Both the position numbers and the translations under genes were made by a program. 64,000 bases of DNA from NCBI GenBank assembly GCA_003280105.1, contig QCFX01000003.1:1-64000 (forward strand), in the 5' to 3' direction. Numbering within the stretch: the stretch's first letter is position 1; every line of letters begins with the position of its first letter. The notes under the pieces were generated by a model. That model had not been told where the DNA came from. It did no database searches and was given only the letters and a program-made list of their open reading frames with translations. Below are positions 1 through 64,000 of this stretch, one piece after another. Origin of the DNA: Prochlorococcus sp. AG-363-N20. GTDB taxonomy: Bacteria > Cyanobacteriota > Cyanobacteriia > PCC-6307 > Cyanobiaceae.

Positions 1-57
1 AAACCAAGGTTTTAATTCAGTATGAAATTCACAACACCAGCCTTCTTGAGCATCTTC

Positions 58-1278
58 TTAAGAGGGATCAACCCATTTGCCATCTTCTTTTATCAAATCA
101 ACCAAAGCAATTACACCTTCGTCTTCAGGAACTTTACGAATTTCTTCTCTGCCACGATATAAAGCAATAACCCCAGGACCTTTCCCTACATATCCATAAT
201 CAGCATCAGCCATTTCTCCTGGACCATTCACTATGCAACCCATAACTGCAATATCAAGACCAGTGAGATGAGAGGTTGCATCCCTGACCTTCTTAACTAC
301 CTCTTCTAAGTTAAATAATGTCCTTCCACAACTAGGACAACTAATGTATTCAACCATAGTCTTTCGCAAGCCAACGGCTTGAAGAATTGAATAACAAACA
401 GGTATTTCTTTTTCAGGTGCTTCTGTCAAGGATACACGGATAGTATCTCCTAAACCTTCAGACAATAATGTTGCTATTCCCGCAGTGCTCTTAATACGTC
501 CATAGTCTCCATCACCAGCTTCTGTAACTCCAAGATGCAAAGGATAATTAAAACCTTCCTTATCCATTGTGTCAGCCATTAATCTATATGCAGCTAGCAT
601 TACTGGAGGCCTGGAAGCTTTCATTGAAATTACAATATTGTGAAAGTCTAATGAATCACAAATTCGCACGAATTCCATTGCTGATTCAACCATACCAAGA
701 GGTGTATCTCCATATGAAAACAGCATTCGTTCAGCCAATGATCCATGGTTAACTCCTATCCGAAGAGCCTTATTCTCTTCTTTCAATAAGTTAACTAATG
801 GTTCAAATCTCTGAGAAATTCTATTGCCAATTGCTTTGACTTCATCATGCGAGAACTCGGTTCTGTTGGGGTCCGGCTTCTCAAAAACAAAAAGTCCGGG
901 ATTTATGCGTACTTTATCAACATGTTTTGCAACTTCAAGCGCAATTTTCATTCCATTGTGATGAACATCAGCAACCAAGGGAACAGTTTGATATGTATTA
1001 GCTAATAGCTTGCGAATCTCTCCTACTGCCTTCGCATGAGCCAGAGATGGAACAGTCAGCCGAACTATTTCACAACCAACTTCATGTAATCGACGAATTG
1101 CAGAAGTTGACCCTTCAATATCAAGAGTATCTTCATTGATCATTGATTGAACTCTTACTGGATGATCACTTCCGATAGAGATATCCCCAACCATCACAGT
1201 CCGAGTGGCACGTCGCTGAATCTGAGTGTCGTACCTTTTCGACGACTTATCAAATGTATTAGATAAAGTGGCAGTCAT
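58..1278 (-). CDS. ispG: 4-hydroxy-3-methylbut-2-en-1-yl diphosphate synthase IspG (GcpE)
   Basis: Iron-sulfur enzyme of the MEP isoprenoid pathway. It reductively converts methylerythritol cyclodiphosphate to HMBPP, feeding carotenoid, phytol and quinone synthesis. The 406-residue protein has the N-terminal TIM-barrel part and a C-terminal cluster domain. The three cluster cysteines are visible at about residues 314, 317 (SCPSCGR) and 348 (GCIVNGPGE), followed by the conserved Glu of NGPGE. The ATG start follows a strong GGAGGG ribosome site and overlaps the stop of the upstream glycosylase gene by one base (TAATG), so the two are probably co-transcribed. Length is normal for the cyanobacterial type. 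Identification is firm. Confidence 0.97.
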
Positions 1279-1949
1279 TAATTCCCTCCTCTGTGTAAGT
1301 CAGCAATTTGATTGCAAGTTGAACTTTTGAGTTTCTCCAAGCGGCTTCTTACCTCAAGAAGATCTGCAAAAGTAAGGGCAATTGGAGAACCATCTGCCTT
1401 AGAAGGATTCCTCAAAAGATATGCAGGGTGAAAAAGTGGCATTACCATTATTCCGTTCCAAGAATGCCAAACACCTCGAAGTGTACTAATAGCATCCTTT
1501 ATGCCTAAAACTGCTTCAACAGCTGTCGATCCTGCCAAAACAATTACCCAAGGGTCAACAAGCTTTATTTGTTGACAAAGCCAAGGCTCCGAAGCTTGGA
1601 GCTCGGTTTTAGTAGGCCGACGGTTTTTAGGTGGTCTGCACTTAACAGCATTGCAGATATAGACATCCTTCTGAGAATCAATTCCTGCGTCAAGCAACAT
1701 TTTGTCTAATAAAAGGCCTGATCTGCCCACAAAAGGTTCTAACAAAAGATCCTCTTTCTCGCCTGGGGCTTCGCCAATCACCATTAGTCGGGCTGTTGGG
1801 TCGCCACGACTAACTACAACGCTTGGGGAATGATTCTCTAAGCCACAAGCACTGCACAAATTATGACCCTCTATGTAATCTGCCGACAAAATGATAGACA
1901 GCAAAATCGAAGTGATATTAACCGTATACAGGTCAAAGAGAAGGTACAA
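1278..1949 (-). CDS. Uracil-DNA glycosylase, family 4/5 type (Fe-S)
   Basis: Base-excision repair enzyme that removes uracil from DNA. The sequence shows CSAC near residue 32, the catalytic loop GEAPGEKED, the FVGRSG motif, [11 protein letters not shown] with a further cluster cysteine, and [10 protein letters not shown] near the C terminus; together these are typical of thermostable-type UDGs with a 4Fe-4S cluster. The listed start is a TTG inside the 3' end of the preceding VOC gene. The first ~25 residues are hydrophobic and unlike the family, so the true start may lie further in. It runs directly into ispG. The family is confident; the start is not. Confidence 0.85.
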
Positions 1950-2316
1950 GAATTAAAAAACAATTTCCTTCGGGGTCTTCCATCCAAGATTCTGCTCCGA
2001 AGGCCTCCAACATAGGCTTTTCTAGTATTAATGCTCCCTTGTCTCTAAGTTTTAAAGACCATTCTTCAATTACCGAGAGCGGATCTTCCGCTGGTTCATG
2101 CTTAATACACAATGAGGTTGATCTTCCTTTCGCAGGCCAAGAGCGGCTTCTAGAAGGCTTATAGAAATTGATTTTCATCCCATCTGGATGAAAAATCCAA
2201 TAATGATTGTCACTCCCCTCTGAGATGACACCTCCTTCTATTGCCCTGGAATAGAAGTCCGCAAGGTCGCTCGGAGAGCTTGTTGCAATGATCCATTCAA
2301 CTGATTTATAAGACAT
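1933..2316 (-). CDS. VOC/glyoxalase-fold protein
   Basis: Small 127-residue protein with the pattern of a vicinal-oxygen-chelate domain: an N-terminal strand VEWIIATSSPSDLADFYSRA, a central INFYKPSRS strand and a C-terminal [18 protein letters not shown] block like those of glyoxalase/bleomycin-resistance proteins. Substrate and metal dependence cannot be told from the sequence. The ATG start sits at the head of a leftward run with the glycosylase and ispG, overlapping the glycosylase ORF by 17 bases. Conservation in marine picocyanobacteria is expected but was not checked. Confidence 0.7.
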   Translation of the reverse strand: MSYKSVEWIIATSSPSDLADFYSRAIEGGVISEGSDNHYWIFHPDGMKINFYKPSRSRSWPAKGRSTSLCIKHEPAEDPLSVIEEWSLKLRDKGALILEKPMLEAFGAESWMEDPEGNCFLILVPSL

Positions 2317-2414
2317 TTTAGATCTTCGAATACATAGAAAGGTTGTTTAGAGCAAAACATCCGGCAGGATGTGTTTTTTATGTCCAATTCATCTAAGCAA
2401 ACGGTGCTTTGCCG

Positions 2415-3602
2415 ATGACAAACATCCCCCTAATATCCAAACGGACTCAAATCCTTCAGCCCTCTTTGACCTTGGCAATAAGTTCAAGAGCAAAGGCTTT
2501 AATGAAAGAAGGAAAAGACATCTGCAGTCTGAGTGCTGGAGAACCAGATTTCGATACGCCACAGTTCATTGTTGATGCAACTGTAAAAGCACTTCGGGAT
2601 GGATTTACTCGATATGGTCCAGCTGGAGGTGACCCAGAACTAAGGGAAGCAATTGCATCAAAACTCACAGAGGAAAACAAAGTCCCCACACAACCCGAAA
2701 ATGTTTTAGTAACAAATGGTGGAAAGCAAGCTATATATAACCTTTTTCAAACAATTCTCAACCCTGGAGATGAAGTCCTCATACCAAGTCCATATTGGTT
2801 GAGCTATCCAGAAATAAGTCGCCTAGCAGGAGCTATACCTAAAACACTTCCTTCCTCCCCCGAAAATGGATTTGCTATAGATATGGAGGCTTTAGAAGTT
2901 GCTATAACTCATAAAACTAAGCTTTTAATTATAAATTCACCAAGCAACCCAACTGGCCGAGTAATAGGAAAGGATGAAATGGAATCATTAGCAATGATTC
3001 TAAGAAGGCATCCTCATATCATGATAATGACTGATGAAATATATGAGTTTCTTCTAAATAGTGATGAAAGGCATCATAGTTTTGGTGCAATAGCACCAGA
3101 TTTACAGGAGCGAATTTTTACGGTTAATGGGTTTGCTAAAGGTTGGGCAATGACAGGCTGGAGAATAGGCTATTTAACTGGGGCAACAGAAGTAATCAAA
3201 GCTAGCATTGCTTTGCAAAGCCAAAGCACCAGCAATGTCTGTAGCTTTGTTCAGCGTGGCGCACTTGCTGCACTAACTGGTCCAAGAGACTGCGTGAAAA
3301 ACATGTCTCATACTTATAGTCATCGCAGAAAACTCTTAATCGAAGGGCTACAGCAAATAGAAGGGATTTCATTAGTGCCACCCAAAGGGGCTTTCTATGC
3401 CTTCCCTCAGCTCCCTAAAGGATCTCTTAGCTCTATTCATTTTTGTGAAATGGCTCTTGAAAAAGTTGGACTAGCTTTAATCCCAGGCGAGCCATTTGGA
3501 GATGATAGATGTATAAGAATCTCTTGTGCCGTTTCAAGCCAAACAATATCCGATGGTCTAAATAGACTTAGTGAATTTATAAGAAAATCCAATAAGCTAT
3601 AA
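2415..3602 (+). CDS. aspC: Class I aminotransferase, aspartate aminotransferase type
   Basis: PLP enzyme exchanging amino groups between aspartate (or a related amino acid) and 2-oxoglutarate. Family landmarks are SLSAGEPDFDTP near the N terminus, YGPAGGDPELREAIA, NPSNPTGRV, DEIYEF, the PLP lysine motif NGFAKGWAMTGWRIGY and the late PKGAFYAFP and CIRISCA blocks. The ORF track begins at a TTG two codons upstream; ATG at 2415 is the likelier start. It is divergent from the VOC gene and only 19 bases before phnD. Exact substrate preference among AspC/ArAT homologues is not certain. Confidence 0.9.
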   Translation: MTNIPLISKRTQILQPSLTLAISSRAKALMKEGKDICSLSAGEPDFDTPQFIVDATVKALRDGFTRYGPAGGDPELREAIASKLTEENKVPTQPENVLVTNGGKQAIYNLFQTILNPGDEVLIPSPYWLSYPEISRLAGAIPKTLPSSPENGFAIDMEALEVAITHKTKLLIINSPSNPTGRVIGKDEMESLAMILRRHPHIMIMTDEIYEFLLNSDERHHSFGAIAPDLQERIFTVNGFAKGWAMTGWRIGYLTGATEVIKASIALQSQSTSNVCSFVQRGALAALTGPRDCVKNMSHTYSHRRKLLIEGLQQIEGISLVPPKGAFYAFPQLPKGSLSSIHFCEMALEKVGLALIPGEPFGDDRCIRISCAVSSQTISDGLNRLSEFIRKSNKL

Positions 3603-3621
3603 CTTATACATTTTCAAGAAA

Positions 3622-4527
3622 ATGATTAAAGGAAGAAATTACATCAAAGCCTCTGTTCTTTTATTGGTTAATATTTTGATGCTCAATAGTAGTGTTTCAG
3701 TTTCAGCGCAAGAGACATTAGTAATTGGAGCAATCCCTGATCAGAACCCTGAAAGACTTAATCGTCTATACGGATTACTCACTGATGAATTAAGCAAGTC
3801 ACTAAAAGTCCCTGTAAGATATATACCAGTAACTAATTATCCGGCAACAGTCACTGCCTTTAGAACTGGCGATTTAGATTTAGTTTGGTTTGGAGGCCTC
3901 TCTGGCGTTCAGGCAAGACTTCAAACTCCAAATGCAAAGGTATTAGCTCAAAGAGATATTGATGCCAACTTCAGAAGTGTATTTATCAGTAATAAATCAA
4001 GTCAAATCCCTGTGATGAAAACAGAAGCAGATCTAAAGCGACTAAGTGGTAGACGTTTCACATTTGGGTCTGAAAGCTCTACTTCAGGGAGGCTCATGCC
4101 TCAACATTTTTTGCAAAAGGCAGGGGTCTCGCTTAATCAATTCAAAGGAGGAAGACCAGGATTCAGTGGAAGTCATGATGCCACAATTGCACTAGTACAA
4201 AGTGGTGCTTATGAAGCTGGGGCACTCAACAAACAAGTTTGGGATGCGAGAGTAAAAAAGGGAAAGGTCGATCAAAAAAAAGTTCAAATCATTTGGGTAA
4301 CACCTCCATACGCAGATTATCATTGGCTAATACAAGGAGACATTAATGAACGTTTTGGGGAAGGATTTACTAAAAAAGTCAAAAAAACGCTTTTCGGTTT
4401 AAACCAGAATTCACCAACTCAACGAAGAATTTTATCTTTATTTGGAGCAACTCGATTCATTCCTGCAGAAGCCTCCCAATACAAAGATATTGAACGCATT
4501 GGTCGTCAACTTGGCAAAATCAAATGA
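3622..4527 (+). CDS. phnD: Phosphonate/phosphite ABC transporter, periplasmic binding protein
   Basis: Periplasmic solute-binding protein for phosphonate or phosphite import. A signal peptide of about 28 residues ends in SVSAQ. The PhnD-type pocket motif GSESSTSGRLMP and the later SGSHDATIALVQSG are present, as is the early TDLDLVWFGG-like strand. The stop overlaps the phnC start (ATGA). No C-P lyase or phosphite dehydrogenase is in the window, so the substrate is open: phosphite, methylphosphonate or low-affinity phosphate. PhnD proteins of marine picocyanobacteria have been reported to favour phosphite and methylphosphonate, but which applies here cannot be read off. Confidence 0.92.
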   Translation: MIKGRNYIKASVLLLVNILMLNSSVSVSAQETLVIGAIPDQNPERLNRLYGLLTDELSKSLKVPVRYIPVTNYPATVTAFRTGDLDLVWFGGLSGVQARLQTPNAKVLAQRDIDANFRSVFISNKSSQIPVMKTEADLKRLSGRRFTFGSESSTSGRLMPQHFLQKAGVSLNQFKGGRPGFSGSHDATIALVQSGAYEAGALNKQVWDARVKKGKVDQKKVQIIWVTPPYADYHWLIQGDINERFGEGFTKKVKKTLFGLNQNSPTQRRILSLFGATRFIPAEASQYKDIERIGRQLGKIK

Positions 4528-5261
4528 GAACAATAGTTGAACTAAGAAATGTATCTATAAAAGGAAAAGGCCAATACCGACTCAAAAATATTCATCTAAA
4601 CATTGAATCTCAAGAAAGAATCGCACTTTTAGGAAAAAGCGGTGCTGGAAAAACTACACTTATACAAGTTTTGAATGGCACTCTTGTACCAGACTGCGGA
4701 GAGGCAAAATGGAAAGGTTTAGAAATACATAGGTTGTCTCAAAGGAAAAGGCAATCGATTGGAACACTTTGGCAAGACTTAAGGCTAATAGAAGAGTTGA
4801 CTGTCATTCAAAATATTAATAGCGGTTCACTCGGTAGGCACAATCTAATTTGGGCGATAGGGAACTTGCTTGGATTTATTGATAATGAACATGGTCTTAA
4901 CTGTCTATCCGCGGTCGGGCTATCTAATGAAAAAATCCACTCATCAATCATGGAATTATCTGGAGGACAAAAACAGCGTGTAGCCATAGCAAGGCTTCTA
5001 AATCAAAAATCTGAGCTCTTACTTGCTGATGAGCCAATCTCTAACTTAGATCCAGTCCTTGTTGACGATATCCTCAACTTATTTCTATCTTCTGGGAGAT
5101 ATTATTCAATTGATGTCCCTGAAACGGCTATTGTCAGTCTTCATCGTCCTGACTTAATCCATAATTTTTCTCGTGTAATAGGTTTAAAAGAAGGCCAAAT
5201 AGTTTTTGACCAATCTACAAAAAACATTTCAAAAGAAGACCTTAAATCGATATATCAATAG
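4524..5261 (+). CDS. phnC: Phosphonate/phosphite ABC transporter, ATP-binding protein
   Basis: ATPase that energises the importer formed with PhnD and PhnE. Walker A is LLGKSGAGKTT, the Q-loop lies in LWQDLRLIEE, the signature is LSGGQKQRVAIAR, Walker B is LLLADEPISNLD and the switch histidine is in VSLHRP. It overlaps phnD by four bases and lies five bases before phnE, so a single transcript and translational coupling are likely. At 245 residues it is of normal length. Confidence 0.93.
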   Translation: MRTIVELRNVSIKGKGQYRLKNIHLNIESQERIALLGKSGAGKTTLIQVLNGTLVPDCGEAKWKGLEIHRLSQRKRQSIGTLWQDLRLIEELTVIQNINSGSLGRHNLIWAIGNLLGFIDNEHGLNCLSAVGLSNEKIHSSIMELSGGQKQRVAIARLLNQKSELLLADEPISNLDPVLVDDILNLFLSSGRYYSIDVPETAIVSLHRPDLIHNFSRVIGLKEGQIVFDQSTKNISKEDLKSIYQ

Positions 5262-5266
5262 AAGCA

Positions 5267-6856
5267 ATGACAGAAAAAGGGAAAAGCCTCTCAGCTCCAA
5301 TCCTTGCTTTCCTACCAGCAATTGCTCTTATTCCCGTTCTTAGCGAGATTTTCAAAGAGGTTCATGGTGGTGGCCTTCATCTTTTAGGAAAATTTGCATT
5401 GGCCTCATTTCAACCCTCTCTCGACCCATTAATAATCCAACACGCATTCAGAGGTTTACAGATCACAATTGCTACAGCCTTAATCAGCTGGACAATCAGC
5501 ATGTGCGCAGGCTCTCTACTTGGTGTATTGAGTTCGAATGTATTTTGGCGAAGTTATAGAAACTTAGGATGGCTAAGCTCAGTTTTTAATTCCTTAATAA
5601 GCATTCCTCGAAGTATTCATGAACTTGTTTGGGGGTTGCTTTTACTTCAACTATTTGGTTTGAATCCTTGGGTAGCAATAGTAGCCATATGCATCCCCTA
5701 CTCCGCACTTGTGGCAAGAGTATTGCGTGACCAATTGGAGTCATTAGATCACAGACCAATGGTTGCAATAACGAAAAATGGGGCATCACCAATTTCAGCT
5801 TTCTTTACTGCATTAATGCCAGCGATGGTTCCAATAATGACAACTTATGGGAGTTATAGGCTTGAGTGTGCTTTACGTGGTGCAACTTTACTAGGTGTAT
5901 TTGGTTTAGGAGGAATAGGAACAGAGCTACAACTAACTCTTCAATCTCTTGAATTTAATGAAATGTGGACTTCGCTGTGGATGCTCGGGGTATTAATGTT
6001 CGGCTTAGAAAAAACCATGGCCCAAATACGAAAAAGGCAAGCCAAGTCAATCAATCTACAGAAATTTTTGTTGCCTGGATTATTTATAATCATGGGATTA
6101 TTTATACTTTGTTTTCTATGGCTACAAATTCTAGAAGTAGACATTCTATCAACACTTAGAATGCATCCAATTACTCTTCCGCAATCAAAAGAACTCATAA
6201 AGGCTATTTATTCATTTAAATATTTTGAACTCATTTTTAATACTCTTCTGATTATGGTTTTGGCAACAGGGATAGCAGTAGGACTACCTCCTGTAATGCT
6301 GATTTTGTTCCCAACAAAAAAATGGGTAACTGCTCTAAATATTCTTTGGAGTTTCCTGCGGTTGATTCCACCCCCATTATCAGCCTTACTTCTATTGTTA
6401 ATCACAACTCCAAGCGTCTCAGTAGCAGCGCTAGCTCTAGGGATTCATAACCTCGGAATAATGGGACGATTACTTAAAGAAGGTTTGGAAAGTCAGAACA
6501 ATGCACAACATCAAGCAATGCTTTCCGCCGGAGCAGGGATGAGAGGTGCTTGGCTCTATGGACTTTTTAGCAAGCAAAGTAAAAGTTATTTAGCTTATGG
6601 CGCATATAGAGCAGACGTAATTGTAAGAGAAACTTCTGTTGTAGGAGTTATTGGCGGAGTTGGACTAGGATGGCAACTGCAAGAGTCACTAAGCTCTTTT
6701 GGTTGGTCTGAAGTAATAGTCATTATAGCTATCTACATATTCATAACTCGAGGAGTAGAGACTGTGAGCAACAACATTCGAAAAACCTTACTAATAGACC
6801 CTACAAAAACTCAGATAAATAATGTTTTTCAACCTAATAGGTTTGTATTTCAATGA
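5267..6856 (+). CDS. phnE: Phosphonate/phosphite ABC transporter, fused double permease
   Basis: Inner-membrane permease for the PhnD substrate. The 529-residue protein is about twice the usual PhnE length (~270). It holds two permease halves in one chain, each with a binding-protein-dependent transport EAA-like loop (around PMVAITKNGASP in the first half and AMLSAGAGMRG in the second). Each half has several hydrophobic helices. The fusion means one gene would make the full transmembrane pore instead of a homodimer. The stop overlaps the GDSL hydrolase start (ATGA). Confidence 0.9.
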   Translation: MTEKGKSLSAPILAFLPAIALIPVLSEIFKEVHGGGLHLLGKFALASFQPSLDPLIIQHAFRGLQITIATALISWTISMCAGSLLGVLSSNVFWRSYRNLGWLSSVFNSLISIPRSIHELVWGLLLLQLFGLNPWVAIVAICIPYSALVARVLRDQLESLDHRPMVAITKNGASPISAFFTALMPAMVPIMTTYGSYRLECALRGATLLGVFGLGGIGTELQLTLQSLEFNEMWTSLWMLGVLMFGLEKTMAQIRKRQAKSINLQKFLLPGLFIIMGLFILCFLWLQILEVDILSTLRMHPITLPQSKELIKAIYSFKYFELIFNTLLIMVLATGIAVGLPPVMLILFPTKKWVTALNILWSFLRLIPPPLSALLLLLITTPSVSVAALALGIHNLGIMGRLLKEGLESQNNAQHQAMLSAGAGMRGAWLYGLFSKQSKSYLAYGAYRADVIVRETSVVGVIGGVGLGWQLQESLSSFGWSEVIVIIAIYIFITRGVETVSNNIRKTLLIDPTKTQINNVFQPNRFVFQ

Positions 6857-7530
6857 TTAAAAAGCAAAAAACAATAGTAGTAGTTGGAGACAGTGGCGTA
6901 TATGGTTGGGGAGATCAAGACGGAGGTGGATGGTGTGAAAGACTTCGTCAATCATGGATGAATTCCCCAGGAGCTCCTGCGCTGTATCCATTAGGAGTCC
7001 GTGGCGACGGGCTAGAGATGGTTGCCAATCGCTGGCAAAACGAATGGGGTTGTCGAGGAGAATTACGCCGCCAAGTTCCAGGGGCGACAATTATCGCTGT
7101 AGGCCTCAATGACACAGCACGAATAGGAAGACCTGATGGACGTCCACAACTATCAGCTGAAGCTTATCGATTTGGGTTGTTGCAACTTCTAAAAAAGGTA
7201 ACAACCCAAACCAAGGCAATGGTTATTGGTTTAACAGCTGTCGATGAAACAGTTATGCCTTTTGCTGATTGTCTCTGGTATTCAAATCGAATGATCTCGA
7301 TTTACGAAGCTCAGATAGAAGAGTGCTGCTTAGAACTTGGCATACCATTTTTGCCAATCCATCAAAAAATGCTTTCAAATGTAGATTGGCTTACTTGGAT
7401 TGAACCTGACGGGATCCATTTAAATTCAAGAGGACATCAATGGATATATCAAAGAGTAAGCACTTGGTCTCCTCTTTTGGAATGGGCCGAAATGCAACCA
7501 ATAGAAAACTTAATTCCATTACTTGGCTGA
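6853..7530 (+). CDS. GDSL/SGNH-family hydrolase
   Basis: Likely esterase or lipase of the SGNH fold. Block I is VVVGDSGVYGWGD with the nucleophile Ser, block II includes VRGDGLEMV, block III is VGLNDTAR with the oxyanion Asn, and block V is EPDGIHLNSRGHQW with the Asp-x-x-His pair. No signal peptide is visible, so it should be cytoplasmic. The ATG overlaps the phnE stop by four bases, so it is translated with the phosphonate/phosphite importer. That invites a role in handling phosphorus compounds or esters, but the substrate is unknown. Confidence 0.85.
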   Translation: MIKKQKTIVVVGDSGVYGWGDQDGGGWCERLRQSWMNSPGAPALYPLGVRGDGLEMVANRWQNEWGCRGELRRQVPGATIIAVGLNDTARIGRPDGRPQLSAEAYRFGLLQLLKKVTTQTKAMVIGLTAVDETVMPFADCLWYSNRMISIYEAQIEECCLELGIPFLPIHQKMLSNVDWLTWIEPDGIHLNSRGHQWIYQRVSTWSPLLEWAEMQPIENLIPLLG

Positions 7531-7546
7531 TCCATTTAAGGAAGTA

Positions 7547-8272
7547 TCAACCCAAAAATGGGACCAAGAATATTGCTATCAAGGCTGCCGTAGTTGTCTG
7601 TAATCCATTGATCATTTCATTAGTAAGCCAATGCATACGATTTTGAGCAATTGCACCAAAAAAGCTCTCAAGCAAAGTTGCCAATACTCCAACAGATGCC
7701 ACGAGTAAAGCCAAAGATCCTAAAGGGATTAATTTCAATGCAACCATTGCAGTAGTCATTAAGACGCTGCCCAAAACACTTGCGAGTGTGCCTTGAAGAC
7801 TAATTGCTCCATCAGTGCCCGCAGGAACAGGTCGAAAGTTAGTAATAAGGACTGTTCTTCTTCCCCATCGTTTCCCAATCTCACTACCAAAAGTATCTGC
7901 TAATTTTGCTGCAAAGCTAGCAGCAAAACCAACTATCAAAAGACTTTCCGAAGCAAAATCCGCTTTAATCAAGATCGCCAAAATCGCTCCTGTCGCAGCA
8001 GAGCCCCAAACATTTTCTGGACCCCGGCGACCTCCACGTCCTTCAGCCAAACCTGCTGCCTGCTTTTGCACAAAACCTATTTTCGTTACAAGTGTTCCAA
8101 GGATTAGGTATACCGCAACAGCCAGCCACGCATTCCACCCAAGACACCCCAATAGAATTGTTCCAAGCGCTCCAGCATGAACCCATCCCATTGGAGTAAG
8201 GAATGGAAGGCGTTGTGCAATAGCAATCAAAACGGCATTGAAAACAAAGGCTAAAACCCATTCGGATTCCAT
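7547..8272 (-). CDS. DUF92/TIGR00297 membrane protein (VTE6/phytyl-phosphate kinase-like family)
   Basis: Integral membrane protein of about 241 residues with six or so hydrophobic helices. Conserved loops include the Arg/Gly-rich EGRGGRRGPENVWGSA, AAKLADTFGSEIGKRWGRR and PAGTDGAISLQGT. These match the DUF92 family, whose plant and cyanobacterial members include phytyl-phosphate kinase VTE6 (known for the family, not shown for this protein). The ORF track uses a start six codons upstream; ATG at 8272 (MESEWVLAF) is preferred. It lies downstream of rsmE on the same strand. Confidence 0.8.
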   Translation of the reverse strand: MESEWVLAFVFNAVLIAIAQRLPFLTPMGWVHAGALGTILLGCLGWNAWLAVAVYLILGTLVTKIGFVQKQAAGLAEGRGGRRGPENVWGSAATGAILAILIKADFASESLLIVGFAASFAAKLADTFGSEIGKRWGRRTVLITNFRPVPAGTDGAISLQGTLASVLGSVLMTTAMVALKLIPLGSLALLVASVGVLATLLESFFGAIAQNRMHWLTNEMINGLQTTTAALIAIFLVPFLG

Positions 8273-8328
8273 AAAATAAAAAGAGAGCATTCAAAAAGAA
8301 GTGACCTTCTTACACATAACCATGGTTT

Positions 8329-9114
8329 TTAATTTTCAGAAAGATCTCTTCTAAAAACGTTTCTAGTTCTTCGCCAATTGACCATTAGCTCGGTAGCCAC
8401 AACAGCTGCTGTAGAAGTTCTTAGAATTAATTCGCCAAATGTAACTTCTTGACAACCTACTGTTCTAGCTATATCTCTTTCTTCTAAAGTCCAACCTCCT
8501 TCAGGACCAATTAAAACCCATACTTCTTTAGCTATCTCAGTAAATTCCTCCATCCATAGAGTTAGTTCTTTGGCTTCAGGCACCCTTGTTGTAGCCATCG
8601 CAAGGCATGAATTATCTTGCTGTAGATTGAGCCAGTCTTTTATCGAAAGAGTTTCTTTTATTTCTAAAGCCCAAAGTCTTTCAGACTGCTCAGCCGCTTC
8701 TTTAACAATTGTGTCCCAACGACGTCTTCTTACTTCTCGAAATTCTTTAACAACACTTCTTTCAGAGTTAAGCGGCTGAATAACATCTAACCCAATCTCG
8801 CAACTCATACGAAGTAGGTCTTCAAAACCTCTTTTAGGCAGAACAACTGCTAAACAAATCAACGGCTGAGAACGTGGTCTTTTTTGTTCTGGAGACTGAA
8901 CAGAAGAAATTAGTTGTATAGAGTCCTCGTTGTGCAACGAGGCCTTCCAAAGGCGACCTTTTCCATCAATAACTTCAATCATGTCGCCTAAACCTAAGCG
9001 CAAAACTCTTCTTAAATAATGACTTTCATTCTTATTTAGAGTTACCAATGGATTCTTTCCCTTTGCAGAAGAGATCCTAATACTCTCTATCAGTAGTCGC
9101 CTATATTCTGCCAT
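8329..9114 (-). CDS. rsmE: 16S rRNA m3U1498 methyltransferase RsmE
   Basis: SPOUT-fold RNA methyltransferase that modifies U1498 of 16S rRNA using SAM. Diagnostic features are the N-terminal PUA-like part with SHYLRRVLRLGLGD, the central QPLNSERSVVKE and RRRRWDTIVKEAAEQS blocks, and the C-terminal knot IGPEGGWTLEE followed by FGELILRTSTAAVVA. Length (261) is normal. It lies 19 bases from the DUF3531 gene on the same strand, which fits co-transcription. Confidence 0.93.
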   Translation of the reverse strand: MAEYRRLLIESIRISSAKGKNPLVTLNKNESHYLRRVLRLGLGDMIEVIDGKGRLWKASLHNEDSIQLISSVQSPEQKRPRSQPLICLAVVLPKRGFEDLLRMSCEIGLDVIQPLNSERSVVKEFREVRRRRWDTIVKEAAEQSERLWALEIKETLSIKDWLNLQQDNSCLAMATTRVPEAKELTLWMEEFTEIAKEVWVLIGPEGGWTLEERDIARTVGCQEVTFGELILRTSTAAVVATELMVNWRRTRNVFRRDLSEN

Positions 9115-9133
9115 TTAAAAATCATTCATATTC

Positions 9134-9574
9134 TTAGGAAAAAATTGCATCTGGATGTTCTAGAACCTCCCAATCACTATTTACACCTCCAATAAATAGC
9201 TCGCTTAAACGAACTATGTCTAAATCAACTTGTCGTAATGCGTTTATTAATACATCTAGTGAAAGTGCATCGCTAGTTCCCAAATCAACCCAGCAACGAG
9301 CCCACAAGCCTTGATATTCCAACTGACTAACATTGTGCATTAATGCAGGCAAGATATTCTGAGCCTGATCGTTCTCATAATGCATCCAACTCAATTCATT
9401 AGACTCTTCATTTGCTTGGAGGTTTTGAGCATTAAATCCACCTAAACGGCCTATGACAAACCAACTGTCAAAAATCCCATCTATATAATTTTTCTCTCCT
9501 TGACTTGGAATCTCAGCAAATCTAAGCCAAACCCAACAATTAAATGGGTCCACCTCTCGAAATTGAACTTCCAT
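9134..9574 (-). CDS. Conserved cyanobacterial protein, DUF3531-like
   Basis: A 146-residue soluble acidic protein that looks like the DUF3531 family of cyanobacteria and plastids, recognised from the N-terminal REVDPFNCWVWLRF and the central SWFVIGRLGGFNA segments. No catalytic motif, signal peptide or membrane segment is visible, and no function is assigned. It sits upstream of rsmE on the minus strand and is divergent from the ABC ATPase gene; the 75-base gap should hold both promoters. Confidence 0.7.
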   Translation of the reverse strand: MEVQFREVDPFNCWVWLRFAEIPSQGEKNYIDGIFDSWFVIGRLGGFNAQNLQANEESNELSWMHYENDQAQNILPALMHNVSQLEYQGLWARCWVDLGTSDALSLDVLINALRQVDLDIVRLSELFIGGVNSDWEVLEHPDAIFS

Positions 9575-9649
9575 ACCAATCTCCTAAAAATTTTTCTTAG
9601 TTCAAGTTGAAAGAGAGCCAAGGCCAATCAAACAACTCTATAAAAAGAA

Positions 9650-10288
9650 ATGCTAGAGCTAAAAGGTGTCCACTATCAACCAGCAATTTCTGATCAGCCA
9701 GTTCTTCAAGGCTTAGATCTAACAGTAAGTATTGGCAAACCAGCTCTGGTAGCAGGCCCGAGTGGTTCTGGGAAAACAACTCTTATTGAGATCATTAGCG
9801 GCATGGCACAACCTCAGAAAGGTCACGTTAGCTGGCAAGGCTCAAACCTTAATGCACGTCAAAGAAGGTGGCTTTGTGGGGTGGTATTTCAATTCCCTGA
9901 ACGTCATTTTCTAGGGCTAACAGTTTCGCAAGAATTGCGTTTAGGCCATCGACGATTAGGCCATGAAGATCAAATCAAAGTGCTTAGGAAAGTAGGCCTT
10001 GCTGACATTAGTCTTCAAAAAGCACCTGAGAAATTGAGCGGTGGTGAGCAGCGTCGGTTAGCAGTAGCAGTTCAATTACTGAGGCATCCAAAAATCCTCT
10101 TACTTGATGAACCAACAGCAGGTCTTGATTGGTCTGTTCGGGATGAAGTTTTAAATTTATTGGCAAATCTAGCTCTAGATCAAGTGCTGGTCGTCGTTAC
10201 ACATGAGCCAGAGCTATTTAAAGAATTACCCATCTCAAGTTTTGAACTGAAATCAGGCAAATTACTACCGACGACTAGATTTAAATAA
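9650..10288 (+). CDS. ABC transporter ATP-binding protein (ECF/cobalt-type-like)
   Basis: Single ATPase domain of 212 residues: Walker A AGPSGSGKTT, Q-loop VVFQFPERHFLGLT, signature LSGGEQRRLAVA, Walker B ILLLDEPTAGLD and switch His in VVVTHEP. The FPE(R)HF-type Q-loop resembles ATPases of energy-coupling-factor or cobalt-type importers and the plastid NAP-like group. No permease lies nearby, so the partner and substrate are unknown. hslO starts 14 bases later, so the two probably share a transcript. Confidence 0.85.
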   Translation: MLELKGVHYQPAISDQPVLQGLDLTVSIGKPALVAGPSGSGKTTLIEIISGMAQPQKGHVSWQGSNLNARQRRWLCGVVFQFPERHFLGLTVSQELRLGHRRLGHEDQIKVLRKVGLADISLQKAPEKLSGGEQRRLAVAVQLLRHPKILLLDEPTAGLDWSVRDEVLNLLANLALDQVLVVVTHEPELFKELPISSFELKSGKLLPTTRFK

Positions 10289-10302
10289 AATAGATTAACG
10301 AT

Positions 10303-11211
10303 ATGGGCGATTGCTTAGTTAGAGCAACAGCTGCGGAAGGTGGAATACGGCTGGTGGCAGCAATCACAACCGAGGCAACAAAAGAGGCAAGAAGAAGACA
10401 TAACCTTTCTTACTTAACAACCGTAATGCTTGGGCGCGCGATGACAGCAAGCTTGCTACTTGCAAGTTCTATGAAAGTTCATCATGGGAGAGTTAATTTG
10501 AGACTCGGTTCAAATGGGCCCCTCAAAGGCTTAATGGTCGACGCTGGAAGAGATGGAACTGTACGTGGTTACGTAGGAAATCCTGGCTTGGAAATGGACC
10601 TAATAAAAGATGAAAGTGGTCACTATTCATTTGACTTTGAATCAGCCGCAGGGACAGGATACTTACATGTAGTTCGTGACGAAGGAAAAGGAGATCCTTT
10701 TACTAGCACTGTAGAGCTAGTAAAAGGTGGAATAGGAGAAGATGTTGCTTCATATCTTCTACACTCAGAGCAAACTCCATCTGCAGTTTTTGTAGGTGAA
10801 AGGATTAAAAAAGAAGGTCTAATTTGTTGCGGTGGACTACTGGTACAAATACTCCCAAAAGCAGCTAATGAGCCAGCCCTAGTATCCCTTCTAGATGAAC
10901 GTTGTAGAGAGATCAACTGTTTCAGTGAGATGCTTGAGGTTTGCAAAAATGATCTCGAGAAACTTCTTGAAGATGTCTTTCCTGACTTAGACCCCAAACC
11001 TTTGAAGGACAATGACTCTTCACAAGATATCTTCTTTAAATGTGGGTGTTCAAGAGAAAGAAGTTATAGAGCTCTTAAACTTGTTGGGAAGAAAGAGCTT
11101 ATTGAAATGCTAAAGGAAGATGGAGAGGCAGAATTAAGATGTCATTTCTGCAATACTAAGTACTTAATAGAGGGGAAAGAGCTTAATCAGTTAATCAACG
11201 AATTTGACTAA
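10303..11211 (+). CDS. hslO: Hsp33 redox-regulated chaperone
   Basis: Holdase chaperone switched on by oxidation in the cytoplasm. The 302-residue protein has the N-terminal Hsp33 body ([33 protein letters not shown]) and the C-terminal zinc/redox switch with CGC (about Cys247 and Cys249) and CHFC (about Cys280 and Cys283). All four cysteines are present, so the redox switch should work. Co-directional with the preceding ATPase and convergent with the CPP1-like gene. Confidence 0.95.
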
Positions 11212-11253
11212 ATACCAAGTAACTTTATTATTAAATGCAACATATTAAACAGC

Positions 11254-11943
11254 TTAAGCTAAGAATAGAGCCCCTAACCAAATAAGAAAAATCGCCGGTA
11301 TAGATTCAATTTGTTCTGAAGACAAAAGAGTAATCAATTGAGATTGATCAACTGTTATTTTGACAATTAATTCGCCAAAGATTAAACCGAAAGCAAGCAA
11401 TAAGATGCACCAACCCAAAGAGGGAATTGAACGGCGGCCTCTACGTATTTGACTAACAAATAAGCCGATTGTTGATAACGAAAGTATTATCTGAATACTT
11501 TCAGGAGGAGAAACTAAAAGGAGTACAAGAGCTAGCAATCCAAGCAAAAATCTAATTGTCAAACCCTCTCCTACAGGCAAAGAGAGCTCAGGGACAAAAC
11601 CTTGACCAGATTCATTGGGTTTCGATTTGCCAAGTCCCTGTAAACGGGTTAGCAAAGGGGTCCCCATATCGCCTTGTGCTTCAATCTTCCTATCCTCTCT
11701 TTTTGAAGCACTTACAGCTGCATTACTGACTTTGCCTAACTGTCGCTCTTTAAGGCTGGACATCAATAAAGTGTCATATGAAGCTTCGATTTTCGCTTTG
11801 GCTAGTGGATCTTCTCCTACTTCGGCCAATCGCTTATCTCTTGCCTTCTGAACTTCTTCAAAATTACTATCAGGGTCCAATCCAAGAATTTCATAAGGGT
11901 CTGACGCCCCTGGATTCGAACTAGAGCCTTTGCTCGAAGCCAT
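11254..11943 (-). CDS. CPP1-like (DUF3353) J-like membrane protein
   Basis: N-terminal J-like segment DPYEILGLDPDSNFEEVQKARDK is followed by three or four hydrophobic helices. The J-like part lacks the HPD tripeptide needed to stimulate Hsp70. This matches the CPP1 family, whose plant members act as holdase chaperones for protochlorophyllide oxidoreductase (known for the family). The protein is probably anchored in the thylakoid or inner membrane. Length is 229 residues. Interestingly, a POR-like reductase is encoded elsewhere in this window (43667-44686), though no link is shown. Confidence 0.75.
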   Translation of the reverse strand: MASSKGSSSNPGASDPYEILGLDPDSNFEEVQKARDKRLAEVGEDPLAKAKIEASYDTLLMSSLKERQLGKVSNAAVSASKREDRKIEAQGDMGTPLLTRLQGLGKSKPNESGQGFVPELSLPVGEGLTIRFLLGLLALVLLLVSPPESIQIILSLSTIGLFVSQIRRGRRSIPSLGWCILLLAFGLIFGELIVKITVDQSQLITLLSSEQIESIPAIFLIWLGALFLA

Positions 11944-12044
11944 AAGAAATAAACCAACGCCTCTGAGCGTATCTATAAGAGCTCAAAAGAATGAACTATT
12001 ACTTTAAAAGTTCAATCTTCAGGACAATTCAGATCTCATCTAAC

Positions 12045-13712
12045 TTAAAGGCTGATGGGATCAACGCCACTTACGACAGGTGCCACAGCAGACAATTCCA
12101 ATCCAGGATGGTCTTCATTCAACTGACCAAGATTCCAATCATTTTTAAAAAGCAAAACAGGCCTTGACCATGCATCCTGAACAGTCTTGCAATTAAAAAT
12201 GCGTCCAATCGTCTCTAGTTCTGACCAGCCTCCACTAACCCATCTAGCCACCTGGTAGCCCATAGGTTCTAATCGTGTAGCAACTCCATATTCATTTTCA
12301 AGTCGATGCTGAACAACTTCTAACTGAAGTTGACCTACTGCAGCCAATATCGGGTCTCTTTTACTTTGATCTATGTCATAAAGGATCTGAACTGCACCCT
12401 CTTCTCTAAGTTCATTAACTCCTTTTCTAAAATTTTTAAAAGCGGAAGGGTTTGGATTCCTCAACCAACTAAATATTTCTGGACTAAAGCATGGTATCCC
12501 CTCGTATTCCAGACGTGGTCCTGTATATAAAGTATCTCCAATAGAGAACATTCCAGGATTATTTAATCCAATAACATCTCCTGGGAAAGCATCATCAACA
12601 ACAGACCTATCCTGACCAAATAATTTTTGTGGTCTAGAAAGTCTAATAAGTTTACCTGTTCGAGCATGACGCACTGTCATATCCTTTTCAAAGCGACCAC
12701 TGCATACGCGAACAAATGCAACTCGATCTCTATGCCTTGGATCCATATTGGCTTGTAATTTAAAAACAAATCCACTAAATTCTTTTCTTAAAGGATCGAC
12801 AAGGCCATCGCTACTATTTCTAGCAACAGGAGCTTGTGCCATGGCCAGAAAAGAATCAAGGAAAGGTCTTACGCCAAAATTTGTCATTGCTGATCCAAAG
12901 AAAACAGGAGTCAATTTTCCTGCATGAATAAGCTCTAAATCCCTTTCTGGACCTACCTCTTCTAACAATTCAAGTTCTTCTAATGCCTTATCTAATAATT
13001 CTTTTTCGACAAAATCTTTTAGCAAAGGGTCATCAATTTTTAAATGTCTCTCTTCAGATTGTCGACCTCTCTCTGCCCGGGTAAAAAGGATTACATCACG
13101 AGTTTTTCTCTCAATAACTCCTCTAAATTGCTCTCCACTTCCTATTGGCCAGTTAACCGCCCAAGTTGATAGTCCCAACTCTGCTTCTATTTCATCTAAT
13201 AATGCAAGTGGTTCTTGGCCAGGTCTATCCATCTTATTGATAAAAGTAAAGATAGGAATATTTCTCATTCGACATACTTCAAACAATTTTCTTGTTTGAG
13301 GCTCTAATCCTTTTGCTGCATCTTCAAGCATTACAGCATTATCAGCAGCCGCTAATGTTCTATAAGTATCTTCAGAAAAATCTTGGTGGCCAGGAGTATC
13401 TAAAAGATTAATCTTTGTTTGGAGATAATCAAATTGCAAAACAGTAGAGGTTATTGATATTCCTCTTTGTTTTTCCAATTCCATCCAATCCGAAGTGACT
13501 TTTCTTTGTTCACCTCGAGCCTTAACTGCCCCAGCCTGCTGAATAGCACCTCCATATAGCAACAATTTCTCTGTCAAAGTCGTCTTACCCGCATCAGGAT
13601 GAGAAATTATTGCGAAATTGCGTCTTCTACTAATTTCCTTAGCAAGATCAAAAGTCAAACTTTCATCCTTAAAGGATGAAGGCTTTTCAGGAGAAGGGTT
13701 AACTAAACTCAT
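12045..13712 (-). CDS. prfC: Peptide chain release factor 3
   Basis: Translational GTPase that recycles RF1/RF2 after termination. G1 is [17 protein letters not shown]2 lies in [11 protein letters not shown]3 is [14 protein letters not shown] and G4 is [11 protein letters not shown]3-specific blocks ([36 protein letters not shown]) separate it from EF-G. At 555 residues it is slightly longer than the E. coli protein because of an N-terminal extension. It is 14 bases downstream of the methyltransferase gene on the same strand. Confidence 0.95.
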
Positions 13713-13726
13713 CGATCACTGTTGTT

Positions 13727-14464
13727 TTACCAAGACTCACAGTGAGGCTTGCCAAAGATTCCAACAACTTCAAGATAACGATCTTCCAGCTCCAGAACCT
13801 TGAAATAATCTAGCCCTTCATTCTCAAGGTGAGTTTTGATTTCCTGAACTGAAAAAGCTGCATGCAAAGAAGCCAAATAATCATGTATAAGAATCTTTGG
13901 TGCCCTAGGCAAATAATTCTTTTGCAGATCTTTAGCTATATCATAAGATAATGGCCTCCGTAAATCTCTATGTAAATGAAGGGTGCCATCTTTTGAAAGA
14001 GATCTAATCGCTAGAAAGAACTTATCTAAGTCATGCAAATGGTGCATGAGACTATTACTTACAATTACATCTGCAGGCCGATTAAGAATTTGATTACCTT
14101 GAACAATAGAAGCAATGTCCAAACAAGAATAATTAAGTTTAAGCAACTCCCCATCAACCCTTTTTTGTTTTCTTCTTTCCCTTGCCAAGGCCAACATTGA
14201 TTGGGATCCATCAATACCAACAACAGTTGCCGTTGGCCATTTAGCAGCTATTCGCTCAGCAATATTTCCAGGTCCACACCCGATATCAACAATCACAGAA
14301 TCCGGGCCAATGCATTTTCCTGCTTTTAAGAGACATTCCTCAAGACGAAATATGAGCAAATTGTCACTAAAGGAAAAATCCGCATTTGAATAAGCCAGAA
14401 CCTGATCCAGAGATTGCATCAGCTCTGGCTCGGTTTCACGCTTCAATGGACTTTGAAAATTCAT
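13727..14464 (-). CDS. Class I SAM-dependent methyltransferase
   Basis: Rossmann-fold methyltransferase. Motif I is [17 protein letters not shown], the acidic post-I residue follows in [11 protein letters not shown], and motif IV-like [16 protein letters not shown] is followed by a [10 protein letters not shown] loop. The ORF track begins 34 codons upstream in sequence that overlaps the nrdJ start region and looks non-coding; ATG at 14464 ([10 protein letters not shown]) gives a normal 245-residue enzyme. Divergent from nrdJ with about 95 bases between. The substrate is unknown. Confidence 0.8.
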
Positions 14465-14559
14465 TATATTTTCTTCCAACCACTGCAGATGGTGTAAATA
14501 AAAGTTGCCGGCCCTACAAGTGGCGTTAGCGTGCTCATACTTCCTGCATATTCCTGAAC

Positions 14560-16899
14560 TTGACACTTACTCCTAACAAATCCGAAACCCCTGTGACAAC
14601 CTTTGGAGTCGGGGACCATCGAGCTGACTTCCCTCCTACAGCACCAGCCGCTAATCCAGTTTTTTATAGGACTTATAGCCGACGGACTTCCTCAGGAAGA
14701 GAAAGCTGGAACGAGGTAAGCAAAAGAAATCTGGAAGGATTGCGCCAACTTGGGAAGCTGAGCCAAGACGAAATGGATCTTATGGCCCGTATGCAAGCGG
14801 AAAAGAAAGCACTCCCTTCAGGACGATGGCTCTGGATAGGAGGTACACCTTGGATAGAAAACAAACAAAATTTTTCAGGAGCTTATAACTGCACATCAAC
14901 CAACCTCAGAGATTGGGAAGCCTTTGGCTTAATGATGGACCTCGCGATGATGGGATGTGGAACTGGAGCTGTAATTGAAGAGCATTTAACAAATCAACTC
15001 CCTGTTATTACTAATCCTATAAACATAAAAACAGTCTCAGAAATAGGACTAACTCCTGCACATGACAGAAAAGAAGGTACTAGTCACAAAATCGAAGGAA
15101 ATCATGTCTCTATCAAGGTTGGAGATAGCAGGAGAGGCTGGGTAGACAGTTATCAAATACTTCTCGAGCTTTGCAGTGATGCAAGGTTCCAAGGACAAGA
15201 ACTCCAAATAAGTATTGACCTTTCAGATGTAAGGCCGGTCGGGGAATCCCTCAAAGGTTTTGGAGGGATGGCAAATCCAGTCAAACTAAAAGATCTTTTT
15301 GCACGAGTTGCAAGGCTTTTGACTAAAGCAGTTGGAAGAAAACTTACTTCTGTTGAATGTTGCTTACTAATCGATGAGGCAGCAGTAACAATTGTTGCTG
15401 GCAATATCAGAAGAAGTGCTGGGATGCGTCAATTTTCAGCAAATGACGTTATGGCTATAGGTGCCAAGGAAAATCTATGGCAACAAGATTCTGATGGCAA
15501 TTGGAGCATAGATCCAGAAAAAGATGCTCTGCGCATGGCTAATCACACTCGTGTTTACCACACTCGACCAAGTCTCGAAGTCATTCAAGAAGCAGTCACA
15601 AAACAATTCCACTCAGGAGAAGGTGCCATTCAATTCGCCCCCGAGGCAATAGCTCGATCAAATGCTGACCTTCTAACGACTCCGGAGTTAAAAGAAGAGT
15701 TTATCAACATCTATTGTGACCAAGGCAAAGAAGAAGCAGGTAATTGGTTACAAGAAAATTATGGTCCGATTCCTTCAGATGAGTTAGCGCATCGACTAGG
15801 AAGATATGGGCTTAATCCCTGTGGTGAAATTTTGGGAGCTGATTTTCACTGCAATCTTGCTGAGGTTCATTTGAATCAAATTGACCCTTCCGATGAACAA
15901 GGTCAATTTGATGCCTTTAAATCAGCTGCTTTATCTGTCGCTTGCCTTCTCAATCATCGCTTTGAGATTGAGCGATATAGACAAAGTCGAGCATGGGACC
16001 CGATTGTTGGGGTTAGTTTTACAGGCCTCTTTGATTTCTTCGTTCATGCATTCGGCACACCTTGGCTGAAATGGTGGGAAGCAGGAAGGCCCAACACCAC
16101 TGAAGGTTCATATTTCAAGCAAAAAGAAGCTGAGTATCTTGGTCGTTGGAAAAAGGTAGTAAACGAAACAGTTTGGGAATATTGTGACCGGCACGGTTTA
16201 CGCAGGCCAAACCGATGCACAACTGTTCAACCGGCTGGCACTAAGAGTCTGTTAACAGGAGCAGCCCCAGGATGGCATCCACCCAAGGCACAACGTTTCA
16301 TTCGTCGGATAACCTTTCGAAAGAATGATCCAGTGGCTATGGCGTGCATGGATTATGGCTATACAGTCGTACCTTCTCAATCAGATAAGGATGAAAAAGG
16401 TCGCTTATTAGATGACCCATTTGATCCACGATGCACAGAGTGGTTAGTAGAAATTCCGACCCAAGTTAGCTGGGCCAACTTGCCAGGAGCAGATAAAGTC
16501 GACATAAATAATTTCTCAGCTCTAGCCCAATTTGATTTCTATATGCAGGTGCAAAGTTTTTACACGGAGCACAACACTTCAGCAACAATAGAGTTCCGCG
16601 AAAATGAAATCGAACCTCTTGCCAAAGCATTGCACAACGCAATCGACAAGAGTGAGGGCTATATCTCAGCGGCACTACTTGCTCGCTTTGATGCAAATGC
16701 TACTTTCCCAAGATTACCTTTTGAGCCCATTGATGCGACTACTTATGAATCTCTCCAATCAGAGGTATTTAAGAGAAGAGTAAGCACAGACTTCTTCGAA
16801 GCATTAAAACGTTATGACGAAGGGGAACTTACTGAAGCAGGTCCAGCCGGCTGTGATTCTGACAAGTGCTTATTACCACTCGCCAAGCCTAATAATTAG
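14560..16899 (+). CDS. nrdJ: Adenosylcobalamin-dependent (class II) ribonucleoside-triphosphate reductase
   Basis: Makes deoxyribonucleotides with a B12-derived thiyl radical. Recognised by [12 protein letters not shown], the substrate loop GAYNCTST, the active-site block NPCGEI near residue 419 and the C-terminal redox pair CDSDKC near residue 766. At 779 residues it is a normal monomeric class II enzyme without an intein. The start is TTG at 14560; there is no better ATG nearby. B12 dependence links it to cbiX in this window. A long hairpin lies about 40 bases after the stop. Confidence 0.95.
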
Positions 16900-16939
16900 A
16901 TAGGTATCTCAAGAGAAATCGACTTATTTGTATTCGACC

Positions 16940-16979
16940 TGTGATTCATTAAGAGCGTAGTTGTTCTTGATGAATCACA
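16940..16979 (+). terminator. Long hairpin downstream of nrdJ
   Basis: A 15-base stem (TGTGATTCATTAAGA paired with TCTTGATGAATCACA, with one U-G wobble) encloses a 10-base loop, 40 bases after the nrdJ stop. There is no immediate T-run; the tail is AAATCTCTTTT. It may stabilise the 3' end or act as a weak terminator. Confidence 0.5.
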
Positions 16980-17094
16980 AAATCTCTTTTCATCAACACA
17001 AAGTAAACAATCTCTGGCACAAAAGAGGCAGCCATAGCTAATAGTGAGTTAGGGGTCGAGGAGACCAGCTTTACCGAACCCTTCACAATCAGCC

Positions 17095-17349
17095 ATGACA
17101 ACAACAACAACAAGGCCAGTAGACACGATGAGCAAAGGAGTGCGAGAAGCAATTGTCGATCAACTTAGAGCCTGTCAAACAACAGATGAAATTTTAAAAT
17201 TTGAGGGTTGGTTTAATAAAGAAGCCAACTCAGGTCCTTTATATGCAGTTATTTGCGAGCTTCTACTTACAAGATCTATTTCAAGAGGAGTCGCAGTAAA
17301 ATGGCTTAAGACTTTAATGAATGATAGAGAAACCAGACTTAATAAATAA
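17095..17349 (+). CDS. Small conserved hypothetical protein
   Basis: An 84-residue soluble protein starting with a Thr-rich stretch (MTTTTTRPVDTMSKG) and then helical, amphipathic sequence (GVREAIVDQLRACQTTDEILKFEGW). No known motif is recognised. A second ATG at codon 12 could be the real start, giving 73 residues. It lies between the nrdJ hairpin and a perfect bidirectional terminator, so it is likely a single-gene transcript. Function unknown. Confidence 0.7.
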   Translation: MTTTTTRPVDTMSKGVREAIVDQLRACQTTDEILKFEGWFNKEANSGPLYAVICELLLTRSISRGVAVKWLKTLMNDRETRLNK

Positions 17350-17396
17350 GCCATAATCGCAATATTGATTGAGACTCAAAATTAAATTTCTAATAA

Positions 17397-17431
17397 AAAA
17401 AGACCCTTAAGTTAAATAAAAGGGTCTTTTT
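17397..17431. terminator. Bidirectional Rho-independent terminator
   Basis: Perfect 12-base inverted repeat AAAAAGACCCTT / AAGGGTCTTTTT around an 11-base loop. It has a T-run on both strands and sits between convergent genes (17095-17349 forward and 17484-17687 reverse). Confidence 0.9.
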
Positions 17432-17483
17432 AGCTTCAGTAAATATTTTATTTAAATAAAAAGTTTGGCTATTAAATAAAAAC

Positions 17484-17687
17484 TTAGAAAGGGAAAGGTC
17501 CCGCTTGACCTGAAGAGGCATTAAATCCAGACAATGCCCAGACACCAAATGAAAGAAGTGCACAGCCAGCAAAAAACATTAAGTGTGAGATGTAACGAAT
17601 ACGTTCCTTCTCAGTAATTTCACCTGACATAGGGAGGTCACCCAAAAAGCGAGACTGATCGCTCTTGCCACTGGAAGGACTGGCCAT
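17484..17687 (-). CDS. Small single-pass membrane protein
   Basis: A 67-residue protein with a charged N-terminal half (about residues 1-33) and one hydrophobic helix, LMFFAGCALLSFGVWALSGF. The helix lacks the ExxNGR chlorophyll-binding signature of high-light-inducible proteins, so it is not called Hli. It may be a small thylakoid protein, but this is only suggested by the organism's usual small membrane proteins. It ends just beyond the perfect bidirectional terminator. Confidence 0.65.
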   Translation of the reverse strand: MASPSSGKSDQSRFLGDLPMSGEITEKERIRYISHLMFFAGCALLSFGVWALSGFNASSGQAGPFPF

Positions 17688-18028
17688 AAGAAGGAATTGA
17701 TCTATGTAAGACGTAAATTATGACATATAAAAGGCTAAGTCATAGAAGTTTTTATCCTTTGTCAACTACCAAGAATCAGAGAAGAAAGGTCTTTAAGTAA
17801 TTTTGATTTAAAGCAAGACCCATTGGATCCATAAGGTCACAGCCAACAAAGTGAAACCTGCTTTGCCAATATGACTAAAAGACAACGGAGAGTCCATTGA
17901 GAGAGGAAATCCATTCAATTAAGAAGGACTAAACATATAAAGCTTTCTATTTGAGTTTGAAATTGGGTGGCAAAACTTTCTTGATAAGACGGCTGTAGAA
18001 TTAGTGTGTCGATTTTTATCGGCGCAAA
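17688..18028. other. Intergenic region before tRNA-Ser
   Basis: 341 bases without a credible ORF. It should contain the promoter of the leftward small membrane protein and that of tRNA-Ser. No repeat or strong hairpin was seen. Confidence 0.6.
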
Positions 18029-18113
18029 GGAGGGGTGGTCGAGTGGTTGATGGCTCTGGTCTTGAAAACCAGCGACGTGAGAGCGTCCGTGGGTTCGAAT
18101 CCCACCCCCTCCG
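18029..18113 (+). tRNA. tRNA-Ser (anticodon UGA)
   Basis: Folded by eye. The acceptor stem GGAGGGG pairs with CCCCTCC, the anticodon stem CTGGT/ACCAG encloses CTTGAAA with anticodon TGA, there is a long variable arm, and the T-arm is GTGGG-TTCGAAT-CCCAC. The discriminator base is G and CCA is not encoded. It reads UCN serine codons (UCA). tRNA genes are common integration sites, and the following 1.3 kb looks accessory. Confidence 0.96.
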
Positions 18114-18481
18114 CCTCAAAAAACAATCAAGTCTGTTGCATTTTCCAGGAAAGGGCTCTTAGGCTATTCCTTACTTTATATATATTCAAAGCAAATCAGA
18201 GGTACGAGAAGCATTGCTACGATTGGATTTCAGAGAGTGTTTTATTTATATTATTGAAAAGATGAAAAGGCTAGGCTGGAACTTAAGACTCTAAGGGCAT
18301 GAAAATGCCGATCATTTTTGCGGAAAAATAACCAGTGAGGTACAGACCTAATCGCACATAAACGAAAAAAACATCATCCCAAAACCCGACCCGACAAGGG
18401 CTCGCGTAGAACTCAAAATGCTGAATCCAGGAAGACCCTATAGACACTCTATAGACATTCCCTATAGATTCGTTATTATTA
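18114..18481. other. Gene-free region between tRNA-Ser and the RHH-like gene
   Basis: 368 bases with no ORF of worth. It holds a short GGCAT-GAAA-ATGCC hairpin near 18296-18309 and, at its right end, three CTATAGA repeats. No copy of the tRNA 3' end (a possible attachment-site remnant) was found here by eye. Confidence 0.6.
18438..18468. promoter_or_regulatory. Three CTATAGA repeats, possible operator
   Basis: CTATAGA occurs at 18438, 18449 and 18462 (spacing 11 and 13 bases, about one helical turn), ending 14 bases before the TTG start of the RHH-like gene. Each contains the palindrome CTATAG. Such spacing fits binding by several ribbon-helix-helix dimers. The alternative is tandem -10-like hexamers (TATAGA). 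Confidence 0.45.
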
Positions 18482-19021
18482 TTGCATGCGATTAGATCTA
18501 TCGTGAGAGAGTGGGAAAAACTGGAAGGAGATTGGATTAAAAGGACTTCACTGCCTTCTGATCTCTCGAAATGGGCGATTGAAACAATAAGCCAAAAAGC
18601 TCAAGACCTCCATGACCTAGATGAAGTGTCACAGGATAAAGAGCATGTGGCGACAGAGAGGGAAAGCAATAACGAAGCTTTAAAGGTATTAAAAAAAAAT
18701 ATCAAGAATGCATTTACAGCTAGAGAGAATGCTCTAGATGATTTAAGTCTTAATGCCCCTAATTCATACAAGCTTCAAATATCTATACCTTCTAACTTGA
18801 ACTATCTCATGAAGGCATGGGCAGCAGCCGAAGGAAGAGATCTCTCAAGTGTTGCATTGCAATGCCTAGAGACCGGACTAAGAGAGATGAAGGGGAAAGG
18901 CTCTATTCCAGCTGCTGCGTTAAGGCGATATGACAATGCTTGCGAAAAAAGAATCGCCTTGGCAGAAGTAAATCATTTATGGGAGGCATACGAAAACCTT
19001 CACAGCAAAGGAGGTCCTTAA
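18482..19021 (+). CDS. Ribbon-helix-helix-like DNA-binding protein with coiled-coil N-terminus
   Basis: A 179-residue charged protein. Residues about 1-95 are long, mostly helical and heptad-like. Residues about 97-135 read as a strand (YKLQISIPSNL) plus two helices (NYLMKAWAAAEGRDL and SSVALQCLETGLREM), the layout of a CopG/Arc-type ribbon-helix-helix domain. There is no ATG: the start is TTG at 18482 or GTG at 18503. It is followed after three bases by the GIY-YIG-like gene, whose ribosome site lies in its last codons. The domain call is by eye and should be treated as an inference. It could act as an autorepressor. Confidence 0.65.
   Translation: MHAIRSIVREWEKLEGDWIKRTSLPSDLSKWAIETISQKAQDLHDLDEVSQDKEHVATERESNNEALKVLKKNIKNAFTARENALDDLSLNAPNSYKLQISIPSNLNYLMKAWAAAEGRDLSSVALQCLETGLREMKGKGSIPAAALRRYDNACEKRIALAEVNHLWEAYENLHSKGGP
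19007..19015 (+). promoter_or_regulatory. Perfect Shine-Dalgarno inside the end of the upstream gene
   Basis: AAAGGAGGT lies 9 bases before the ATG at 19025 and within the last codons of the RHH-like gene. Most other starts in this window have weak or no Shine-Dalgarno. It implies translational coupling of the pair. Confidence 0.8.
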
Positions 19022-19024
19022 TTC

Positions 19025-19435
19025 ATGAATTACAAATTAATAGAAAAAGCTTTAACTGCTCCAGTAATTCAATCTATATCTGGAATATCGTTGTTAACAA
19101 AGAATGATGAGATGCATTTAAATGGCTTTTTATATACTGCATACAACAATTCAAGTCATATGTTAAGAATAGGTTTCACTCGTGATGAAGATTTTGCAAA
19201 AAGAATTACCAGAGGTAAAGGCGCCAACTTTATTCATCATAGAAAAGGTTCAATAAGAGAAGAGAGGCTTTTAAAGTTAACCTTGTTAGAATTGGGCTTC
19301 TGCCCAGAAAAAAATACAGATGCATATACCTTTTCTTTTGGTTTAATTAAGCATTTGAAAGCTTTGGGCTGGCCAACAGGATCACTAGGCGAAGAGATGT
19401 ACAGTTCTTCAAATTACAAAAAGGAGTTTAATTAA
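19025..19435 (+). CDS. GIY-YIG-like (MUG113/T5orf172 type) protein
   Basis: A 136-residue protein. The segment GFLYTAYNNSSHMLRIGFTRDEDFAKRI followed by GSIREERLLKLTL fits the pattern of the MUG113/T5orf172 branch of the GIY-YIG fold: a strand ending in K/R-I-G-x-T-R, an Arg in the next helix, and a later Gly...Glu helix. Those residues are candidates for the catalytic Arg and metal-binding Glu. The fit is by eye and remote. Together with the preceding RHH-like gene it forms a two-gene unit near tRNA-Ser. It may be a nuclease of a mobile or defence-like module; no integrase is present. Confidence 0.6.
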   Translation: MNYKLIEKALTAPVIQSISGISLLTKNDEMHLNGFLYTAYNNSSHMLRIGFTRDEDFAKRITRGKGANFIHHRKGSIREERLLKLTLLELGFCPEKNTDAYTFSFGLIKHLKALGWPTGSLGEEMYSSSNYKKEFN

Positions 19436-19535
19436 CAGGTCTTTCTCAAGATATAAAGAATAATATAGCTTATAACGTTTTCTTCTTATGAAATGATCTA
19501 TTAATATTAACTTGTATATATGCATACTCTTAATC

Positions 19536-19994
19536 ATGAAAGCAATTAATGTTTACTTTCGCATATTATTAAGCCTCATAATATCAATCAATCTAATCAC
19601 ATTCATTTCATTCCCCAGGAAGGCTATGGCCATAGACTCTGTGAGCCTTAAGAATATATCTAAACTGGAAAATAAAATCGCTAAGAATTATTCATCTAAA
19701 TTCTGCAATGCAATTGGGATAGGTATCTCAAAGGATGGAGCAATGAAACTTTCAATAAATGAAAATTTAGATCCTAAATTTAACAGCTCTTTGTGGTTAG
19801 AACTTGCATTTTCAGGCAAAGAGAATCTCAAGAAAATAAATAAAGAAGATTTAGCAGAGAAAATCTCGGAAAATGTTATAAGAGATTGCGGGGCTGCCAT
19901 AGGGCTTTCTGGCCAAAATGGTGAGGTCAAATTTAAAGAGTATTTTGTCTCTATTAGAGATATCCTTGAAAATTCAAAAAATTCTAATAATTGA
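19536..19994 (+). CDS. Secreted protein of unknown function
   Basis: A 152-residue protein from ATG 19536; the track's TTG start eight codons upstream is less likely. The N-terminus MKAINVYFRILLSLIISINLITF is a signal peptide or anchor, ending near SFPRKAMAID. The mature part has two cysteines (FCNAIGIG and RDCGAAIG) that could form a disulfide bridge. It is Lys/Ser/Asn-rich and mostly helical. Function unknown; it lies alone between the accessory pair and SemiSWEET. Confidence 0.7.
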   Translation: MKAINVYFRILLSLIISINLITFISFPRKAMAIDSVSLKNISKLENKIAKNYSSKFCNAIGIGISKDGAMKLSINENLDPKFNSSLWLELAFSGKENLKKINKEDLAEKISENVIRDCGAAIGLSGQNGEVKFKEYFVSIRDILENSKNSNN

Positions 19995-20062
19995 ATACAG
20001 TTCGAACTTCTAGATATTGATTATTTAAGCAAAGTAGAGTGTTTTTATAATTTCGTTCATCT

Positions 20063-20353
20063 TTATAGGTTTTCTTTTGATGGGTCTTCGAAATACAGTT
20101 TTAACCCAAGAATTGTAGAGGCAAGTATAAAAGTTATTATATTTGCTATCATAACTGGCTTTGCATGGATTTCCCAACCATAAATACACCACAACAATAC
20201 TCCAGTAATAAACAATATAAACATGACGATTGAGACATCTTCAGCAGACTTGCTCCTCCAAGTCTTGATTACTTGAGGAATGAAAGCTATTGTTGTTAAA
20301 CTTCCTGCTATTAAGCCTAAGGTATCGGTTGAAGTTAAATAGTCAATTTGCAT
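20063..20353 (-). CDS. SemiSWEET/PQ-loop sugar transporter
   Basis: A 96-residue membrane protein with three hydrophobic helices. Helix 1 carries the PQ motif in IAFIPQVIKTWRSKSAEDVS, the hallmark of SemiSWEET (MtN3/saliva half-repeat) proteins. These work as dimers to let sugars cross the inner membrane (known for the family). The substrate here is not known. It precedes a pentapeptide-repeat gene on the opposite side of a short gap and is on the same strand. Confidence 0.85.
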   Translation of the reverse strand: MQIDYLTSTDTLGLIAGSLTTIAFIPQVIKTWRSKSAEDVSIVMFILFITGVLLWCIYGWEIHAKPVMIANIITFILASTILGLKLYFEDPSKENL

Positions 20354-20409
20354 TGTTAAATGATTAATTTAATTCTCTTCTTAAAAAGAGATTTATCGTT
20401 GGAGTTTTA

Positions 20410-20883
20410 CTAACATCCGAGTGTTTCGCTAGTAGTTCGTCCGGTAATTGGGTTGACCCCTTCTGCAGCAGCACAGAGATTATTCAACTCATCTCCTCTG
20501 ATTGGAACATTTGTAAAATCTGCTCCAGTAATTTTTACATCCTTAAAGCGAGCATTAAAAGCAAATGCATCTTCTAAAACTGCATTAGTCAAATCAGTAC
20601 CTTCTAAAATTGCTGAATCTAATGTTGCATCACGTAAGTTCGTATTGCTTAAGTCCGCTTCTTGAAGCTTCGCCCCAAACAAGCTTGCACCTTCAAGATC
20701 ACTGCCCGAGAGGTTGGCTTTTAACAAATTTGTGAGATTAAAAGTAACTCCTCTCAAATCTCGATTAGAAAAATCAGACTCAATTAGAACTTGTTTTGCA
20801 TAATCCATAGCAGACCTAGCCTCTTGAAGGGGTGCAAACAAAACAATCGCACAAGCCAAAATGACCATTAACCAAGACTTCAT
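20410..20883 (-). CDS. Exported pentapeptide-repeat protein
   Basis: About 157 residues from ATG 20883; the track start 28 codons upstream is in AT-rich leader sequence. A signal peptide MKSWLMVILACAIVLFAP is followed by roughly 15 pentapeptide units of the A(D/N)LxX type (DFSNRDLRGVTFNLTNLLKA and similar), giving a right-handed beta-helix. The C-terminus holds two cysteines, NLCAAAEG and the final LGC. It probably resides in the periplasm or thylakoid lumen. Function is unknown; several cyanobacterial pentapeptide proteins are lumenal. Confidence 0.85.
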   Translation of the reverse strand: MKSWLMVILACAIVLFAPLQEARSAMDYAKQVLIESDFSNRDLRGVTFNLTNLLKANLSGSDLEGASLFGAKLQEADLSNTNLRDATLDSAILEGTDLTNAVLEDAFAFNARFKDVKITGADFTNVPIRGDELNNLCAAAEGVNPITGRTTSETLGC

Positions 20884-21022
20884 AAGGTTGTGGTTCCTTT
20901 TTTGAAAGATTGAAAAATTAAAAACCAATCTAATCAATTTTTCTAAACATACAAAGGTTTGTAGCACTGCTCTTTCATAAAAGAGGATTTATCGCTAATA
21001 AAAAAATAGCGAATCTCAATCC

Positions 21023-21325
21023 ATGCTTTCGGCTTCAACACGTCTTCAAATTCAAGAGATCCTTATTCGTATAGCAAAAAGAGAAAGCATCTCCTTAAGG
21101 GAAAGGCTCTACATTGAAAAACATGCTGATTCTGACCCTACAGTCTCAACATGGGTTAAGAAGGCTTATCGAATTCAGCAAGAGAGACATGCATCAAATG
21201 CAATTGATCATTTATTAAATTCTCTTGACCTCGATTCACCAGACCCAGAATCCAACTTTCACCCTGAAGAAGATGATCTTGCAGAATGGTTTAAAGGGGC
21301 ACCTTCTTGGTTATCCAGAAGCTAA
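21023..21325 (+). CDS. Small conserved hypothetical protein
   Basis: A 100-residue soluble, highly charged protein with helical N-terminal part (RLQIQEILIRIAKRESISLRERLYIEK) and an acidic C-terminal part (HPEEDDLAEWFKG). No family is recognised. Its stop is 42 bases before the GMC oxidoreductase start on the same strand, so the two may be co-transcribed. Function unknown. Confidence 0.65.
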   Translation: MLSASTRLQIQEILIRIAKRESISLRERLYIEKHADSDPTVSTWVKKAYRIQQERHASNAIDHLLNSLDLDSPDPESNFHPEEDDLAEWFKGAPSWLSRS

Positions 21326-21367
21326 AAGCATTAAAGAAAATCACCTTCTCATCATTTCCAAGCAAAG

Positions 21368-23017
21368 TTGACCAACCTTCAATACGAAGCGATAGTTATC
21401 GGATCAGGTGCAACAGGGGGTATAGCTGCTCTTACCCTTGCAGAAAAAGGTATAAAAGTTTTGGTGATCGAAGCAGGTCCAAAACTTTCTGCTCAAAAGG
21501 CCCTGGGCTCAGAGCCAATAAACATGCTTCGAAGAATTTCAGGGATTCTCAATGGTGAAAAACGCATTCAGGCACAGCACCCAGGTTTTTGGAAGACGAA
21601 TCCATTGCTTTACCAAAATGAAAAAGAGAATCCTTATACCCATCCAAATGATCAACCTTTTATTTGGACTCAAGGACGTCAAGTAGGAGGAAGAAGTCTT
21701 ACTTGGGGGGGGATTACATTACGCCTTTCTCAAAAAGATCTGAAAGCTGCTCAAACAGATGGCTACGGTCCTGAATGGCCACTCCAATATTCAGACCTCG
21801 CTCCTCACTACAGTTCAATAGAAAAATTTCTTGGAGTTCACGGTTTCTGCGATGGTTTAAACCAATTACCTGATGGTGAATATTTAAGCCCATTACCATT
21901 TACACAAAGTGAGGAATATTTCTCTAAACACGTATCTAATTCACTAAAATTTCCTTTTATCCATTCAAGAGGCTTTGGGCCACACCAGCCAGAAAATGAA
22001 GGGGATTGGCCTCGTTCTAGCAGTCCAGGAAGCACACTAAAAAAAGCATTAAGAACTGGGAATGTAACTCTATTATCTAATCATGTTGCTGAAAGATTGA
22101 TCATTAATCAAGTTGAGAGTATTGCTAGTGGTGTTTTAGTTATAGATAAAAGTAATGGCTTAAGAAAGAAATTTGAAGGAAAGCTAATTGTAATTTGTGC
22201 TTCAACAATACAAACTATTCGTTTACTACTAAATTCAGAGAAAAAGCGACATTCAGATGGATTTTCTGACCCTTCTGGAAGGCTGGGAAGCTATCTAATG
22301 GACCATATATCAATTTGCCGTTTTTTTTCTCTTCCAAAAACACTTATAGAAAAATCATCATCAACTTCTAATAAAGATCAGGTTCTCTCAGGAGCTGGTA
22401 GCTTCTTCATCCCATTTGGTACAAGTTTTGAGAATAAAAAGAGAGCAAATTTCATTAGAGGTTATGGAATCTGGGGTGGTATAGATAGATTTGAACCTCC
22501 TAAATGGCTTAAAACAATGCCAGAGACATCCACGGGATTTCTAATAGGTCATGGAGAAGTATTGCCATACGAAAATAACAGGGTTACTCTCTCAGATAAG
22601 GTCGATAGCTTGGGACTTGCAATACCACACATATCGTGTAAATGGAGAGAAAATGAGATCGCGATGGCAGATCATATGACAAAAACAATTCATCAAATAA
22701 TTGAATCTACTGGTGGCAAAGTTTTGCCTTTAACAAAGCTCATAAATCTTCCTTTTATAGATTTCTTCTTAAAAGATGCTGTTGCGCTTAAAGAAACAGC
22801 TCCTCCTCCTGGCTATTACATCCATGAAGTTGGAGGAGCTCCAATGGGCACAAATGAACAGACAAGTGTTTTAGATCCATATAACAGACTTTGGCGTTGC
22901 CCTAACGTTCTTGTGGTAGATGGGGCCTGTTGGCCAACTTCAGCGTGGCAAAGCCCAACGCTCACAATGATGGCCATCTCAAGAAGAGCCTGCCTAAATG
23001 CTCTTAACTCCCTGTAG
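21368..23017 (+). CDS. GMC-family FAD-dependent oxidoreductase
   Basis: Glucose-methanol-choline type flavoenzyme of 549 residues. An N-terminal FAD-binding motif IGSGATGGIAALTLAEKG is followed by a VGGRSLTWGG block, a GxxxLMDH-type loop (GSYLMDH) and the C-terminal NVLVVDGACWPTSAWQSPTLTMMAISRR with the GMC-C domain. The substrate alcohol or sugar is unknown. The start is TTG at 21368. Its 3' end overlaps the convergent DUF2811 gene by 14 bases. Confidence 0.88.
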   Translation: MTNLQYEAIVIGSGATGGIAALTLAEKGIKVLVIEAGPKLSAQKALGSEPINMLRRISGILNGEKRIQAQHPGFWKTNPLLYQNEKENPYTHPNDQPFIWTQGRQVGGRSLTWGGITLRLSQKDLKAAQTDGYGPEWPLQYSDLAPHYSSIEKFLGVHGFCDGLNQLPDGEYLSPLPFTQSEEYFSKHVSNSLKFPFIHSRGFGPHQPENEGDWPRSSSPGSTLKKALRTGNVTLLSNHVAERLIINQVESIASGVLVIDKSNGLRKKFEGKLIVICASTIQTIRLLLNSEKKRHSDGFSDPSGRLGSYLMDHISICRFFSLPKTLIEKSSSTSNKDQVLSGAGSFFIPFGTSFENKKRANFIRGYGIWGGIDRFEPPKWLKTMPETSTGFLIGHGEVLPYENNRVTLSDKVDSLGLAIPHISCKWRENEIAMADHMTKTIHQIIESTGGKVLPLTKLINLPFIDFFLKDAVALKETAPPPGYYIHEVGGAPMGTNEQTSVLDPYNRLWRCPNVLVVDGACWPTSAWQSPTLTMMAISRRACLNALNSL

Positions 23018-23402
23018 TCGCAAAAAGATCATCTAAATACCTCTCAGTTACTGCTCTATCGTCACAGCCATTCTGAAATAAGAAGCTAGCCAAAGCTGAG
23101 CTCATAAGAGTGTATTGGTCCCAAGAAGGATTGCAGCCAATGAAATCCTTCATCCCCCTATAAAGAGCCTCAGGTATTTCAGCTTCAAGGCTGACAGAGG
23201 CCGCTGAGCCCTCTTCCTCTACTGCGGTTGATTCCAATCGAACAGTGGTTTGAAGGTGATTTAGTTCCATTAATTCCTGGAGGCTGATCGAATTTCCCTG
23301 AACAAGAATCCATAAAAAAGCCTTCTGAGTCAAAGTAGAAAAAGATTTAGGAAGATTTGCCAAGACAGAACAAGACTCATTTAACTGCAATGCTCTCTTC
23401 AA
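23004..23402 (-). CDS. DUF2811-like protein
   Basis: A 132-residue protein. The second half (SLEAEIPEALYRGMKDFIGCNPSWDQYTLMSSALASFLFQ) matches the cyanobacterial DUF2811 family, whose function is unknown. The N-terminal half (about 60 residues) is a lower-conservation extension; the real start could be shorter. It is convergent with the GMC gene (14-base overlap) and lies downstream of cbiX on the same strand, separated by a terminator-like hairpin. Confidence 0.7.
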   Translation of the reverse strand: MKRALQLNESCSVLANLPKSFSTLTQKAFLWILVQGNSISLQELMELNHLQTTVRLESTAVEEEGSAASVSLEAEIPEALYRGMKDFIGCNPSWDQYTLMSSALASFLFQNGCDDRAVTERYLDDLFATTGS

Positions 23403-23466
23403 TTTCTATGGCAATTGCCCATGGCAGGAAAGAAAACTCAAAAATTGTCAAGCATCATGTGAGACG

Positions 23467-23490
23467 AAAAGGAAAAACCACAGTTTTTCC
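23467..23490 (-). terminator. Rho-independent terminator of cbiX
   Basis: Read on the minus strand, GGAAAAAC-TGTG-GTTTTTCC is followed by TTTT. It is a perfect 8-base stem with a 4-base loop, about 155 bases downstream of the cbiX stop. Confidence 0.6.
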
Positions 23491-23645
23491 GGTTTTATTG
23501 AAAGGTGAGGGAATGGCTCGTGGAAAACTCCCCATTTCCCTGTGGAAAGACCCTTGGAAAAACCTTTCTGCTTTTTATATTAGCCATGCTTATCTATCGC
23601 TAGTCTCATGCGTCGCGCATAAGAAGAGACTTATGAGTCATCTCA

Positions 23646-24746
23646 TTAAATAGGTTTTTCTTTAGATTTCGAGGATTCCCGCAAGCAAAGCGTGACAGGA
23701 CCCAAAGGGTGATCAGCATGTGGATATGTGGAATGTGTGTGATCATGCGAATGCTCAGGATGCTTGCTCGCTGCTTCTCCTTCTGAAGGTTCGTCAAAGA
23801 CCTCTTGCTGACAATCTCCTGTACATTCTGCTTTGCAAAGAACACAGGATTCTTGAAGGCCCTCAACATGATGGTGGTGGCTTTCTTGTCGAAGACCAAC
23901 TTCACTTTCAAACCCCAGAACAGTTGAGCGATACTTGCAGAGAGAACAGTTCATAGCATTATTCCCTGCTAAAACCTCATTAATTCTTTCTTGAAAAGTT
24001 CTAATTACTAAGGGATGTGATCCTAGATATCCAGCTTGCAAAAACTCAACTTCTGGATATTCATTAGCCACCCTTTGAGTGTGTTGCTTTATACGAGTAA
24101 CTAGAACTCCTGAAAAAAGGAAATATGGAACAACAACAATCCTTTTAAAACCCAAGCGAATAGCATGCCTCAATCCAGGTTCAACTAATGGAAAGGTAAC
24201 TCCTGAAAAAACAGTTTCGCCCCAACCAAATCCAAAACCCTCAACCAACATTCTTGTAATTTTGGCAACATTCGAATTTGCATCTGGATCAGAAGATCCA
24301 CGTCCAACAACAACAAGGAGCGTTTTAGACAGAGCAACATTCTTAGAAGCAGCATCAATAGCTTCTTTTACCCTTGCCCCTACAGCTCCAATCATCCAAT
24401 TATTTATCCCAAGTTCTCTTCCATATTGAATTTCCAAGCCTGTTTCTAGAGAATACTTGTTTAAAACGGATGGTATATCGTTTTTTGCATGGCCAGCTGC
24501 AAACAACATTGCAGGGACAGCGATAACCCTTTCAACAGATTGTTTAACAAGTCTATCTAAAGCCTCTTTAATTATTGGGCGAGCAAATTCCAAGTACCCA
24601 TACTCAACTGGAACATTTTGCAAATCGACTCGCAAGCAATCGACCAAACCAGCAAATTCTTTTACCGCCAAACCGTTTCTACTCCCATGGCCGCATATCA
24701 ATACTCCAAGGCGAGAGTCTTGATTTTTCAAAATTTCGGTAACCAA
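23646..24746 (-). CDS. cbiX: Sirohydrochlorin cobaltochelatase, CbiX long form
   Basis: Inserts Co2+ (or Fe2+) into sirohydrochlorin, an early step to vitamin B12 (or siroheme). Two CbiX half-domains are seen: LGVLICGHGSRNGLAVKEF with the catalytic His, and LLVVVGRGSSDPDANS in the second. PAMLFAAGHAKNDIP carries the second His of the metal site. The C-terminal 75 residues are rich in His and Cys (NCSLCKYR, CVLCKAECTGDC, EHSHDHTHSTYPH), typical of CbiX proteins with an Fe-S or metal-storage tail. B12 is needed by NrdJ here. The 366-residue length fits CbiX-L. Confidence 0.92.
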   Translation of the reverse strand: MVTEILKNQDSRLGVLICGHGSRNGLAVKEFAGLVDCLRVDLQNVPVEYGYLEFARPIIKEALDRLVKQSVERVIAVPAMLFAAGHAKNDIPSVLNKYSLETGLEIQYGRELGINNWMIGAVGARVKEAIDAASKNVALSKTLLVVVGRGSSDPDANSNVAKITRMLVEGFGFGWGETVFSGVTFPLVEPGLRHAIRLGFKRIVVVPYFLFSGVLVTRIKQHTQRVANEYPEVEFLQAGYLGSHPLVIRTFQERINEVLAGNNAMNCSLCKYRSTVLGFESEVGLRQESHHHHVEGLQESCVLCKAECTGDCQQEVFDEPSEGEAASKHPEHSHDHTHSTYPHADHPLGPVTLCLRESSKSKEKPI

Positions 24747-24922
24747 GGTGAAATGTCACTTATCAAGACACTATCTCGAAACAGGAGAATCTTTAATAGT
24801 GAGAACTAGTTAAAATTATATTTAAGGGTTCGTGGAAAAACATTCATAAACACATTTCAGTACCTAATTCGTTAGCTCAAGATTCCAGAGTTGCTGGTGT
24901 CTATAACGAAAAAGACGGCGAT

Positions 24923-26119
24923 TTGAAGGAAATACTACTTGCAGCACAACTTCGTCACAAACCACTACTTGTTTGCAGCGGAGGGACCTCTAGTCGGTGT
25001 GCTGCTAATGATCATTGGACTCTGGATTTAAGGAAAAGATGCCATCAAATTAATTTTGACCCAACCAATAAGCATGTTGAAATTGGCGCAGGCTTAACAA
25101 TGCGCGAGTTATTGAATGAGCTAGCCAAACACCAGAGAAGTTTTCCAATAGGTCTTTCAGGGATAACCGGGTTGGGTTACATCCTTACTGGAGGTGTTAG
25201 TCCATTGAGCAGACTTCAAGGATTGGCAATCGATCAAATTCTTCAATTCAAGGGTTACTGGGGTAATGGCGAGCAATTTAGTATTTCAAAGCCAAAATAT
25301 TCAGATAAAGGTGAGAATTTTTTAAAATGGAAAGGCTTATGCGGTGCTGCTCCGTTCCTAGCTGTAGTAACAAGTATTACTGCAAAGACTTTTCCTCTAA
25401 AGCCCTTGCATGTCTTGCAAGCCACGCTTTCTCCTAAGCAATTACATGCCATAATTCTCCAAGCAGAAACATGGCCAAATAACTTTAGTTTGCAATGGTC
25501 TTGGGGTAGTGAAATTAGAGCATTTGTAGTCATTCAAATAGACGAAAATAATCCCAACCAACCAGTTAAAAAGATCTTAAAAGAATTACCAAATTCCATA
25601 GAGCTAAATAGCTCTTCTTTAATAGGTCTGCAAAACATGCCTAAATTTGGATTAGAAGATATCAAAGAAAATAATTCACAAAAAATACATTCCGAAGTTA
25701 TTGGTTTATTGGGTCCTGGTTGGAGCAAAAACTGTGGGGAGATTATGAAGTCTCTTGAATTCCTAATCAAAAATCGGCCAGATCCAAATTGCCATATTGC
25801 CGCTCAGCAGATTGGAGGTGTGGCAAATAGTCAGAGTAAAGAAAGAACCTCATTCGTCCATCGAGAATCGATTTGGAAGCCTTGGATTACAGCAAGCTGG
25901 CCTTCTGGAGATGAAAAAGCAAGAGCTAAAAGTCTTTTCTGGTTGAAAAATTCTTGGAAAACACTTGAGCCTCATTGCCCTGGGATTCACTTAGCGCAAA
26001 TGCATCCACATTTGTCTTGGCATAGAGAAGAAACAAAAGCCGCATTCGGTGATTGGCTCCCTGGATTGCAAGTGCTCAAGTCGCATGTTGATCCAAACGG
26101 TATATTGCCCGAACTTTGA
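24923..26119 (+). CDS. FAD-linked oxidase (GlcD/PCMH-type)
   Basis: Flavoprotein of the FAD-binding PCMH class (GlcD-like). The FAD-contact region LLVCSGGTSSR is followed by EIGAGLTMRELLNEL and SGITGLGYILTGGVSPLSRLQG; the later ALATVPN-like part is replaced by IVTASWPSGDEKAR-type sequence. The only usual start is TTG at 24923, yet the in-frame sequence before it reads like domain N-terminus (QDSRVAGVYNEKDGD) with no ATG, GTG or TTG. So the start may be non-standard or lost (see findings). Substrate unknown; 398 residues as drawn. Confidence 0.8.
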   Translation: MKEILLAAQLRHKPLLVCSGGTSSRCAANDHWTLDLRKRCHQINFDPTNKHVEIGAGLTMRELLNELAKHQRSFPIGLSGITGLGYILTGGVSPLSRLQGLAIDQILQFKGYWGNGEQFSISKPKYSDKGENFLKWKGLCGAAPFLAVVTSITAKTFPLKPLHVLQATLSPKQLHAIILQAETWPNNFSLQWSWGSEIRAFVVIQIDENNPNQPVKKILKELPNSIELNSSSLIGLQNMPKFGLEDIKENNSQKIHSEVIGLLGPGWSKNCGEIMKSLEFLIKNRPDPNCHIAAQQIGGVANSQSKERTSFVHRESIWKPWITASWPSGDEKARAKSLFWLKNSWKTLEPHCPGIHLAQMHPHLSWHREETKAAFGDWLPGLQVLKSHVDPNGILPEL

Positions 26120-26144
26120 GATTCGCCCTCTTTAAAACTTTTAA

Positions 26145-27722
26145 ATGATTAGCAGTTCCTCTTCGTCTCTAAAAAAACAATGGTTTTCAGATCCGCAAAA
26201 GGATCTACTTTCCGGTCTTGTTGTTGCCTTCGCAATGATTCCAGAAGCAATTGCTTTTTCTGGTATTGCTGGAGTTGACCCCCAAGTAGGCCTTTTTGGA
26301 GCTTTTTGCTTATCAATAACCATTGCTTTCGTTGGAGGAAGGATGGGAATGATCACCTCTGCCACTGGTTCTACGGCTTTATTGATGACTGGTCTTGTTG
26401 CGACTGGGAATGCTCAAGGGGAAGGGTTGGGGCTCTCATACTTAATGGCAGCTGGATTATTAACTGGGGTTTTTCAAATCTTATGGGGCTATCTGCGGCT
26501 TGCTTATCAGATGCGTTTTGTGCCACAAGGTGTGCTGAGCGGGTTCGTGAATGCACTTGCATTATTAATTCTCCAAGCTCAATTCCCTCAATTAGGTTTT
26601 AGCTTCCACTCTGTTAAAAATGCCGGAGAAAACCACTTGGCTCATTCATTGCCAACTGGGATTCAACTACCAATTGTTTGGGGTCTAGTAATACTTGGAC
26701 TTATTATTATTTATGGTTTGCCAAGGATTACCAAACTTATTCCATCTCAATTAATAGCAATAATCGTCCTAACATTAATCACAGTTGGGTTAAATCTTGA
26801 TATCCCAACAGTTAAGGACTTAGGGCAATTGCCAAATGGTATCCCAAGCTTAACCATTCCTTTTGGACCTATTAGTGAAGGCAAAGTACCATTTAATTTA
26901 TCAACATTTGGATTGGTTTTACCTACTGCATTGGCAATTTCATTAGTAGGCTTGATGGAAACTTTTCTTACTCAAAATATCCTAGATGACATAACAGATA
27001 CTAATTCTGATAAGAATGTAGAAGCACGTGGGCAAGGTATAGCAAATATAGTGTCATCCTTTTTTGGAGGGATGGCTGGTTGTGCGCTAGTTGGGCAATC
27101 AGTAATGAATACAGAGAATGGGGGCAGGACAAGACTTTCCACATTTGCTTCTGGAATAAGCCTTTTGGCAATGATATTGCTTTGCAGACCTTGGCTTCAA
27201 CAAATACCAATGGCAGCATTAGTAGCCGTAATGATAACAATTGCTTTTAGCACTGCTGATACATCAGGTCTCAAGAATATTGCAAAAATACCTCGAAGTG
27301 ACAGCGCTGTCATGATAATGACTTTCTCAGTAACGATGCTAACCACTCCACATAATCTTGCTCTTGGTGTAATTGCTGGAGTAGCTCTTGCTGGCATCTT
27401 ATTTAGCAGAAAAATAGCTAAAGTGATAAAAGTAAGTGTTAGAGAAATAAATCCAGATGAGCTTTATTATGAGGTAACAGGTCAACTATTTTTTGTTAGC
27501 AAAGTCTATTTCATTCAGGGTTTTGATATACACAATCATCCCAACAAAGTTACTATAGATATGTCGAATGCTCATATTTGGGATCAGACAGGCGTGGCAG
27601 CTCTAAATGAAGTTGTTAGAAAGCTATCGTTAAGAGGTTCCAAAGTAGAAGTTATTGGATTGAATGAAGAAAGTCTAAATTTATTCGAGCGTTTATCAGG
27701 CCAAGAGTCTTCTCATGGATAA
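26145..27722 (+). CDS. SulP-family anion transporter (BicA-like)
   Basis: Integral membrane transporter of 525 residues with about 11-12 helices and a C-terminal STAS domain ([19 protein letters not shown] near residue 465). SulP landmarks are [20 protein letters not shown] and [15 protein letters not shown] in the first helices. Cyanobacterial SulP proteins include the Na+-dependent bicarbonate transporter BicA and sulfate carriers; the substrate here cannot be fixed by eye, so bicarbonate is only a candidate. It lies 25 bases after the FAD-oxidase gene on the same strand. Confidence 0.88.
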
Positions 27723-27871
27723 CCATGAATTATTCTTTAATATAGTAAGAACCCATTAAATCAATAATATTCTCTTAAGCACTGATTAAAAAAACTTTTT
27801 AATCAATACAAAAACCAGTTGTGCAATCTTGGTTAATCTATGACAATAAAATCTACCAGGATTATGCTTTT

Positions 27872-28921
27872 ATGAAAAGGCAATTTCTAACATTGCTAGC
27901 TAGTATTGCTTTGATCGGCTCTGGCTGCGCAAAAATTGATGACCAAGGGAGTTCACGACTTGATTTAATTCAAAAGAGAGGGGAATTAAAATGCGGCGTT
28001 AGTGGAAAGATTCCAGGTTTTAGTTTTCTAAAAACCAATGGTCAGTATGAAGGTCTCGATATAGATATTTGCCGGGCGATGGCAGCTGCCATTCTTGGAG
28101 ATCCCTCAAAGGTTCAATATCGACCACTTACAGCACCTGAAAGGTTTACAGCTCTTCGAACAGGAGAAATTGATCTCCTATCAAGAAACACAACTGTGAA
28201 TTTAAGCAGAGATTCCTCCGGAGGGAATGGCGTTACATTTGCTCCTGTTGTATTTCATGACGGTCAAGGAATAATGGTCAAGAAGGGAAGTGGGATATCA
28301 AGTATAAAATCATTGTCTAATAGCAATATATGCGTTGGTTCTGGAACAACTACAGAACAGAATTTAAACGATGCTTTTCAAGAGAAGAATCTCTTATATA
28401 AACCTATTAAATATCAAGACCTAAATCAAGTTGTTGCAGGTTATCTACAAGGAAGATGTGAGGCTATGACATCAGATAGATCTCAATTGGCAGCTGCCAG
28501 ATCTGGCTTTTCAAAACCTAATGATCACATTATATTAGAGGATGTCCTAAGCAAAGAGCCTTTAGCTCCAGCATCATTGGGTGGAGATCAGAAATTATCA
28601 GATGCGATGAGATGGGTAATATATGCACTCTTTACTGCTGAAGAGTTGGATATAAATAAGAACAATCTAAGAACTAAATTGTTAGAAGCTAAAAATGATA
28701 AGAGTTCTCTTTCTGTTAGGAGACTTCTTGGGATAGACGGTGGGCTAGGAAGAAAACTTGGCTTAGCAAATGATTTTGTCGTAAAGATTATTCAGAGCAC
28801 TGGAAACTATGGAGAGATTTACAATCGTCATCTTGGAAAAGATAGTCAAGTATATATTCCAAGAGGATTAAATGAATCTTACCTAAATGGAGGTTTGTTG
28901 ATTGCACCTCCTCTGAAATAA
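27872..28921 (+). CDS. Polar amino-acid ABC transporter, binding protein (AapJ/BztA type)
   Basis: Periplasmic binding protein for polar or acidic amino acids. From ATG 27872 the start MKRQFLTLLASIALIGSGC is a signal peptide with a lipobox-like Cys, so it may be a lipoprotein. Family blocks follow: RGELKCGVSGKIPGFSF, YEGLDIDICRAMAAA and RPLTAPERFTALRTGEIDLLSRNTTVNLSRD. These resemble the AapJ/BztA/NatF group of general L-amino-acid importers. It is the first gene of a four-gene importer operon. Confidence 0.88.
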   Translation: MKRQFLTLLASIALIGSGCAKIDDQGSSRLDLIQKRGELKCGVSGKIPGFSFLKTNGQYEGLDIDICRAMAAAILGDPSKVQYRPLTAPERFTALRTGEIDLLSRNTTVNLSRDSSGGNGVTFAPVVFHDGQGIMVKKGSGISSIKSLSNSNICVGSGTTTEQNLNDAFQEKNLLYKPIKYQDLNQVVAGYLQGRCEAMTSDRSQLAAARSGFSKPNDHIILEDVLSKEPLAPASLGGDQKLSDAMRWVIYALFTAEELDINKNNLRTKLLEAKNDKSSLSVRRLLGIDGGLGRKLGLANDFVVKIIQSTGNYGEIYNRHLGKDSQVYIPRGLNESYLNGGLLIAPPLK

Positions 28922-28925
28922 ATAA

Positions 28926-29825
28926 ATGAGATTATCAAAGAGTCTTATTTTTCAAGTTGTCTTTGGAATATTATTTATTCTTATAATTACACTGTTAATT
29001 AATAATCTATCAGTAAATCTTACTCGAGCAGGCTTGGGACTTAACTTTCAATGGTTGATGCATCCCGCTGGTTTTGCTCTTGCGGAGAGTTCTCTTCCAT
29101 TCAAACCATCTGATAATTATGCCTGGGCAATTTTAATTGGATGGACAAACAGCTTAAAGGTCATAATTACAAGTCTTTTTCTAGCAACATTACTGGGATT
29201 ATCTGCTGGTATAGCAAGGATAAGCTCTAATGCATTACTAAGAAAAATGTCCAGCCTATACGTAGCATTAATAAGACAAATTCCTCTATTAATACAACTT
29301 CTATTTTGGTATTTTGTTGCATTCCTAGGTTTATCTAAAACCCCAGTCAAAGTTTTGGGTGATCTAATAATGTTCTCTAATCAAGGTGTTAAAATATTTG
29401 GCCTAGAATTAAGCGTTGAATTCTCTGCATTGATTGTCGGCCTAACTGTTTTTACAGGTGCATCTATTGCAGAAATTGTCCGCGGTGGAATGAATTCAGT
29501 ACCTAAAGGGCAATGGGAAGCATTTAGAAGTCTTGGGATATCAGATGGTGTTGGAATTCGAAATATCCTTGCTCCACAAGCACTTCCAGCAATAATACCC
29601 GGGCTTACTAGTCAATATTTAAATCTTGCAAAAAATAGTACTCTTGCTATCGCCGTAGGATTCCCTGACATCTACGCAGTCAGTGATACAACAATAACTC
29701 AAACAGGAAGGGCGATAGAGGGATTTCTAATTTTACTTCTAAGCTTTCTTTTTCTCAATCTAGTTATAAGTTTTTCAATGGAGTTGATAAACAAAATAGT
29801 ACTAAAGGCAAATCGCATCAAATAA
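28926..29825 (+). CDS. Polar amino-acid ABC transporter, permease 1
   Basis: Inner-membrane permease of the His/Glu/Gln/Arg type. The 299-residue protein has several helices and the permease EAA loop (GGMNSVPKGQWEAFRSLGISDGVGIRNILAPQALP). The long first periplasmic loop is like AapQ/BztB. It follows the binding-protein gene by four bases and precedes the second permease by 120 bases. Confidence 0.88.
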   Translation: MRLSKSLIFQVVFGILFILIITLLINNLSVNLTRAGLGLNFQWLMHPAGFALAESSLPFKPSDNYAWAILIGWTNSLKVIITSLFLATLLGLSAGIARISSNALLRKMSSLYVALIRQIPLLIQLLFWYFVAFLGLSKTPVKVLGDLIMFSNQGVKIFGLELSVEFSALIVGLTVFTGASIAEIVRGGMNSVPKGQWEAFRSLGISDGVGIRNILAPQALPAIIPGLTSQYLNLAKNSTLAIAVGFPDIYAVSDTTITQTGRAIEGFLILLLSFLFLNLVISFSMELINKIVLKANRIK

Positions 29826-29945
29826 GTTTGTAGATATCAAGCTAATTTGAGAAAGAAATAAAAGTTCAGTCATTTAATGCTAAGCTAAAGTATAATGAGT
29901 TGAAATTCATAGAAGAGTTCATTTCACAACTTATTTCCTAATTAA

Positions 29946-30971
29946 ATGCTTGTACGAAAAAAAATATTAGTCAATTCAATTAGAAAAAACTTCTTCTCAT
30001 CCGTTACTGATGGATTCATAACCTTAATCCTAATTGCAATATTTATCTGGATTTTCTCAACTGTTATGCATTGGCTATTAAACAAGGCCGATTGGAATGT
30101 TGTGAGTGAAAACTTACGCCTCTTTAGTTATGGAAGCTATCCATTAGAGGAGCAATGGAGACCTAAGATTTGGATAGTCTCACTAATTACCCTTACATTA
30201 ATTACCCTTTCAGGAAGAAGAATTCATTCACCAAGGAAACTAATTCCATCTCTATGGATTTCAATGGTCCCTTTGGGAATAGTCCTACTATCTGGTGGGT
30301 TTGGGTTAAGGCCTGTTTCAACTATTAATTGGGGTGGTCTTGTTTTAACAATAGTCCTTACAGTATGCAGCGGTTCAATTGCACTGCCAATGGGAATATT
30401 ACTTGCAATAGGGAGGCAAAGCAATCTTCCTCTTATTCAGCAAAGTTGTAAGATATACATTGATATTATGAGATCTATTCCACTGATAGCAATATTATTT
30501 TTTGGCCAGTTAATGATTCCTCTTTTCCTACCTGCTGATATTGATATTAATAGAGTTATAAGAGCTATTTTTGCTTTCGCAATTTTCAGTTCAGCCTATA
30601 TAGCTGAAGACATACGAGGGGGCTTGCAATCCATACCTTTAACACAAAAGGAGGCTGCCTCTGCTCTAGGACTTAACCAATTACAAATAATATATTTAAT
30701 TACTTTGCCTCAAGCTCTTCGAGCAGCCCTGCCTGCACTGACTAATCAAGCTATTGGATTACTTCAAAATACAAGTCTAATGGCGATACTCGGACTTGTA
30801 GAGCTACTTGGCATTAGCAGAAGTCTTCTTGCAAATCCACAATATATTGGCAGATATCTAGAGGTATATGCTTGGCTGGCTGCTATTTACTGGCTGGTAT
30901 GTACTGCGATGGCATTGCTGTCGAAACACATAGAATTTAACTTAAGTCCAAGCAGTGCAAATTATGAATAG
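29946..30971 (+). CDS. Polar amino-acid ABC transporter, permease 2
   Basis: Second permease, 341 residues, with an AapM/BztC-like layout: an N-terminal helix, a long loop, then a permease core with the EAA loop [36 protein letters not shown]. It would pair with the preceding permease to form the pore. It overlaps the ATPase gene by eight bases from ATG 30964. Confidence 0.88.
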
Positions 30972-31713
30972 AATTCGAATGGCAATTAAGGCGAATAAAG
31001 TAGTAAAAGCCTTTGGGAAAAACAATAAAGCCTTAGACGAAGTTTCATTAACAGTAAGAAGAGGAGAAGTGCTAGTAGTAATGGGACCTTCTGGCTCAGG
31101 TAAAAGTACATTAATCAGAACATTTAATGGTCTAGAATCAATTGATAAAGGAACAATTGATATCCTAGGGATAGAAATAGATGCAGTCCAAGACGAAAGA
31201 AAAATAAATGCGATCCGCCAGCAAGTTGGCATGGTCTTCCAGCAATTTAACCTGTTTCCACATCTGTCAATCTTAGAAAATATCACCATTGCCCCTATAA
31301 GAGTTCAGAAAAAAACTCAAAGAGAGGCAGAAGAAAAGGCAATTGAATTGCTAACTCAAATGGGAATATCAGATCAACTTAGAAAGTATCCCAACCAATT
31401 AAGTGGAGGCCAACAGCAAAGAGTAGCTATCGCAAGAGCCCTAGCAATGAATCCAGAAGTAATGCTATTTGATGAGCCAACAAGTGCTCTAGATCCAGAA
31501 AGAGTCAAAGAAGTTTTAGATGCAATGAAGTCTCTCGCAAAACAAGGAATGACCATGGTCGTAGTGACCCATGAAATCGAGTTTGCAAAAGAAGTCGCAG
31601 ATCATGTGCTTTTTATGGATGAAGGCAAAGTAATTGAGACATCAACACCCCAGGAGTTCTTCACAAATGCAAATCACGAGCGAAGTCGAAAATTTCTAAA
31701 CCAAATGATGTAG
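30964..31713 (+). CDS. Polar amino-acid ABC transporter, ATP-binding protein
   Basis: ATPase of the amino-acid importer, of the GlnQ/AapP type. Walker A is [13 protein letters not shown], the Q-loop is [11 protein letters not shown], the signature is [17 protein letters not shown], Walker B is [14 protein letters not shown] and the switch His is [12 protein letters not shown]. The track's GTG at 30955 is possible; ATG 30964 is used here. Cyanobacterial NatFGH/BgtA-type systems take up acidic amino acids and glutamine (family knowledge). Confidence 0.93.
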
Positions 31714-31843
31714 CGACGCAAACGCAAAGGATAATAAGTAGATATACCGACCTGTAATTTCAAAGAAATAAGAAGACAAGAGCAATATTCATAAATAACA
31801 AACTCAACTAAATGTATACTTCAAGTTAGTGGCAAGTAGAAGT

Positions 31844-32098
31844 ATGGCTTATAGCCAAATAACAGTTATAGCTGGAGGTGTTGCTCACGCCCCCATCCTA
31901 ATAGCCCTGCTGAAATTCCTAGATGGCAGGACATCAAGATCTTACAAGGCCCAAAAAGCGGCTGAAGCGAAAGCTAAAGCTGCTGCTGAAGCTAAAGCCG
32001 CTGCTGAAGCCAAAGCTAAAGCCGCTGCTGAAGCCAAAGCCAAAGCTGCTGCTGAAGCTAAAGCTGCTGCTGAAGCCAAAAAAGATGATGGAGAGTAA
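31844..32098 (+). CDS. Small Lys/Ala/Glu-repeat protein with an N-terminal hydrophobic segment
   Basis: About 84 residues from ATG 31844; a GTG five codons upstream is the other start. Residues about 1-25 (MAYSQITVIAGGVAHAPILIALLKFL) are one hydrophobic helix. The rest is a low-complexity helix of K-A-A-A-E units (AEAKAKAAAEAKAAAEAK and so on) ending in DDGE. It resembles the alanine-rich linker of TolA, but has no TolA C-terminal domain. It could be a membrane-anchored spacer or bind acidic partners. No function is recognised. It stands alone after the amino-acid importer. Confidence 0.65.
   Translation: MAYSQITVIAGGVAHAPILIALLKFLDGRTSRSYKAQKAAEAKAKAAAEAKAAAEAKAKAAAEAKAKAAAEAKAAAEAKKDDGE
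31955..32083 (+). repeat. Coding tandem repeat (K/A/E helix)
   Basis: 129 bases of imperfect 15- and 21-base units built from GCT/GCC, GAA and AAA codons, encoding the K-A-A-A-E tail. Near-identical units suggest slippage or recent expansion. Confidence 0.8.
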
Positions 32099-32179
32099 AG
32101 CAAATATTTAAATTCCCATTTAGACTAAAAAAGTCTCTCTATTAGCAGGTTTTTAGAGGTTATTTAATTTGCAAGATTC

Positions 32180-32764
32180 CTATATATACGTGTTTTTATA
32201 ACATCTAAAAGTAATATTAATCCGGGGTTGATTAACTTTTTTTCTGATTGGAATTGAATGTAGCCAGTGCTTCTGACAATTTGGATGCATAATTAATAAG
32301 TCACCATTTGCCAAAGGAAGGGACTCCCTAAAATTCTCGAACCGATGCTTTAAACAAAAATCTCTTTGAGTTCCGAAAGAAAGTGATGTTATTGGTTTAG
32401 ATGCGTCAATCTCAGGCTCATCATCTGAGTGCCATCCCATTCTATCTTTTCCATCTCTATAAAGGTTGATCAAACATCCATTAAACTTGGCATCACTTTC
32501 TATACTGACTTGCTTTAACAAGGGTAAAAACCATTCAGGCCATCCATTCCCAATATGTGTTAAGCCACTATATGTATATTTTATATTTGATTCTGACAGA
32601 AAACTTGTTTTTCTAGGAACTAAATATTGCTTTCCATAAACTTTAACTAATGGTTGCTCCCAAATCACAAGATTATTAATCTTTTGGTTCCATTCTTGGG
32701 CCTCCTCCTCTGTCATCCAGGAGGGTAGATGCGTCCAAGGAATTTCAGAAGGAACAACTGACAT
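32180..32764 (-). CDS. AlkB-like 2-oxoglutarate/Fe(II) dioxygenase
   Basis: Non-haem iron dioxygenase with the AlkB set of residues: HSD (His112, Asp114), His169 in HWLHSIPI, and the 2-oxoglutarate-binding RINITFR (Arg181 and Arg187). AlkB proteins repair alkylated bases, and the nucleotide-recognition lid is probably in the N-terminal half (WMTEEEAQEW). Substrate (DNA or RNA) is not shown. Length 194. Convergent with the Lys/Ala/Glu-repeat gene. Confidence 0.87.
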   Translation of the reverse strand: MSVVPSEIPWTHLPSWMTEEEAQEWNQKINNLVIWEQPLVKVYGKQYLVPRKTSFLSESNIKYTYSGLTHIGNGWPEWFLPLLKQVSIESDAKFNGCLINLYRDGKDRMGWHSDDEPEIDASKPITSLSFGTQRDFCLKHRFENFRESLPLANGDLLIMHPNCQKHWLHSIPIRKKVNQPRINITFRCYKNTYI

Positions 32765-32873
32765 TAAATCTTTTTAACTTGAAGTTATTATCAACTAAAA
32801 TTACTGCTTGTTGTTTGGTATTTTACAAATTAATTTTATTTGAATAAAAACTAATTATTAATTAAATACTTAA

Positions 32874-33809
32874 TTAGAGTTGATTTTTCTCAATCCTGTC
32901 ATTGACAGTTATATCTCCATTTAACAAGCTTACGCGTTGATAGCAAAACCAAAGCCATTGCTGAAAAAGAAGATTGCGGTGAGACCTCCATGATGTTTGA
33001 GGGTTCATTGGATCAAAGTTTTCAGGAAGTGGTACGTCTCCTCGTGCTCTATCTCTTTCCATTTCGGAAAGCAATCGGCCAGCATTGTATTCAGGATGTC
33101 CCAAATGCATCAACTGACGTTGGTCAGTTGTTTCAAAAATGGTGTACCCAACCTTCTCGCCATATGCAAGAAGACGCAAGTTGCCCTTTCGCTGTGCCTC
33201 TTCCATTTCATGGTCAGACAAGCCTGCATGACGACTTTGCGGACATAAAAAGAAATCATCTTGTGTGCCCATTAAAGGGTGACTGGGAACAAGACTTTTT
33301 AGTGGAAATACACCAAACAATTTCTTAGAGAAATTTTGTTTATCTACTCCTGCCAAATAAGCCAAGGCAAAGCCAGCCCAACAGAGACCTAAAGTGCTCG
33401 CACAATTTCTTCTTGCTTCATCAATAAGTTCTACTAATTCTTGCCAATAATTGACCTTTTCAAAAGCCAAGTGTTCAACAGGTGCTCCTGTAATAATCAA
33501 ACCATCTAAAGGGGCTGGGGACATTGCTTCCTCCCAACTGACGTATAGGGCATCTAAATGTGAGATATCCCATGTTTTGTATTTATGGCTTTTTAAACGG
33601 ATCCATATTGGCTCGATTTGCAATGGAGACAGGCCAAGAGGGTGGAGCAAATTGAATTCATACTGCTTACCTAAAGGCATAATGTTCAGAATGCCAATCC
33701 TCAAAGGCCTGATGTCTTGCCTTTCTGCCAGGTCTGGCTCAATCCATGAAATATGGTTCCGTTCCACGGCAGCAATCTTGTGATAGCTACTAGGAAGAAT
33801 CAGAGCCAA
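32874..33809 (-). CDS. metA: Homoserine O-acyltransferase MetA, acetyl-type residue
   Basis: Activates homoserine for methionine synthesis. The catalytic Cys is in LGLCWAGFALAYL (about Cys143), and the late HLGHPEYNAGR has the catalytic His and Glu (about 238 and 240). In TGAPVEHLAFEKV the residue matching E. coli Gly111 is Glu112. In this family Glu there goes with acetyl-CoA use and Gly with succinyl-CoA. So this is more likely an O-acetyltransferase, fitting the O-acetylhomoserine-type MetY encoded just upstream (15-base gap). Length 311 is normal. Confidence 0.9.
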   Translation of the reverse strand: MALILPSSYHKIAAVERNHISWIEPDLAERQDIRPLRIGILNIMPLGKQYEFNLLHPLGLSPLQIEPIWIRLKSHKYKTWDISHLDALYVSWEEAMSPAPLDGLIITGAPVEHLAFEKVNYWQELVELIDEARRNCASTLGLCWAGFALAYLAGVDKQNFSKKLFGVFPLKSLVPSHPLMGTQDDFFLCPQSRHAGLSDHEMEEAQRKGNLRLLAYGEKVGYTIFETTDQRQLMHLGHPEYNAGRLLSEMERDRARGDVPLPENFDPMNPQTSWRSHRNLLFQQWLWFCYQRVSLLNGDITVNDRIEKNQL

Positions 33810-33824
33810 TGAACTTCTCCTGCC

Positions 33825-35171
<1,347 letters not shown>

Positions 35172-35199
35172 CTATATCTGTTCTAGCTAGAAAATTTCA

Positions 35200-35892
35200 T
35201 TAGCGACTCCAATCATCAGGGGGTAAAGGCTTTCCTGAATCTGACAAAGAAGGAAATAGTTCTCGAATTAAAGAAGGCAATTCTGTTCGAATCTCCATTC
35301 GTGAAAGCTCTACCGCATCCCCTTTAAGAACTGGGTAATTATTTTTTTCACTTGATTCGATTTCTCTAAGAGGACGCCATTTAGAAGGTTCACTTCTTTT
35401 TAGTTTTTCTAAAGGCTCATTCACATCAAACTGAAGTGTTTGAATGCCCTTAGGGTCTCGCTCAGAAATCCTAGTGATGATTGCCTCACGGAATGGCTCA
35501 ATTTGCTTAGCTTTTAGGCTATCTGGCAAACCAAGTACTGGTTGAAAATAATCTAGTACCCTCAACTCTTCTTCCAAAAGAATTACCCATATCCCTTTTG
35601 CTCCTTGCCCAATGGAGGATTTACTTTCAAAACTCTCCATTGCTTCTAGAAAGAAGCGTAATCTTCGATAATAGGATTTTTCTTCAATTGGTTTTTTTAC
35701 TGACGTCTTAGATGTTGTTATTACAGGAAGTGATGCTTCTGCTTTTCTAAGAAATTGCCTATCCTCCCGTTCAAGATTTATAGCGCCCCACCGCTGCCTG
35801 TAATCCCAAAGCTCTATATATCGAGCCACATCATCTGATGACCACCCAAGCTCTTTAAGCTCATCAGCCCGGTGAGTTGATTCTTTTATCAC
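35200..35892 (-). CDS. Conserved hypothetical protein
   Basis: A 230-residue soluble protein. The N-terminus (ELKELGWSSDDVARYIELWDYRQRWGAINLEREDRQFLRKAE) looks like a conserved helical segment. The C-terminus ends in a Pro/Asp-rich tail (DSGKPLPPDDWSR). No signal peptide, membrane helix or known motif is recognised. It is 11 bases from the lytic transglycosylase gene, on the same strand, so a shared transcript is likely; function unknown. Confidence 0.7.
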   Translation of the reverse strand: MIKESTHRADELKELGWSSDDVARYIELWDYRQRWGAINLEREDRQFLRKAEASLPVITTSKTSVKKPIEEKSYYRRLRFFLEAMESFESKSSIGQGAKGIWVILLEEELRVLDYFQPVLGLPDSLKAKQIEPFREAIITRISERDPKGIQTLQFDVNEPLEKLKRSEPSKWRPLREIESSEKNNYPVLKGDAVELSRMEIRTELPSLIRELFPSLSDSGKPLPPDDWSR

Positions 35893-35903
35893 GTCAATTT
35901 TTT

Positions 35904-36893
35904 TTATCTAATTGAAGAGTAGTTGGGAGGAGCACTTACTGGAAAGTTTTGTAAGTAGGTCGATATAGGAATCTTCTTGTTCTGGAGATAACCTACTGGC
36001 AGCCAAATATCGCCCTCTTCGACATTAAAGTGTATTTCCCAATGGTAAAAACCCCTTATAGCATTAGGATCTCGCTTTATAAGCGCAGCATATTTTAGAA
36101 CTGCTCTACCGTAATAATCACTATTGTTGTAGCCCCATAATCCCTTACGAATATCTTGAAGCCCACCTCTTCTAACTAGATATCGAGCAGCTGCTTGGAT
36201 TGAGTCATGAGGGTCATTAATATCCCCATTATTTCCAATACCTTTAAGGTCCCAAGTCGTTTGTAAGAATTGCATAGGACCTTTTGCATTTGCAACTGAA
36301 ACTCCTGAAATCCTTCCCATGCCAGTTTCAACTAGATTAATAGCAGCTAAAATCTCCCAATTAATTCCAGTTGCCATCTCAGCCTTACGGTAATAAGCAA
36401 TTAAGTTAGTTAAAGGTTCAGGTTGAATAATTTCCCAAGCAGGCATCATTGATGGTTGCTTCCTTTTCCTTGACATATCCAGAAACTCTCTCCTTGCTGA
36501 CAAATGTAAAAGAGCAACATCTTTCAATTTTTCGGGAAGTAATGATACAAGTTGATTAGCCTTTGTATTATTCCTAGAGAACTCCCTATAAATGATTTGT
36601 TGCTGATGAGATATTCGAGGCAGCAATTCTCGTGGTGTATTTTTATCAACGATAAGTTGCTCTAATTTTGCCAATAAATCAGCAGTTTCACTAACATCTT
36701 TTGGAATTATTGGGTAGTGTCTTCCATTTCTAAGTCTTGGCAAATTAGGTGACGAAGGGAGAAGTTTGAAGATATTTTCTTTTGAATCTATTTCTATTCT
36801 CTCTGCAGCCAATGAAGCTGTTGGGGTTAAAGGGGTTAACAACAAAGTATTTAATCCGAAAGCAAAAATTAAAGAAGTTAATTTAGAAATCAT
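35904..36893 (-). CDS. Periplasmic lytic transglycosylase (SLT domain)
   Basis: Cuts peptidoglycan glycan strands in the periplasm. A signal peptide ends near TASLAA (about residue 30). The SLT domain starts near residue 175: INWEILAAINLVETGMGRISG with the catalytic Glu (about 189), then ANAKGPMQFLQTTWDLKGIG and DPHDSIQAAARYLVRRGG. The N-terminal 150 residues are a helical stalk. Length 329. Together with the preceding unknown protein it forms a leftward unit. Confidence 0.88.
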   Translation of the reverse strand: MISKLTSLIFAFGLNTLLLTPLTPTASLAAERIEIDSKENIFKLLPSSPNLPRLRNGRHYPIIPKDVSETADLLAKLEQLIVDKNTPRELLPRISHQQQIIYREFSRNNTKANQLVSLLPEKLKDVALLHLSARREFLDMSRKRKQPSMMPAWEIIQPEPLTNLIAYYRKAEMATGINWEILAAINLVETGMGRISGVSVANAKGPMQFLQTTWDLKGIGNNGDINDPHDSIQAAARYLVRRGGLQDIRKGLWGYNNSDYYGRAVLKYAALIKRDPNAIRGFYHWEIHFNVEEGDIWLPVGYLQNKKIPISTYLQNFPVSAPPNYSSIR

Positions 36894-36905
36894 TAAAAAT
36901 AGTTT

Positions 36906-38429
36906 TCAAATTTTGGTTGATATGGATCTCTCTATTAGAAACATTGCTTGAATATGCGGTGGTTGACTTGGATCTATATAATTAGAATTTATGCTATCAT
37001 TAGAATCAAAGAATGAAGTATTCTGAATCCTTTTAATTATATTTATAACTTTTGTCATGGATTCAGCTGAATTGAGATTATCAAGTGCATCTGAAAACTT
37101 TCTACTATGCTTGGGTCTAACAGATTCTTGACAATAACTGGTAAGTTCCCGGCTTTTTGAAAGAACGTGGAAAACTACTGCCTTCTGCTCTGACGAACCA
37201 TAAATGGACATGTATAAAAGGTTTATCATTGAAGAATCATGAAGTGGAATTGAGTATTTGCTTAAAATTTGAGGCCAGTATTTAAGGGATTTAAGCCCTT
37301 CCAATGCTCCTTGTTTAAGACCTGTGCTCTCACAATGTTCTAAGAATTCATCCAAACTTAAAGGACAACGTTTTTGACTAAGCATTATATTTGCCAAAAC
37401 TTGACCAGCCTGAAAATTCCGAGTAGGGCTTCCAGTTCTTGGCAGCATCATGCTACCTCTTACATCTGCAACCATAGCTGTAAGTTGTGCAAAAGTATGA
37501 TCTCTAACCTTTTTCAAGTCTCCGTCCTTTAATAAAGCAGCCTCAATTTTTTGAACTCCATAGCCTAATTCGGTAAGAGGAAGAGGTTGGCAATTGTATA
37601 ACTTATCTCTATCACTTCTAATCATAGAAACCGTCGCTGCCTGGTCTAAGCATTGTTCCAAAAGTAGAGTCAAAAGAGTGGGTAATAATCCAGGATTATC
37701 TTGATGATACGTATGTCCAAATCCAGCAAAAATTGATGCCATATTTTTAGCTGCTTTAATATATTGACCTTCAACATTATGAACTCCAGAAGATACTTGT
37801 ATATTTGGTGAGAGTTTGTCAAGAATTCTAGCTCCGAAAAAAGCCGTCAAAGAATCTGGATGGCAGAAATTTGCTGTAAAGCTATCTAATGGATTCCTCA
37901 GAGCACCATGGCGATGAAAGCCTGAGAAAAAGCCTAAAGAGCTTTCTTTTTCACAAAGAACATATGATTCATTTGTAATATCATCATGACTAAAAGAACC
38001 AGATAAACAAGCTAAAACAACATTTTCTCTATTTAACTCTTTTTTTAATCTAGAGGCCTCTAAGAGATCCTTCTCTATATGATTACTATTAGCACTTAAC
38101 ACAACTAATTCACATCTCAATATAAGGTCTGCCAAGTTGTTATCTACTGATTTATAGTCTTCAAGATGGCTTCCCATTCGCTTCATAGTTTTTAAGTGTT
38201 CACTGTCCATCCCACTTAAAACTTCTTCTGAAAAAGCCCCTAAAAGCTTTCTTCCTGGGCGAGGTGCAAGCAATAGATTCATACCATCGGTTTGCATTGC
38301 ACAGTTATAGGCTAAAGAGGCTGGGTAAAGTCCAATGCTATAAAAACCAACTTTTCCTGACTCAAGTTCATTTATCCTTTGAGATAAAACATCATTGCTC
38401 ATTGAATCACTAAAAAAACTGTTGAACAT
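36906..38429 (-). CDS. Divergent glycerol-3-phosphate dehydrogenase-like protein (GpsA-like)
   Basis: A 507-residue protein. The first ~100 residues (GKVGFYSIGLYPASLAYN) occupy the nucleotide-binding position but lack a clear GxGxxG. The middle looks like GpsA: VEGQYIKAAKNMASIFAG has a Lys where GpsA has its catalytic Lys, and RTGSPTRNFQAGQVLA resembles the family's T(S)xSRNRxxG block. The C-terminal ~150 residues have no clear counterpart. A start nine codons in (ATG 38402) is possible. Divergent from the StpA gene, so a role in making glycerol-3-phosphate for glucosylglycerol is an inference. Confidence 0.6.
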   Translation of the reverse strand: MFNSFFSDSMSNDVLSQRINELESGKVGFYSIGLYPASLAYNCAMQTDGMNLLLAPRPGRKLLGAFSEEVLSGMDSEHLKTMKRMGSHLEDYKSVDNNLADLILRCELVVLSANSNHIEKDLLEASRLKKELNRENVVLACLSGSFSHDDITNESYVLCEKESSLGFFSGFHRHGALRNPLDSFTANFCHPDSLTAFFGARILDKLSPNIQVSSGVHNVEGQYIKAAKNMASIFAGFGHTYHQDNPGLLPTLLTLLLEQCLDQAATVSMIRSDRDKLYNCQPLPLTELGYGVQKIEAALLKDGDLKKVRDHTFAQLTAMVADVRGSMMLPRTGSPTRNFQAGQVLANIMLSQKRCPLSLDEFLEHCESTGLKQGALEGLKSLKYWPQILSKYSIPLHDSSMINLLYMSIYGSSEQKAVVFHVLSKSRELTSYCQESVRPKHSRKFSDALDNLNSAESMTKVINIIKRIQNTSFFDSNDSINSNYIDPSQPPHIQAMFLIERSISTKI

Positions 38430-38664
38430 TTTTCTCCTGTACTAAAAAAGCTGCAAAAGTAAAGAAAGCTACTAGAAAGGCGTCTAATCTATTACCATTA
38501 TATAGCAAAGGTGTATCAAGCTTATTAGCTTTAAATTTATTCTCAATAAATTGGATAAAAAAAGATATCTATATTCTTTAGAGAATAACGCAATTAAATA
38601 AATAAGACGGTTTTATTTTATCAGTAGTTAGCTTCAACAGGCCGGCTAGCAGATATACGAATCA

Positions 38665-38676
38665 AAGTATATACTT
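38665..38676. promoter_or_regulatory. 12-base perfect palindrome before stpA
   Basis: AAGTATATACTT lies 23 bases upstream of the StpA ATG, in the 270-base divergent spacer. It may be an operator or part of a promoter. Confidence 0.3.
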
Positions 38677-38699
38677 GGAAAAAGAATATAGCTCTCTCT

Positions 38700-39911
38700 A
38701 TGAGAAAAACAATTGAGGAAGAGGTTTTAATAGAAAAGCTCTGCAATGAGAGAAATATCTTAATAATTCAAGATCTTGATGGCGTTTGCATACCTCTAGT
38801 AAAGGATCCATTGACTAGAACAATTGATCTTTCCTATGTTCAAGCAGCTGCAAAAATGAAAGACGAGTTTTATGTCCTAACAAATGGAGAGCATGCTGGA
38901 AGGAGAGGAGTTAATAAGTTAATAGAGAAGGCCACAGGAGACATATCTTTACCTTTGCAAATGGGCTTCTACCTTCCAGGATTGGCCGCTGGAGGAGTTG
39001 AGTATCAAAATCAATATGGAGAAATCAAACATCCAGGTGTCAAAGAAGAAGAAATCCAATTTCTGTCTAAATTACCTCTATTGATGAAAAAACATCTAAG
39101 GCTTGAAATGAAAGATTGCCTTCAAAGCATAGGACAAGATAGTTTCGAAAAAGAAATAGAATTAGCCGTAATTGACACAAACCTCTCCCCTACAATTAAC
39201 CTAAATGGAATATTCCTACACACTGAAGGTAACGTTGATTTACAAGTAAGGATTCAGAAAACGCTTAAGAAAATAATGGATAACATTTTACATCTATCGA
39301 ATCAGAAAGGTTTGCAAGATTCCTTCTTTTTACATATAGCGCCTAACCTAGGGAGAGAGAATGGAGAGGAAAGAATGAAATATGCTTCCAAAGGAGATAT
39401 TGGAACTACAGATATACAATTTATGATAAAAGGTGCCATCAAAGAAGCTGGTCTTCTTTATCTATTAAATGAACATATTGGAAAAGTTTTTGATAAAAAG
39501 CCCTTTGGTGATGACTTTACTGTTAGAGAATGTCCAACGTCTATCCAAAAGCTTTTGAAGATGTGTATAGATAACATATCTGCAGAAGAAATGCCTCTAT
39601 TAATTGGAGTAGGTGATACTGTAACCTCTACATATTGTAAAAAAAGTAAGAAGTGGTTAAGAGGAGGAAGTGATCGGGGATTTTTAACATTAATACAAGA
39701 ACTCGGTAAGAGTTTCAATAAAGAAAATCAAATAATTTTGGTTGACAGCAGTGGAGGAGAGGTCGAACGTCCAAGCCTTAGTGATGTTGACTTAAAAGGT
39801 ATCTCTGACCCATCAGATCCCCTAAAGTTTACTCATTTAGTAAAACAAGGTCCAGCTGGGTATATAAATCTGTTCAAGACTCTTTCCAGAAAAAGAAACC
39901 TAAAGAAGTAA
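38700..39911 (+). CDS. stpA: Glucosylglycerol-3-phosphatase StpA-like
   Basis: HAD-type phosphatase of the salt-tolerance family that dephosphorylates glucosylglycerol phosphate. The N-terminal IIQDLDGVCIPLVKDPLTR holds the nucleophile Asp pair, and the later LIGVGDTVTSTYCKKSKKW with GSDRGFLTLIQ is the family's HAD end. At 403 residues it is close to the cyanobacterial StpA length. No GgpS synthase is visible nearby; a GpsA-like gene lies divergently. It may supply an osmolyte, or have an altered substrate in an organism that is otherwise known to use glucosylglycerate or sucrose. Confidence 0.8.
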   Translation: MRKTIEEEVLIEKLCNERNILIIQDLDGVCIPLVKDPLTRTIDLSYVQAAAKMKDEFYVLTNGEHAGRRGVNKLIEKATGDISLPLQMGFYLPGLAAGGVEYQNQYGEIKHPGVKEEEIQFLSKLPLLMKKHLRLEMKDCLQSIGQDSFEKEIELAVIDTNLSPTINLNGIFLHTEGNVDLQVRIQKTLKKIMDNILHLSNQKGLQDSFFLHIAPNLGRENGEERMKYASKGDIGTTDIQFMIKGAIKEAGLLYLLNEHIGKVFDKKPFGDDFTVRECPTSIQKLLKMCIDNISAEEMPLLIGVGDTVTSTYCKKSKKWLRGGSDRGFLTLIQELGKSFNKENQIILVDSSGGEVERPSLSDVDLKGISDPSDPLKFTHLVKQGPAGYINLFKTLSRKRNLKK

Positions 39912-39959
39912 TCCAATTATTTGCGCTCAAAACTAAGTTGGATAGAATACAAATGAATA

Positions 39960-40913
39960 ATGATCTTTAAAGTGAGCAAAGGGCAATTCCCTCTTCTGAA
40001 GAGAAATGAGTTGACTACTTTACAGGTAAATATTGGGTACAAGTGTAATCAATCCTGTATTCATTGTCATGTTAATGCAGGGCCTCATAGGTGGGAAATG
40101 ATGGACAGTGTTACCCTTGATCTAATACCCAAAATACTTGAGCTATATAATCTTAAAATTCTTGATATAACAGGTGGTGCACCTGAAATGCATCCAAGGT
40201 TTAAAAGTCTAGTTTTAAAAGCTAGGTCTATGGGAGTAGAAGTTATTGATCGCTGCAATCTAACAATCCTATCCGAGCCAGGATATGAAGATTTAAGCCT
40301 TTTTCTCGCTGATAATGAAGTGGAAATTACAGCATCTCTTCCTTGCTATCAAGAGGACTCAGTTGACAAGCAAAGAGGGAAAGGCGTCTTTCAAAGAAGT
40401 ATTACAGGACTAAAAGAGTTAAATAAGCATGGATATGGCTTACCTGATAGTGGGTTGAATCTAAATTTAGTGTTTAATCCTCAAGGAATTAATTTGCCTC
40501 CTCCACAAAATGAACTTGAAAAAGTTTTTAAAGAGCAGTTATACCAAAACTATGGCATACATTTTACAAGCTTATTTACAATAACAAACATGCCAATCAA
40601 ACGATTTAAGAATCAACTTCAGCTCTCCGGTCAATTAGACCAATACAAGAAATTGCTAGAAGACTCACATAATCCTCAAAATCTAGAAACCGTAATGTGT
40701 AGGAGTTTACTTAGCGTTGATTGGCAAGGTTATATTTTTGACTGTGACTTTAATCAGCAGTTAGGTATTAAAATCGAACAAGGTCCAATACATATAAAAC
40801 ATTTATTATTAGAAAAAACTAAATGGGAAGGGAGGCAAATTAAAGTCGCAAGTCATTGCTTTGGGTGCACAGCGGGTAATGGATCAAGCTGTGGTGGCGC
40901 TTTGTCGGACTAA
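39960..40913 (+). CDS. arsS: Radical SAM protein, arsenosugar biosynthesis ArsS-like
   Basis: Radical SAM enzyme with the cluster motif CNQSCIHC (Cys29, Cys33, Cys36). ILDITGGAPEMHP is the GGE-like SAM motif. The end, CFGCTAGNGSSCGGAL, is the characteristic Cys-rich tail of the ArsS family, which makes the deoxyadenosyl-dimethylarsinic-acid precursor of arsenosugars (family knowledge). At 317 residues it fits. It lies 48 bases after stpA. No ArsM is visible beside it. Confidence 0.85.
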   Translation: MIFKVSKGQFPLLKRNELTTLQVNIGYKCNQSCIHCHVNAGPHRWEMMDSVTLDLIPKILELYNLKILDITGGAPEMHPRFKSLVLKARSMGVEVIDRCNLTILSEPGYEDLSLFLADNEVEITASLPCYQEDSVDKQRGKGVFQRSITGLKELNKHGYGLPDSGLNLNLVFNPQGINLPPPQNELEKVFKEQLYQNYGIHFTSLFTITNMPIKRFKNQLQLSGQLDQYKKLLEDSHNPQNLETVMCRSLLSVDWQGYIFDCDFNQQLGIKIEQGPIHIKHLLLEKTKWEGRQIKVASHCFGCTAGNGSSCGGALSD

Positions 40914-41000
40914 TTTCTTCTTGATTACAGTTATATGTCATGTGAAGTAATTTCAATAATGATTTATCTTTTACATCAGATAAAACTATTAAGTGACTAA

Positions 41001-41462
41001 TTAGATTTTCTGGCACTTAGGACAAAGTGCGCGTACATTTAAAGTTGATTCAATAAGTTTAAAGCCAATACTTTCAGCTGCTTCTTGTCCTGCCTGAAGT
41101 ACGTCTTCACTTTCAAATTCTTCAGTTCTGCCGCAACTTACACAAACCAAGTGGTGATGATCTGGGTGTTCCTTACTAGCAAGCTCAAAACGATGTCCAC
41201 CTTCACTGAGTTCCAATTCATGAAGGAAGCCCAACTCAACTAGCAACTTGAGAGTTCTATAAATAGTTGCTAAGGAGACTCTAGATTTAGCTTCAAGCAA
41301 TTGATGATGAACATCTTCAGCACTGATATGCTTGCCGGTCCCCAAATTCTCAAAAAGCTCAAGAACCTTTTTTCTTTGTGGTGTTAAGCGACGTCCATCT
41401 TGATGCAAGCCTACCTCTAAAGGCCTCCCCCCATAACTGCTATAGGGCAAAGAAGCACTCAA
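41001..41462 (-). CDS. Fur-family metal or peroxide regulator
   Basis: A 153-residue protein with the Fur layout: a winged helix (RLTPQRKKVLELFE, HISAEDVHHQLLE, VSLATIYRTLKLLVELGFL) then a metal domain with HPDHHHLVCVSCG and the second CPKC at the C-terminus. Both CxxC pairs are present, so a structural Zn site is likely. Whether it is Fur, PerR or Zur cannot be settled by eye. It is convergent with arsS and divergent from the isochorismatase gene. Confidence 0.87.
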   Translation of the reverse strand: MSASLPYSSYGGRPLEVGLHQDGRRLTPQRKKVLELFENLGTGKHISAEDVHHQLLEAKSRVSLATIYRTLKLLVELGFLHELELSEGGHRFELASKEHPDHHHLVCVSCGRTEEFESEDVLQAGQEAAESIGFKLIESTLNVRALCPKCQKI

Positions 41463-41610
41463 AAGACGTCAGGAATTCTATTCTCAATAGTAGTATCTAA
41501 TGAGAGAAGTGACCCTTTAAATGTTCACTACTTATAAACATGGTCACAATTGGTCGTCTTAAAGAATAGAAATACTATTCTGGTTTGATCTAAAAAAGCA
41601 TTAGCTAGCT

Positions 41611-42147
41611 ATGGAAACAAGAGATACCGCAATATTAGTAATTGATACCCAGGAAAAGCTAATTAGAGTAATAGAGAATAAAGAAATGATTGTCAAAAAC
41701 ATAAAGAAGTTACTTGAGGCTTGCTTCTTACTTGGGGTAAATAGTTATTTCACAGAACAAAATCCATTAAAACTTGGGAAAACAATCTCTATACTTTTAG
41801 CTAACAATCCAAGATCTATTGCCGGTAAGATGAGCTTTAGTTGTATGGAATGTACAAAGATAATTAGGCAATTAAAAGAAGAAGGAGTTAAAAATATTAT
41901 TTTAACGGGAATTGAAACCCATGTATGTGTTCAACAGTCTGCTCTAGAATTAATAGATGATGGGTTCAATGTATATATACCAATTGATGGCGTAGGGAGC
42001 AGGAACTATATGGATCATGAGATTGCACAAACACGTATTCAATCAGCAGGCGGTGTCATTTCTACAACTGAATCAATTATTTTCGAATTATGTAAGACCG
42101 CAGATAGGAAAGAATTTAGATCTATAAGCAAGCTGATAAAGGAATAA
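41611..42147 (+). CDS. Isochorismatase-family (cysteine hydrolase) protein
   Basis: Cysteine hydrolase with the Asp-Lys-Cys triad: Asp12 in LVIDTQEKL, Lys73 in IAGKMSFSC and Cys106 in GIETHVCV. The family includes nicotinamidases and ureidoacrylate hydrolases; the substrate is unknown. The cis-peptide GIETHVC is conserved. At 178 residues it is a standard single-domain form, divergent from the Fur-like gene. Confidence 0.87.
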   Translation: METRDTAILVIDTQEKLIRVIENKEMIVKNIKKLLEACFLLGVNSYFTEQNPLKLGKTISILLANNPRSIAGKMSFSCMECTKIIRQLKEEGVKNIILTGIETHVCVQQSALELIDDGFNVYIPIDGVGSRNYMDHEIAQTRIQSAGGVISTTESIIFELCKTADRKEFRSISKLIKE

Positions 42148-42325
42148 TCTAGATATTTGGGGAATTCAGTCTATGAAAAAACTGGGTTGACGTTGGTGAA
42201 TGAAATGGGGTTTCGCAAATGACCTAAATCATTAGGATTTGCTAATTTATCTACTTGGATTAAAAATGGTACTAGCAGAACTTAGCTTTTAGAGGCAGAG
42301 TGGTTTTAAACATGGGAAGTTTTAA

Positions 42326-43363
42326 ATGGATGATCTCTATAAAAGCTTATTAGCTTCAGCATCTATCTTTTTATTAGGTGGTTTATTATCATTAATAGTT
42401 GCAAGATTAACCAAAGTAATACTTGGTAGACTTGCAAAGCGCACTAAGAGCAAGACTGATGATTTTATCGTAGAAGGAGTTGTAAATACAATTAAACCAT
42501 TAGGTTGGGTTATAAGTGCTTCTCTGGCTTGGTCTGCCTTACCAGTTCCAGAAGAGATAACCAATGCTGTATTAGGGATTACCAAGTTAATTTGTCTAAT
42601 TCTTTTAGTAAGGCTTATAAATAAAGTGATCTGTAGAGTTACGAGCAGATGGTGTTTAAGGATTGATGATGAATCAGTTAGTACCATGATTAAATCACTT
42701 GATCCAATGATTAGAGCTTTAATTTGGTGCGTTGGTTTTGTTTTTTATCTGCAGAATATGGGAGTCCAAATGACAGCTATATGGGCCTTGCTTAGCGCAG
42801 GCGGAATTGGCGCTGGGCTTGCATTAAAGGAACCAGTTCAAGAATTCTTTGAATATATAACAATTTTATTGGACAAACCATTCCAAAATGGACAATTTAT
42901 CAATGCAGGTGAGATATGGGCAACTGTTGAGAAAGTAGGAGTGAGGTCTACAAGGCTGCGAAGTGTAAATGGTGAAGTTATTGTAGTAAGCAATAGCAAG
43001 CTAACAAATGGCGTAATAGCAAATTATGCCGAGATGGAATATAGAAGATTAGTCCACAAATTAGGAGTCATTTATGATACTCCACTTCCAAAAGTAAAAT
43101 TAATTCCTAAAATAATTGAATCTATTATAGATGAAATAGATGATGTAATATTCGATAGGTGTCATTTTACAGATTTTGGTGAGTTTAGCCTTGATTTTGA
43201 AATGGTTTACTTTGTACCAACCAACAATTATCTCCAAGCAATGGAGGCTCAGCAGGCAGTCAATTTTGAAGTAATGAGCAGATTTCAAAAGGAAAATATT
43301 GAATTTGCATTTCCTACTCAAACGATACATTTATCTGGATCAGATGAAAGCAAAACTGACTAA
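42326..43363 (+). CDS. MscS-family mechanosensitive channel
   Basis: Small-conductance type channel of 345 residues: four hydrophobic segments, then a pore helix and beta domain. The pore-lining helix reads AIWALLSAGGIGAGLALKEPVQEFFEYITILLDKPFQNGQFI, which is the conserved TM3 and following region. The rest is the soluble C-terminal vestibule. It would release solutes on osmotic downshock, fitting with the nearby osmolyte-type genes, although a link is only suggested. Confidence 0.9.
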   Translation: MDDLYKSLLASASIFLLGGLLSLIVARLTKVILGRLAKRTKSKTDDFIVEGVVNTIKPLGWVISASLAWSALPVPEEITNAVLGITKLICLILLVRLINKVICRVTSRWCLRIDDESVSTMIKSLDPMIRALIWCVGFVFYLQNMGVQMTAIWALLSAGGIGAGLALKEPVQEFFEYITILLDKPFQNGQFINAGEIWATVEKVGVRSTRLRSVNGEVIVVSNSKLTNGVIANYAEMEYRRLVHKLGVIYDTPLPKVKLIPKIIESIIDEIDDVIFDRCHFTDFGEFSLDFEMVYFVPTNNYLQAMEAQQAVNFEVMSRFQKENIEFAFPTQTIHLSGSDESKTD

Positions 43364-43460
43364 TAAAAGTCCATGCCATATAAATGTAAAGGAAAGTGTT
43401 GTTATCTATAAATGAAATAGTGCTTATATTTATAGTAGAAAGAAAGTTACCTGATTTGAG

Positions 43461-43634
43461 ATGGATGAGAGCACAGAGTCTAACCTTTATAGAGTAAAAA
43501 GGAGAATATCAGAGTTAGAGTCTCGGATTGGGGCTCCAAATAATTGGTCTGTTGGTGAGATTGAGATATTTAGAAGGCAACTTAAGGTAGAGAGAATTAA
43601 ACTGAGAAAAATAATTGATTCATTTCATCTGTAA
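43461..43634 (+). CDS. Small charged coiled-coil-like protein
   Basis: A 57-residue ORF (below the track cut-off) with ATG at 43461 and TAA at 43632. The sequence begins MDESTESNLYRVKRRISELES and continues with alternating charged, helical residues (EIFRRQLKVERIKLRKIID). It looks like a small helical protein. No family is recognised and no strong ribosome site is seen. It fills most of the 300-base gap after the MscS gene. Confidence 0.5.
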   Translation: MDESTESNLYRVKRRISELESRIGAPNNWSVGEIEIFRRQLKVERIKLRKIIDSFHL

Positions 43635-43666
43635 ATAATAATCTGCTTGTTTTAAAAAGCCCCATT

Positions 43667-44686
43667 TCACTCTCGAATCTTTTCTGTTATTAATTTAGAG
43701 GTTAATTGCCAAAGGGAAGAAGATAACTGATCATCTAAAGACTCTATACTTGATTTTGAAAGAGCAAAGACCTTTTTGAATGGAGTTACTAGCTTATTAC
43801 TATAGTAATTAAATCCTGATTTATTATATCTTTCATCTAGCGCTAAAGATACAAGTAGTTTACCTGCATTCTCTGGAGTTTCAGTAATCCGGAATAAATC
43901 TCTTGCAAAAAATGAAAATAACCTTTGTCCGAATTCATTATATTTACGGCTATAACGAAAAAAGCCCTCACGGCTTCTTGGGATAACAAGACCAGGGGCC
44001 CATGCAATAACGGCAATATCAGATCCTGATATGTTTAATATTTTAGAAAGTTTTCGTGCAAACAAAATATTACATAGTTTGCTATCTTTATAAGCTTTAT
44101 CTGCATTGAATTCTGAATCACCGTTTAAAAGAGAAAACCTCTTAGAGGAGTTAAGGCCTACTAAATCTCCTAACCCTGCAGGCTCTCCAATAGAGCCTCC
44201 AGAAGTTTTAGGGTTGTGAACTTCAGAAGACGTGATTATGATTCTAGATAAATTAACCTTTTCTATTAAAGGTAAAAGCAGTTGAATAAGATATTGGTTT
44301 GCTACATGATTAACAGCAAAGGTAAGTTCTATATCTTGAGCCGACCATTTTGGTGATTTGGCTCCTGTATACTGGAGTCCAGCATTTAAGATAATAATAT
44401 CTAACTGTTGATTCAATGCCATCAATTTTTTGGCAAATTTCTTAATACTGAATAAGTCAGACAACTCTAAGATTGGTGCATAGACTCTATCTAAAGAATG
44501 ATCACATTTTAAATCTTTCTTTAGAGATTTAATTAAATCATTTGACCTTTCATTGGTCCGACAAGGGAGAATTAATCTATGTCCCTCCTTTAATAAGCAC
44601 AGAGCAGATTGATAACCAATTCCAGAACTTGCTCCAGTTATAAGAATATTTCTACATTTTTTTTGAGGGTTCATCGAAAGAGTCAT
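43667..44686 (-). CDS. Short-chain dehydrogenase, protochlorophyllide reductase (POR)-like
   Basis: SDR of 339 residues: the cofactor motif TGASSGIGYQSA, NAG (LNAGLQYTG) and the active-site YKDSK in KAYKDSKLCN. The length and several POR-like features (GEPAGLGDLVGLNSSKRF before YKDSK, and a C-terminal LSSSLWQLTSKL) resemble protochlorophyllide oxidoreductases, but the C-terminal half diverges. It is better called a POR-like paralogue than POR itself. Convergent with the small coiled-coil ORF. Confidence 0.75.
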   Translation of the reverse strand: MTLSMNPQKKCRNILITGASSGIGYQSALCLLKEGHRLILPCRTNERSNDLIKSLKKDLKCDHSLDRVYAPILELSDLFSIKKFAKKLMALNQQLDIIILNAGLQYTGAKSPKWSAQDIELTFAVNHVANQYLIQLLLPLIEKVNLSRIIITSSEVHNPKTSGGSIGEPAGLGDLVGLNSSKRFSLLNGDSEFNADKAYKDSKLCNILFARKLSKILNISGSDIAVIAWAPGLVIPRSREGFFRYSRKYNEFGQRLFSFFARDLFRITETPENAGKLLVSLALDERYNKSGFNYYSNKLVTPFKKVFALSKSSIESLDDQLSSSLWQLTSKLITEKIRE

Positions 44687-44959
44687 TTTTAAGTTCCTTT
44701 AAGTTATTTTTTTATGTCCTATAAAATTAGGGTACATATTTTCCCAAACATTTTTAAGGAGTCTTATCAACCTAAACCGAAGGGTTCAACCTCAATTGAA
44801 ACCAAGCAAGCCCTCCAAGGTAAATTCTGAGCTTTCAGAAGCGAATTTCAATGCATTCTTGGCAAAATCAAATTAATTGCTTTTATTAAGGATAATAAAT
44901 CTCAATTGTTGTAAGCAAGCCGATGTAACCTCAAAGTATGAGATTTGGAGGTGGCAACC
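44687..44959. other. Gene-free region upstream of crtL
   Basis: 273 bases between the divergent POR-like gene and the small ORF that precedes crtL. No repeat or ORF was seen; it should hold promoters of both directions. Confidence 0.5.
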
Positions 44960-45064
44960 GTGACCAAAGACACTAGTCCGGCCCCTGCTCGATGCTCATT
45001 TCTATTCGGCTCAGAACAGAGAATAGAAATGACACCCATCTCAAGCCTGCAGGTGATCAAATGA
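44960..45064 (+). CDS. Possible 34-residue leader peptide overlapping crtL
   Basis: GTG at 44960 is preceded by GGAGGTG at a suitable distance (about nine bases). The reading frame ends in a TGA that overlaps the crtL ATG by three bases (ATGA). It encodes V/M-TKDTSPAPARCSFLFGSEQ and so on. It may be a translation-coupling leader. The coding potential of the peptide itself is unproven. Confidence 0.35.
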   Translation: MTKDTSPAPARCSFLFGSEQRIEMTPISSLQVIK

Positions 45065-46344
45065 ATTCCAGGACATCTATCGATGTCCTTGTCCTAGGGG
45101 CTGGCCCTAGTGCGTTGGCTATTGCATCAGCACTAGTAGAAGAGAAGCTCCATGTAGAGGTACTTTCTTCAAATGATCACCAAGATCCATGGCCATACAC
45201 ATATGGGATTTGGGGAGAAGAGGTCGACGAATTTGGCCTAGGCCACCTTTTGGAACATCGATGGACAAATACTGTTAGCTTTTTTGGCCTTGGCTCATTA
45301 GAGCCAAAATCAGAGGAAAATCTGCCAAGAAATCACACCTGCGATTACGGTCTTTTTGACAAAAAGAAATTACAGCAACACTGGATACACCAATGCGAAA
45401 AGGCATCAGTGAATTGGCATAGAGGGATTGCTTCTGATATTGAAATAGATGGGTTAACAAGTACTGTTACAACTGCTGAAGGAAGAAAGATTAATGCTCG
45501 ACTTGTTATAGACGCCACGGGGTATAAGCCTGTCTTTCTTAAAGCGCCTTATTCAGGTCCTGTCGCCATACAAACTTGTTATGGAGTAGTAGGAAAATTC
45601 AATAAACCTCCTGTAGAAAAAGGTCAATTTGTTTTAATGGATTATCGCTCTGACCATCTTTCCAAAGAAGAAAGAAAAGAGCCTCCGACGTTCTTATATG
45701 CGATGGATCTTGGTAATAACACATTCTTTCTAGAGGAAACTTCTTTAGGTTTATTTCCACCTTTAACTTTAGAAAAATTACAGGCAAGGTTGCAGAGAAG
45801 GTTGGCTCATCGAGGCCTTTCAATTACTCATCTAGAGCACGAAGAACATGGTCTATTCCTACCAATGAATATGCCATTACCAGACATGAAACAACCACTA
45901 TTGGGTTTTGGTGGTGCAGCCGCAATGGTCCATCCTGCATCTGGCTACATGGTTGGAGGACTTCTCAGACGAGCACCATCAGTAGCAAAAGCCATTTCGC
46001 TGGCCATGCAAGATAAAAGTGCCTCTTCAGCCTTTATTGCTAAAAAAGGCTGGTCAGCACTTTGGCCAAAGGATTTAAGACGTAAACAAGCTTTATATCA
46101 TTTTGGATTAGAAAAGCTTATGAGGTTCCAAGAATCTCAACTGAGAGACTTTTTTACTGGTTTCTTTGATCTACCTAAAGAGCAATGGTTTGGCTTCTTA
46201 ACAAACACTCTAAGCCTCCAAGATTTAGTTAAAGCAATGTGGACAATGTTCTTAAAAGCTCCATGGAGCGTTAGGCTAGGCCTAATGGGAATGCAAGGAA
46301 GAGAGTTGAGGTTGCTGTGGCAATTCGTAAAACCTCTTAATTAG
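45061..46344 (+). CDS. crtL: Lycopene cyclase (CrtL-type)
   Basis: Flavoprotein that closes ionone rings on lycopene, giving precursors of alpha- or beta-carotene and zeaxanthin. The FAD-binding LVLGAGPSALAIASAL is followed by PYTYGIWGEEVDEFGL, a central LGNNTFFLEETSLG and a late GFGGAAAMVHPASGYMVGGLLRRAPS. Start ATG 45061 gives 428 residues; the track's 44992 start extends into a possible leader. Whether it is the beta or the epsilon cyclase (Prochlorococcus has both) is not clear by eye. An SDR gene starts five bases after its stop. Confidence 0.9.
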   Translation: MNSRTSIDVLVLGAGPSALAIASALVEEKLHVEVLSSNDHQDPWPYTYGIWGEEVDEFGLGHLLEHRWTNTVSFFGLGSLEPKSEENLPRNHTCDYGLFDKKKLQQHWIHQCEKASVNWHRGIASDIEIDGLTSTVTTAEGRKINARLVIDATGYKPVFLKAPYSGPVAIQTCYGVVGKFNKPPVEKGQFVLMDYRSDHLSKEERKEPPTFLYAMDLGNNTFFLEETSLGLFPPLTLEKLQARLQRRLAHRGLSITHLEHEEHGLFLPMNMPLPDMKQPLLGFGGAAAMVHPASGYMVGGLLRRAPSVAKAISLAMQDKSASSAFIAKKGWSALWPKDLRRKQALYHFGLEKLMRFQESQLRDFFTGFFDLPKEQWFGFLTNTLSLQDLVKAMWTMFLKAPWSVRLGLMGMQGRELRLLWQFVKPLN

Positions 46345-46348
46345 AAAA

Positions 46349-47056
46349 TTGAGAACAATTCTTATTAGTGGTGCCAACCGGGGCATAGGGCGTTCAATTG
46401 CAGAAAAATTGCTAAAAGATGGGCATTGCATCAGTCTAGGTATTAGGAATCCAGAAGAATTAAAGGAAACAATTTTAGATCCAAAAATATCAGGAGCTGA
46501 AAATATACTTTTAAATAAATATGATGCATCTGAGCCATTAAGTGCAAAAAACTGGGTTAAAGAAACAATTAACCATTTTGGCAAAATTGATAGTGTTATT
46601 CATAGCGCAGGTATTTTTAATAAGAGTCAACTTCTATTCTCGGATAAAGATCAAGACGAGATAGAGAATCTCTGGAGAATCAATGTAATGGGCCCATGGT
46701 GGTTAACAAAAGAAGCCTGGAAGCATATTGAAAAAAGCAATAAAGGAAGGTTAATTTTTTTAGTTTCTATGAGCGGAAAAAGATCTAAAGGGAAATTAGC
46801 TGGATACACAATGAGTAAATTTGCATTAATGGGCCTATGCCAAACAGCAAGAAATGAAGGATGGGAAAATGGTATTCGAGTAACAGCAATTTGCCCAGGT
46901 TGGGTTAACACAGATATGGCAGCCGAAGTAAAGTCCATACCCAAAGAAAAAATGACTCAGCCTAATGACATTGCATTAATAACTTCGAATTTGTTATTAC
47001 TACCAAACAGTTGCATACCATTTGAAATAGCCGTCAATTGCAATCTAGAGAAGTAG
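46349..47056 (+). CDS. Short-chain dehydrogenase/reductase
   Basis: SDR of 235 residues with cofactor motif SGANRGIGRSIA, the NAG-like HSAGIFNKS, active-site YTMSK and the PG-motif CPGWVNTDMA. It uses a TTG start immediately after crtL (4-base gap), so they are likely co-transcribed. The substrate is unknown; a link to carotenoid or lipid chemistry is only suggested by position. Confidence 0.85.
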   Translation: MRTILISGANRGIGRSIAEKLLKDGHCISLGIRNPEELKETILDPKISGAENILLNKYDASEPLSAKNWVKETINHFGKIDSVIHSAGIFNKSQLLFSDKDQDEIENLWRINVMGPWWLTKEAWKHIEKSNKGRLIFLVSMSGKRSKGKLAGYTMSKFALMGLCQTARNEGWENGIRVTAICPGWVNTDMAAEVKSIPKEKMTQPNDIALITSNLLLLPNSCIPFEIAVNCNLEK

Positions 47057-47193
47057 AAGCAATTGTTAAAACAAAAGGAAGTCTTGGCTATATACCGAGA
47101 AAGAATTAAGTCTCCTTAAAAATTAACTGGCAAAACCAAGAAGCTGTTGCTTTTATATGGCCATATGGCCAATTACTAAAAGAGGTCAAGCTT

Positions 47194-47340
47194 ATGATGC
47201 CTGAAACAAGCAACAAGCAAATGCACTCCCCCTTAGCCTCCGCTGGCGAGTGTAATTGCACACATTGCGAAGGGGTGCGAAAACAGCAAATGGAAAGTGA
47301 GAAAAGGTGGGTTCTCATGCACCAACTATTTGACCGGTAG
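47194..47340 (+). CDS. Small CxCxxC-motif protein
   Basis: A 48-residue ORF missing from the track: ATG 47194 to TAG 47340, with an AGAGGT ribosome site 8-9 bases upstream. It contains GECNCTHCEG, a CxCxxC pattern that may bind metal or be redox-active. The rest is Met/Gln/Lys-rich. The reverse-strand ORF 47106-47318 is its shadow. The upstream in-frame sequence is open back to a stop at 47107 and protein-like, so a longer form is not excluded. Confidence 0.5.
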   Translation: MMPETSNKQMHSPLASAGECNCTHCEGVRKQQMESEKRWVLMHQLFDR

Positions 47341-47524
47341 ATAAACAGATGATTATTTAGATAATCTCTATCAAACGGCCCTCACAAGCAGAATCAGTTA
47401 TTTATTCCTCTCTTTAGATTCCGCGCCAAACCCATGATGTCTCAAAAAGTATATTTGCTTAATGAAGCATAGACGCACAAGGTATCCCCTGCTACAAAGT
47501 TGAAGCCTGATACTAGTCTCAATC

Positions 47525-47662
47525 ATGACCTCAGATTCACTTGTTGTAATCAACCTGGCCGCGATCCTTATCGCTACTTCATATGACAACTCTCAACCCG
47601 TAATCAAATGGGGCGGTCTAGTGGTTGCCGTAGGTAGTGTAGTTTCAACCCTATTTGGTTGA
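47525..47662 (+). CDS. Small hydrophobic membrane protein
   Basis: A 45-residue ORF, ATG 47525 to TGA 47662. The sequence MTSDSLVVINLAAILIATSYDN then VIKWGGLVVAVGSVVSTLFG has two hydrophobic stretches. It may be one of the many tiny thylakoid proteins of this group, but it is not one of the known photosystem subunits that I recognise. No clear ribosome site; the reverse ORF 47398-47589 is discarded as a shadow. Confidence 0.45.
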   Translation: MTSDSLVVINLAAILIATSYDNSQPVIKWGGLVVAVGSVVSTLFG

Positions 47663-47691
47663 GTCCTAACTTATTAGTTTTACCTTTTATT

Positions 47692-47731
47692 AGGTCGCTA
47701 TTAATAATTTTAAGTATATTAATAGTGACCT
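47692..47731. terminator. Long AT-rich hairpin between convergent genes
   Basis: AGGTCGCTATTAATA pairs with TATTAATAGTGACCT: a 15-base stem with one G-U pair on the plus-strand reading and a 10-base loop. It lies between the small ORF and the leftward 82-residue gene. It lacks a clean T-run on either side, so termination is probable but not certain. Confidence 0.5.
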
Positions 47732-47811
47732 AAAAAGAATTTCTTGAATCTAGTTATTATAATTAAGGAATGATTTCAGACCAAACGAAATAATAATTTC
47801 TCAAGTTAACC

Positions 47812-48060
47812 TTATTGCAGTTTTTTCTTTGAAAAACCCAATAAGTTTATAATTGCTAGCTTAAAGTAACGGTGTAAATTATTTCGGTAAAAACCTCCAA
47901 AGGCCTTCCCTATCAAATAAGTACGCTGAATTAGGCCAGCTATAAAATTAAAGAGCCAAATTATTAGCAGGAATGCAATTATGCCAGACATTATCGAATA
48001 GATTTTAGTAATCTGGTCTTGCATTGGCTCTAAAAACTGAAGGTAGTTTACGAAATTCAT
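47812..48060 (-). CDS. Small membrane protein of unknown function
   Basis: An 82-residue protein with one clear hydrophobic helix (IYSIMSGIIAFLLIIWLFNFIAGLI) followed by a basic, helical C-terminal half (QRTYLIGKAFGGFYRNNLHRYFKLAIINLLGFSKKKLQ). No motif is recognised. It is followed by a strong inverted repeat. Confidence 0.6.
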   Translation of the reverse strand: MNFVNYLQFLEPMQDQITKIYSIMSGIIAFLLIIWLFNFIAGLIQRTYLIGKAFGGFYRNNLHRYFKLAIINLLGFSKKKLQ

Positions 48061-48287
48061 GGCTTCAAAATAAACGTTTCGAAAGTAAAGCGAAGAAAAC
48101 TCTAAAAGTATTTATGCTATTGGCCAAATCAAATTGTAATAGGGCCTCAATTGAAAAATTATAAAAGATCTTCAGCTTAATTTGCCGGCTATTCGAATAA
48201 AGGTAATGGTTGTTTTAATGGTTCATACCACTAATTATGACTTAGCAAAGAGTAAAATTATAAACAGAATTGATAGCCTTAAAATCC

Positions 48288-49031
48288 ATGGAGATAGAGG
48301 CCACTTATTTTGGTGCAAATGGATGGCTAATTGGGTTTAAAAATACACAGGTGCTTATCGATCCTTGGCTAAAAGGGGAGCTTAGTTTTTTTTCTAGTCC
48401 CTGGCTAATTAAGGGTACTCTCAACAAAGAGTTGAGAATGCCTACTCGAATTAATCTGCTTTTATTAACTCAGGGGCTTCCTGACCACTCTCATCGAGAA
48501 ACATTAGAAGCAATACCTAGAGACACTCCAGTAATAGGTTCTATAGGAGCCATAGAGGTTGTGAAGAAACTTGGTTTTAAATCATTATTCCCTCTTGTTC
48601 CAGGCAAAGGGGTATCCATAGATGGAATATATGTACAGGCTACCGCTGGAGCCAAAGTTCCTCAGATAGAAAATGGTTATCTAATTAAGCACAAGGAAGG
48701 CTCTATTTATATAGAGCCGCATGGTTTTCTTGATCCCTCAATAGAGGATCAAAAGATCGATATAGTGATTACACCAGTAATAAATATAGAAATTCCTTTG
48801 CTAGGCTCTTTTATAAATGGAAATAAAATCTTAAAAGAACTGGTTAAAAAGTTTAAACCAAAATATATTTTAGCAAGCACAACTGGAGGAGATATAAGTT
48901 TTAAAGGGATTCTAAAAAATACTTTAAGAGCTAAAGGTTCATTTGTTGAATCAACCATAGATATTTCGAAAGATATTTCTTGCATAGACCCAATCCCAGG
49001 CAAAAGGTATCAACTTAATGATCCGAACTAA
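48288..49031 (+). CDS. Metallo-beta-lactamase-fold protein, degenerate metal motif
   Basis: A 247-residue MBL-fold protein. The N-terminal strands (ATYFGANGWLIGFKNTQVLIDPW) look like the fold, but the metal motif reads TQGLPDHSH where HxHxDH is usual; only the Asp-His survives. Similar cyanobacterial and plastid proteins with this altered motif exist, to my knowledge. Activity may therefore be changed or lost. The track's TTG start is six codons earlier; ATG 48288 is preferred. It overlaps the next ORF. Confidence 0.75.
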   Translation: MEIEATYFGANGWLIGFKNTQVLIDPWLKGELSFFSSPWLIKGTLNKELRMPTRINLLLLTQGLPDHSHRETLEAIPRDTPVIGSIGAIEVVKKLGFKSLFPLVPGKGVSIDGIYVQATAGAKVPQIENGYLIKHKEGSIYIEPHGFLDPSIEDQKIDIVITPVINIEIPLLGSFINGNKILKELVKKFKPKYILASTTGGDISFKGILKNTLRAKGSFVESTIDISKDISCIDPIPGKRYQLNDPN

Positions 49032-49524
49032 ATCTATGAATAATTTTAAAAGAATTACAATTTTTAGTCTTCTAATATTATTTATTTTACTAATAATTGA
49101 CAAATTTGGAATACTAGATGATTTAGGCTTTTATTTAACAACAAGAATTGATAATCATCCTTTGCCAAGAATATACTTTCCAATTTTCATAGGAATTGGT
49201 TTGTTTCTACCTTTAATTCAAAGAATTTTAAAATACAAAGAATATTTTGAGAGGAGGTGTCTTGATTTATATTTATATCTACTTTTATGGCAAATCATTA
49301 ATGAGTTAGTTTTAGTAGTTCTAATTGGAAAATGGATAGGTGTTTTAGTTGGTTTAATCTTCACAATTGCAAGGTTATTCCAATTGAGAACTCTTTTAAA
49401 AGAGGCAGTTTGCTTTAGACAAACTAGAATTATACTTTTGATGTCATTATTCTTATGGCTTTCTAATATCATACAAATTCTATTCAATAGAATAATTCCT
49501 GTTCTATTAATTAACCTCTTATGA
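49018..49524 (+). CDS. Integral membrane protein of unknown function
   Basis: A 168-residue protein with about four hydrophobic segments and Arg/Lys between them, very rich in Leu and Ile. It starts within the end of the MBL gene (14-base overlap); ATG 49036 is an alternative giving no overlap. No family is recognised. The tight overlap suggests co-translation with the MBL protein. Confidence 0.6.
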   Translation: MIRTKSMNNFKRITIFSLLILFILLIIDKFGILDDLGFYLTTRIDNHPLPRIYFPIFIGIGLFLPLIQRILKYKEYFERRCLDLYLYLLLWQIINELVLVVLIGKWIGVLVGLIFTIARLFQLRTLLKEAVCFRQTRIILLMSLFLWLSNIIQILFNRIIPVLLINLL

Positions 49525-49546
49525 TTAACTACAAAAAAAGAATAAT

Positions 49547-49804
49547 TTAATTTTCCATTCTTCTTTTATCCACAATTCTAGCTAATTCTAGAAAATAACC
49601 AGCTGTACAATATTTCCCTAGGTTTCTGTCTCTATTATCAGGGTCACTTCTCAACTCTGCTGTTTCAGCCATGAGCAAATCCAACTGATCCTGAGGCAAC
49701 TCGTATACCTCCCTTAGCTCAACCTCACGGCCTAATAAATGGCTTTTAAACCATTTCTCCTTAGATTCTTGAGGAGGTATGTCTCGATAATTAATATTAT
49801 TCAT
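49547..49804 (-). CDS. Small conserved hypothetical protein
   Basis: An 85-residue soluble protein, acidic and charged (GREVELREVYELPQDQLDLLMAETAELRSDPDNRDRNLGKYC). It has a single Cys. No known motif. It is downstream of the membrane symporter on the same strand, after a 57-base gap. Confidence 0.6.
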   Translation of the reverse strand: MNNINYRDIPPQESKEKWFKSHLLGREVELREVYELPQDQLDLLMAETAELRSDPDNRDRNLGKYCTAGYFLELARIVDKRRMEN

Positions 49805-49861
49805 GTATAAATAATAGAAAAGCTTTCTGAAATAAGGCTATTTTGACTAATTGTCTTAACT

Positions 49862-51256
49862 CTATGCTTCAAATTGCTCTTCATTTATTGAGCGTTGAAT
49901 AAAAACAGCAATGCATATAAAAGAAATAGTCAAGACACCGCAAAACTCTGTCCAGCCTTTTAGGCCTAATTGACTCACAGCAATTGGAGCAATAACAGTA
50001 ATTAATCCACCCGAGAGCAAAGGCTGAAGCAATAATTGCTTTATAGAAAATATTGGGAGGGTTTTCGTTAAATTGAGAGGGTCAGCAAGTCTTAGAAGCA
50101 AAATTCCACTAGCAGCTACGCCTGAAGCATTTCCAAATTCAGCAATAGACCTTTCAAACCATTCTTCTCTAAAAACCAATCTAGAAAAAACAAACATTCC
50201 AAGAAAATTCCATAAAAGGCCAGCAATCGCCAATGCAGAAAGAGGGATCCAATCACTTGTAAGAAGTGGCAAGTTAAGGCTTGCCATAGCAGTAATAATT
50301 AAAAGATCCGTAGCAAGAGTACCTATCTCTCTTTGTAATAACTGTGAAATCCAATCAGTATTTTCAGTAACTTCCAAGATGTAACGAAGAAATAGAGATC
50401 CTAATAGTGCCAAAGGGAAAACAGGAAAAACTAAGGCTACTTCTTCAAAAACTCCTCCTAGCAAAGGAGCTATTTGTCTTACACCTTGCAAAGAAATAAC
50501 GCCAAACAATACAGCAAGCCCAACAAAAATCAGATTTACGAATAATTGGCGAAGTTGTTCAAAAAGGCTAATTGGTGAATCAGTTGCACCAGTGGACCCA
50601 ATGTCTTCAGAAGCATGGGGAACTACCCATCCACGCCAACGTCCAAATACAACAAGAGCGCTTCCAAAAACTGTAGAAGAAAGTAAACCTACAGTTGCCA
50701 TAGCAAGTCCAAGATCAAGCCCTTCTGGATAACCAAGCCTAAAAAAACTATCTCCCATAATTGCCGCTGCACCATGCCCTCCTTCAAAACCAACTTCGAT
50801 AAGACATCCCATTAATGGGTTAACGCCTAATAAAGGTATAAGCACAAATAAAACAACCAAACCACCCACGAAATATTGACCAATACCAAGCAGGAGTCCC
50901 AGTACTGCCTGTGAGGCAACTGGTTTCCATAGGCCTTTACTTGAAGGGATAGGACGTCCCAGCATCAAACTGGCAAAGACCAAAGTCAAAAGAGGTGTGG
51001 GTAAGTCAACCCATATTTCGGTCACTTCTTGAGACAGCAAAGGGAATTTCCCAAAAGGACCTATTAAAAGAGCAACAAAACCAACCAAAAGAGCGATTGG
51101 GATACCCAATCGCTCTAAAAGTATTGCTGGCTGTAATCGACGCCCAAAACTCAAAAACAAAGCCAGCAAACAAAAAAGACCTATTGCTAATCCAAAAGCA
51201 GGTAATGGATTAAAATTTAAAAATTGGCTAATCCTTATAGGAACTAAATCATTCAT
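49862..51256 (-). CDS. Sodium:glutamate symporter-like (GltS/ESS family) membrane protein
   Basis: Large membrane protein of 464 residues with about ten or more hydrophobic helices. The pattern GCLIEVGFEGGHGAAAIMGDSF resembles the conserved GxEGGHGTA loop of GltS-type sodium:glutamate symporters, and a second loop, FGNASGVAASGILLLRLADP, sits in the second repeat. Family is likely; the substrate (glutamate or another organic acid) is inferred. Confidence 0.8.
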   Translation of the reverse strand: MNDLVPIRISQFLNFNPLPAFGLAIGLFCLLALFLSFGRRLQPAILLERLGIPIALLVGFVALLIGPFGKFPLLSQEVTEIWVDLPTPLLTLVFASLMLGRPIPSSKGLWKPVASQAVLGLLLGIGQYFVGGLVVLFVLIPLLGVNPLMGCLIEVGFEGGHGAAAIMGDSFFRLGYPEGLDLGLAMATVGLLSSTVFGSALVVFGRWRGWVVPHASEDIGSTGATDSPISLFEQLRQLFVNLIFVGLAVLFGVISLQGVRQIAPLLGGVFEEVALVFPVFPLALLGSLFLRYILEVTENTDWISQLLQREIGTLATDLLIITAMASLNLPLLTSDWIPLSALAIAGLLWNFLGMFVFSRLVFREEWFERSIAEFGNASGVAASGILLLRLADPLNLTKTLPIFSIKQLLLQPLLSGGLITVIAPIAVSQLGLKGWTEFCGVLTISFICIAVFIQRSINEEQFEA

Positions 51257-51691
51257 CGCGCATATTCATACCAAATCAGTCAGAAGAAGATCCAAAGGTT
51301 TAATTACTTTTTAAAGTGTCTCTAATAATGTTCCCATAATAGATTTAAATTAAAAAAGATTTAATTCTGAATTTTTTTCTACAAGAGAACCAATAAAACA
51401 AGGGCTTGTAGGATCAATTCAATAAGGCCAAATTTTAATTGCAGGTCTTGATAGTTGTTCTTGTTTGGAGAATGCAAATAATACTCTTCAGTAATTTGCT
51501 CACGATTTACCTTGTAAGACATCTTATCTTCAGAAGCTTACTAATTCAGACTCATTTTGCTCTTAACAGCAACTACTATATATGGTTACATAGAAAGTCA
51601 TTAGCGCTATATAAAGGGTGACATGAGGTTGTTTGCTCAAAAACTTCTTAGGAAGAGGTCAATGCAATTGCTTATATGAAATTCAAGGAAT
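51257..51691. other. Gene-free region between pcb terminator and the symporter gene
   Basis: 435 bases. A 60-residue ORF (51439-51621) exists but has no ribosome site or recognisable protein features, so it is not called. The promoter of the leftward symporter should lie at the left end. Confidence 0.5.
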
Positions 51692-51721
51692 AAAAAAGCC
51701 TCGCTTTAATAGCGAGGCTTT
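51692..51721 (-). terminator. Rho-independent terminator of pcb
   Basis: Read on the minus strand, AAAGCCTCGCT-ATTAA-AGCGAGGCTTT is followed by TTT. It is a perfect 11-base stem with a 5-base loop, 46 bases after the pcb stop. Confidence 0.92.
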
Positions 51722-51766
51722 AATAAAAAATAAATCCTTAATCAAGAAAAAATCGAATGTTTAAAT

Positions 51767-52819
51767 TCAATTTTTCAAGGAAACACTTGCACTATCAAGG
51801 TTACCAACGGCGTTTGAAACTCGCTTGAAATCGAATCCCATTGCACGAAGTGCATGCCAAAGATGACCTTGAATATAGAAGAAGCCTAGATAGTAATGGA
51901 CGTTAGTTAGCCAAGCACGAGAGGTATGCAGACCGTCAGGCAAAGCAACAGTATCTATCCAGTAGGGAGAAATACCAAACTTTAGAGCGAGGGTCTCACC
52001 AAAGAATGCTTCGGGGTAAACGGTTGTATTGGTCGCACACCAGAAGGCTGCAACAATTGCCATCCAACCAATACCGGCCAAGGACCATGAAAGTACTGCC
52101 TCAGCAGATAGCAAGCCGGAACCCTTGAACTTGGTGTATTCACCAATTTGCTTGGTTGCTATGTGGAAAGCACCACCACCAATCATGAAGAAAGCCAAGA
52201 AGGCATGACCTCCCATTACGTCTTCAAGACTGCTAATAGAGAGAAAATCAAATTGGTGATTCCAAATTGCTGTTAGGTCAAGATTGTAATTAACTTGACG
52301 AACAGCTCCTTGAGCAGCGTCATAAATCCCATGAATTCTTGCCCATTCGACAAACTGGATATTTGCAACACCCAGGAAAATCAAATGGTGACCAAGAATA
52401 AATGTCTGGTTATCTGGGTTGTCCCATTCCAGTTTGAACTTTTTAGCCTGAAGGACTTCTGAGTCCTGCATGTCTCCAGGGAATAGAAGGGAGTGCATAA
52501 GCCCACCCGCTCCATAAACCATGGACAAAATCAGGTGAACGATGCCGATATTGGCAACTCCAGCTCCTGTCCAATTGCCAGCAGCGTCGAACCCTAGGCC
52601 AATTGAGGCCAAATGAGGGAGAACGATTAATGGCTGATGCCCCATAGGAATTGAGGCGTCAAAACGAGCTAATTCAAATAGTGTGAAGGCACCTGCCCAG
52701 AATGCAATCAAGCCGGTATGAGCGGCATGAGCTGCAATGAATTTCCCTGAGCGGTTGGTGACCCCAGAATTACCAGCCCACCACCCATAGGTGACGTCTG
52801 GATTTCCATAGGTCTGCAT
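51767..52819 (-). CDS. pcb: Prochlorophyte chlorophyll a/b-binding antenna protein
   Basis: Thylakoid membrane antenna of the CP43/IsiA group that binds divinyl chlorophylls and feeds a photosystem. The 350-residue protein has six hydrophobic helices with regularly placed His residues (GKFIAAHAAHTGLIAFWAG, FILGHHLIFLG, VMGGHAFLAFFMIGGGAFH, NVHYYLGFFYIQGHLWHALRAMGF). It lacks the large lumenal loop of CP43 (PsbC, about 460 residues), as Pcb/IsiA proteins do. Whether it serves PSI or PSII is not clear. Monocistronic with a strong terminator; its upstream region has an inverted repeat. Confidence 0.95.
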   Translation of the reverse strand: MQTYGNPDVTYGWWAGNSGVTNRSGKFIAAHAAHTGLIAFWAGAFTLFELARFDASIPMGHQPLIVLPHLASIGLGFDAAGNWTGAGVANIGIVHLILSMVYGAGGLMHSLLFPGDMQDSEVLQAKKFKLEWDNPDNQTFILGHHLIFLGVANIQFVEWARIHGIYDAAQGAVRQVNYNLDLTAIWNHQFDFLSISSLEDVMGGHAFLAFFMIGGGAFHIATKQIGEYTKFKGSGLLSAEAVLSWSLAGIGWMAIVAAFWCATNTTVYPEAFFGETLALKFGISPYWIDTVALPDGLHTSRAWLTNVHYYLGFFYIQGHLWHALRAMGFDFKRVSNAVGNLDSASVSLKN

Positions 52820-53192
52820 TAGAAGTGCTACGACGCAAAGCGGACCGAGACTACTCTTATAAAGGTGCTATAAGCAGGCCTATCGCAATAGATTTAACAT
52901 GTGTAAATCTTGTGCAACGAATGAAGCCACCAATATCGGCTCCAGGGATAGGTAGGTAGTTAAGACTCCATACAAGGTAAATCTTCAAATGTTTTTTTTA
53001 AACTCTGTTGCAAATAAAGGGAGCTGGAGGATTAAGCACTAAAAAAGTCCTCTGCTGTAATCATGAGAAAAACTTGAAAATAGATCTATTTAGAAAGAAT
53101 TCCTTAAAAAAAGATTTCTGAGGAAAGCTTTTCTGATCTCTGCGTCCTCCAGTAGTTACAGTTACTAATACTAGAAACGAAATACTTTCGTA
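52820..53192. promoter_or_regulatory. Divergent promoter region of pcb and a small membrane gene
   Basis: 373 bases with no ORF. It holds the pcb 5' leader and promoter on the minus strand and the promoter of the 66-residue gene on the plus strand. An inverted repeat lies at 52890-52910. Confidence 0.6.
52890..52910. promoter_or_regulatory. Inverted repeat upstream of pcb
   Basis: AGATTTA and TAAATCT flank a 7-base spacer (ACATGTG), centred 81 bases before the pcb ATG. The layout fits a dimeric regulator site or a 5'-leader hairpin. Confidence 0.35.
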
Positions 53193-53393
53193 ATGACAGA
53201 CCCTAAGCTCAATATCCCTTCAGGAGAAGAGTCAAACCAAGAGTTAGAGCCAAAATGGGACTACACCTCTAGCAGGCAAAACCTAATCACGGGTGGGATA
53301 GTTGTTGGAGGGAATCTTTTGCTATTGCTGACTTACCTTCTTTATAGAACCGTTCCAGCAGTGCATCAATTCATCTCTGGAAAATCCCTCTGA
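53193..53393 (+). CDS. Small single-pass membrane protein near pcb
   Basis: A 66-residue protein. The N-terminal half (about 30 residues) is hydrophilic, with acidic and Trp/Tyr residues (SNQELEPKWDYTSSRQN), and the C-terminal half is one hydrophobic helix (LITGGIVVGGNLLLLLTYLLYRTVPA). The ATG start is clear. I do not recognise it as a known photosystem or cytochrome subunit. Position next to pcb suggests a thylakoid role but does not show it. Confidence 0.65.
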   Translation: MTDPKLNIPSGEESNQELEPKWDYTSSRQNLITGGIVVGGNLLLLLTYLLYRTVPAVHQFISGKSL

Positions 53394-53636
53394 AGGTATT
53401 CAGGAAAGCAGAAGAGGACTTTCTAAAACTCCGGAGTGAATCTTAGGAGAGGCTTTGACATAGCCATAGCAAGACAGAAACTTATGTTTTAACAAATTTA
53501 TGAATATCGGAAGATCCCTGAGAAATAACTTTTCAAGAAAACTCACTTTGCTTGTTAGATCAGAAAAGATGTAAAGGAAAGAGGTTATAACTGCACCCTT
53601 TGCATTAGATTTAATTATTAATTGTTTTTGTTTAAA

Positions 53637-53801
53637 ATGGCAGGTGGGCCAATTCTTGACTTGTGGGACAGACTTCTGCCTATGGCTGAAGACCTTAGGG
53701 TTCGCTTTGGTATTGCGATGATTGGGAACTTACTGGCGATCTGGTTTCTAGTCACTTTCTTTAAGAAGTTTATTCCAAACCTCCCTACTGAGTTGTCTTA
53801 G
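53637..53801 (+). CDS. Small single-pass membrane protein
   Basis: A 54-residue ORF missing from the track, ATG 53637 to TAG 53801. The first ~25 residues are amphipathic (MAGGPILDLWDRLLPMAEDLRVRF) and are followed by one hydrophobic helix (GIAMIGNLLAIWFLVTFF) and a basic end (KKFIPNLP). No family is recognised. It lies 243 bases downstream of the preceding small gene on the same strand. Confidence 0.5.
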   Translation: MAGGPILDLWDRLLPMAEDLRVRFGIAMIGNLLAIWFLVTFFKKFIPNLPTELS

Positions 53802-53911
53802 CACAACGCCTATTACTTACAGGAAGGTAGGAGACTCTAGAACAAGTTTTTATTAAACATTTTCAGAAGCAAAGAATAAGAAACATACTTATCTCTTTTT
53901 TAGAAGAATCT

Positions 53912-54124
53912 CTAGGCAAGAGACTCTTCAGGTACTACTTCTGATTTAGAAGTGTTGGTGTTAGTAGTGTTTGAAATTTGATTGACTGGTTTAGACTCTA
54001 ACTTTTTCTTGTGTGAATAATACATTCCACGCTTAATACATTGGAATAGAAGCAAAGCCCCAATTATTACTGGAGGGTGAGCAGCAATGCTCTTTTGTAT
54101 AAAATCAATTTCCGACGAGTTCAT
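53912..54124 (-). CDS. Small membrane-anchored hypothetical protein
   Basis: About 70 residues from the internal ATG 54124; the track's 112-residue ORF begins in sequence unlike a real N-terminus. One hydrophobic helix (HPPVIIGALLLFQCIKRG) is followed by a basic patch and a Thr/Asn/Ser-rich tail (NTTNTNTSKSEVVPEESLA). Function unknown. Confidence 0.5.
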   Translation of the reverse strand: MNSSEIDFIQKSIAAHPPVIIGALLLFQCIKRGMYYSHKKKLESKPVNQISNTTNTNTSKSEVVPEESLA

Positions 54125-54695
54125 TGTTCTTGCCCTTACATATCTAGGTTGCAAGTAAATAGATGCGGTGACAACAAAAAAGAGACTATGGAGAACATCA
54201 TCAAGCACAATTTTAATGAGCAATTGAGACTCATTAGTTTTCTTGACCAAATAGGGAGTTAACGAATAGTCAGGAGAAACTTTATCTCACGAAAACTAAG
54301 ACCTTGTTGATCAACTTAATGCTTTAGAATAGGCGCAACTAAGTATAGTTTCTGTAAAGAAAAATGAGTACTAAGTATTAACCAGGAAACAAAAAGGGAG
54401 AGTGTAATAAAAATGTGTATTCTTTGCTTGAATAGTGGACAGCAAACAGTCGTTTAAAAAGTCATGAAAACAACACCTAAATAACAAGGGGGGCGGTCAA
54501 GCAAAACTTGAATTCGACCAGAACCAGCACTCATAGAAGAGAAATACCAAGCTGGCACTTCTCATTGAATTTTGATTTTCTCAAGAAAAATTAGGCGGCG
54601 AAAACAAGGAACAAGTGAATGATTAAAAAATAGTTAAAGCATGCAGTGCTTTGGTCGAAAGTAACTATTAGAAGGGTACTTAATGATCAAGAGAG
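54125..54695. other. Gene-free region
   Basis: 571 bases with only very short reading frames; nothing is called. It contains a GC-richer patch near 54490 (GGGGGGCGG) but no terminator or repeat was recognised. The left part could still code the N-terminal end of the 53912 ORF. Confidence 0.5.
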
Positions 54696-54872
54696 ATGAG
54701 CTACCAATTAGACAATGAATTTCCATCCATGATGGAGATGTCCAGCGAGGAAGAATATAGGCGCCAGGCAAACTCTTACAGGAGTTCGGATGAGTATAGG
54801 CAAATGATAAAGCTTTATCCGGTTTTAAAGCATTCAATCGGCATATGCAAAAACGAAGTATTTGTCGCCTGA
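54696..54872 (+). CDS. Small hydrophilic hypothetical protein
   Basis: A 58-residue ORF missing from the track, ATG 54696 to TGA 54872, on the opposite strand to the shadow 54634-54837. It is hydrophilic and Ser/Glu/Tyr-rich (EMSSEEEYRRQANSYRSSDEYRQM), with one Cys near the end. The start follows a purine-rich stretch. Function unknown. Confidence 0.45.
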   Translation: MSYQLDNEFPSMMEMSSEEEYRRQANSYRSSDEYRQMIKLYPVLKHSIGICKNEVFVA

Positions 54873-54991
54873 CCCTCTTTGATTAATTTAAACCATTAAT
54901 TAGTCATCCAGCTATCAATTGTTTGTATTACAAATACTTAAATCGAGATTAATTGCTTTCATATTGTTGTTTCTTTTTATCTAAAGGGAGT

Positions 54992-55231
54992 TTAGGCGGC
55001 CAAATCATTGATCGGAGCATCTTGCGCTAGCCAATACTCCATCTCTTCTTTGCACCATCTAAGGTGATAAATCACTTCTGGTTTCCAGGGTATTGATTGA
55101 GGCTTAGGTGCACTCCTCCAATGAGTACCTGGTTTTAAGTAGCCAATTTCCCTCCATCTTTGAAGTGTTTTTTCGCTTATCCCAAGGGATTCACTTACTT
55201 CTTGTCCAGAGACCCATGGATTCTTGGCCAT
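54992..55231 (-). CDS. Excisionase/MerR-like helix-turn-helix protein
   Basis: A 79-residue protein whose first part, WVSGQEVSESLGISEKTLQRWREIGYLKPGTHWR, matches the winged-helix pattern of MerR/AlpA/excisionase-type DNA-binding domains (V-A-L-G-I-S-x-x-T-L-x-R-W). The C-terminal half is Trp-rich and acidic. Such small proteins occur in phage-like elements and also in host genomes. Role not known; no integrase is near. Confidence 0.65.
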   Translation of the reverse strand: MAKNPWVSGQEVSESLGISEKTLQRWREIGYLKPGTHWRSAPKPQSIPWKPEVIYHLRWCKEEMEYWLAQDAPINDLAA

Positions 55232-55331
55232 TGGATAAAAATATCTACCCTTTACTAACGTCTCAGACTCTCTTGGGAAGGGCTAAATAAAGCTAAAAAG
55301 ATAAAGAATTGTCTTTAGTTCTATTATCTTA

Positions 55332-55688
55332 TTATTGTTTTTCTACAAACCAAGGCCTGGGGTTAACGGAAGAAGGAATTATTAGGCCAGAATCATTTGA
55401 TGGGTGAAGGCAGTTGGACTGATTTTCTGCTTTCCAAGCTGAAGAAGTTTCATCTATAGCGGGTGTGGGGTTTGACTCTTCTCTAGGCATAGCTTGCCAA
55501 CCGCTAACCCATTTTTGAGGATCTTTAAGTTCAGCCAATGAAACACGAAATCTTGCTTTTCCATCTAATACAGATACCAATGAAACCCAGCGGTCAGATT
55601 TCTCTCCTCCATAATTTATAGCGACAAAGTGCCTATAACCTTTTCTTAGGGAGGTGCTTGTCCAAGCCTTGTTAGGAGGCCAATACAT
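55332..55688 (-). CDS. Trp-rich conserved protein (TIGR02450/DUF2389-like)
   Basis: 118 residues. The first 65 residues, beginning MYWPPNKAWTSTSLRKGYRHFV and containing RWVSLVSVLDG and LAELKDPQKWVSGW, match the Trp-rich TIGR02450/DUF2389 family by the spacing of Trp residues and the final W-x-x-G-W. The C-terminal half is low-complexity and Ser/Pro/Asn-rich, ending in PRPWFVEKQ. Function of the family is not known. Confidence 0.65.
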   Translation of the reverse strand: MYWPPNKAWTSTSLRKGYRHFVAINYGGEKSDRWVSLVSVLDGKARFRVSLAELKDPQKWVSGWQAMPREESNPTPAIDETSSAWKAENQSNCLHPSNDSGLIIPSSVNPRPWFVEKQ

Positions 55689-55834
55689 CTGGTGTTTTTA
55701 AATAGAAATATAATAATGAAATTTGGTAGGGTTTTGACTTATAAAGCATTTAATTGAAGGCTTATTTTAGAAAGTGGTGAAATCGAATAAAACCTATAAA
55801 ATATAATATGCATTTTCAAATCAATGTAAGAGAT

Positions 55835-56095
55835 TTAAGTTGATTTATTCTTCTTCGAATTTGCAAGTAGATTGTATTCCTTTCTTATTTGCTTCAGAAG
55901 ATTTTTTTTTCTATCCAATGATTGTTTTTTTTCTAATTCATAAAGATTATTCCGATCTTCTACAGACATATTCATCCAGTGAAGCATTGACCTTCCTTGT
56001 ATTCTTTTTTTATTTTTATGATTAATAATTTTTTTTCTGGTAACTAAAAAGAATATAGTTGCCAATAAAATTGCTATCCACATCAAAAATGCCAT
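55835..56095 (-). CDS. Small membrane-anchored charged protein
   Basis: 86 residues: an N-terminal hydrophobic helix (MAFLMWIAILLATIFFLVTRKK) and a long basic, helical tail (HKNKKRIQGRSMLHWMNMSVEDRNNLYELEKKQSLDRKKNLLKQI). No family is recognised. It could be an inner-membrane anchored coiled coil. Separate from its neighbours by 146-193 bases. Confidence 0.55.
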   Translation of the reverse strand: MAFLMWIAILLATIFFLVTRKKIINHKNKKRIQGRSMLHWMNMSVEDRNNLYELEKKQSLDRKKNLLKQIRKEYNLLANSKKNKST

Positions 56096-56288
56096 AAGTT
56101 GCTAGTTCTCCATATTAACAATAATAAGAGGATGTCGAAAATAACTTTTCATAACTGATTTTTAAAGATTTAAATCCTAAGCAAGGAATGATTTAAAGCA
56201 TTTAAGCTGTTTCTTTTAATGAAATTTGAACCAGTCTTTGAATGATAACGAATTACGGCTACCAAGCGTATGTTCTTATTAATTAATG

Positions 56289-57713
56289 TCAATCACTACC
56301 CTCACCTACTCGCCAAAGCATCAAGCCTGCTGATGCAACTTTTTCTGGGTCCACGACAGATCGAGCATCAAATACCCAAGCAGGTGCTCTCATTAGTCTA
56401 GATAAGCGAAGCCAGTCCAAATCTCGATATTCTTCCCATTCAGTAAGGATCAAAACTGCGTCTGCGCCTTCCAATGCAGTTTCTACACTTTTAGAAGGGT
56501 GCCATGTACCTTCTCCTTTCAATCCTGGATCAAGGTTGCTTGGCAAGTGACTGAGTTCTAGGGCTATTTGGTTTGGAGAAACTTTGGGGTCGTGAATTGC
56601 CAATTGAGCACCTTCCTCAAGCAAATCAAGCGAAATACGAATTGCTGGTGCTTCACGCGTATCATTTGTATCTGCTTTAAATGCAAAGCCAAGAATTGCT
56701 ATTTTCTTCCCTGTCACAGTGCCAAATAACTTTTGTACTAATAAACGAGCTATTCGCTTTTGCTGCCAAGTATTTAACTCAACTACTTGTTCCCAATATG
56801 AAGCGACTTCAGGCAATCCAAAATGGTGGCAAAGGTAAACAAGGTTAAGGATATCCTTTTGAAAGCAACTGCCTCCAAACCCAGGGCCAGCATTTAAGAA
56901 TTTGGGGCCAATTCGACTATCGGTGCCAATTGCTAGTGCCACTTCCCTTACATCTGCACCAGTTTCTTCACAAAGAGCTGCTACAGAGTTAATTGAGCTA
57001 ATTCTCTGGGCCAAGAAAGCATTTGCGGCTAGCTTTGACAACTCACTACTCCAAAGCTTTGTTCGCAAGATCTTTTCAGGAGCCACCCAATTTTGATAAA
57101 TAGCTGCCAATGCATTCACGGCCTCTGGATCTTCTCCACCAATCAATACTCGGTCAGGGTTTTCTAAATCATTAATTGCAGTACCTTCAGCAAGAAATTC
57201 AGGATTAGAAAGAACCGAAAATGTCGGCGCCACCTCTGAGTTCAGATACTGTCTTTGAGGAATTGCAAGTATTGCTTTGATCGCTGCAGCTGTTCTAACA
57301 GGAAGTGTGCTTTTCTCAACCACAACAGTATGTCCTTTAGCACAAGTAGCTACTTGACGAGCACAAGCTTCAACCCATCTCAAATCACTGGCCTGCCCTG
57401 CACCAAGTCCTTTTTGTTTGGTTGGTGTATTGACAGAAATGAATACCAAATCAGCCGAAGAGATTGATTCTTTTACCTGATTAGAGAAAAAAAGATTTCG
57501 CCCTCTCGCTCTGCTAACAACCAAATCCAATCCGGGTTCATATACAGGGAGGTTATTCAAATCAGAATCATTCCAAGCAGAAATGCGCTCTTCATTTAAG
57601 TCAACAACAGTGACATCTATATCAGGACATCGATCGGCAATGACAGCCATTGTCGGACCTCCTACATATCCAGCTCCAATACAACAAATGGAACGTATGG
57701 GATTAATTTTCAT
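56289..57713 (-). CDS. ugd: UDP-glucose 6-dehydrogenase
   Basis: NAD-dependent enzyme making UDP-glucuronate for extracellular polysaccharide. N-terminal NAD motif CCIGAGYVGGPTMAVIA, central ELSKLAANAFLAQRISSIN with the catalytic Lys, and the catalytic Cys loop GPGFGGSCFQKD (about residue 275). The C-terminal NAD-like domain has ILGFAFKADTNDTREA. At 474 residues it is a normal single-chain UGD. Near hisS and upstream (on the other strand) of the polysaccharide export operon. Confidence 0.93.
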   Translation of the reverse strand: MKINPIRSICCIGAGYVGGPTMAVIADRCPDIDVTVVDLNEERISAWNDSDLNNLPVYEPGLDLVVSRARGRNLFFSNQVKESISSADLVFISVNTPTKQKGLGAGQASDLRWVEACARQVATCAKGHTVVVEKSTLPVRTAAAIKAILAIPQRQYLNSEVAPTFSVLSNPEFLAEGTAINDLENPDRVLIGGEDPEAVNALAAIYQNWVAPEKILRTKLWSSELSKLAANAFLAQRISSINSVAALCEETGADVREVALAIGTDSRIGPKFLNAGPGFGGSCFQKDILNLVYLCHHFGLPEVASYWEQVVELNTWQQKRIARLLVQKLFGTVTGKKIAILGFAFKADTNDTREAPAIRISLDLLEEGAQLAIHDPKVSPNQIALELSHLPSNLDPGLKGEGTWHPSKSVETALEGADAVLILTEWEEYRDLDWLRLSRLMRAPAWVFDARSVVDPEKVASAGLMLWRVGEGSD

Positions 57714-57737
57714 CGACTCTGGAGTTATCGACGTAGG

Positions 57738-59012
57738 TTAATTGCTGAGAATAGTCAGTAATCTATCTAGATCAGTTGAAGAACAGGATAATTCCGGAGT
57801 ATTGCAATTCTCCAAAGATCGCAGTCTTTTAATTTGAACTTCTCCTCTAACTACCTCTTCATCTCCCATAACTAGTGCCCAAATAGCCCCAGAGCGGTCT
57901 GCTCGTCTAAATTGCTTTCCAAAAGAAGCTCCTGAGCTATCAAGTTCAACCGCAAAATTTGCATTTCTTAAACGATTTACTAAAACGAGGGCTTCTATCT
58001 CAGCCTTTTCACCTCTATTAACAAAATAAATGTCAGGTGGAGTTACTGATGGTAATGAGTCCCCTATCAAAATCAAAAGTCTTTCAAGCCCAATAGCCCA
58101 ACCAATCGCTGGGGTCTTAGGCCCTCCAAGTTGTTCAACCAATCCGTCATAACGACCTCCTCCACAAACAGTTGCTTGTGCTCCTAGATCATTGCTAATG
58201 ATTTCAAAAGCTGTATGTGAGTAATAATCAAGTCCTCGAACCAAGCATGGGTTTACTTTAAAAGGAATATTTAGAGCTTTAAGAATTAGCTTTAAGGCGT
58301 TAAACCTGTCAGTACTTTCGATACATAGATAATCCGAAAGAGTAGGCGCATTCAATAGGATTTCTTTAACAGCTGAATTCTTGCTATCTAATATTCGCAA
58401 TGGATTCGTTTTAAGTCGCTTCTTGGAATCATCATCAAGTTGCTCATAATGACTCTCTAGCCAACTAACTAAAGCACTCTTATAACGAGCTCTATCATCC
58501 AAACTACCGAGAGTATTTATTTCTAGGACAAGGTTCTTTAGGCCAAGCGAATATAAAAAGTTCCAAGCGATAGATATTGTTTCAGCATCACTGCGAGCAG
58601 AGTCCAAGCCAAAGCATTCAGCGCCAATCTGATGAAATTGCCTTTGTCTTCCTGCTTGGGGTCTTTCATATCTAAACATTGGGCCGCAATACCAAAGGCG
58701 CTGAGTCCCTTGATTGAGCAAACCATGCTGCAAAACAGCTCTTACAACAGACGCAGTTCCTTCAGGGCGCAAGGTGCAAGATCTATCACCTCTATCTAAA
58801 AATGTGTACATTTCTTTGCCCACAACATCAGTCTCTTCGCCTATTCCGCGACGAAATAAATCTGTAGGCTCTAACAGTGGGGTACGAATTTCCACGAACC
58901 CAGAACGCCGCAAATGATCTCGAGCTAGGGATTCGACCATTTGCCATCGAGATGCTTGATGGGGCAACAGATCAAAAGTGCCGCGCAAACTTTTTAATTG
59001 ACTCACATCCAA
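57738..59012 (-). CDS. hisS: Histidyl-tRNA synthetase
   Basis: Class II aminoacyl-tRNA synthetase charging tRNA-His. Motif 2 appears as [13 protein letters not shown] with [24 protein letters not shown], the His-specific [15 protein letters not shown] and [14 protein letters not shown] follow, and motif 3 is [14 protein letters not shown]. The C-terminal anticodon-binding domain starts near residue 325. At 424 residues it is normal. It is the upstream gene of the ugd pair (24-base gap). Confidence 0.96.
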
Positions 59013-59145
59013 AATCCTTGGAGATTGGAATCACCTAAAAATAAGCCGAACATCTGTAATTGAAGAAAATAAACGAACACTGTCAATCTTCTCACTGCAC
59101 ATCCATACAACAAAACCTAATAGAACAAGGCATATCGTCAGGGCT

Positions 59146-60291
59146 ATGAAACCTATTAATGGTCCTAGCTGGAAACAAGCTATTGCTGTAGGAGCAAGTC
59201 TGATGCTTGGTCTTGCAGCAATACCATCAGGTGTTGAAGCTCAAAATTCTTCTGACCAGTCAATTAATACGGACATTTTCAGAAATAATAATTTCAATAC
59301 TGACTCATACATTCTTGGACCTGGAGACCGGATTCAAATAAACCTTTGGGATTTACCTGAATACAGTGGAAGGTTCATTGTTGGACCAGATGGACAAATT
59401 TTTATCCCTGGCCTCAAAGATTCTGTGAGTGCGGAAGGCTTAACTATTGAAGAGTTAAAAAAAGAGCTTACAGACCGATTTAAAGTTTTTGTGAAAGCCC
59501 CAAGGGTTTTTATTTTCCCTGTTCAATATCGTTCTGTACGTCTATATATTGGAGGAGAAGTTAGGCGGCCTGGTCTATATTCTATTCAAATTGATGCTAT
59601 CAAAGGAGATCAAAACCTATTTGACAGAGACAATAGAGGACCCAGCAAGACTTATTTAGATGATGCTCCTACAAATAATTTTATATACCCAACTGTATAT
59701 GATGCTTTGCGCAGAGCAGAGGGAATAACTCCTTATTCAGACCTGGCAAATGTACAAGTTACTCGCAAACTGCCTATTAGTAGTAATGGAAAGAAAATAA
59801 GAACTAAACTCAATATACTTTCGTTGATAACAGAAGGAGATGAGAGTCAAAACATTCGCTTATTTGATGGAGATGTTATTACTGTTGCAAGAAGTCCTCA
59901 AATCCTTAGAGATCAGGTCAAAAAAGCCCGTCAAACAAATTTAAGTCCTGAATATTTTCAGGTTTATGTTAGTGGAAGAGTTTTACAACCAGGTCCCGTA
60001 AAAATGCCGAATGGCGCAACACTCAACCAAGCAATTGCTGTAGCTGGTGGAGCTAAGTTACTTCGAGGAAAAGTTGAATTTGTGCGTTTTGATAGTGAAG
60101 ACAAAATGGATAGAAGAATATTTAGCTATAACCCTAAAGCACCAAAAGATGCTTATAAAAACCCAGTTTTAGTTGCAGGAGATATCATCAGAGTAAGGGA
60201 TTCTCTTATAAGTGCTACAGCTGAGATAGTTGGTGAGATCACCAGACCTGCTATAGGCATTTTCTCTGTCTATAAAATTTTCGGAGATTAA
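59146..60291 (+). CDS. Polysaccharide export protein, Wza/SLBB-type
   Basis: Periplasmic/outer-membrane polysaccharide exporter. A signal peptide ends near VEAQ (about residue 32). The poly-export domain DSYILGPGDRIQINLWDLPEYSGRFIVGPDGQIFIP is followed by SLBB-type segments (YRSVRLYIGGEVRRPGLYSI; YFQVYVSGRVLQPGPVKMP). At 381 residues it is Wza-like. It is the first gene of a tight operon with Wzc-like, galE and an outer-membrane-like protein. The 134-base upstream spacer is shared with hisS. Confidence 0.9.
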   Translation: MKPINGPSWKQAIAVGASLMLGLAAIPSGVEAQNSSDQSINTDIFRNNNFNTDSYILGPGDRIQINLWDLPEYSGRFIVGPDGQIFIPGLKDSVSAEGLTIEELKKELTDRFKVFVKAPRVFIFPVQYRSVRLYIGGEVRRPGLYSIQIDAIKGDQNLFDRDNRGPSKTYLDDAPTNNFIYPTVYDALRRAEGITPYSDLANVQVTRKLPISSNGKKIRTKLNILSLITEGDESQNIRLFDGDVITVARSPQILRDQVKKARQTNLSPEYFQVYVSGRVLQPGPVKMPNGATLNQAIAVAGGAKLLRGKVEFVRFDSEDKMDRRIFSYNPKAPKDAYKNPVLVAGDIIRVRDSLISATAEIVGEITRPAIGIFSVYKIFGD

Positions 60292-60293
60292 AA

Positions 60294-61883
60294 GTGAGTA
60301 CTAACAGCCTCGAACAGTATCCAATGACAAATTCATCTAATAAAGATGAAGAAATTGATTTAATTGAAACCGCTGCATCAATCTCTCGTAATCGCAAGAT
60401 AGTAGCAATATGTTCATTGTCTGGGCTCCTTTTAAGTGGTGCATATGCCTACACAAAACCACCTGTATGGGAAGGCCAAATACAAATTGTTCTTCAGAAT
60501 AAATCCAACTTACCTTCTAGAATCCCAGGAAAAGATTTAAGCAATCCTTCTTCACTATCAAGTTTACTAGGAGCTGCTCCAGTTAATAGTTCTCTAAAAA
60601 CAGAGGTTAAGATTCTACAGAGTTCCTCTGTTCTAAAACCAGTTTTTGATTATGTCAAAAAAGAAAAAGTCTACTTAGGGTTAGATGTATCTGGATGGAG
60701 ATATTCTTCATGGGTAAGAAGCAATCTTAATATCGAACTACAAAAAGGGACATCTGTACTTGATATTTTCTATTACGATACAAACAAAGAATTAATAGTT
60801 CCAGTCCTCAAACAAATCACGAAAACTTATCAAGAATATTCTGGTCGTGATAGAAAAAGGAGCTTGAGTCAAGCAATTACCTACCTTGAAGAGCAAATTG
60901 CAAATATGAGAAAAGAGTCAAACGAGTCAATGCGAATAGCACAGGCATTTTCAATCAAACATCAACTAGGGCTAAAAGATGGATTACCTGCTGCTAGTGA
61001 CCTGATGTTAGGAGCTGGAAATAGCCTCATGGCAAAAGATTCTCAAGCCAAAGACCCTCAACAATTTGACCCTAATACTCCGAGAAGACATGATCGACTT
61101 TATGAAAAACTCACAAATCTTGAGTCAGAGCTGATCCAAAAATCAGCACTGCTAAAACCAAATTCAGAGGAGATCATTTCTCTTCAAACTAAAGTCGACG
61201 GTCTAAGAGAATCTTTAAGCAGGCCCAAAGAAGTTTTACTCACTCATAGAGAACTTTTAAGAACCGCTTTAATAGATGAGCAATCATTGGTTAGCCTTGA
61301 AGGCCAGTTGCAAGCGACAAGACTAGACAAAGCCAAGCAAACTACACCTTGGGAACTCATATCAACTCCAACAGTTCTTGATGCACCAGTAGCACCAAAG
61401 AAAAGCAGAATAATTGCCATTGGATTCTTAGCAGGACTAGTAATTGGCATTGCCACTGCACTCATAAGGGAAAGAAAGACTGGACTGATTTTTACAACTG
61501 CAGAGCTCAAAGAAAAAATACCTTATAAATTGCTCGAATCTCTTGGATCTGAACCTAATGAGACTTGGTCTAATGCTGTCGAACTTCTTGCAAATGGGCC
61601 AATAGATACAGGTAGTAATAAGCCAATTGCATTAATCCCTATAGGAAACATCCCACAAGCGACACAAGAAGAATTGAAAAGACTTTTCAAGAAAGCTCTT
61701 AATGGTTGTGAGCTAATCATTAGTAAAAACCTACTAGAGACTCGCAAATGTGCAACCCAACTATTAATTGTCGCTCCAGGCAAAGTTAAGCGCAGTCAAT
61801 TAGAACAAATTAAACAACAGCTTTTCCTTCAAGGTTCTCCGGTTGCTGGTTGGGTACTTCTAGACCCAAAACTAGAAGCCTAA
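60294..61883 (+). CDS. Polysaccharide co-polymerase (Wzz/Wzc-like) with a C-terminal BY-kinase-like remnant
   Basis: Inner-membrane protein controlling chain length/export. The N-terminal Wzz domain has a helix ICSLSGLLLSGAYAYTKP, a periplasmic part with coiled-coil sequence, and a second helix IIAIGFLAGLVIGIATALI near residue 368. The cytoplasmic tail (about 145 residues) lacks Walker motifs of a BY-kinase, yet ends in QLLIVAPGKVKRSQLEQIKQQ and AGWVLLD, which resembles the C-terminus of such kinases. So it may be a non-kinase relative. GTG start, two bases after wza. Confidence 0.8.
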   Translation: MSTNSLEQYPMTNSSNKDEEIDLIETAASISRNRKIVAICSLSGLLLSGAYAYTKPPVWEGQIQIVLQNKSNLPSRIPGKDLSNPSSLSSLLGAAPVNSSLKTEVKILQSSSVLKPVFDYVKKEKVYLGLDVSGWRYSSWVRSNLNIELQKGTSVLDIFYYDTNKELIVPVLKQITKTYQEYSGRDRKRSLSQAITYLEEQIANMRKESNESMRIAQAFSIKHQLGLKDGLPAASDLMLGAGNSLMAKDSQAKDPQQFDPNTPRRHDRLYEKLTNLESELIQKSALLKPNSEEIISLQTKVDGLRESLSRPKEVLLTHRELLRTALIDEQSLVSLEGQLQATRLDKAKQTTPWELISTPTVLDAPVAPKKSRIIAIGFLAGLVIGIATALIRERKTGLIFTTAELKEKIPYKLLESLGSEPNETWSNAVELLANGPIDTGSNKPIALIPIGNIPQATQEELKRLFKKALNGCELIISKNLLETRKCATQLLIVAPGKVKRSQLEQIKQQLFLQGSPVAGWVLLDPKLEA

Positions 61884-61887
61884 TTCA

Positions 61888-62955
61888 ATGGCAAGGCTCC
61901 TAATCACAGGAGGTGCAGGCTTCATAGGTAGTCACACCTGCGTCGTGCTACTAAACGCTGGCCATGATTTAGTAATAGTTGACTCTTTTGCTAATAGTTC
62001 TCCGATTGCAACCGCAAGAGTAGCCAATATCTCAGGATTAACTCCTAATCAAGAGAAAGAAAGACTAGTAATTATTGAAGGTGATATCCGAGATGAGGGT
62101 GCTTTAAGCAGCATTTTTGAAAATGCCACCAAACAAAACCAACCTATAGAAGGTGTAATTCACCTCGCAGGCCTCAAATCAGTAATGGAGTCCATAACGC
62201 AACCCTTGAAATACTGGGATGTAAATGTAAATGGCTCCAGGTGTCTTCTATCAATAATGGAAGCCCACAACTGTCGCACGATTGTTTTCAGTAGCAGTGC
62301 AACCATATATGGGAACCCCGAGTCATTCCCAATCGCTGAAGTAGACCCAATACAACCAATTAATCCATATGGTGCGACGAAGGCTGCTGTTGAATCAATG
62401 CTCTCTAATCTGCAAGGCAATAAAGCAATTTGGCATATTGCATGTTTGAGATACTTCAATCCAGTAGGAGCTCATCCCAGTGGACTAATTGGAGAAGACC
62501 CTAAAAATATTCCCAATAATCTATTCCCATTGGTCTGCCAAGTTGCGATCGATCGTCGAAAACTTTTAAATGTTTTTGGTGGAGACTGGCCTACTCCAGA
62601 TGGAACTTGTATAAGAGACTATATACATATCATGGATTTAGCAGAAGGTCACCTTGCTGCAATTAATTCATTACTTAGAAAGGAAAGTAATTACTTGACA
62701 TTGAACATTGGGACAGGGAAAGGGTATTCTGTTCTTGAGATTATTAACGAGTTTGAGAAGACCTCTGGGGAAAAGATTGCTTACAAAATAGTCAATCGTC
62801 GAGATGGTGATACTGCAATCAGCTTGGCTGATCCTTCTCAAGCAAATAAAAAGATCAGTTGGCGCGCTACTAGAAATATAGAAGATATTTGTCGCGATAG
62901 TTGGAATTGGCAGAGACTTAATCCAACTGGATTTACTATGGATAAGGTGATCTAA
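61888..62955 (+). CDS. galE: UDP-glucose 4-epimerase
   Basis: SDR epimerase interconverting UDP-glucose and UDP-galactose for surface polysaccharide. NAD motif GGAGFIGSHTCVVL (residues 8-14), the active-site NPYGATK (Tyr161, Lys165), YFNPVGAHPSGLIGEDP and the late NIGTGKGYSVLEII. At 355 residues it is GalE length (about 340). It follows the Wzc-like gene by four bases and overlaps the next start by one base. Confidence 0.93.
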   Translation: MARLLITGGAGFIGSHTCVVLLNAGHDLVIVDSFANSSPIATARVANISGLTPNQEKERLVIIEGDIRDEGALSSIFENATKQNQPIEGVIHLAGLKSVMESITQPLKYWDVNVNGSRCLLSIMEAHNCRTIVFSSSATIYGNPESFPIAEVDPIQPINPYGATKAAVESMLSNLQGNKAIWHIACLRYFNPVGAHPSGLIGEDPKNIPNNLFPLVCQVAIDRRKLLNVFGGDWPTPDGTCIRDYIHIMDLAEGHLAAINSLLRKESNYLTLNIGTGKGYSVLEIINEFEKTSGEKIAYKIVNRRDGDTAISLADPSQANKKISWRATRNIEDICRDSWNWQRLNPTGFTMDKVI

Positions 62956-64000
62956 TGATTCCTTATAGCTCAATAAAAAAATTTTTAGGGGTTATATTTA
63001 TCTCACAATTAAGCCTTTTTTCGTCAGCCAATGCTGAATCCTTATGGGAGCCTTGGTCAAGCATGGATTTTGAATCAGGGTTAGACTCTGTGAATAGAGA
63101 TTCCAATGCTAGAAATTCGACTAGAGGCCAAAGTAGTTCTATTCAATGGGAAGAGGTTTCAGCAAAAAATAGTCTAGGTTATTCAATAATCTGGGAACAG
63201 ATTACCGATGAAGAGCTAAGATCAAACCTTCTACTAGTTGAAAATTTAGGTAATAAAAAGATATTTAAAAGACCAGAAAGTTTTGAAGAGGCAAACTTGC
63301 TTTATAAAAATATAAAGCCTAGTAAAGATGATTACACTTTCCCTCTTAGGCTATCTCCAGCTTTTCCTTCTACTAATCTTCTAAAAGATGGAGAAACTGA
63401 ACTAAAGGTATATACTTTATCCTCATTTTCTGGAGGGGCTGCAGAAGGTTCAGGCAATCAAAATTATGCATTTAGGTTTGACTATGGACTGTCTAATAGT
63501 CTTCAATTCTCAGGCTTTTATTCTACTGCAGATGATCCTTTATACTCCAAGATAAATTCTCATACTTCTGTTAATACTCCAAACTATTGGGAAAGCTATG
63601 GAGCATCAATCAAGTTTCCTTTAATTAATAAAGGAAACTTGAGAATAGCTATAGAAGGTTCTCTTGAGTCTTGGAATGTAAGGAGTGGGGGGCCAAATAT
63701 ATTCAACAATTCAGGAGGCCTTGTTGCTACTAAAAACTTTATTGGTTCAATTTCTTCCCCTATAAGCTGGGACATTAAAGATAATTTTCAATTAAATTTA
63801 ATATCTGGTATTAGTTTTCTCCCGGAAAATCAAGGCGCAGGGCAAGGTGGTGAAGGGGAATTCTATGGAAATAATATATTTGCTGGTGCTGGAGTGATAT
63901 GGAGCCCTATTACAAATCTGAGGTTTCTAAGTTCAGCTTTAATACCTTTTGGTCCTGGCAATAATACATTTGATTCTAATCTTTCATATAGTCGACAACC
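62955..64000 (+). CDS. Outer-membrane-like exported protein, 3' end beyond the window
   Basis: Open frame from ATG 62955 to the last base (348 codons so far), absent from the ORF track because it has no stop. The signal peptide MIPYSSIKKFLGVIFISQLSLFSSANAE fits export. The rest has many aromatic/Gly/Asn residues in alternating strands (YAFRFDYGLSNSLQFSGFYS; LRIAIEGSLESW), like an outer-membrane beta-barrel. It overlaps the galE stop by one base, so it is the fourth gene of the operon. Likely an envelope protein tied to polysaccharide export; no family recognised. Confidence 0.7.
   Translation, partial: MIPYSSIKKFLGVIFISQLSLFSSANAESLWEPWSSMDFESGLDSVNRDSNARNSTRGQSSSIQWEEVSAKNSLGYSIIWEQITDEELRSNLLLVENLGNKKIFKRPESFEEANLLYKNIKPSKDDYTFPLRLSPAFPSTNLLKDGETELKVYTLSSFSGGAAEGSGNQNYAFRFDYGLSNSLQFSGFYSTADDPLYSKINSHTSVNTPNYWESYGASIKFPLINKGNLRIAIEGSLESWNVRSGGPNIFNNSGGLVATKNFIGSISSPISWDIKDNFQLNLISGISFLPENQGAGQGGEGEFYGNNIFAGAGVIWSPITNLRFLSSALIPFGPGNNTFDSNLSYSRQ

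Follow-up and report, generated by a model that had tools for sequence, protein, structure and literature searches.

The question raised by this locus is what kind of system is formed by two small genes that stand behind a tRNA-Ser(UGA) gene in a Prochlorococcus genome. In the window, i.e. the whole stretch of 64,000 nucleotides that was analysed, ORF analysis yields two adjoining plus-strand reading frames with ends at 19021 and 19435. The tRNA gene upstream of them, already named in an initial annotation of this DNA, is called by ARAGORN (Table 1). The initial annotation read the first protein as a coiled coil plus a CopG/Arc-like ribbon-helix-helix (RHH) and the second as a nuclease-like partner from the T5orf172/MUG113 branch of the GIY-YIG superfamily; it considered the pair as a possible remnant of a tRNA-targeted element. 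A literature search found no paper on this gene pair. Very few regulatory proteins are described from Prochlorococcus (PMC2518516). An uncharacterised regulator-like operon that nearly all near-complete genomes of two main genera carry clearly invites study.

Table 1. Features of the locus and their positions in the window.
Feature	Position	Strand	Basis and remarks
tRNA-Ser(UGA)	18029..18115	+	ARAGORN; landmark; hotspot of insertions in relatives, unoccupied in the window
Operator-like array, four 11-bp units AATCCAGGAAG ACCCTATAGAC ACTCTATAGAC ATTCCCTATAG	18424..18467	+	Periodicity and model match
Array boxes, imperfect AGANTCT type	18433-18439, 18444-18450, 18455-18461, 18466-18472	+	
Putative -10-like hexamer TATTAT	18474..18479	+	Sequence; directly 3' of the array
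Gene 1: helical N-terminal region and likely Arc/MetJ-like RHH core	18503..19021	+	172 aa; GTG preferred, TTG 18482 possible
Gene 2: predicted T5orf172/GIY-YIG-fold protein	19025..19435	+	136 aa; in most family members probably without catalytic activity

The sequence of gene 1 offers no ATG start. The TTG at 18482, from which the initial annotation had counted the gene, sits immediately behind the -10-like hexamer. The protein that begins with the GTG at 18503 (MREW...) aligns with the ATG starts of relatives (MERSW..., MKKSW...), and the match of the family profile to gene 1 starts at the same position. The two-gene pair stands as annotated, except that the start of its first gene is most likely GTG 18503 and not TTG 18482. 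Residue numbers of gene 1 are counted from TTG 18482 throughout; in this numbering the RHH core covers approximately residues 92-163.

The pair is a conserved, near-core chromosomal operon of Prochlorococcus and marine Synechococcus. Of the 251 genomes in the family sample, 62 contained gene 1 and 60 contained gene 2. Both genes gave tblastn matches in 51 of the 60 fetched loci, and in 4 more loci gene 2 was found by profile only; in these 55 loci gene 2 always follows directly after gene 1, in the same order, with a gap of a few bases or with overlapping stop and start codons. Among near-complete genomes, gene 1 occurs in 21/23 of the HL-like genus and in 18/19 of the Synechococcus-like genus g5. 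The pair is not universal, since in genus g35 it was found in about 16-17 of the 24 near-complete genomes and is absent from 7-8 of them. Three loci of genus g32 (L089, L095 and L101) have a homologue of gene 2 but neither gene 1 nor, upstream, the 11-bp array described below. Outside the family there were only weak generic matches. The surroundings are also conserved: a pentapeptide protein and a GMC oxidoreductase are syntenic downstream across Prochlorococcus, and nrdJ and the tRNA-Ser gene are syntenic upstream in many genomes. For gene 1, phage records (50,697), viral contigs (2.9 million) and plasmids (72,556) were searched without a match, and the same phage records gave none for gene 2.

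The tRNA-Ser(UGA) gene is a site-specific insertion hotspot in the relatives, and it is empty in the window. Among the loci, 0.3 to about 9 kb separate the tRNA from gene 1. Exact copies of the 3' end of the tRNA gene, 28-45 bases long, occur in L119 (G200), L124 (G213), L130 (G233) and L133 (G242), 2.1-5.8 kb upstream of gene 1; shorter and less clear copies are present in L107 (26 bases) and L111 (13 bases). The window contains no repeat of the tRNA-Ser 3' end. With these repeats placed ahead of the pair, on its tRNA side, the inserted DNA stops before the pair and the pair is outside the element; in a tycheposon or other tRNA-targeted element it would be enclosed by the tRNA on one side and the repeated tRNA end on the other. 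The idea that this tRNA serves as an integration spot is correct for four relatives, but it does not extend to the window or to the pair itself. The reading of the pair as a remnant of such an element is contradicted by the position of the repeats and by the same syntenic place of the pair in nearly all near-complete relatives; a place shared with relatives in the manner of core genes had been named beforehand in the initial annotation as evidence against it. As a side observation, the cargo of the insertion in L133 includes, as judged by eye, a GspE/PilB-like ATPase and a related shorter ORF.

A feature that was absent from the initial annotation is an array of 11-bp repeats, which overlaps the start of the interval 18438-19435 described there. 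In the window alone the self-similarity at lag 11 (0.48) is the best of lags 5-30, with p=0.002 when compared to dinucleotide shuffles. At lags 11, 22 and 33 the self-similarity reaches z=18, 11 and 6 in 32 Prochlorococcus-type promoters and z=19.6, 14.3 and 13.0 in 22 Synechococcus-type promoters; these sets hold related, non-independent sequences, and a reduced representative set gives the same peaks. Lag 11 was best in 38/54 loci, as compared to 10/303 control upstream regions from the same loci. The consensus units of the arrays of the two clades, AATCTATATAG and AGTTACTCCGG, share a common register of AG-NNN-CT boxes, which take the form AGANTCT in most Prochlorococcus and AGYWRCT in Synechococcus. 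Boxes of both types are 7-bp pseudo-palindromes and are placed exactly 11 bp apart, i.e. about one helical turn; the arrays hold about 4-8 of them. In a distant relative (L087) boxes of the form AGAATCT...AGAATCC are 22 bp apart. The -10-like element follows immediately behind the array, so that a repressor bound to the array would cover the -35 region, and an alignment of the promoters from relatives has TATNATA at a similar distance from the array.

The array is near-unique, with one strong array per genome among the 33 genomes that were searched with whole-array models (18 with the Prochlorococcus model and 15 with the Synechococcus model; 150 first-look candidates scored per genome), a type of model that could miss single or paired boxes elsewhere in the genomes. 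Both models match the operon's own promoter in every genome searched. For the Prochlorococcus model these matches have E values from 1e-12 to 2.7e-4, with modest scores in G062 (2.0e-4) and G003 (2.7e-4); apart from one non-self match at E=2.5e-4, which was rejected (see below), all others were at 1.8e-3 or weaker. The Synechococcus model matches the own promoters with E values from 5e-11 to 6e-5 and the next non-self site near E=0.1; in 10/10 held-out g35 loci, each of which also has gene 2, it found the array. In the window the match covers 18424-18479 (E=5.5e-10; next best in its own genome E=1.9), a score that is not independent since the window helped to build the model.

The rejected match comes from a single HL genome, where it is flanked by a CobO-like gene and by ntcA. 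After a check of 28 genomes it was discarded, because most of the other HL genomes do not retain its AGAATCT box and because the site belongs to a different conserved palindromic element. This element, ACACTATATGCAGTGT followed by ATACTGCATGTAG, is conserved in the shared promoter of the CobO-like gene and ntcA in HL genomes (L199-L212) and is apparently unrelated to the RHH boxes. Recurrent weaker matches near 1.5 Mb in HL genomes were also set aside; they are inside coding sequence and look like conserved codons.

The protein that might bind these boxes is the product of gene 1. It has a coiled-coil N-terminus followed by an RHH-like core with the pattern K97-L-Q-I-S101-I-P103 and two helices with GR and S..Q motifs, which we take to be reminiscent of the Arc repressor. 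Invariant across the family are K97, S101, P103, W113, G118-R119, S123 and Q127. Profile searches gave only sub-threshold matches, namely to phrog_582, an 'Arc-like repressor' (E=0.07), and to RHH_5 in 4/28 family members (best E=0.019); neither protein of the pair reached a curated threshold in any profile search, and sequence-profile searches of the PDB with both families returned no match, including none to MetJ for gene 1. A monomer model of low confidence shows helices at 104-117 and 121-139 and no strand for the ribbon. Taking together the residue pattern, the weak profiles and the architecture of the operator, the core of gene 1 is likely an Arc/MetJ-like RHH. The initial view of this protein as a coiled coil with an RHH domain is in this sense likely right, even though the Pfam comparison proposed along with it stayed below threshold and the model lacks the ribbon.

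A comparison of the two clades suggests how such a protein could read its boxes. At strand position 99 the Prochlorococcus-type proteins have Q and those of the Synechococcus type have T, with K97 and S101 constant in both; in the boxes the AG...CT ends are fixed and the inner bases change from A..T to Y..R. Because the constant residues go along with constant ends and the variable residue with variable inner bases, the sequences suggest that K97 reads the AG/CT ends of the box and residue 99 the inner pair. The pair hence offers a natural experiment on the joint change of an RHH protein and its operator.

Two well-studied RHH repressors have features in common with this arrangement. MetJ dimers bind to tandem pseudo-palindromic met boxes, AGACGTCT, which also have AG...CT ends, and the K-x-T in the DNA-binding strand of MetJ resembles K97-L-T99 of the Synechococcus-type gene 1. 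However, met boxes are 8 bp long, follow each other in 8-bp steps and control many promoters, whereas here the boxes measure 7 bp, the steps 11 bp, and each genome has a single strong array. Arc from phage P22 is a small RHH protein with a GR..S...Q pattern and an operator of two half-sites with an 11-bp step; it resembles gene 1 in its short core, in this pattern, in the step and in the weak phrog_582 match. It differs in that gene 1 is near-core and chromosomal, has about 4-8 boxes and is followed by a partner gene.

The partner is the faster evolving of the two proteins. The RHH core is near-invariant and gene 2 is fast-evolving, with mean identities of 98% for the core versus 77% for gene 2 in HL, 87% versus 54% in the Synechococcus type and 81% versus 30% in the low-light types. 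Gene 2 contains the motifs G34-F-L-Y37, R48-I-G50, R60/R63 and E79. Its AlphaFold model (pLDDT 78) matches viral T5orf172, Bro and GIY-YIG proteins in BFVD (E ~1e-4, probability 1.00), and the predicted order of hairpin, helix, strand and helix is that of the T5orf172/MUG113 branch of the GIY-YIG superfamily; the same model found no fold match in the PDB. The T5orf172/GIY-YIG fold of gene 2 is thus supported by the model, as the initial annotation had supposed. Pfam did not return the families expected there: gene 2 has no Pfam match, and no GIY-YIG family was among the matches of 28 family members. A kinship with uracil-glycosylase inhibitors, which came up with a SAUGI Pfam match in 2/28 members (best E=0.003) and with p56 in the PDB list, was rejected because the T5orf172 fold match outweighs it.

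The fold does not imply that gene 2 is a nuclease. The candidate catalytic Arg positions 60/63 are not conserved in the family and are lost in most members, which makes this label doubtful. In addition Tyr37 is replaced by Phe in 12/22 Synechococcus-type sequences and Glu79 by Asp in 11/13 HL sequences, so that a non-catalytic role becomes more likely; the copy in the window retains Tyr37, Arg60/Arg63 and Glu79. Gene 2 also differs from T5orf172/MUG113 proteins in a conserved C-terminal L..LGWP.G motif. From these replacements gene 2 is probably a non-catalytic, regulator-like partner, and of the 'nuclease-like' description in the initial annotation the fold is retained and the activity is doubtful.

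The best explanation for the locus, and one that we consider reasonably probable, is a dedicated autoregulated RHH operon with a non-catalytic partner of GIY-YIG fold. Dimers of the gene 1 protein would bind side by side on the 11-bp ladder, one per 7-bp box. They would thereby sit over the -35 region of the promoter that drives the operon itself; cooperative binding would repress the operon. Gene 2, presumably translated from the same message as gene 1, may contact the gene 1 protein or the DNA and would most likely tune, release or extend the RHH-DNA complex rather than work as an endonuclease. A cyanobacterial RHH repressor that is autoregulated, at its own -10 region, is known with TrcR from Anabaena (all0854; PMC10272220), and gene 1 would resemble it in this respect. 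According to the available text of that report, TrcR differs in having an 8-bp consensus and multiple targets, is missing from Prochlorococcus, and is described without a GIY-YIG partner (PMC10272220).

A wider reading, rather unlikely in our view but to be kept in mind, is that of a lineage-specific, near-core nucleoprotein system. Here the RHH protein on its one array and a pseudo-nuclease would act in chromosome organisation, as a new core toxin-antitoxin (TA) system or as a phage-sensing switch; the joint change of box sequence and recognition residue between the clades forms part of this reading.

It is unlikely that the pair is a domesticated or addictive type II TA-like module, with an RHH antitoxin that represses its own operon and a GIY-YIG-fold toxin, which is kept because its loss is lethal or because it acts against phages. 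The pair does consist of two small genes with coupled reading frames, the RHH gene first and the small partner second, with a multi-box operator-like site at the shared promoter, and a conserved DNA-binding protein next to a fast-evolving effector would fit as well. Of the seven TA families known at the time, none turned up in Prochlorococcus (PMC2518516), so that a new TA would have gone unrecognised. However, the patchy or mobile distribution that is typical of, though not strictly defining for, type II systems is not seen: the pair is single-copy, syntenic and near-core, and the phage, plasmid and viral-contig searches gave no match. The loss of the candidate Arg in most members and the replacements of Tyr37 and Glu79 also speak against a toxin, and a toxin should not tolerate the state of the few g32 genomes that have gene 2 without gene 1.

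A chromosomal cis-site system, in which the RHH protein coats the array as ParR does parC and gene 2 serves as adaptor in chromosome organisation or segregation, is quite improbable. The parC repeats of plasmid R1 are 11 bp long. In the type II plasmid partition system ParR-parC, as far as the available account describes it, an RHH protein occupies direct repeats of ~10-11 bp at the promoter with one dimer per repeat (PMC5016525), and direct repeats of this size at the operon promoter, one strong array per genome and a near-invariant RHH core agree with this design. But the pair is chromosomal and has a GIY-YIG-fold partner, and neither a ParM-like motor nor a conserved motor-sized gene was seen beside it in the comparison of neighbours. 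Moreover, ~4-8 boxes are equally suited to a strongly autorepressed operon, and some near-complete g35 genomes manage without the pair.

Very improbable is a working sequence-guided endonuclease, in which a catalytically active GIY-YIG partner would be guided by the RHH protein to the boxes or to DNA that enters the cell as an invader. The T5orf172 fold and the residues that the window copy has kept would allow it, but across the family the candidate Arg positions are not conserved and Tyr and Glu are replaced in many sequences. A mobile element targeted to tRNA-Ser, of which the pair would be a remnant or the cargo, is hardly credible: the site does host insertions in four relatives, but their repeats leave the pair outside, the window has no repeat, and the conservation of the pair and the synteny of its downstream genes are high.

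Some further observations concern the surroundings of the operon. Downstream of gene 2, at 19539-19994, the window has an ORF of 151 aa whose N-terminus appears hydrophobic and for which Pfam gave no match; its relatives (39-54% identity) occur in three loci only (L083, L105 and L122). Gene 1 is often located at 42-57% of the record length in single-contig genomes of g5 and g35. Provided that these records begin at the origin, the gene is possibly near the replication terminus, a position that could be plain inherited synteny. If G174 is MED4, the small RNA Yfr13, reported at complement 621601-621701 (PMC2518516) and thus at about 621.6 kb of that genome, lies ~0.55 kb upstream of the array.
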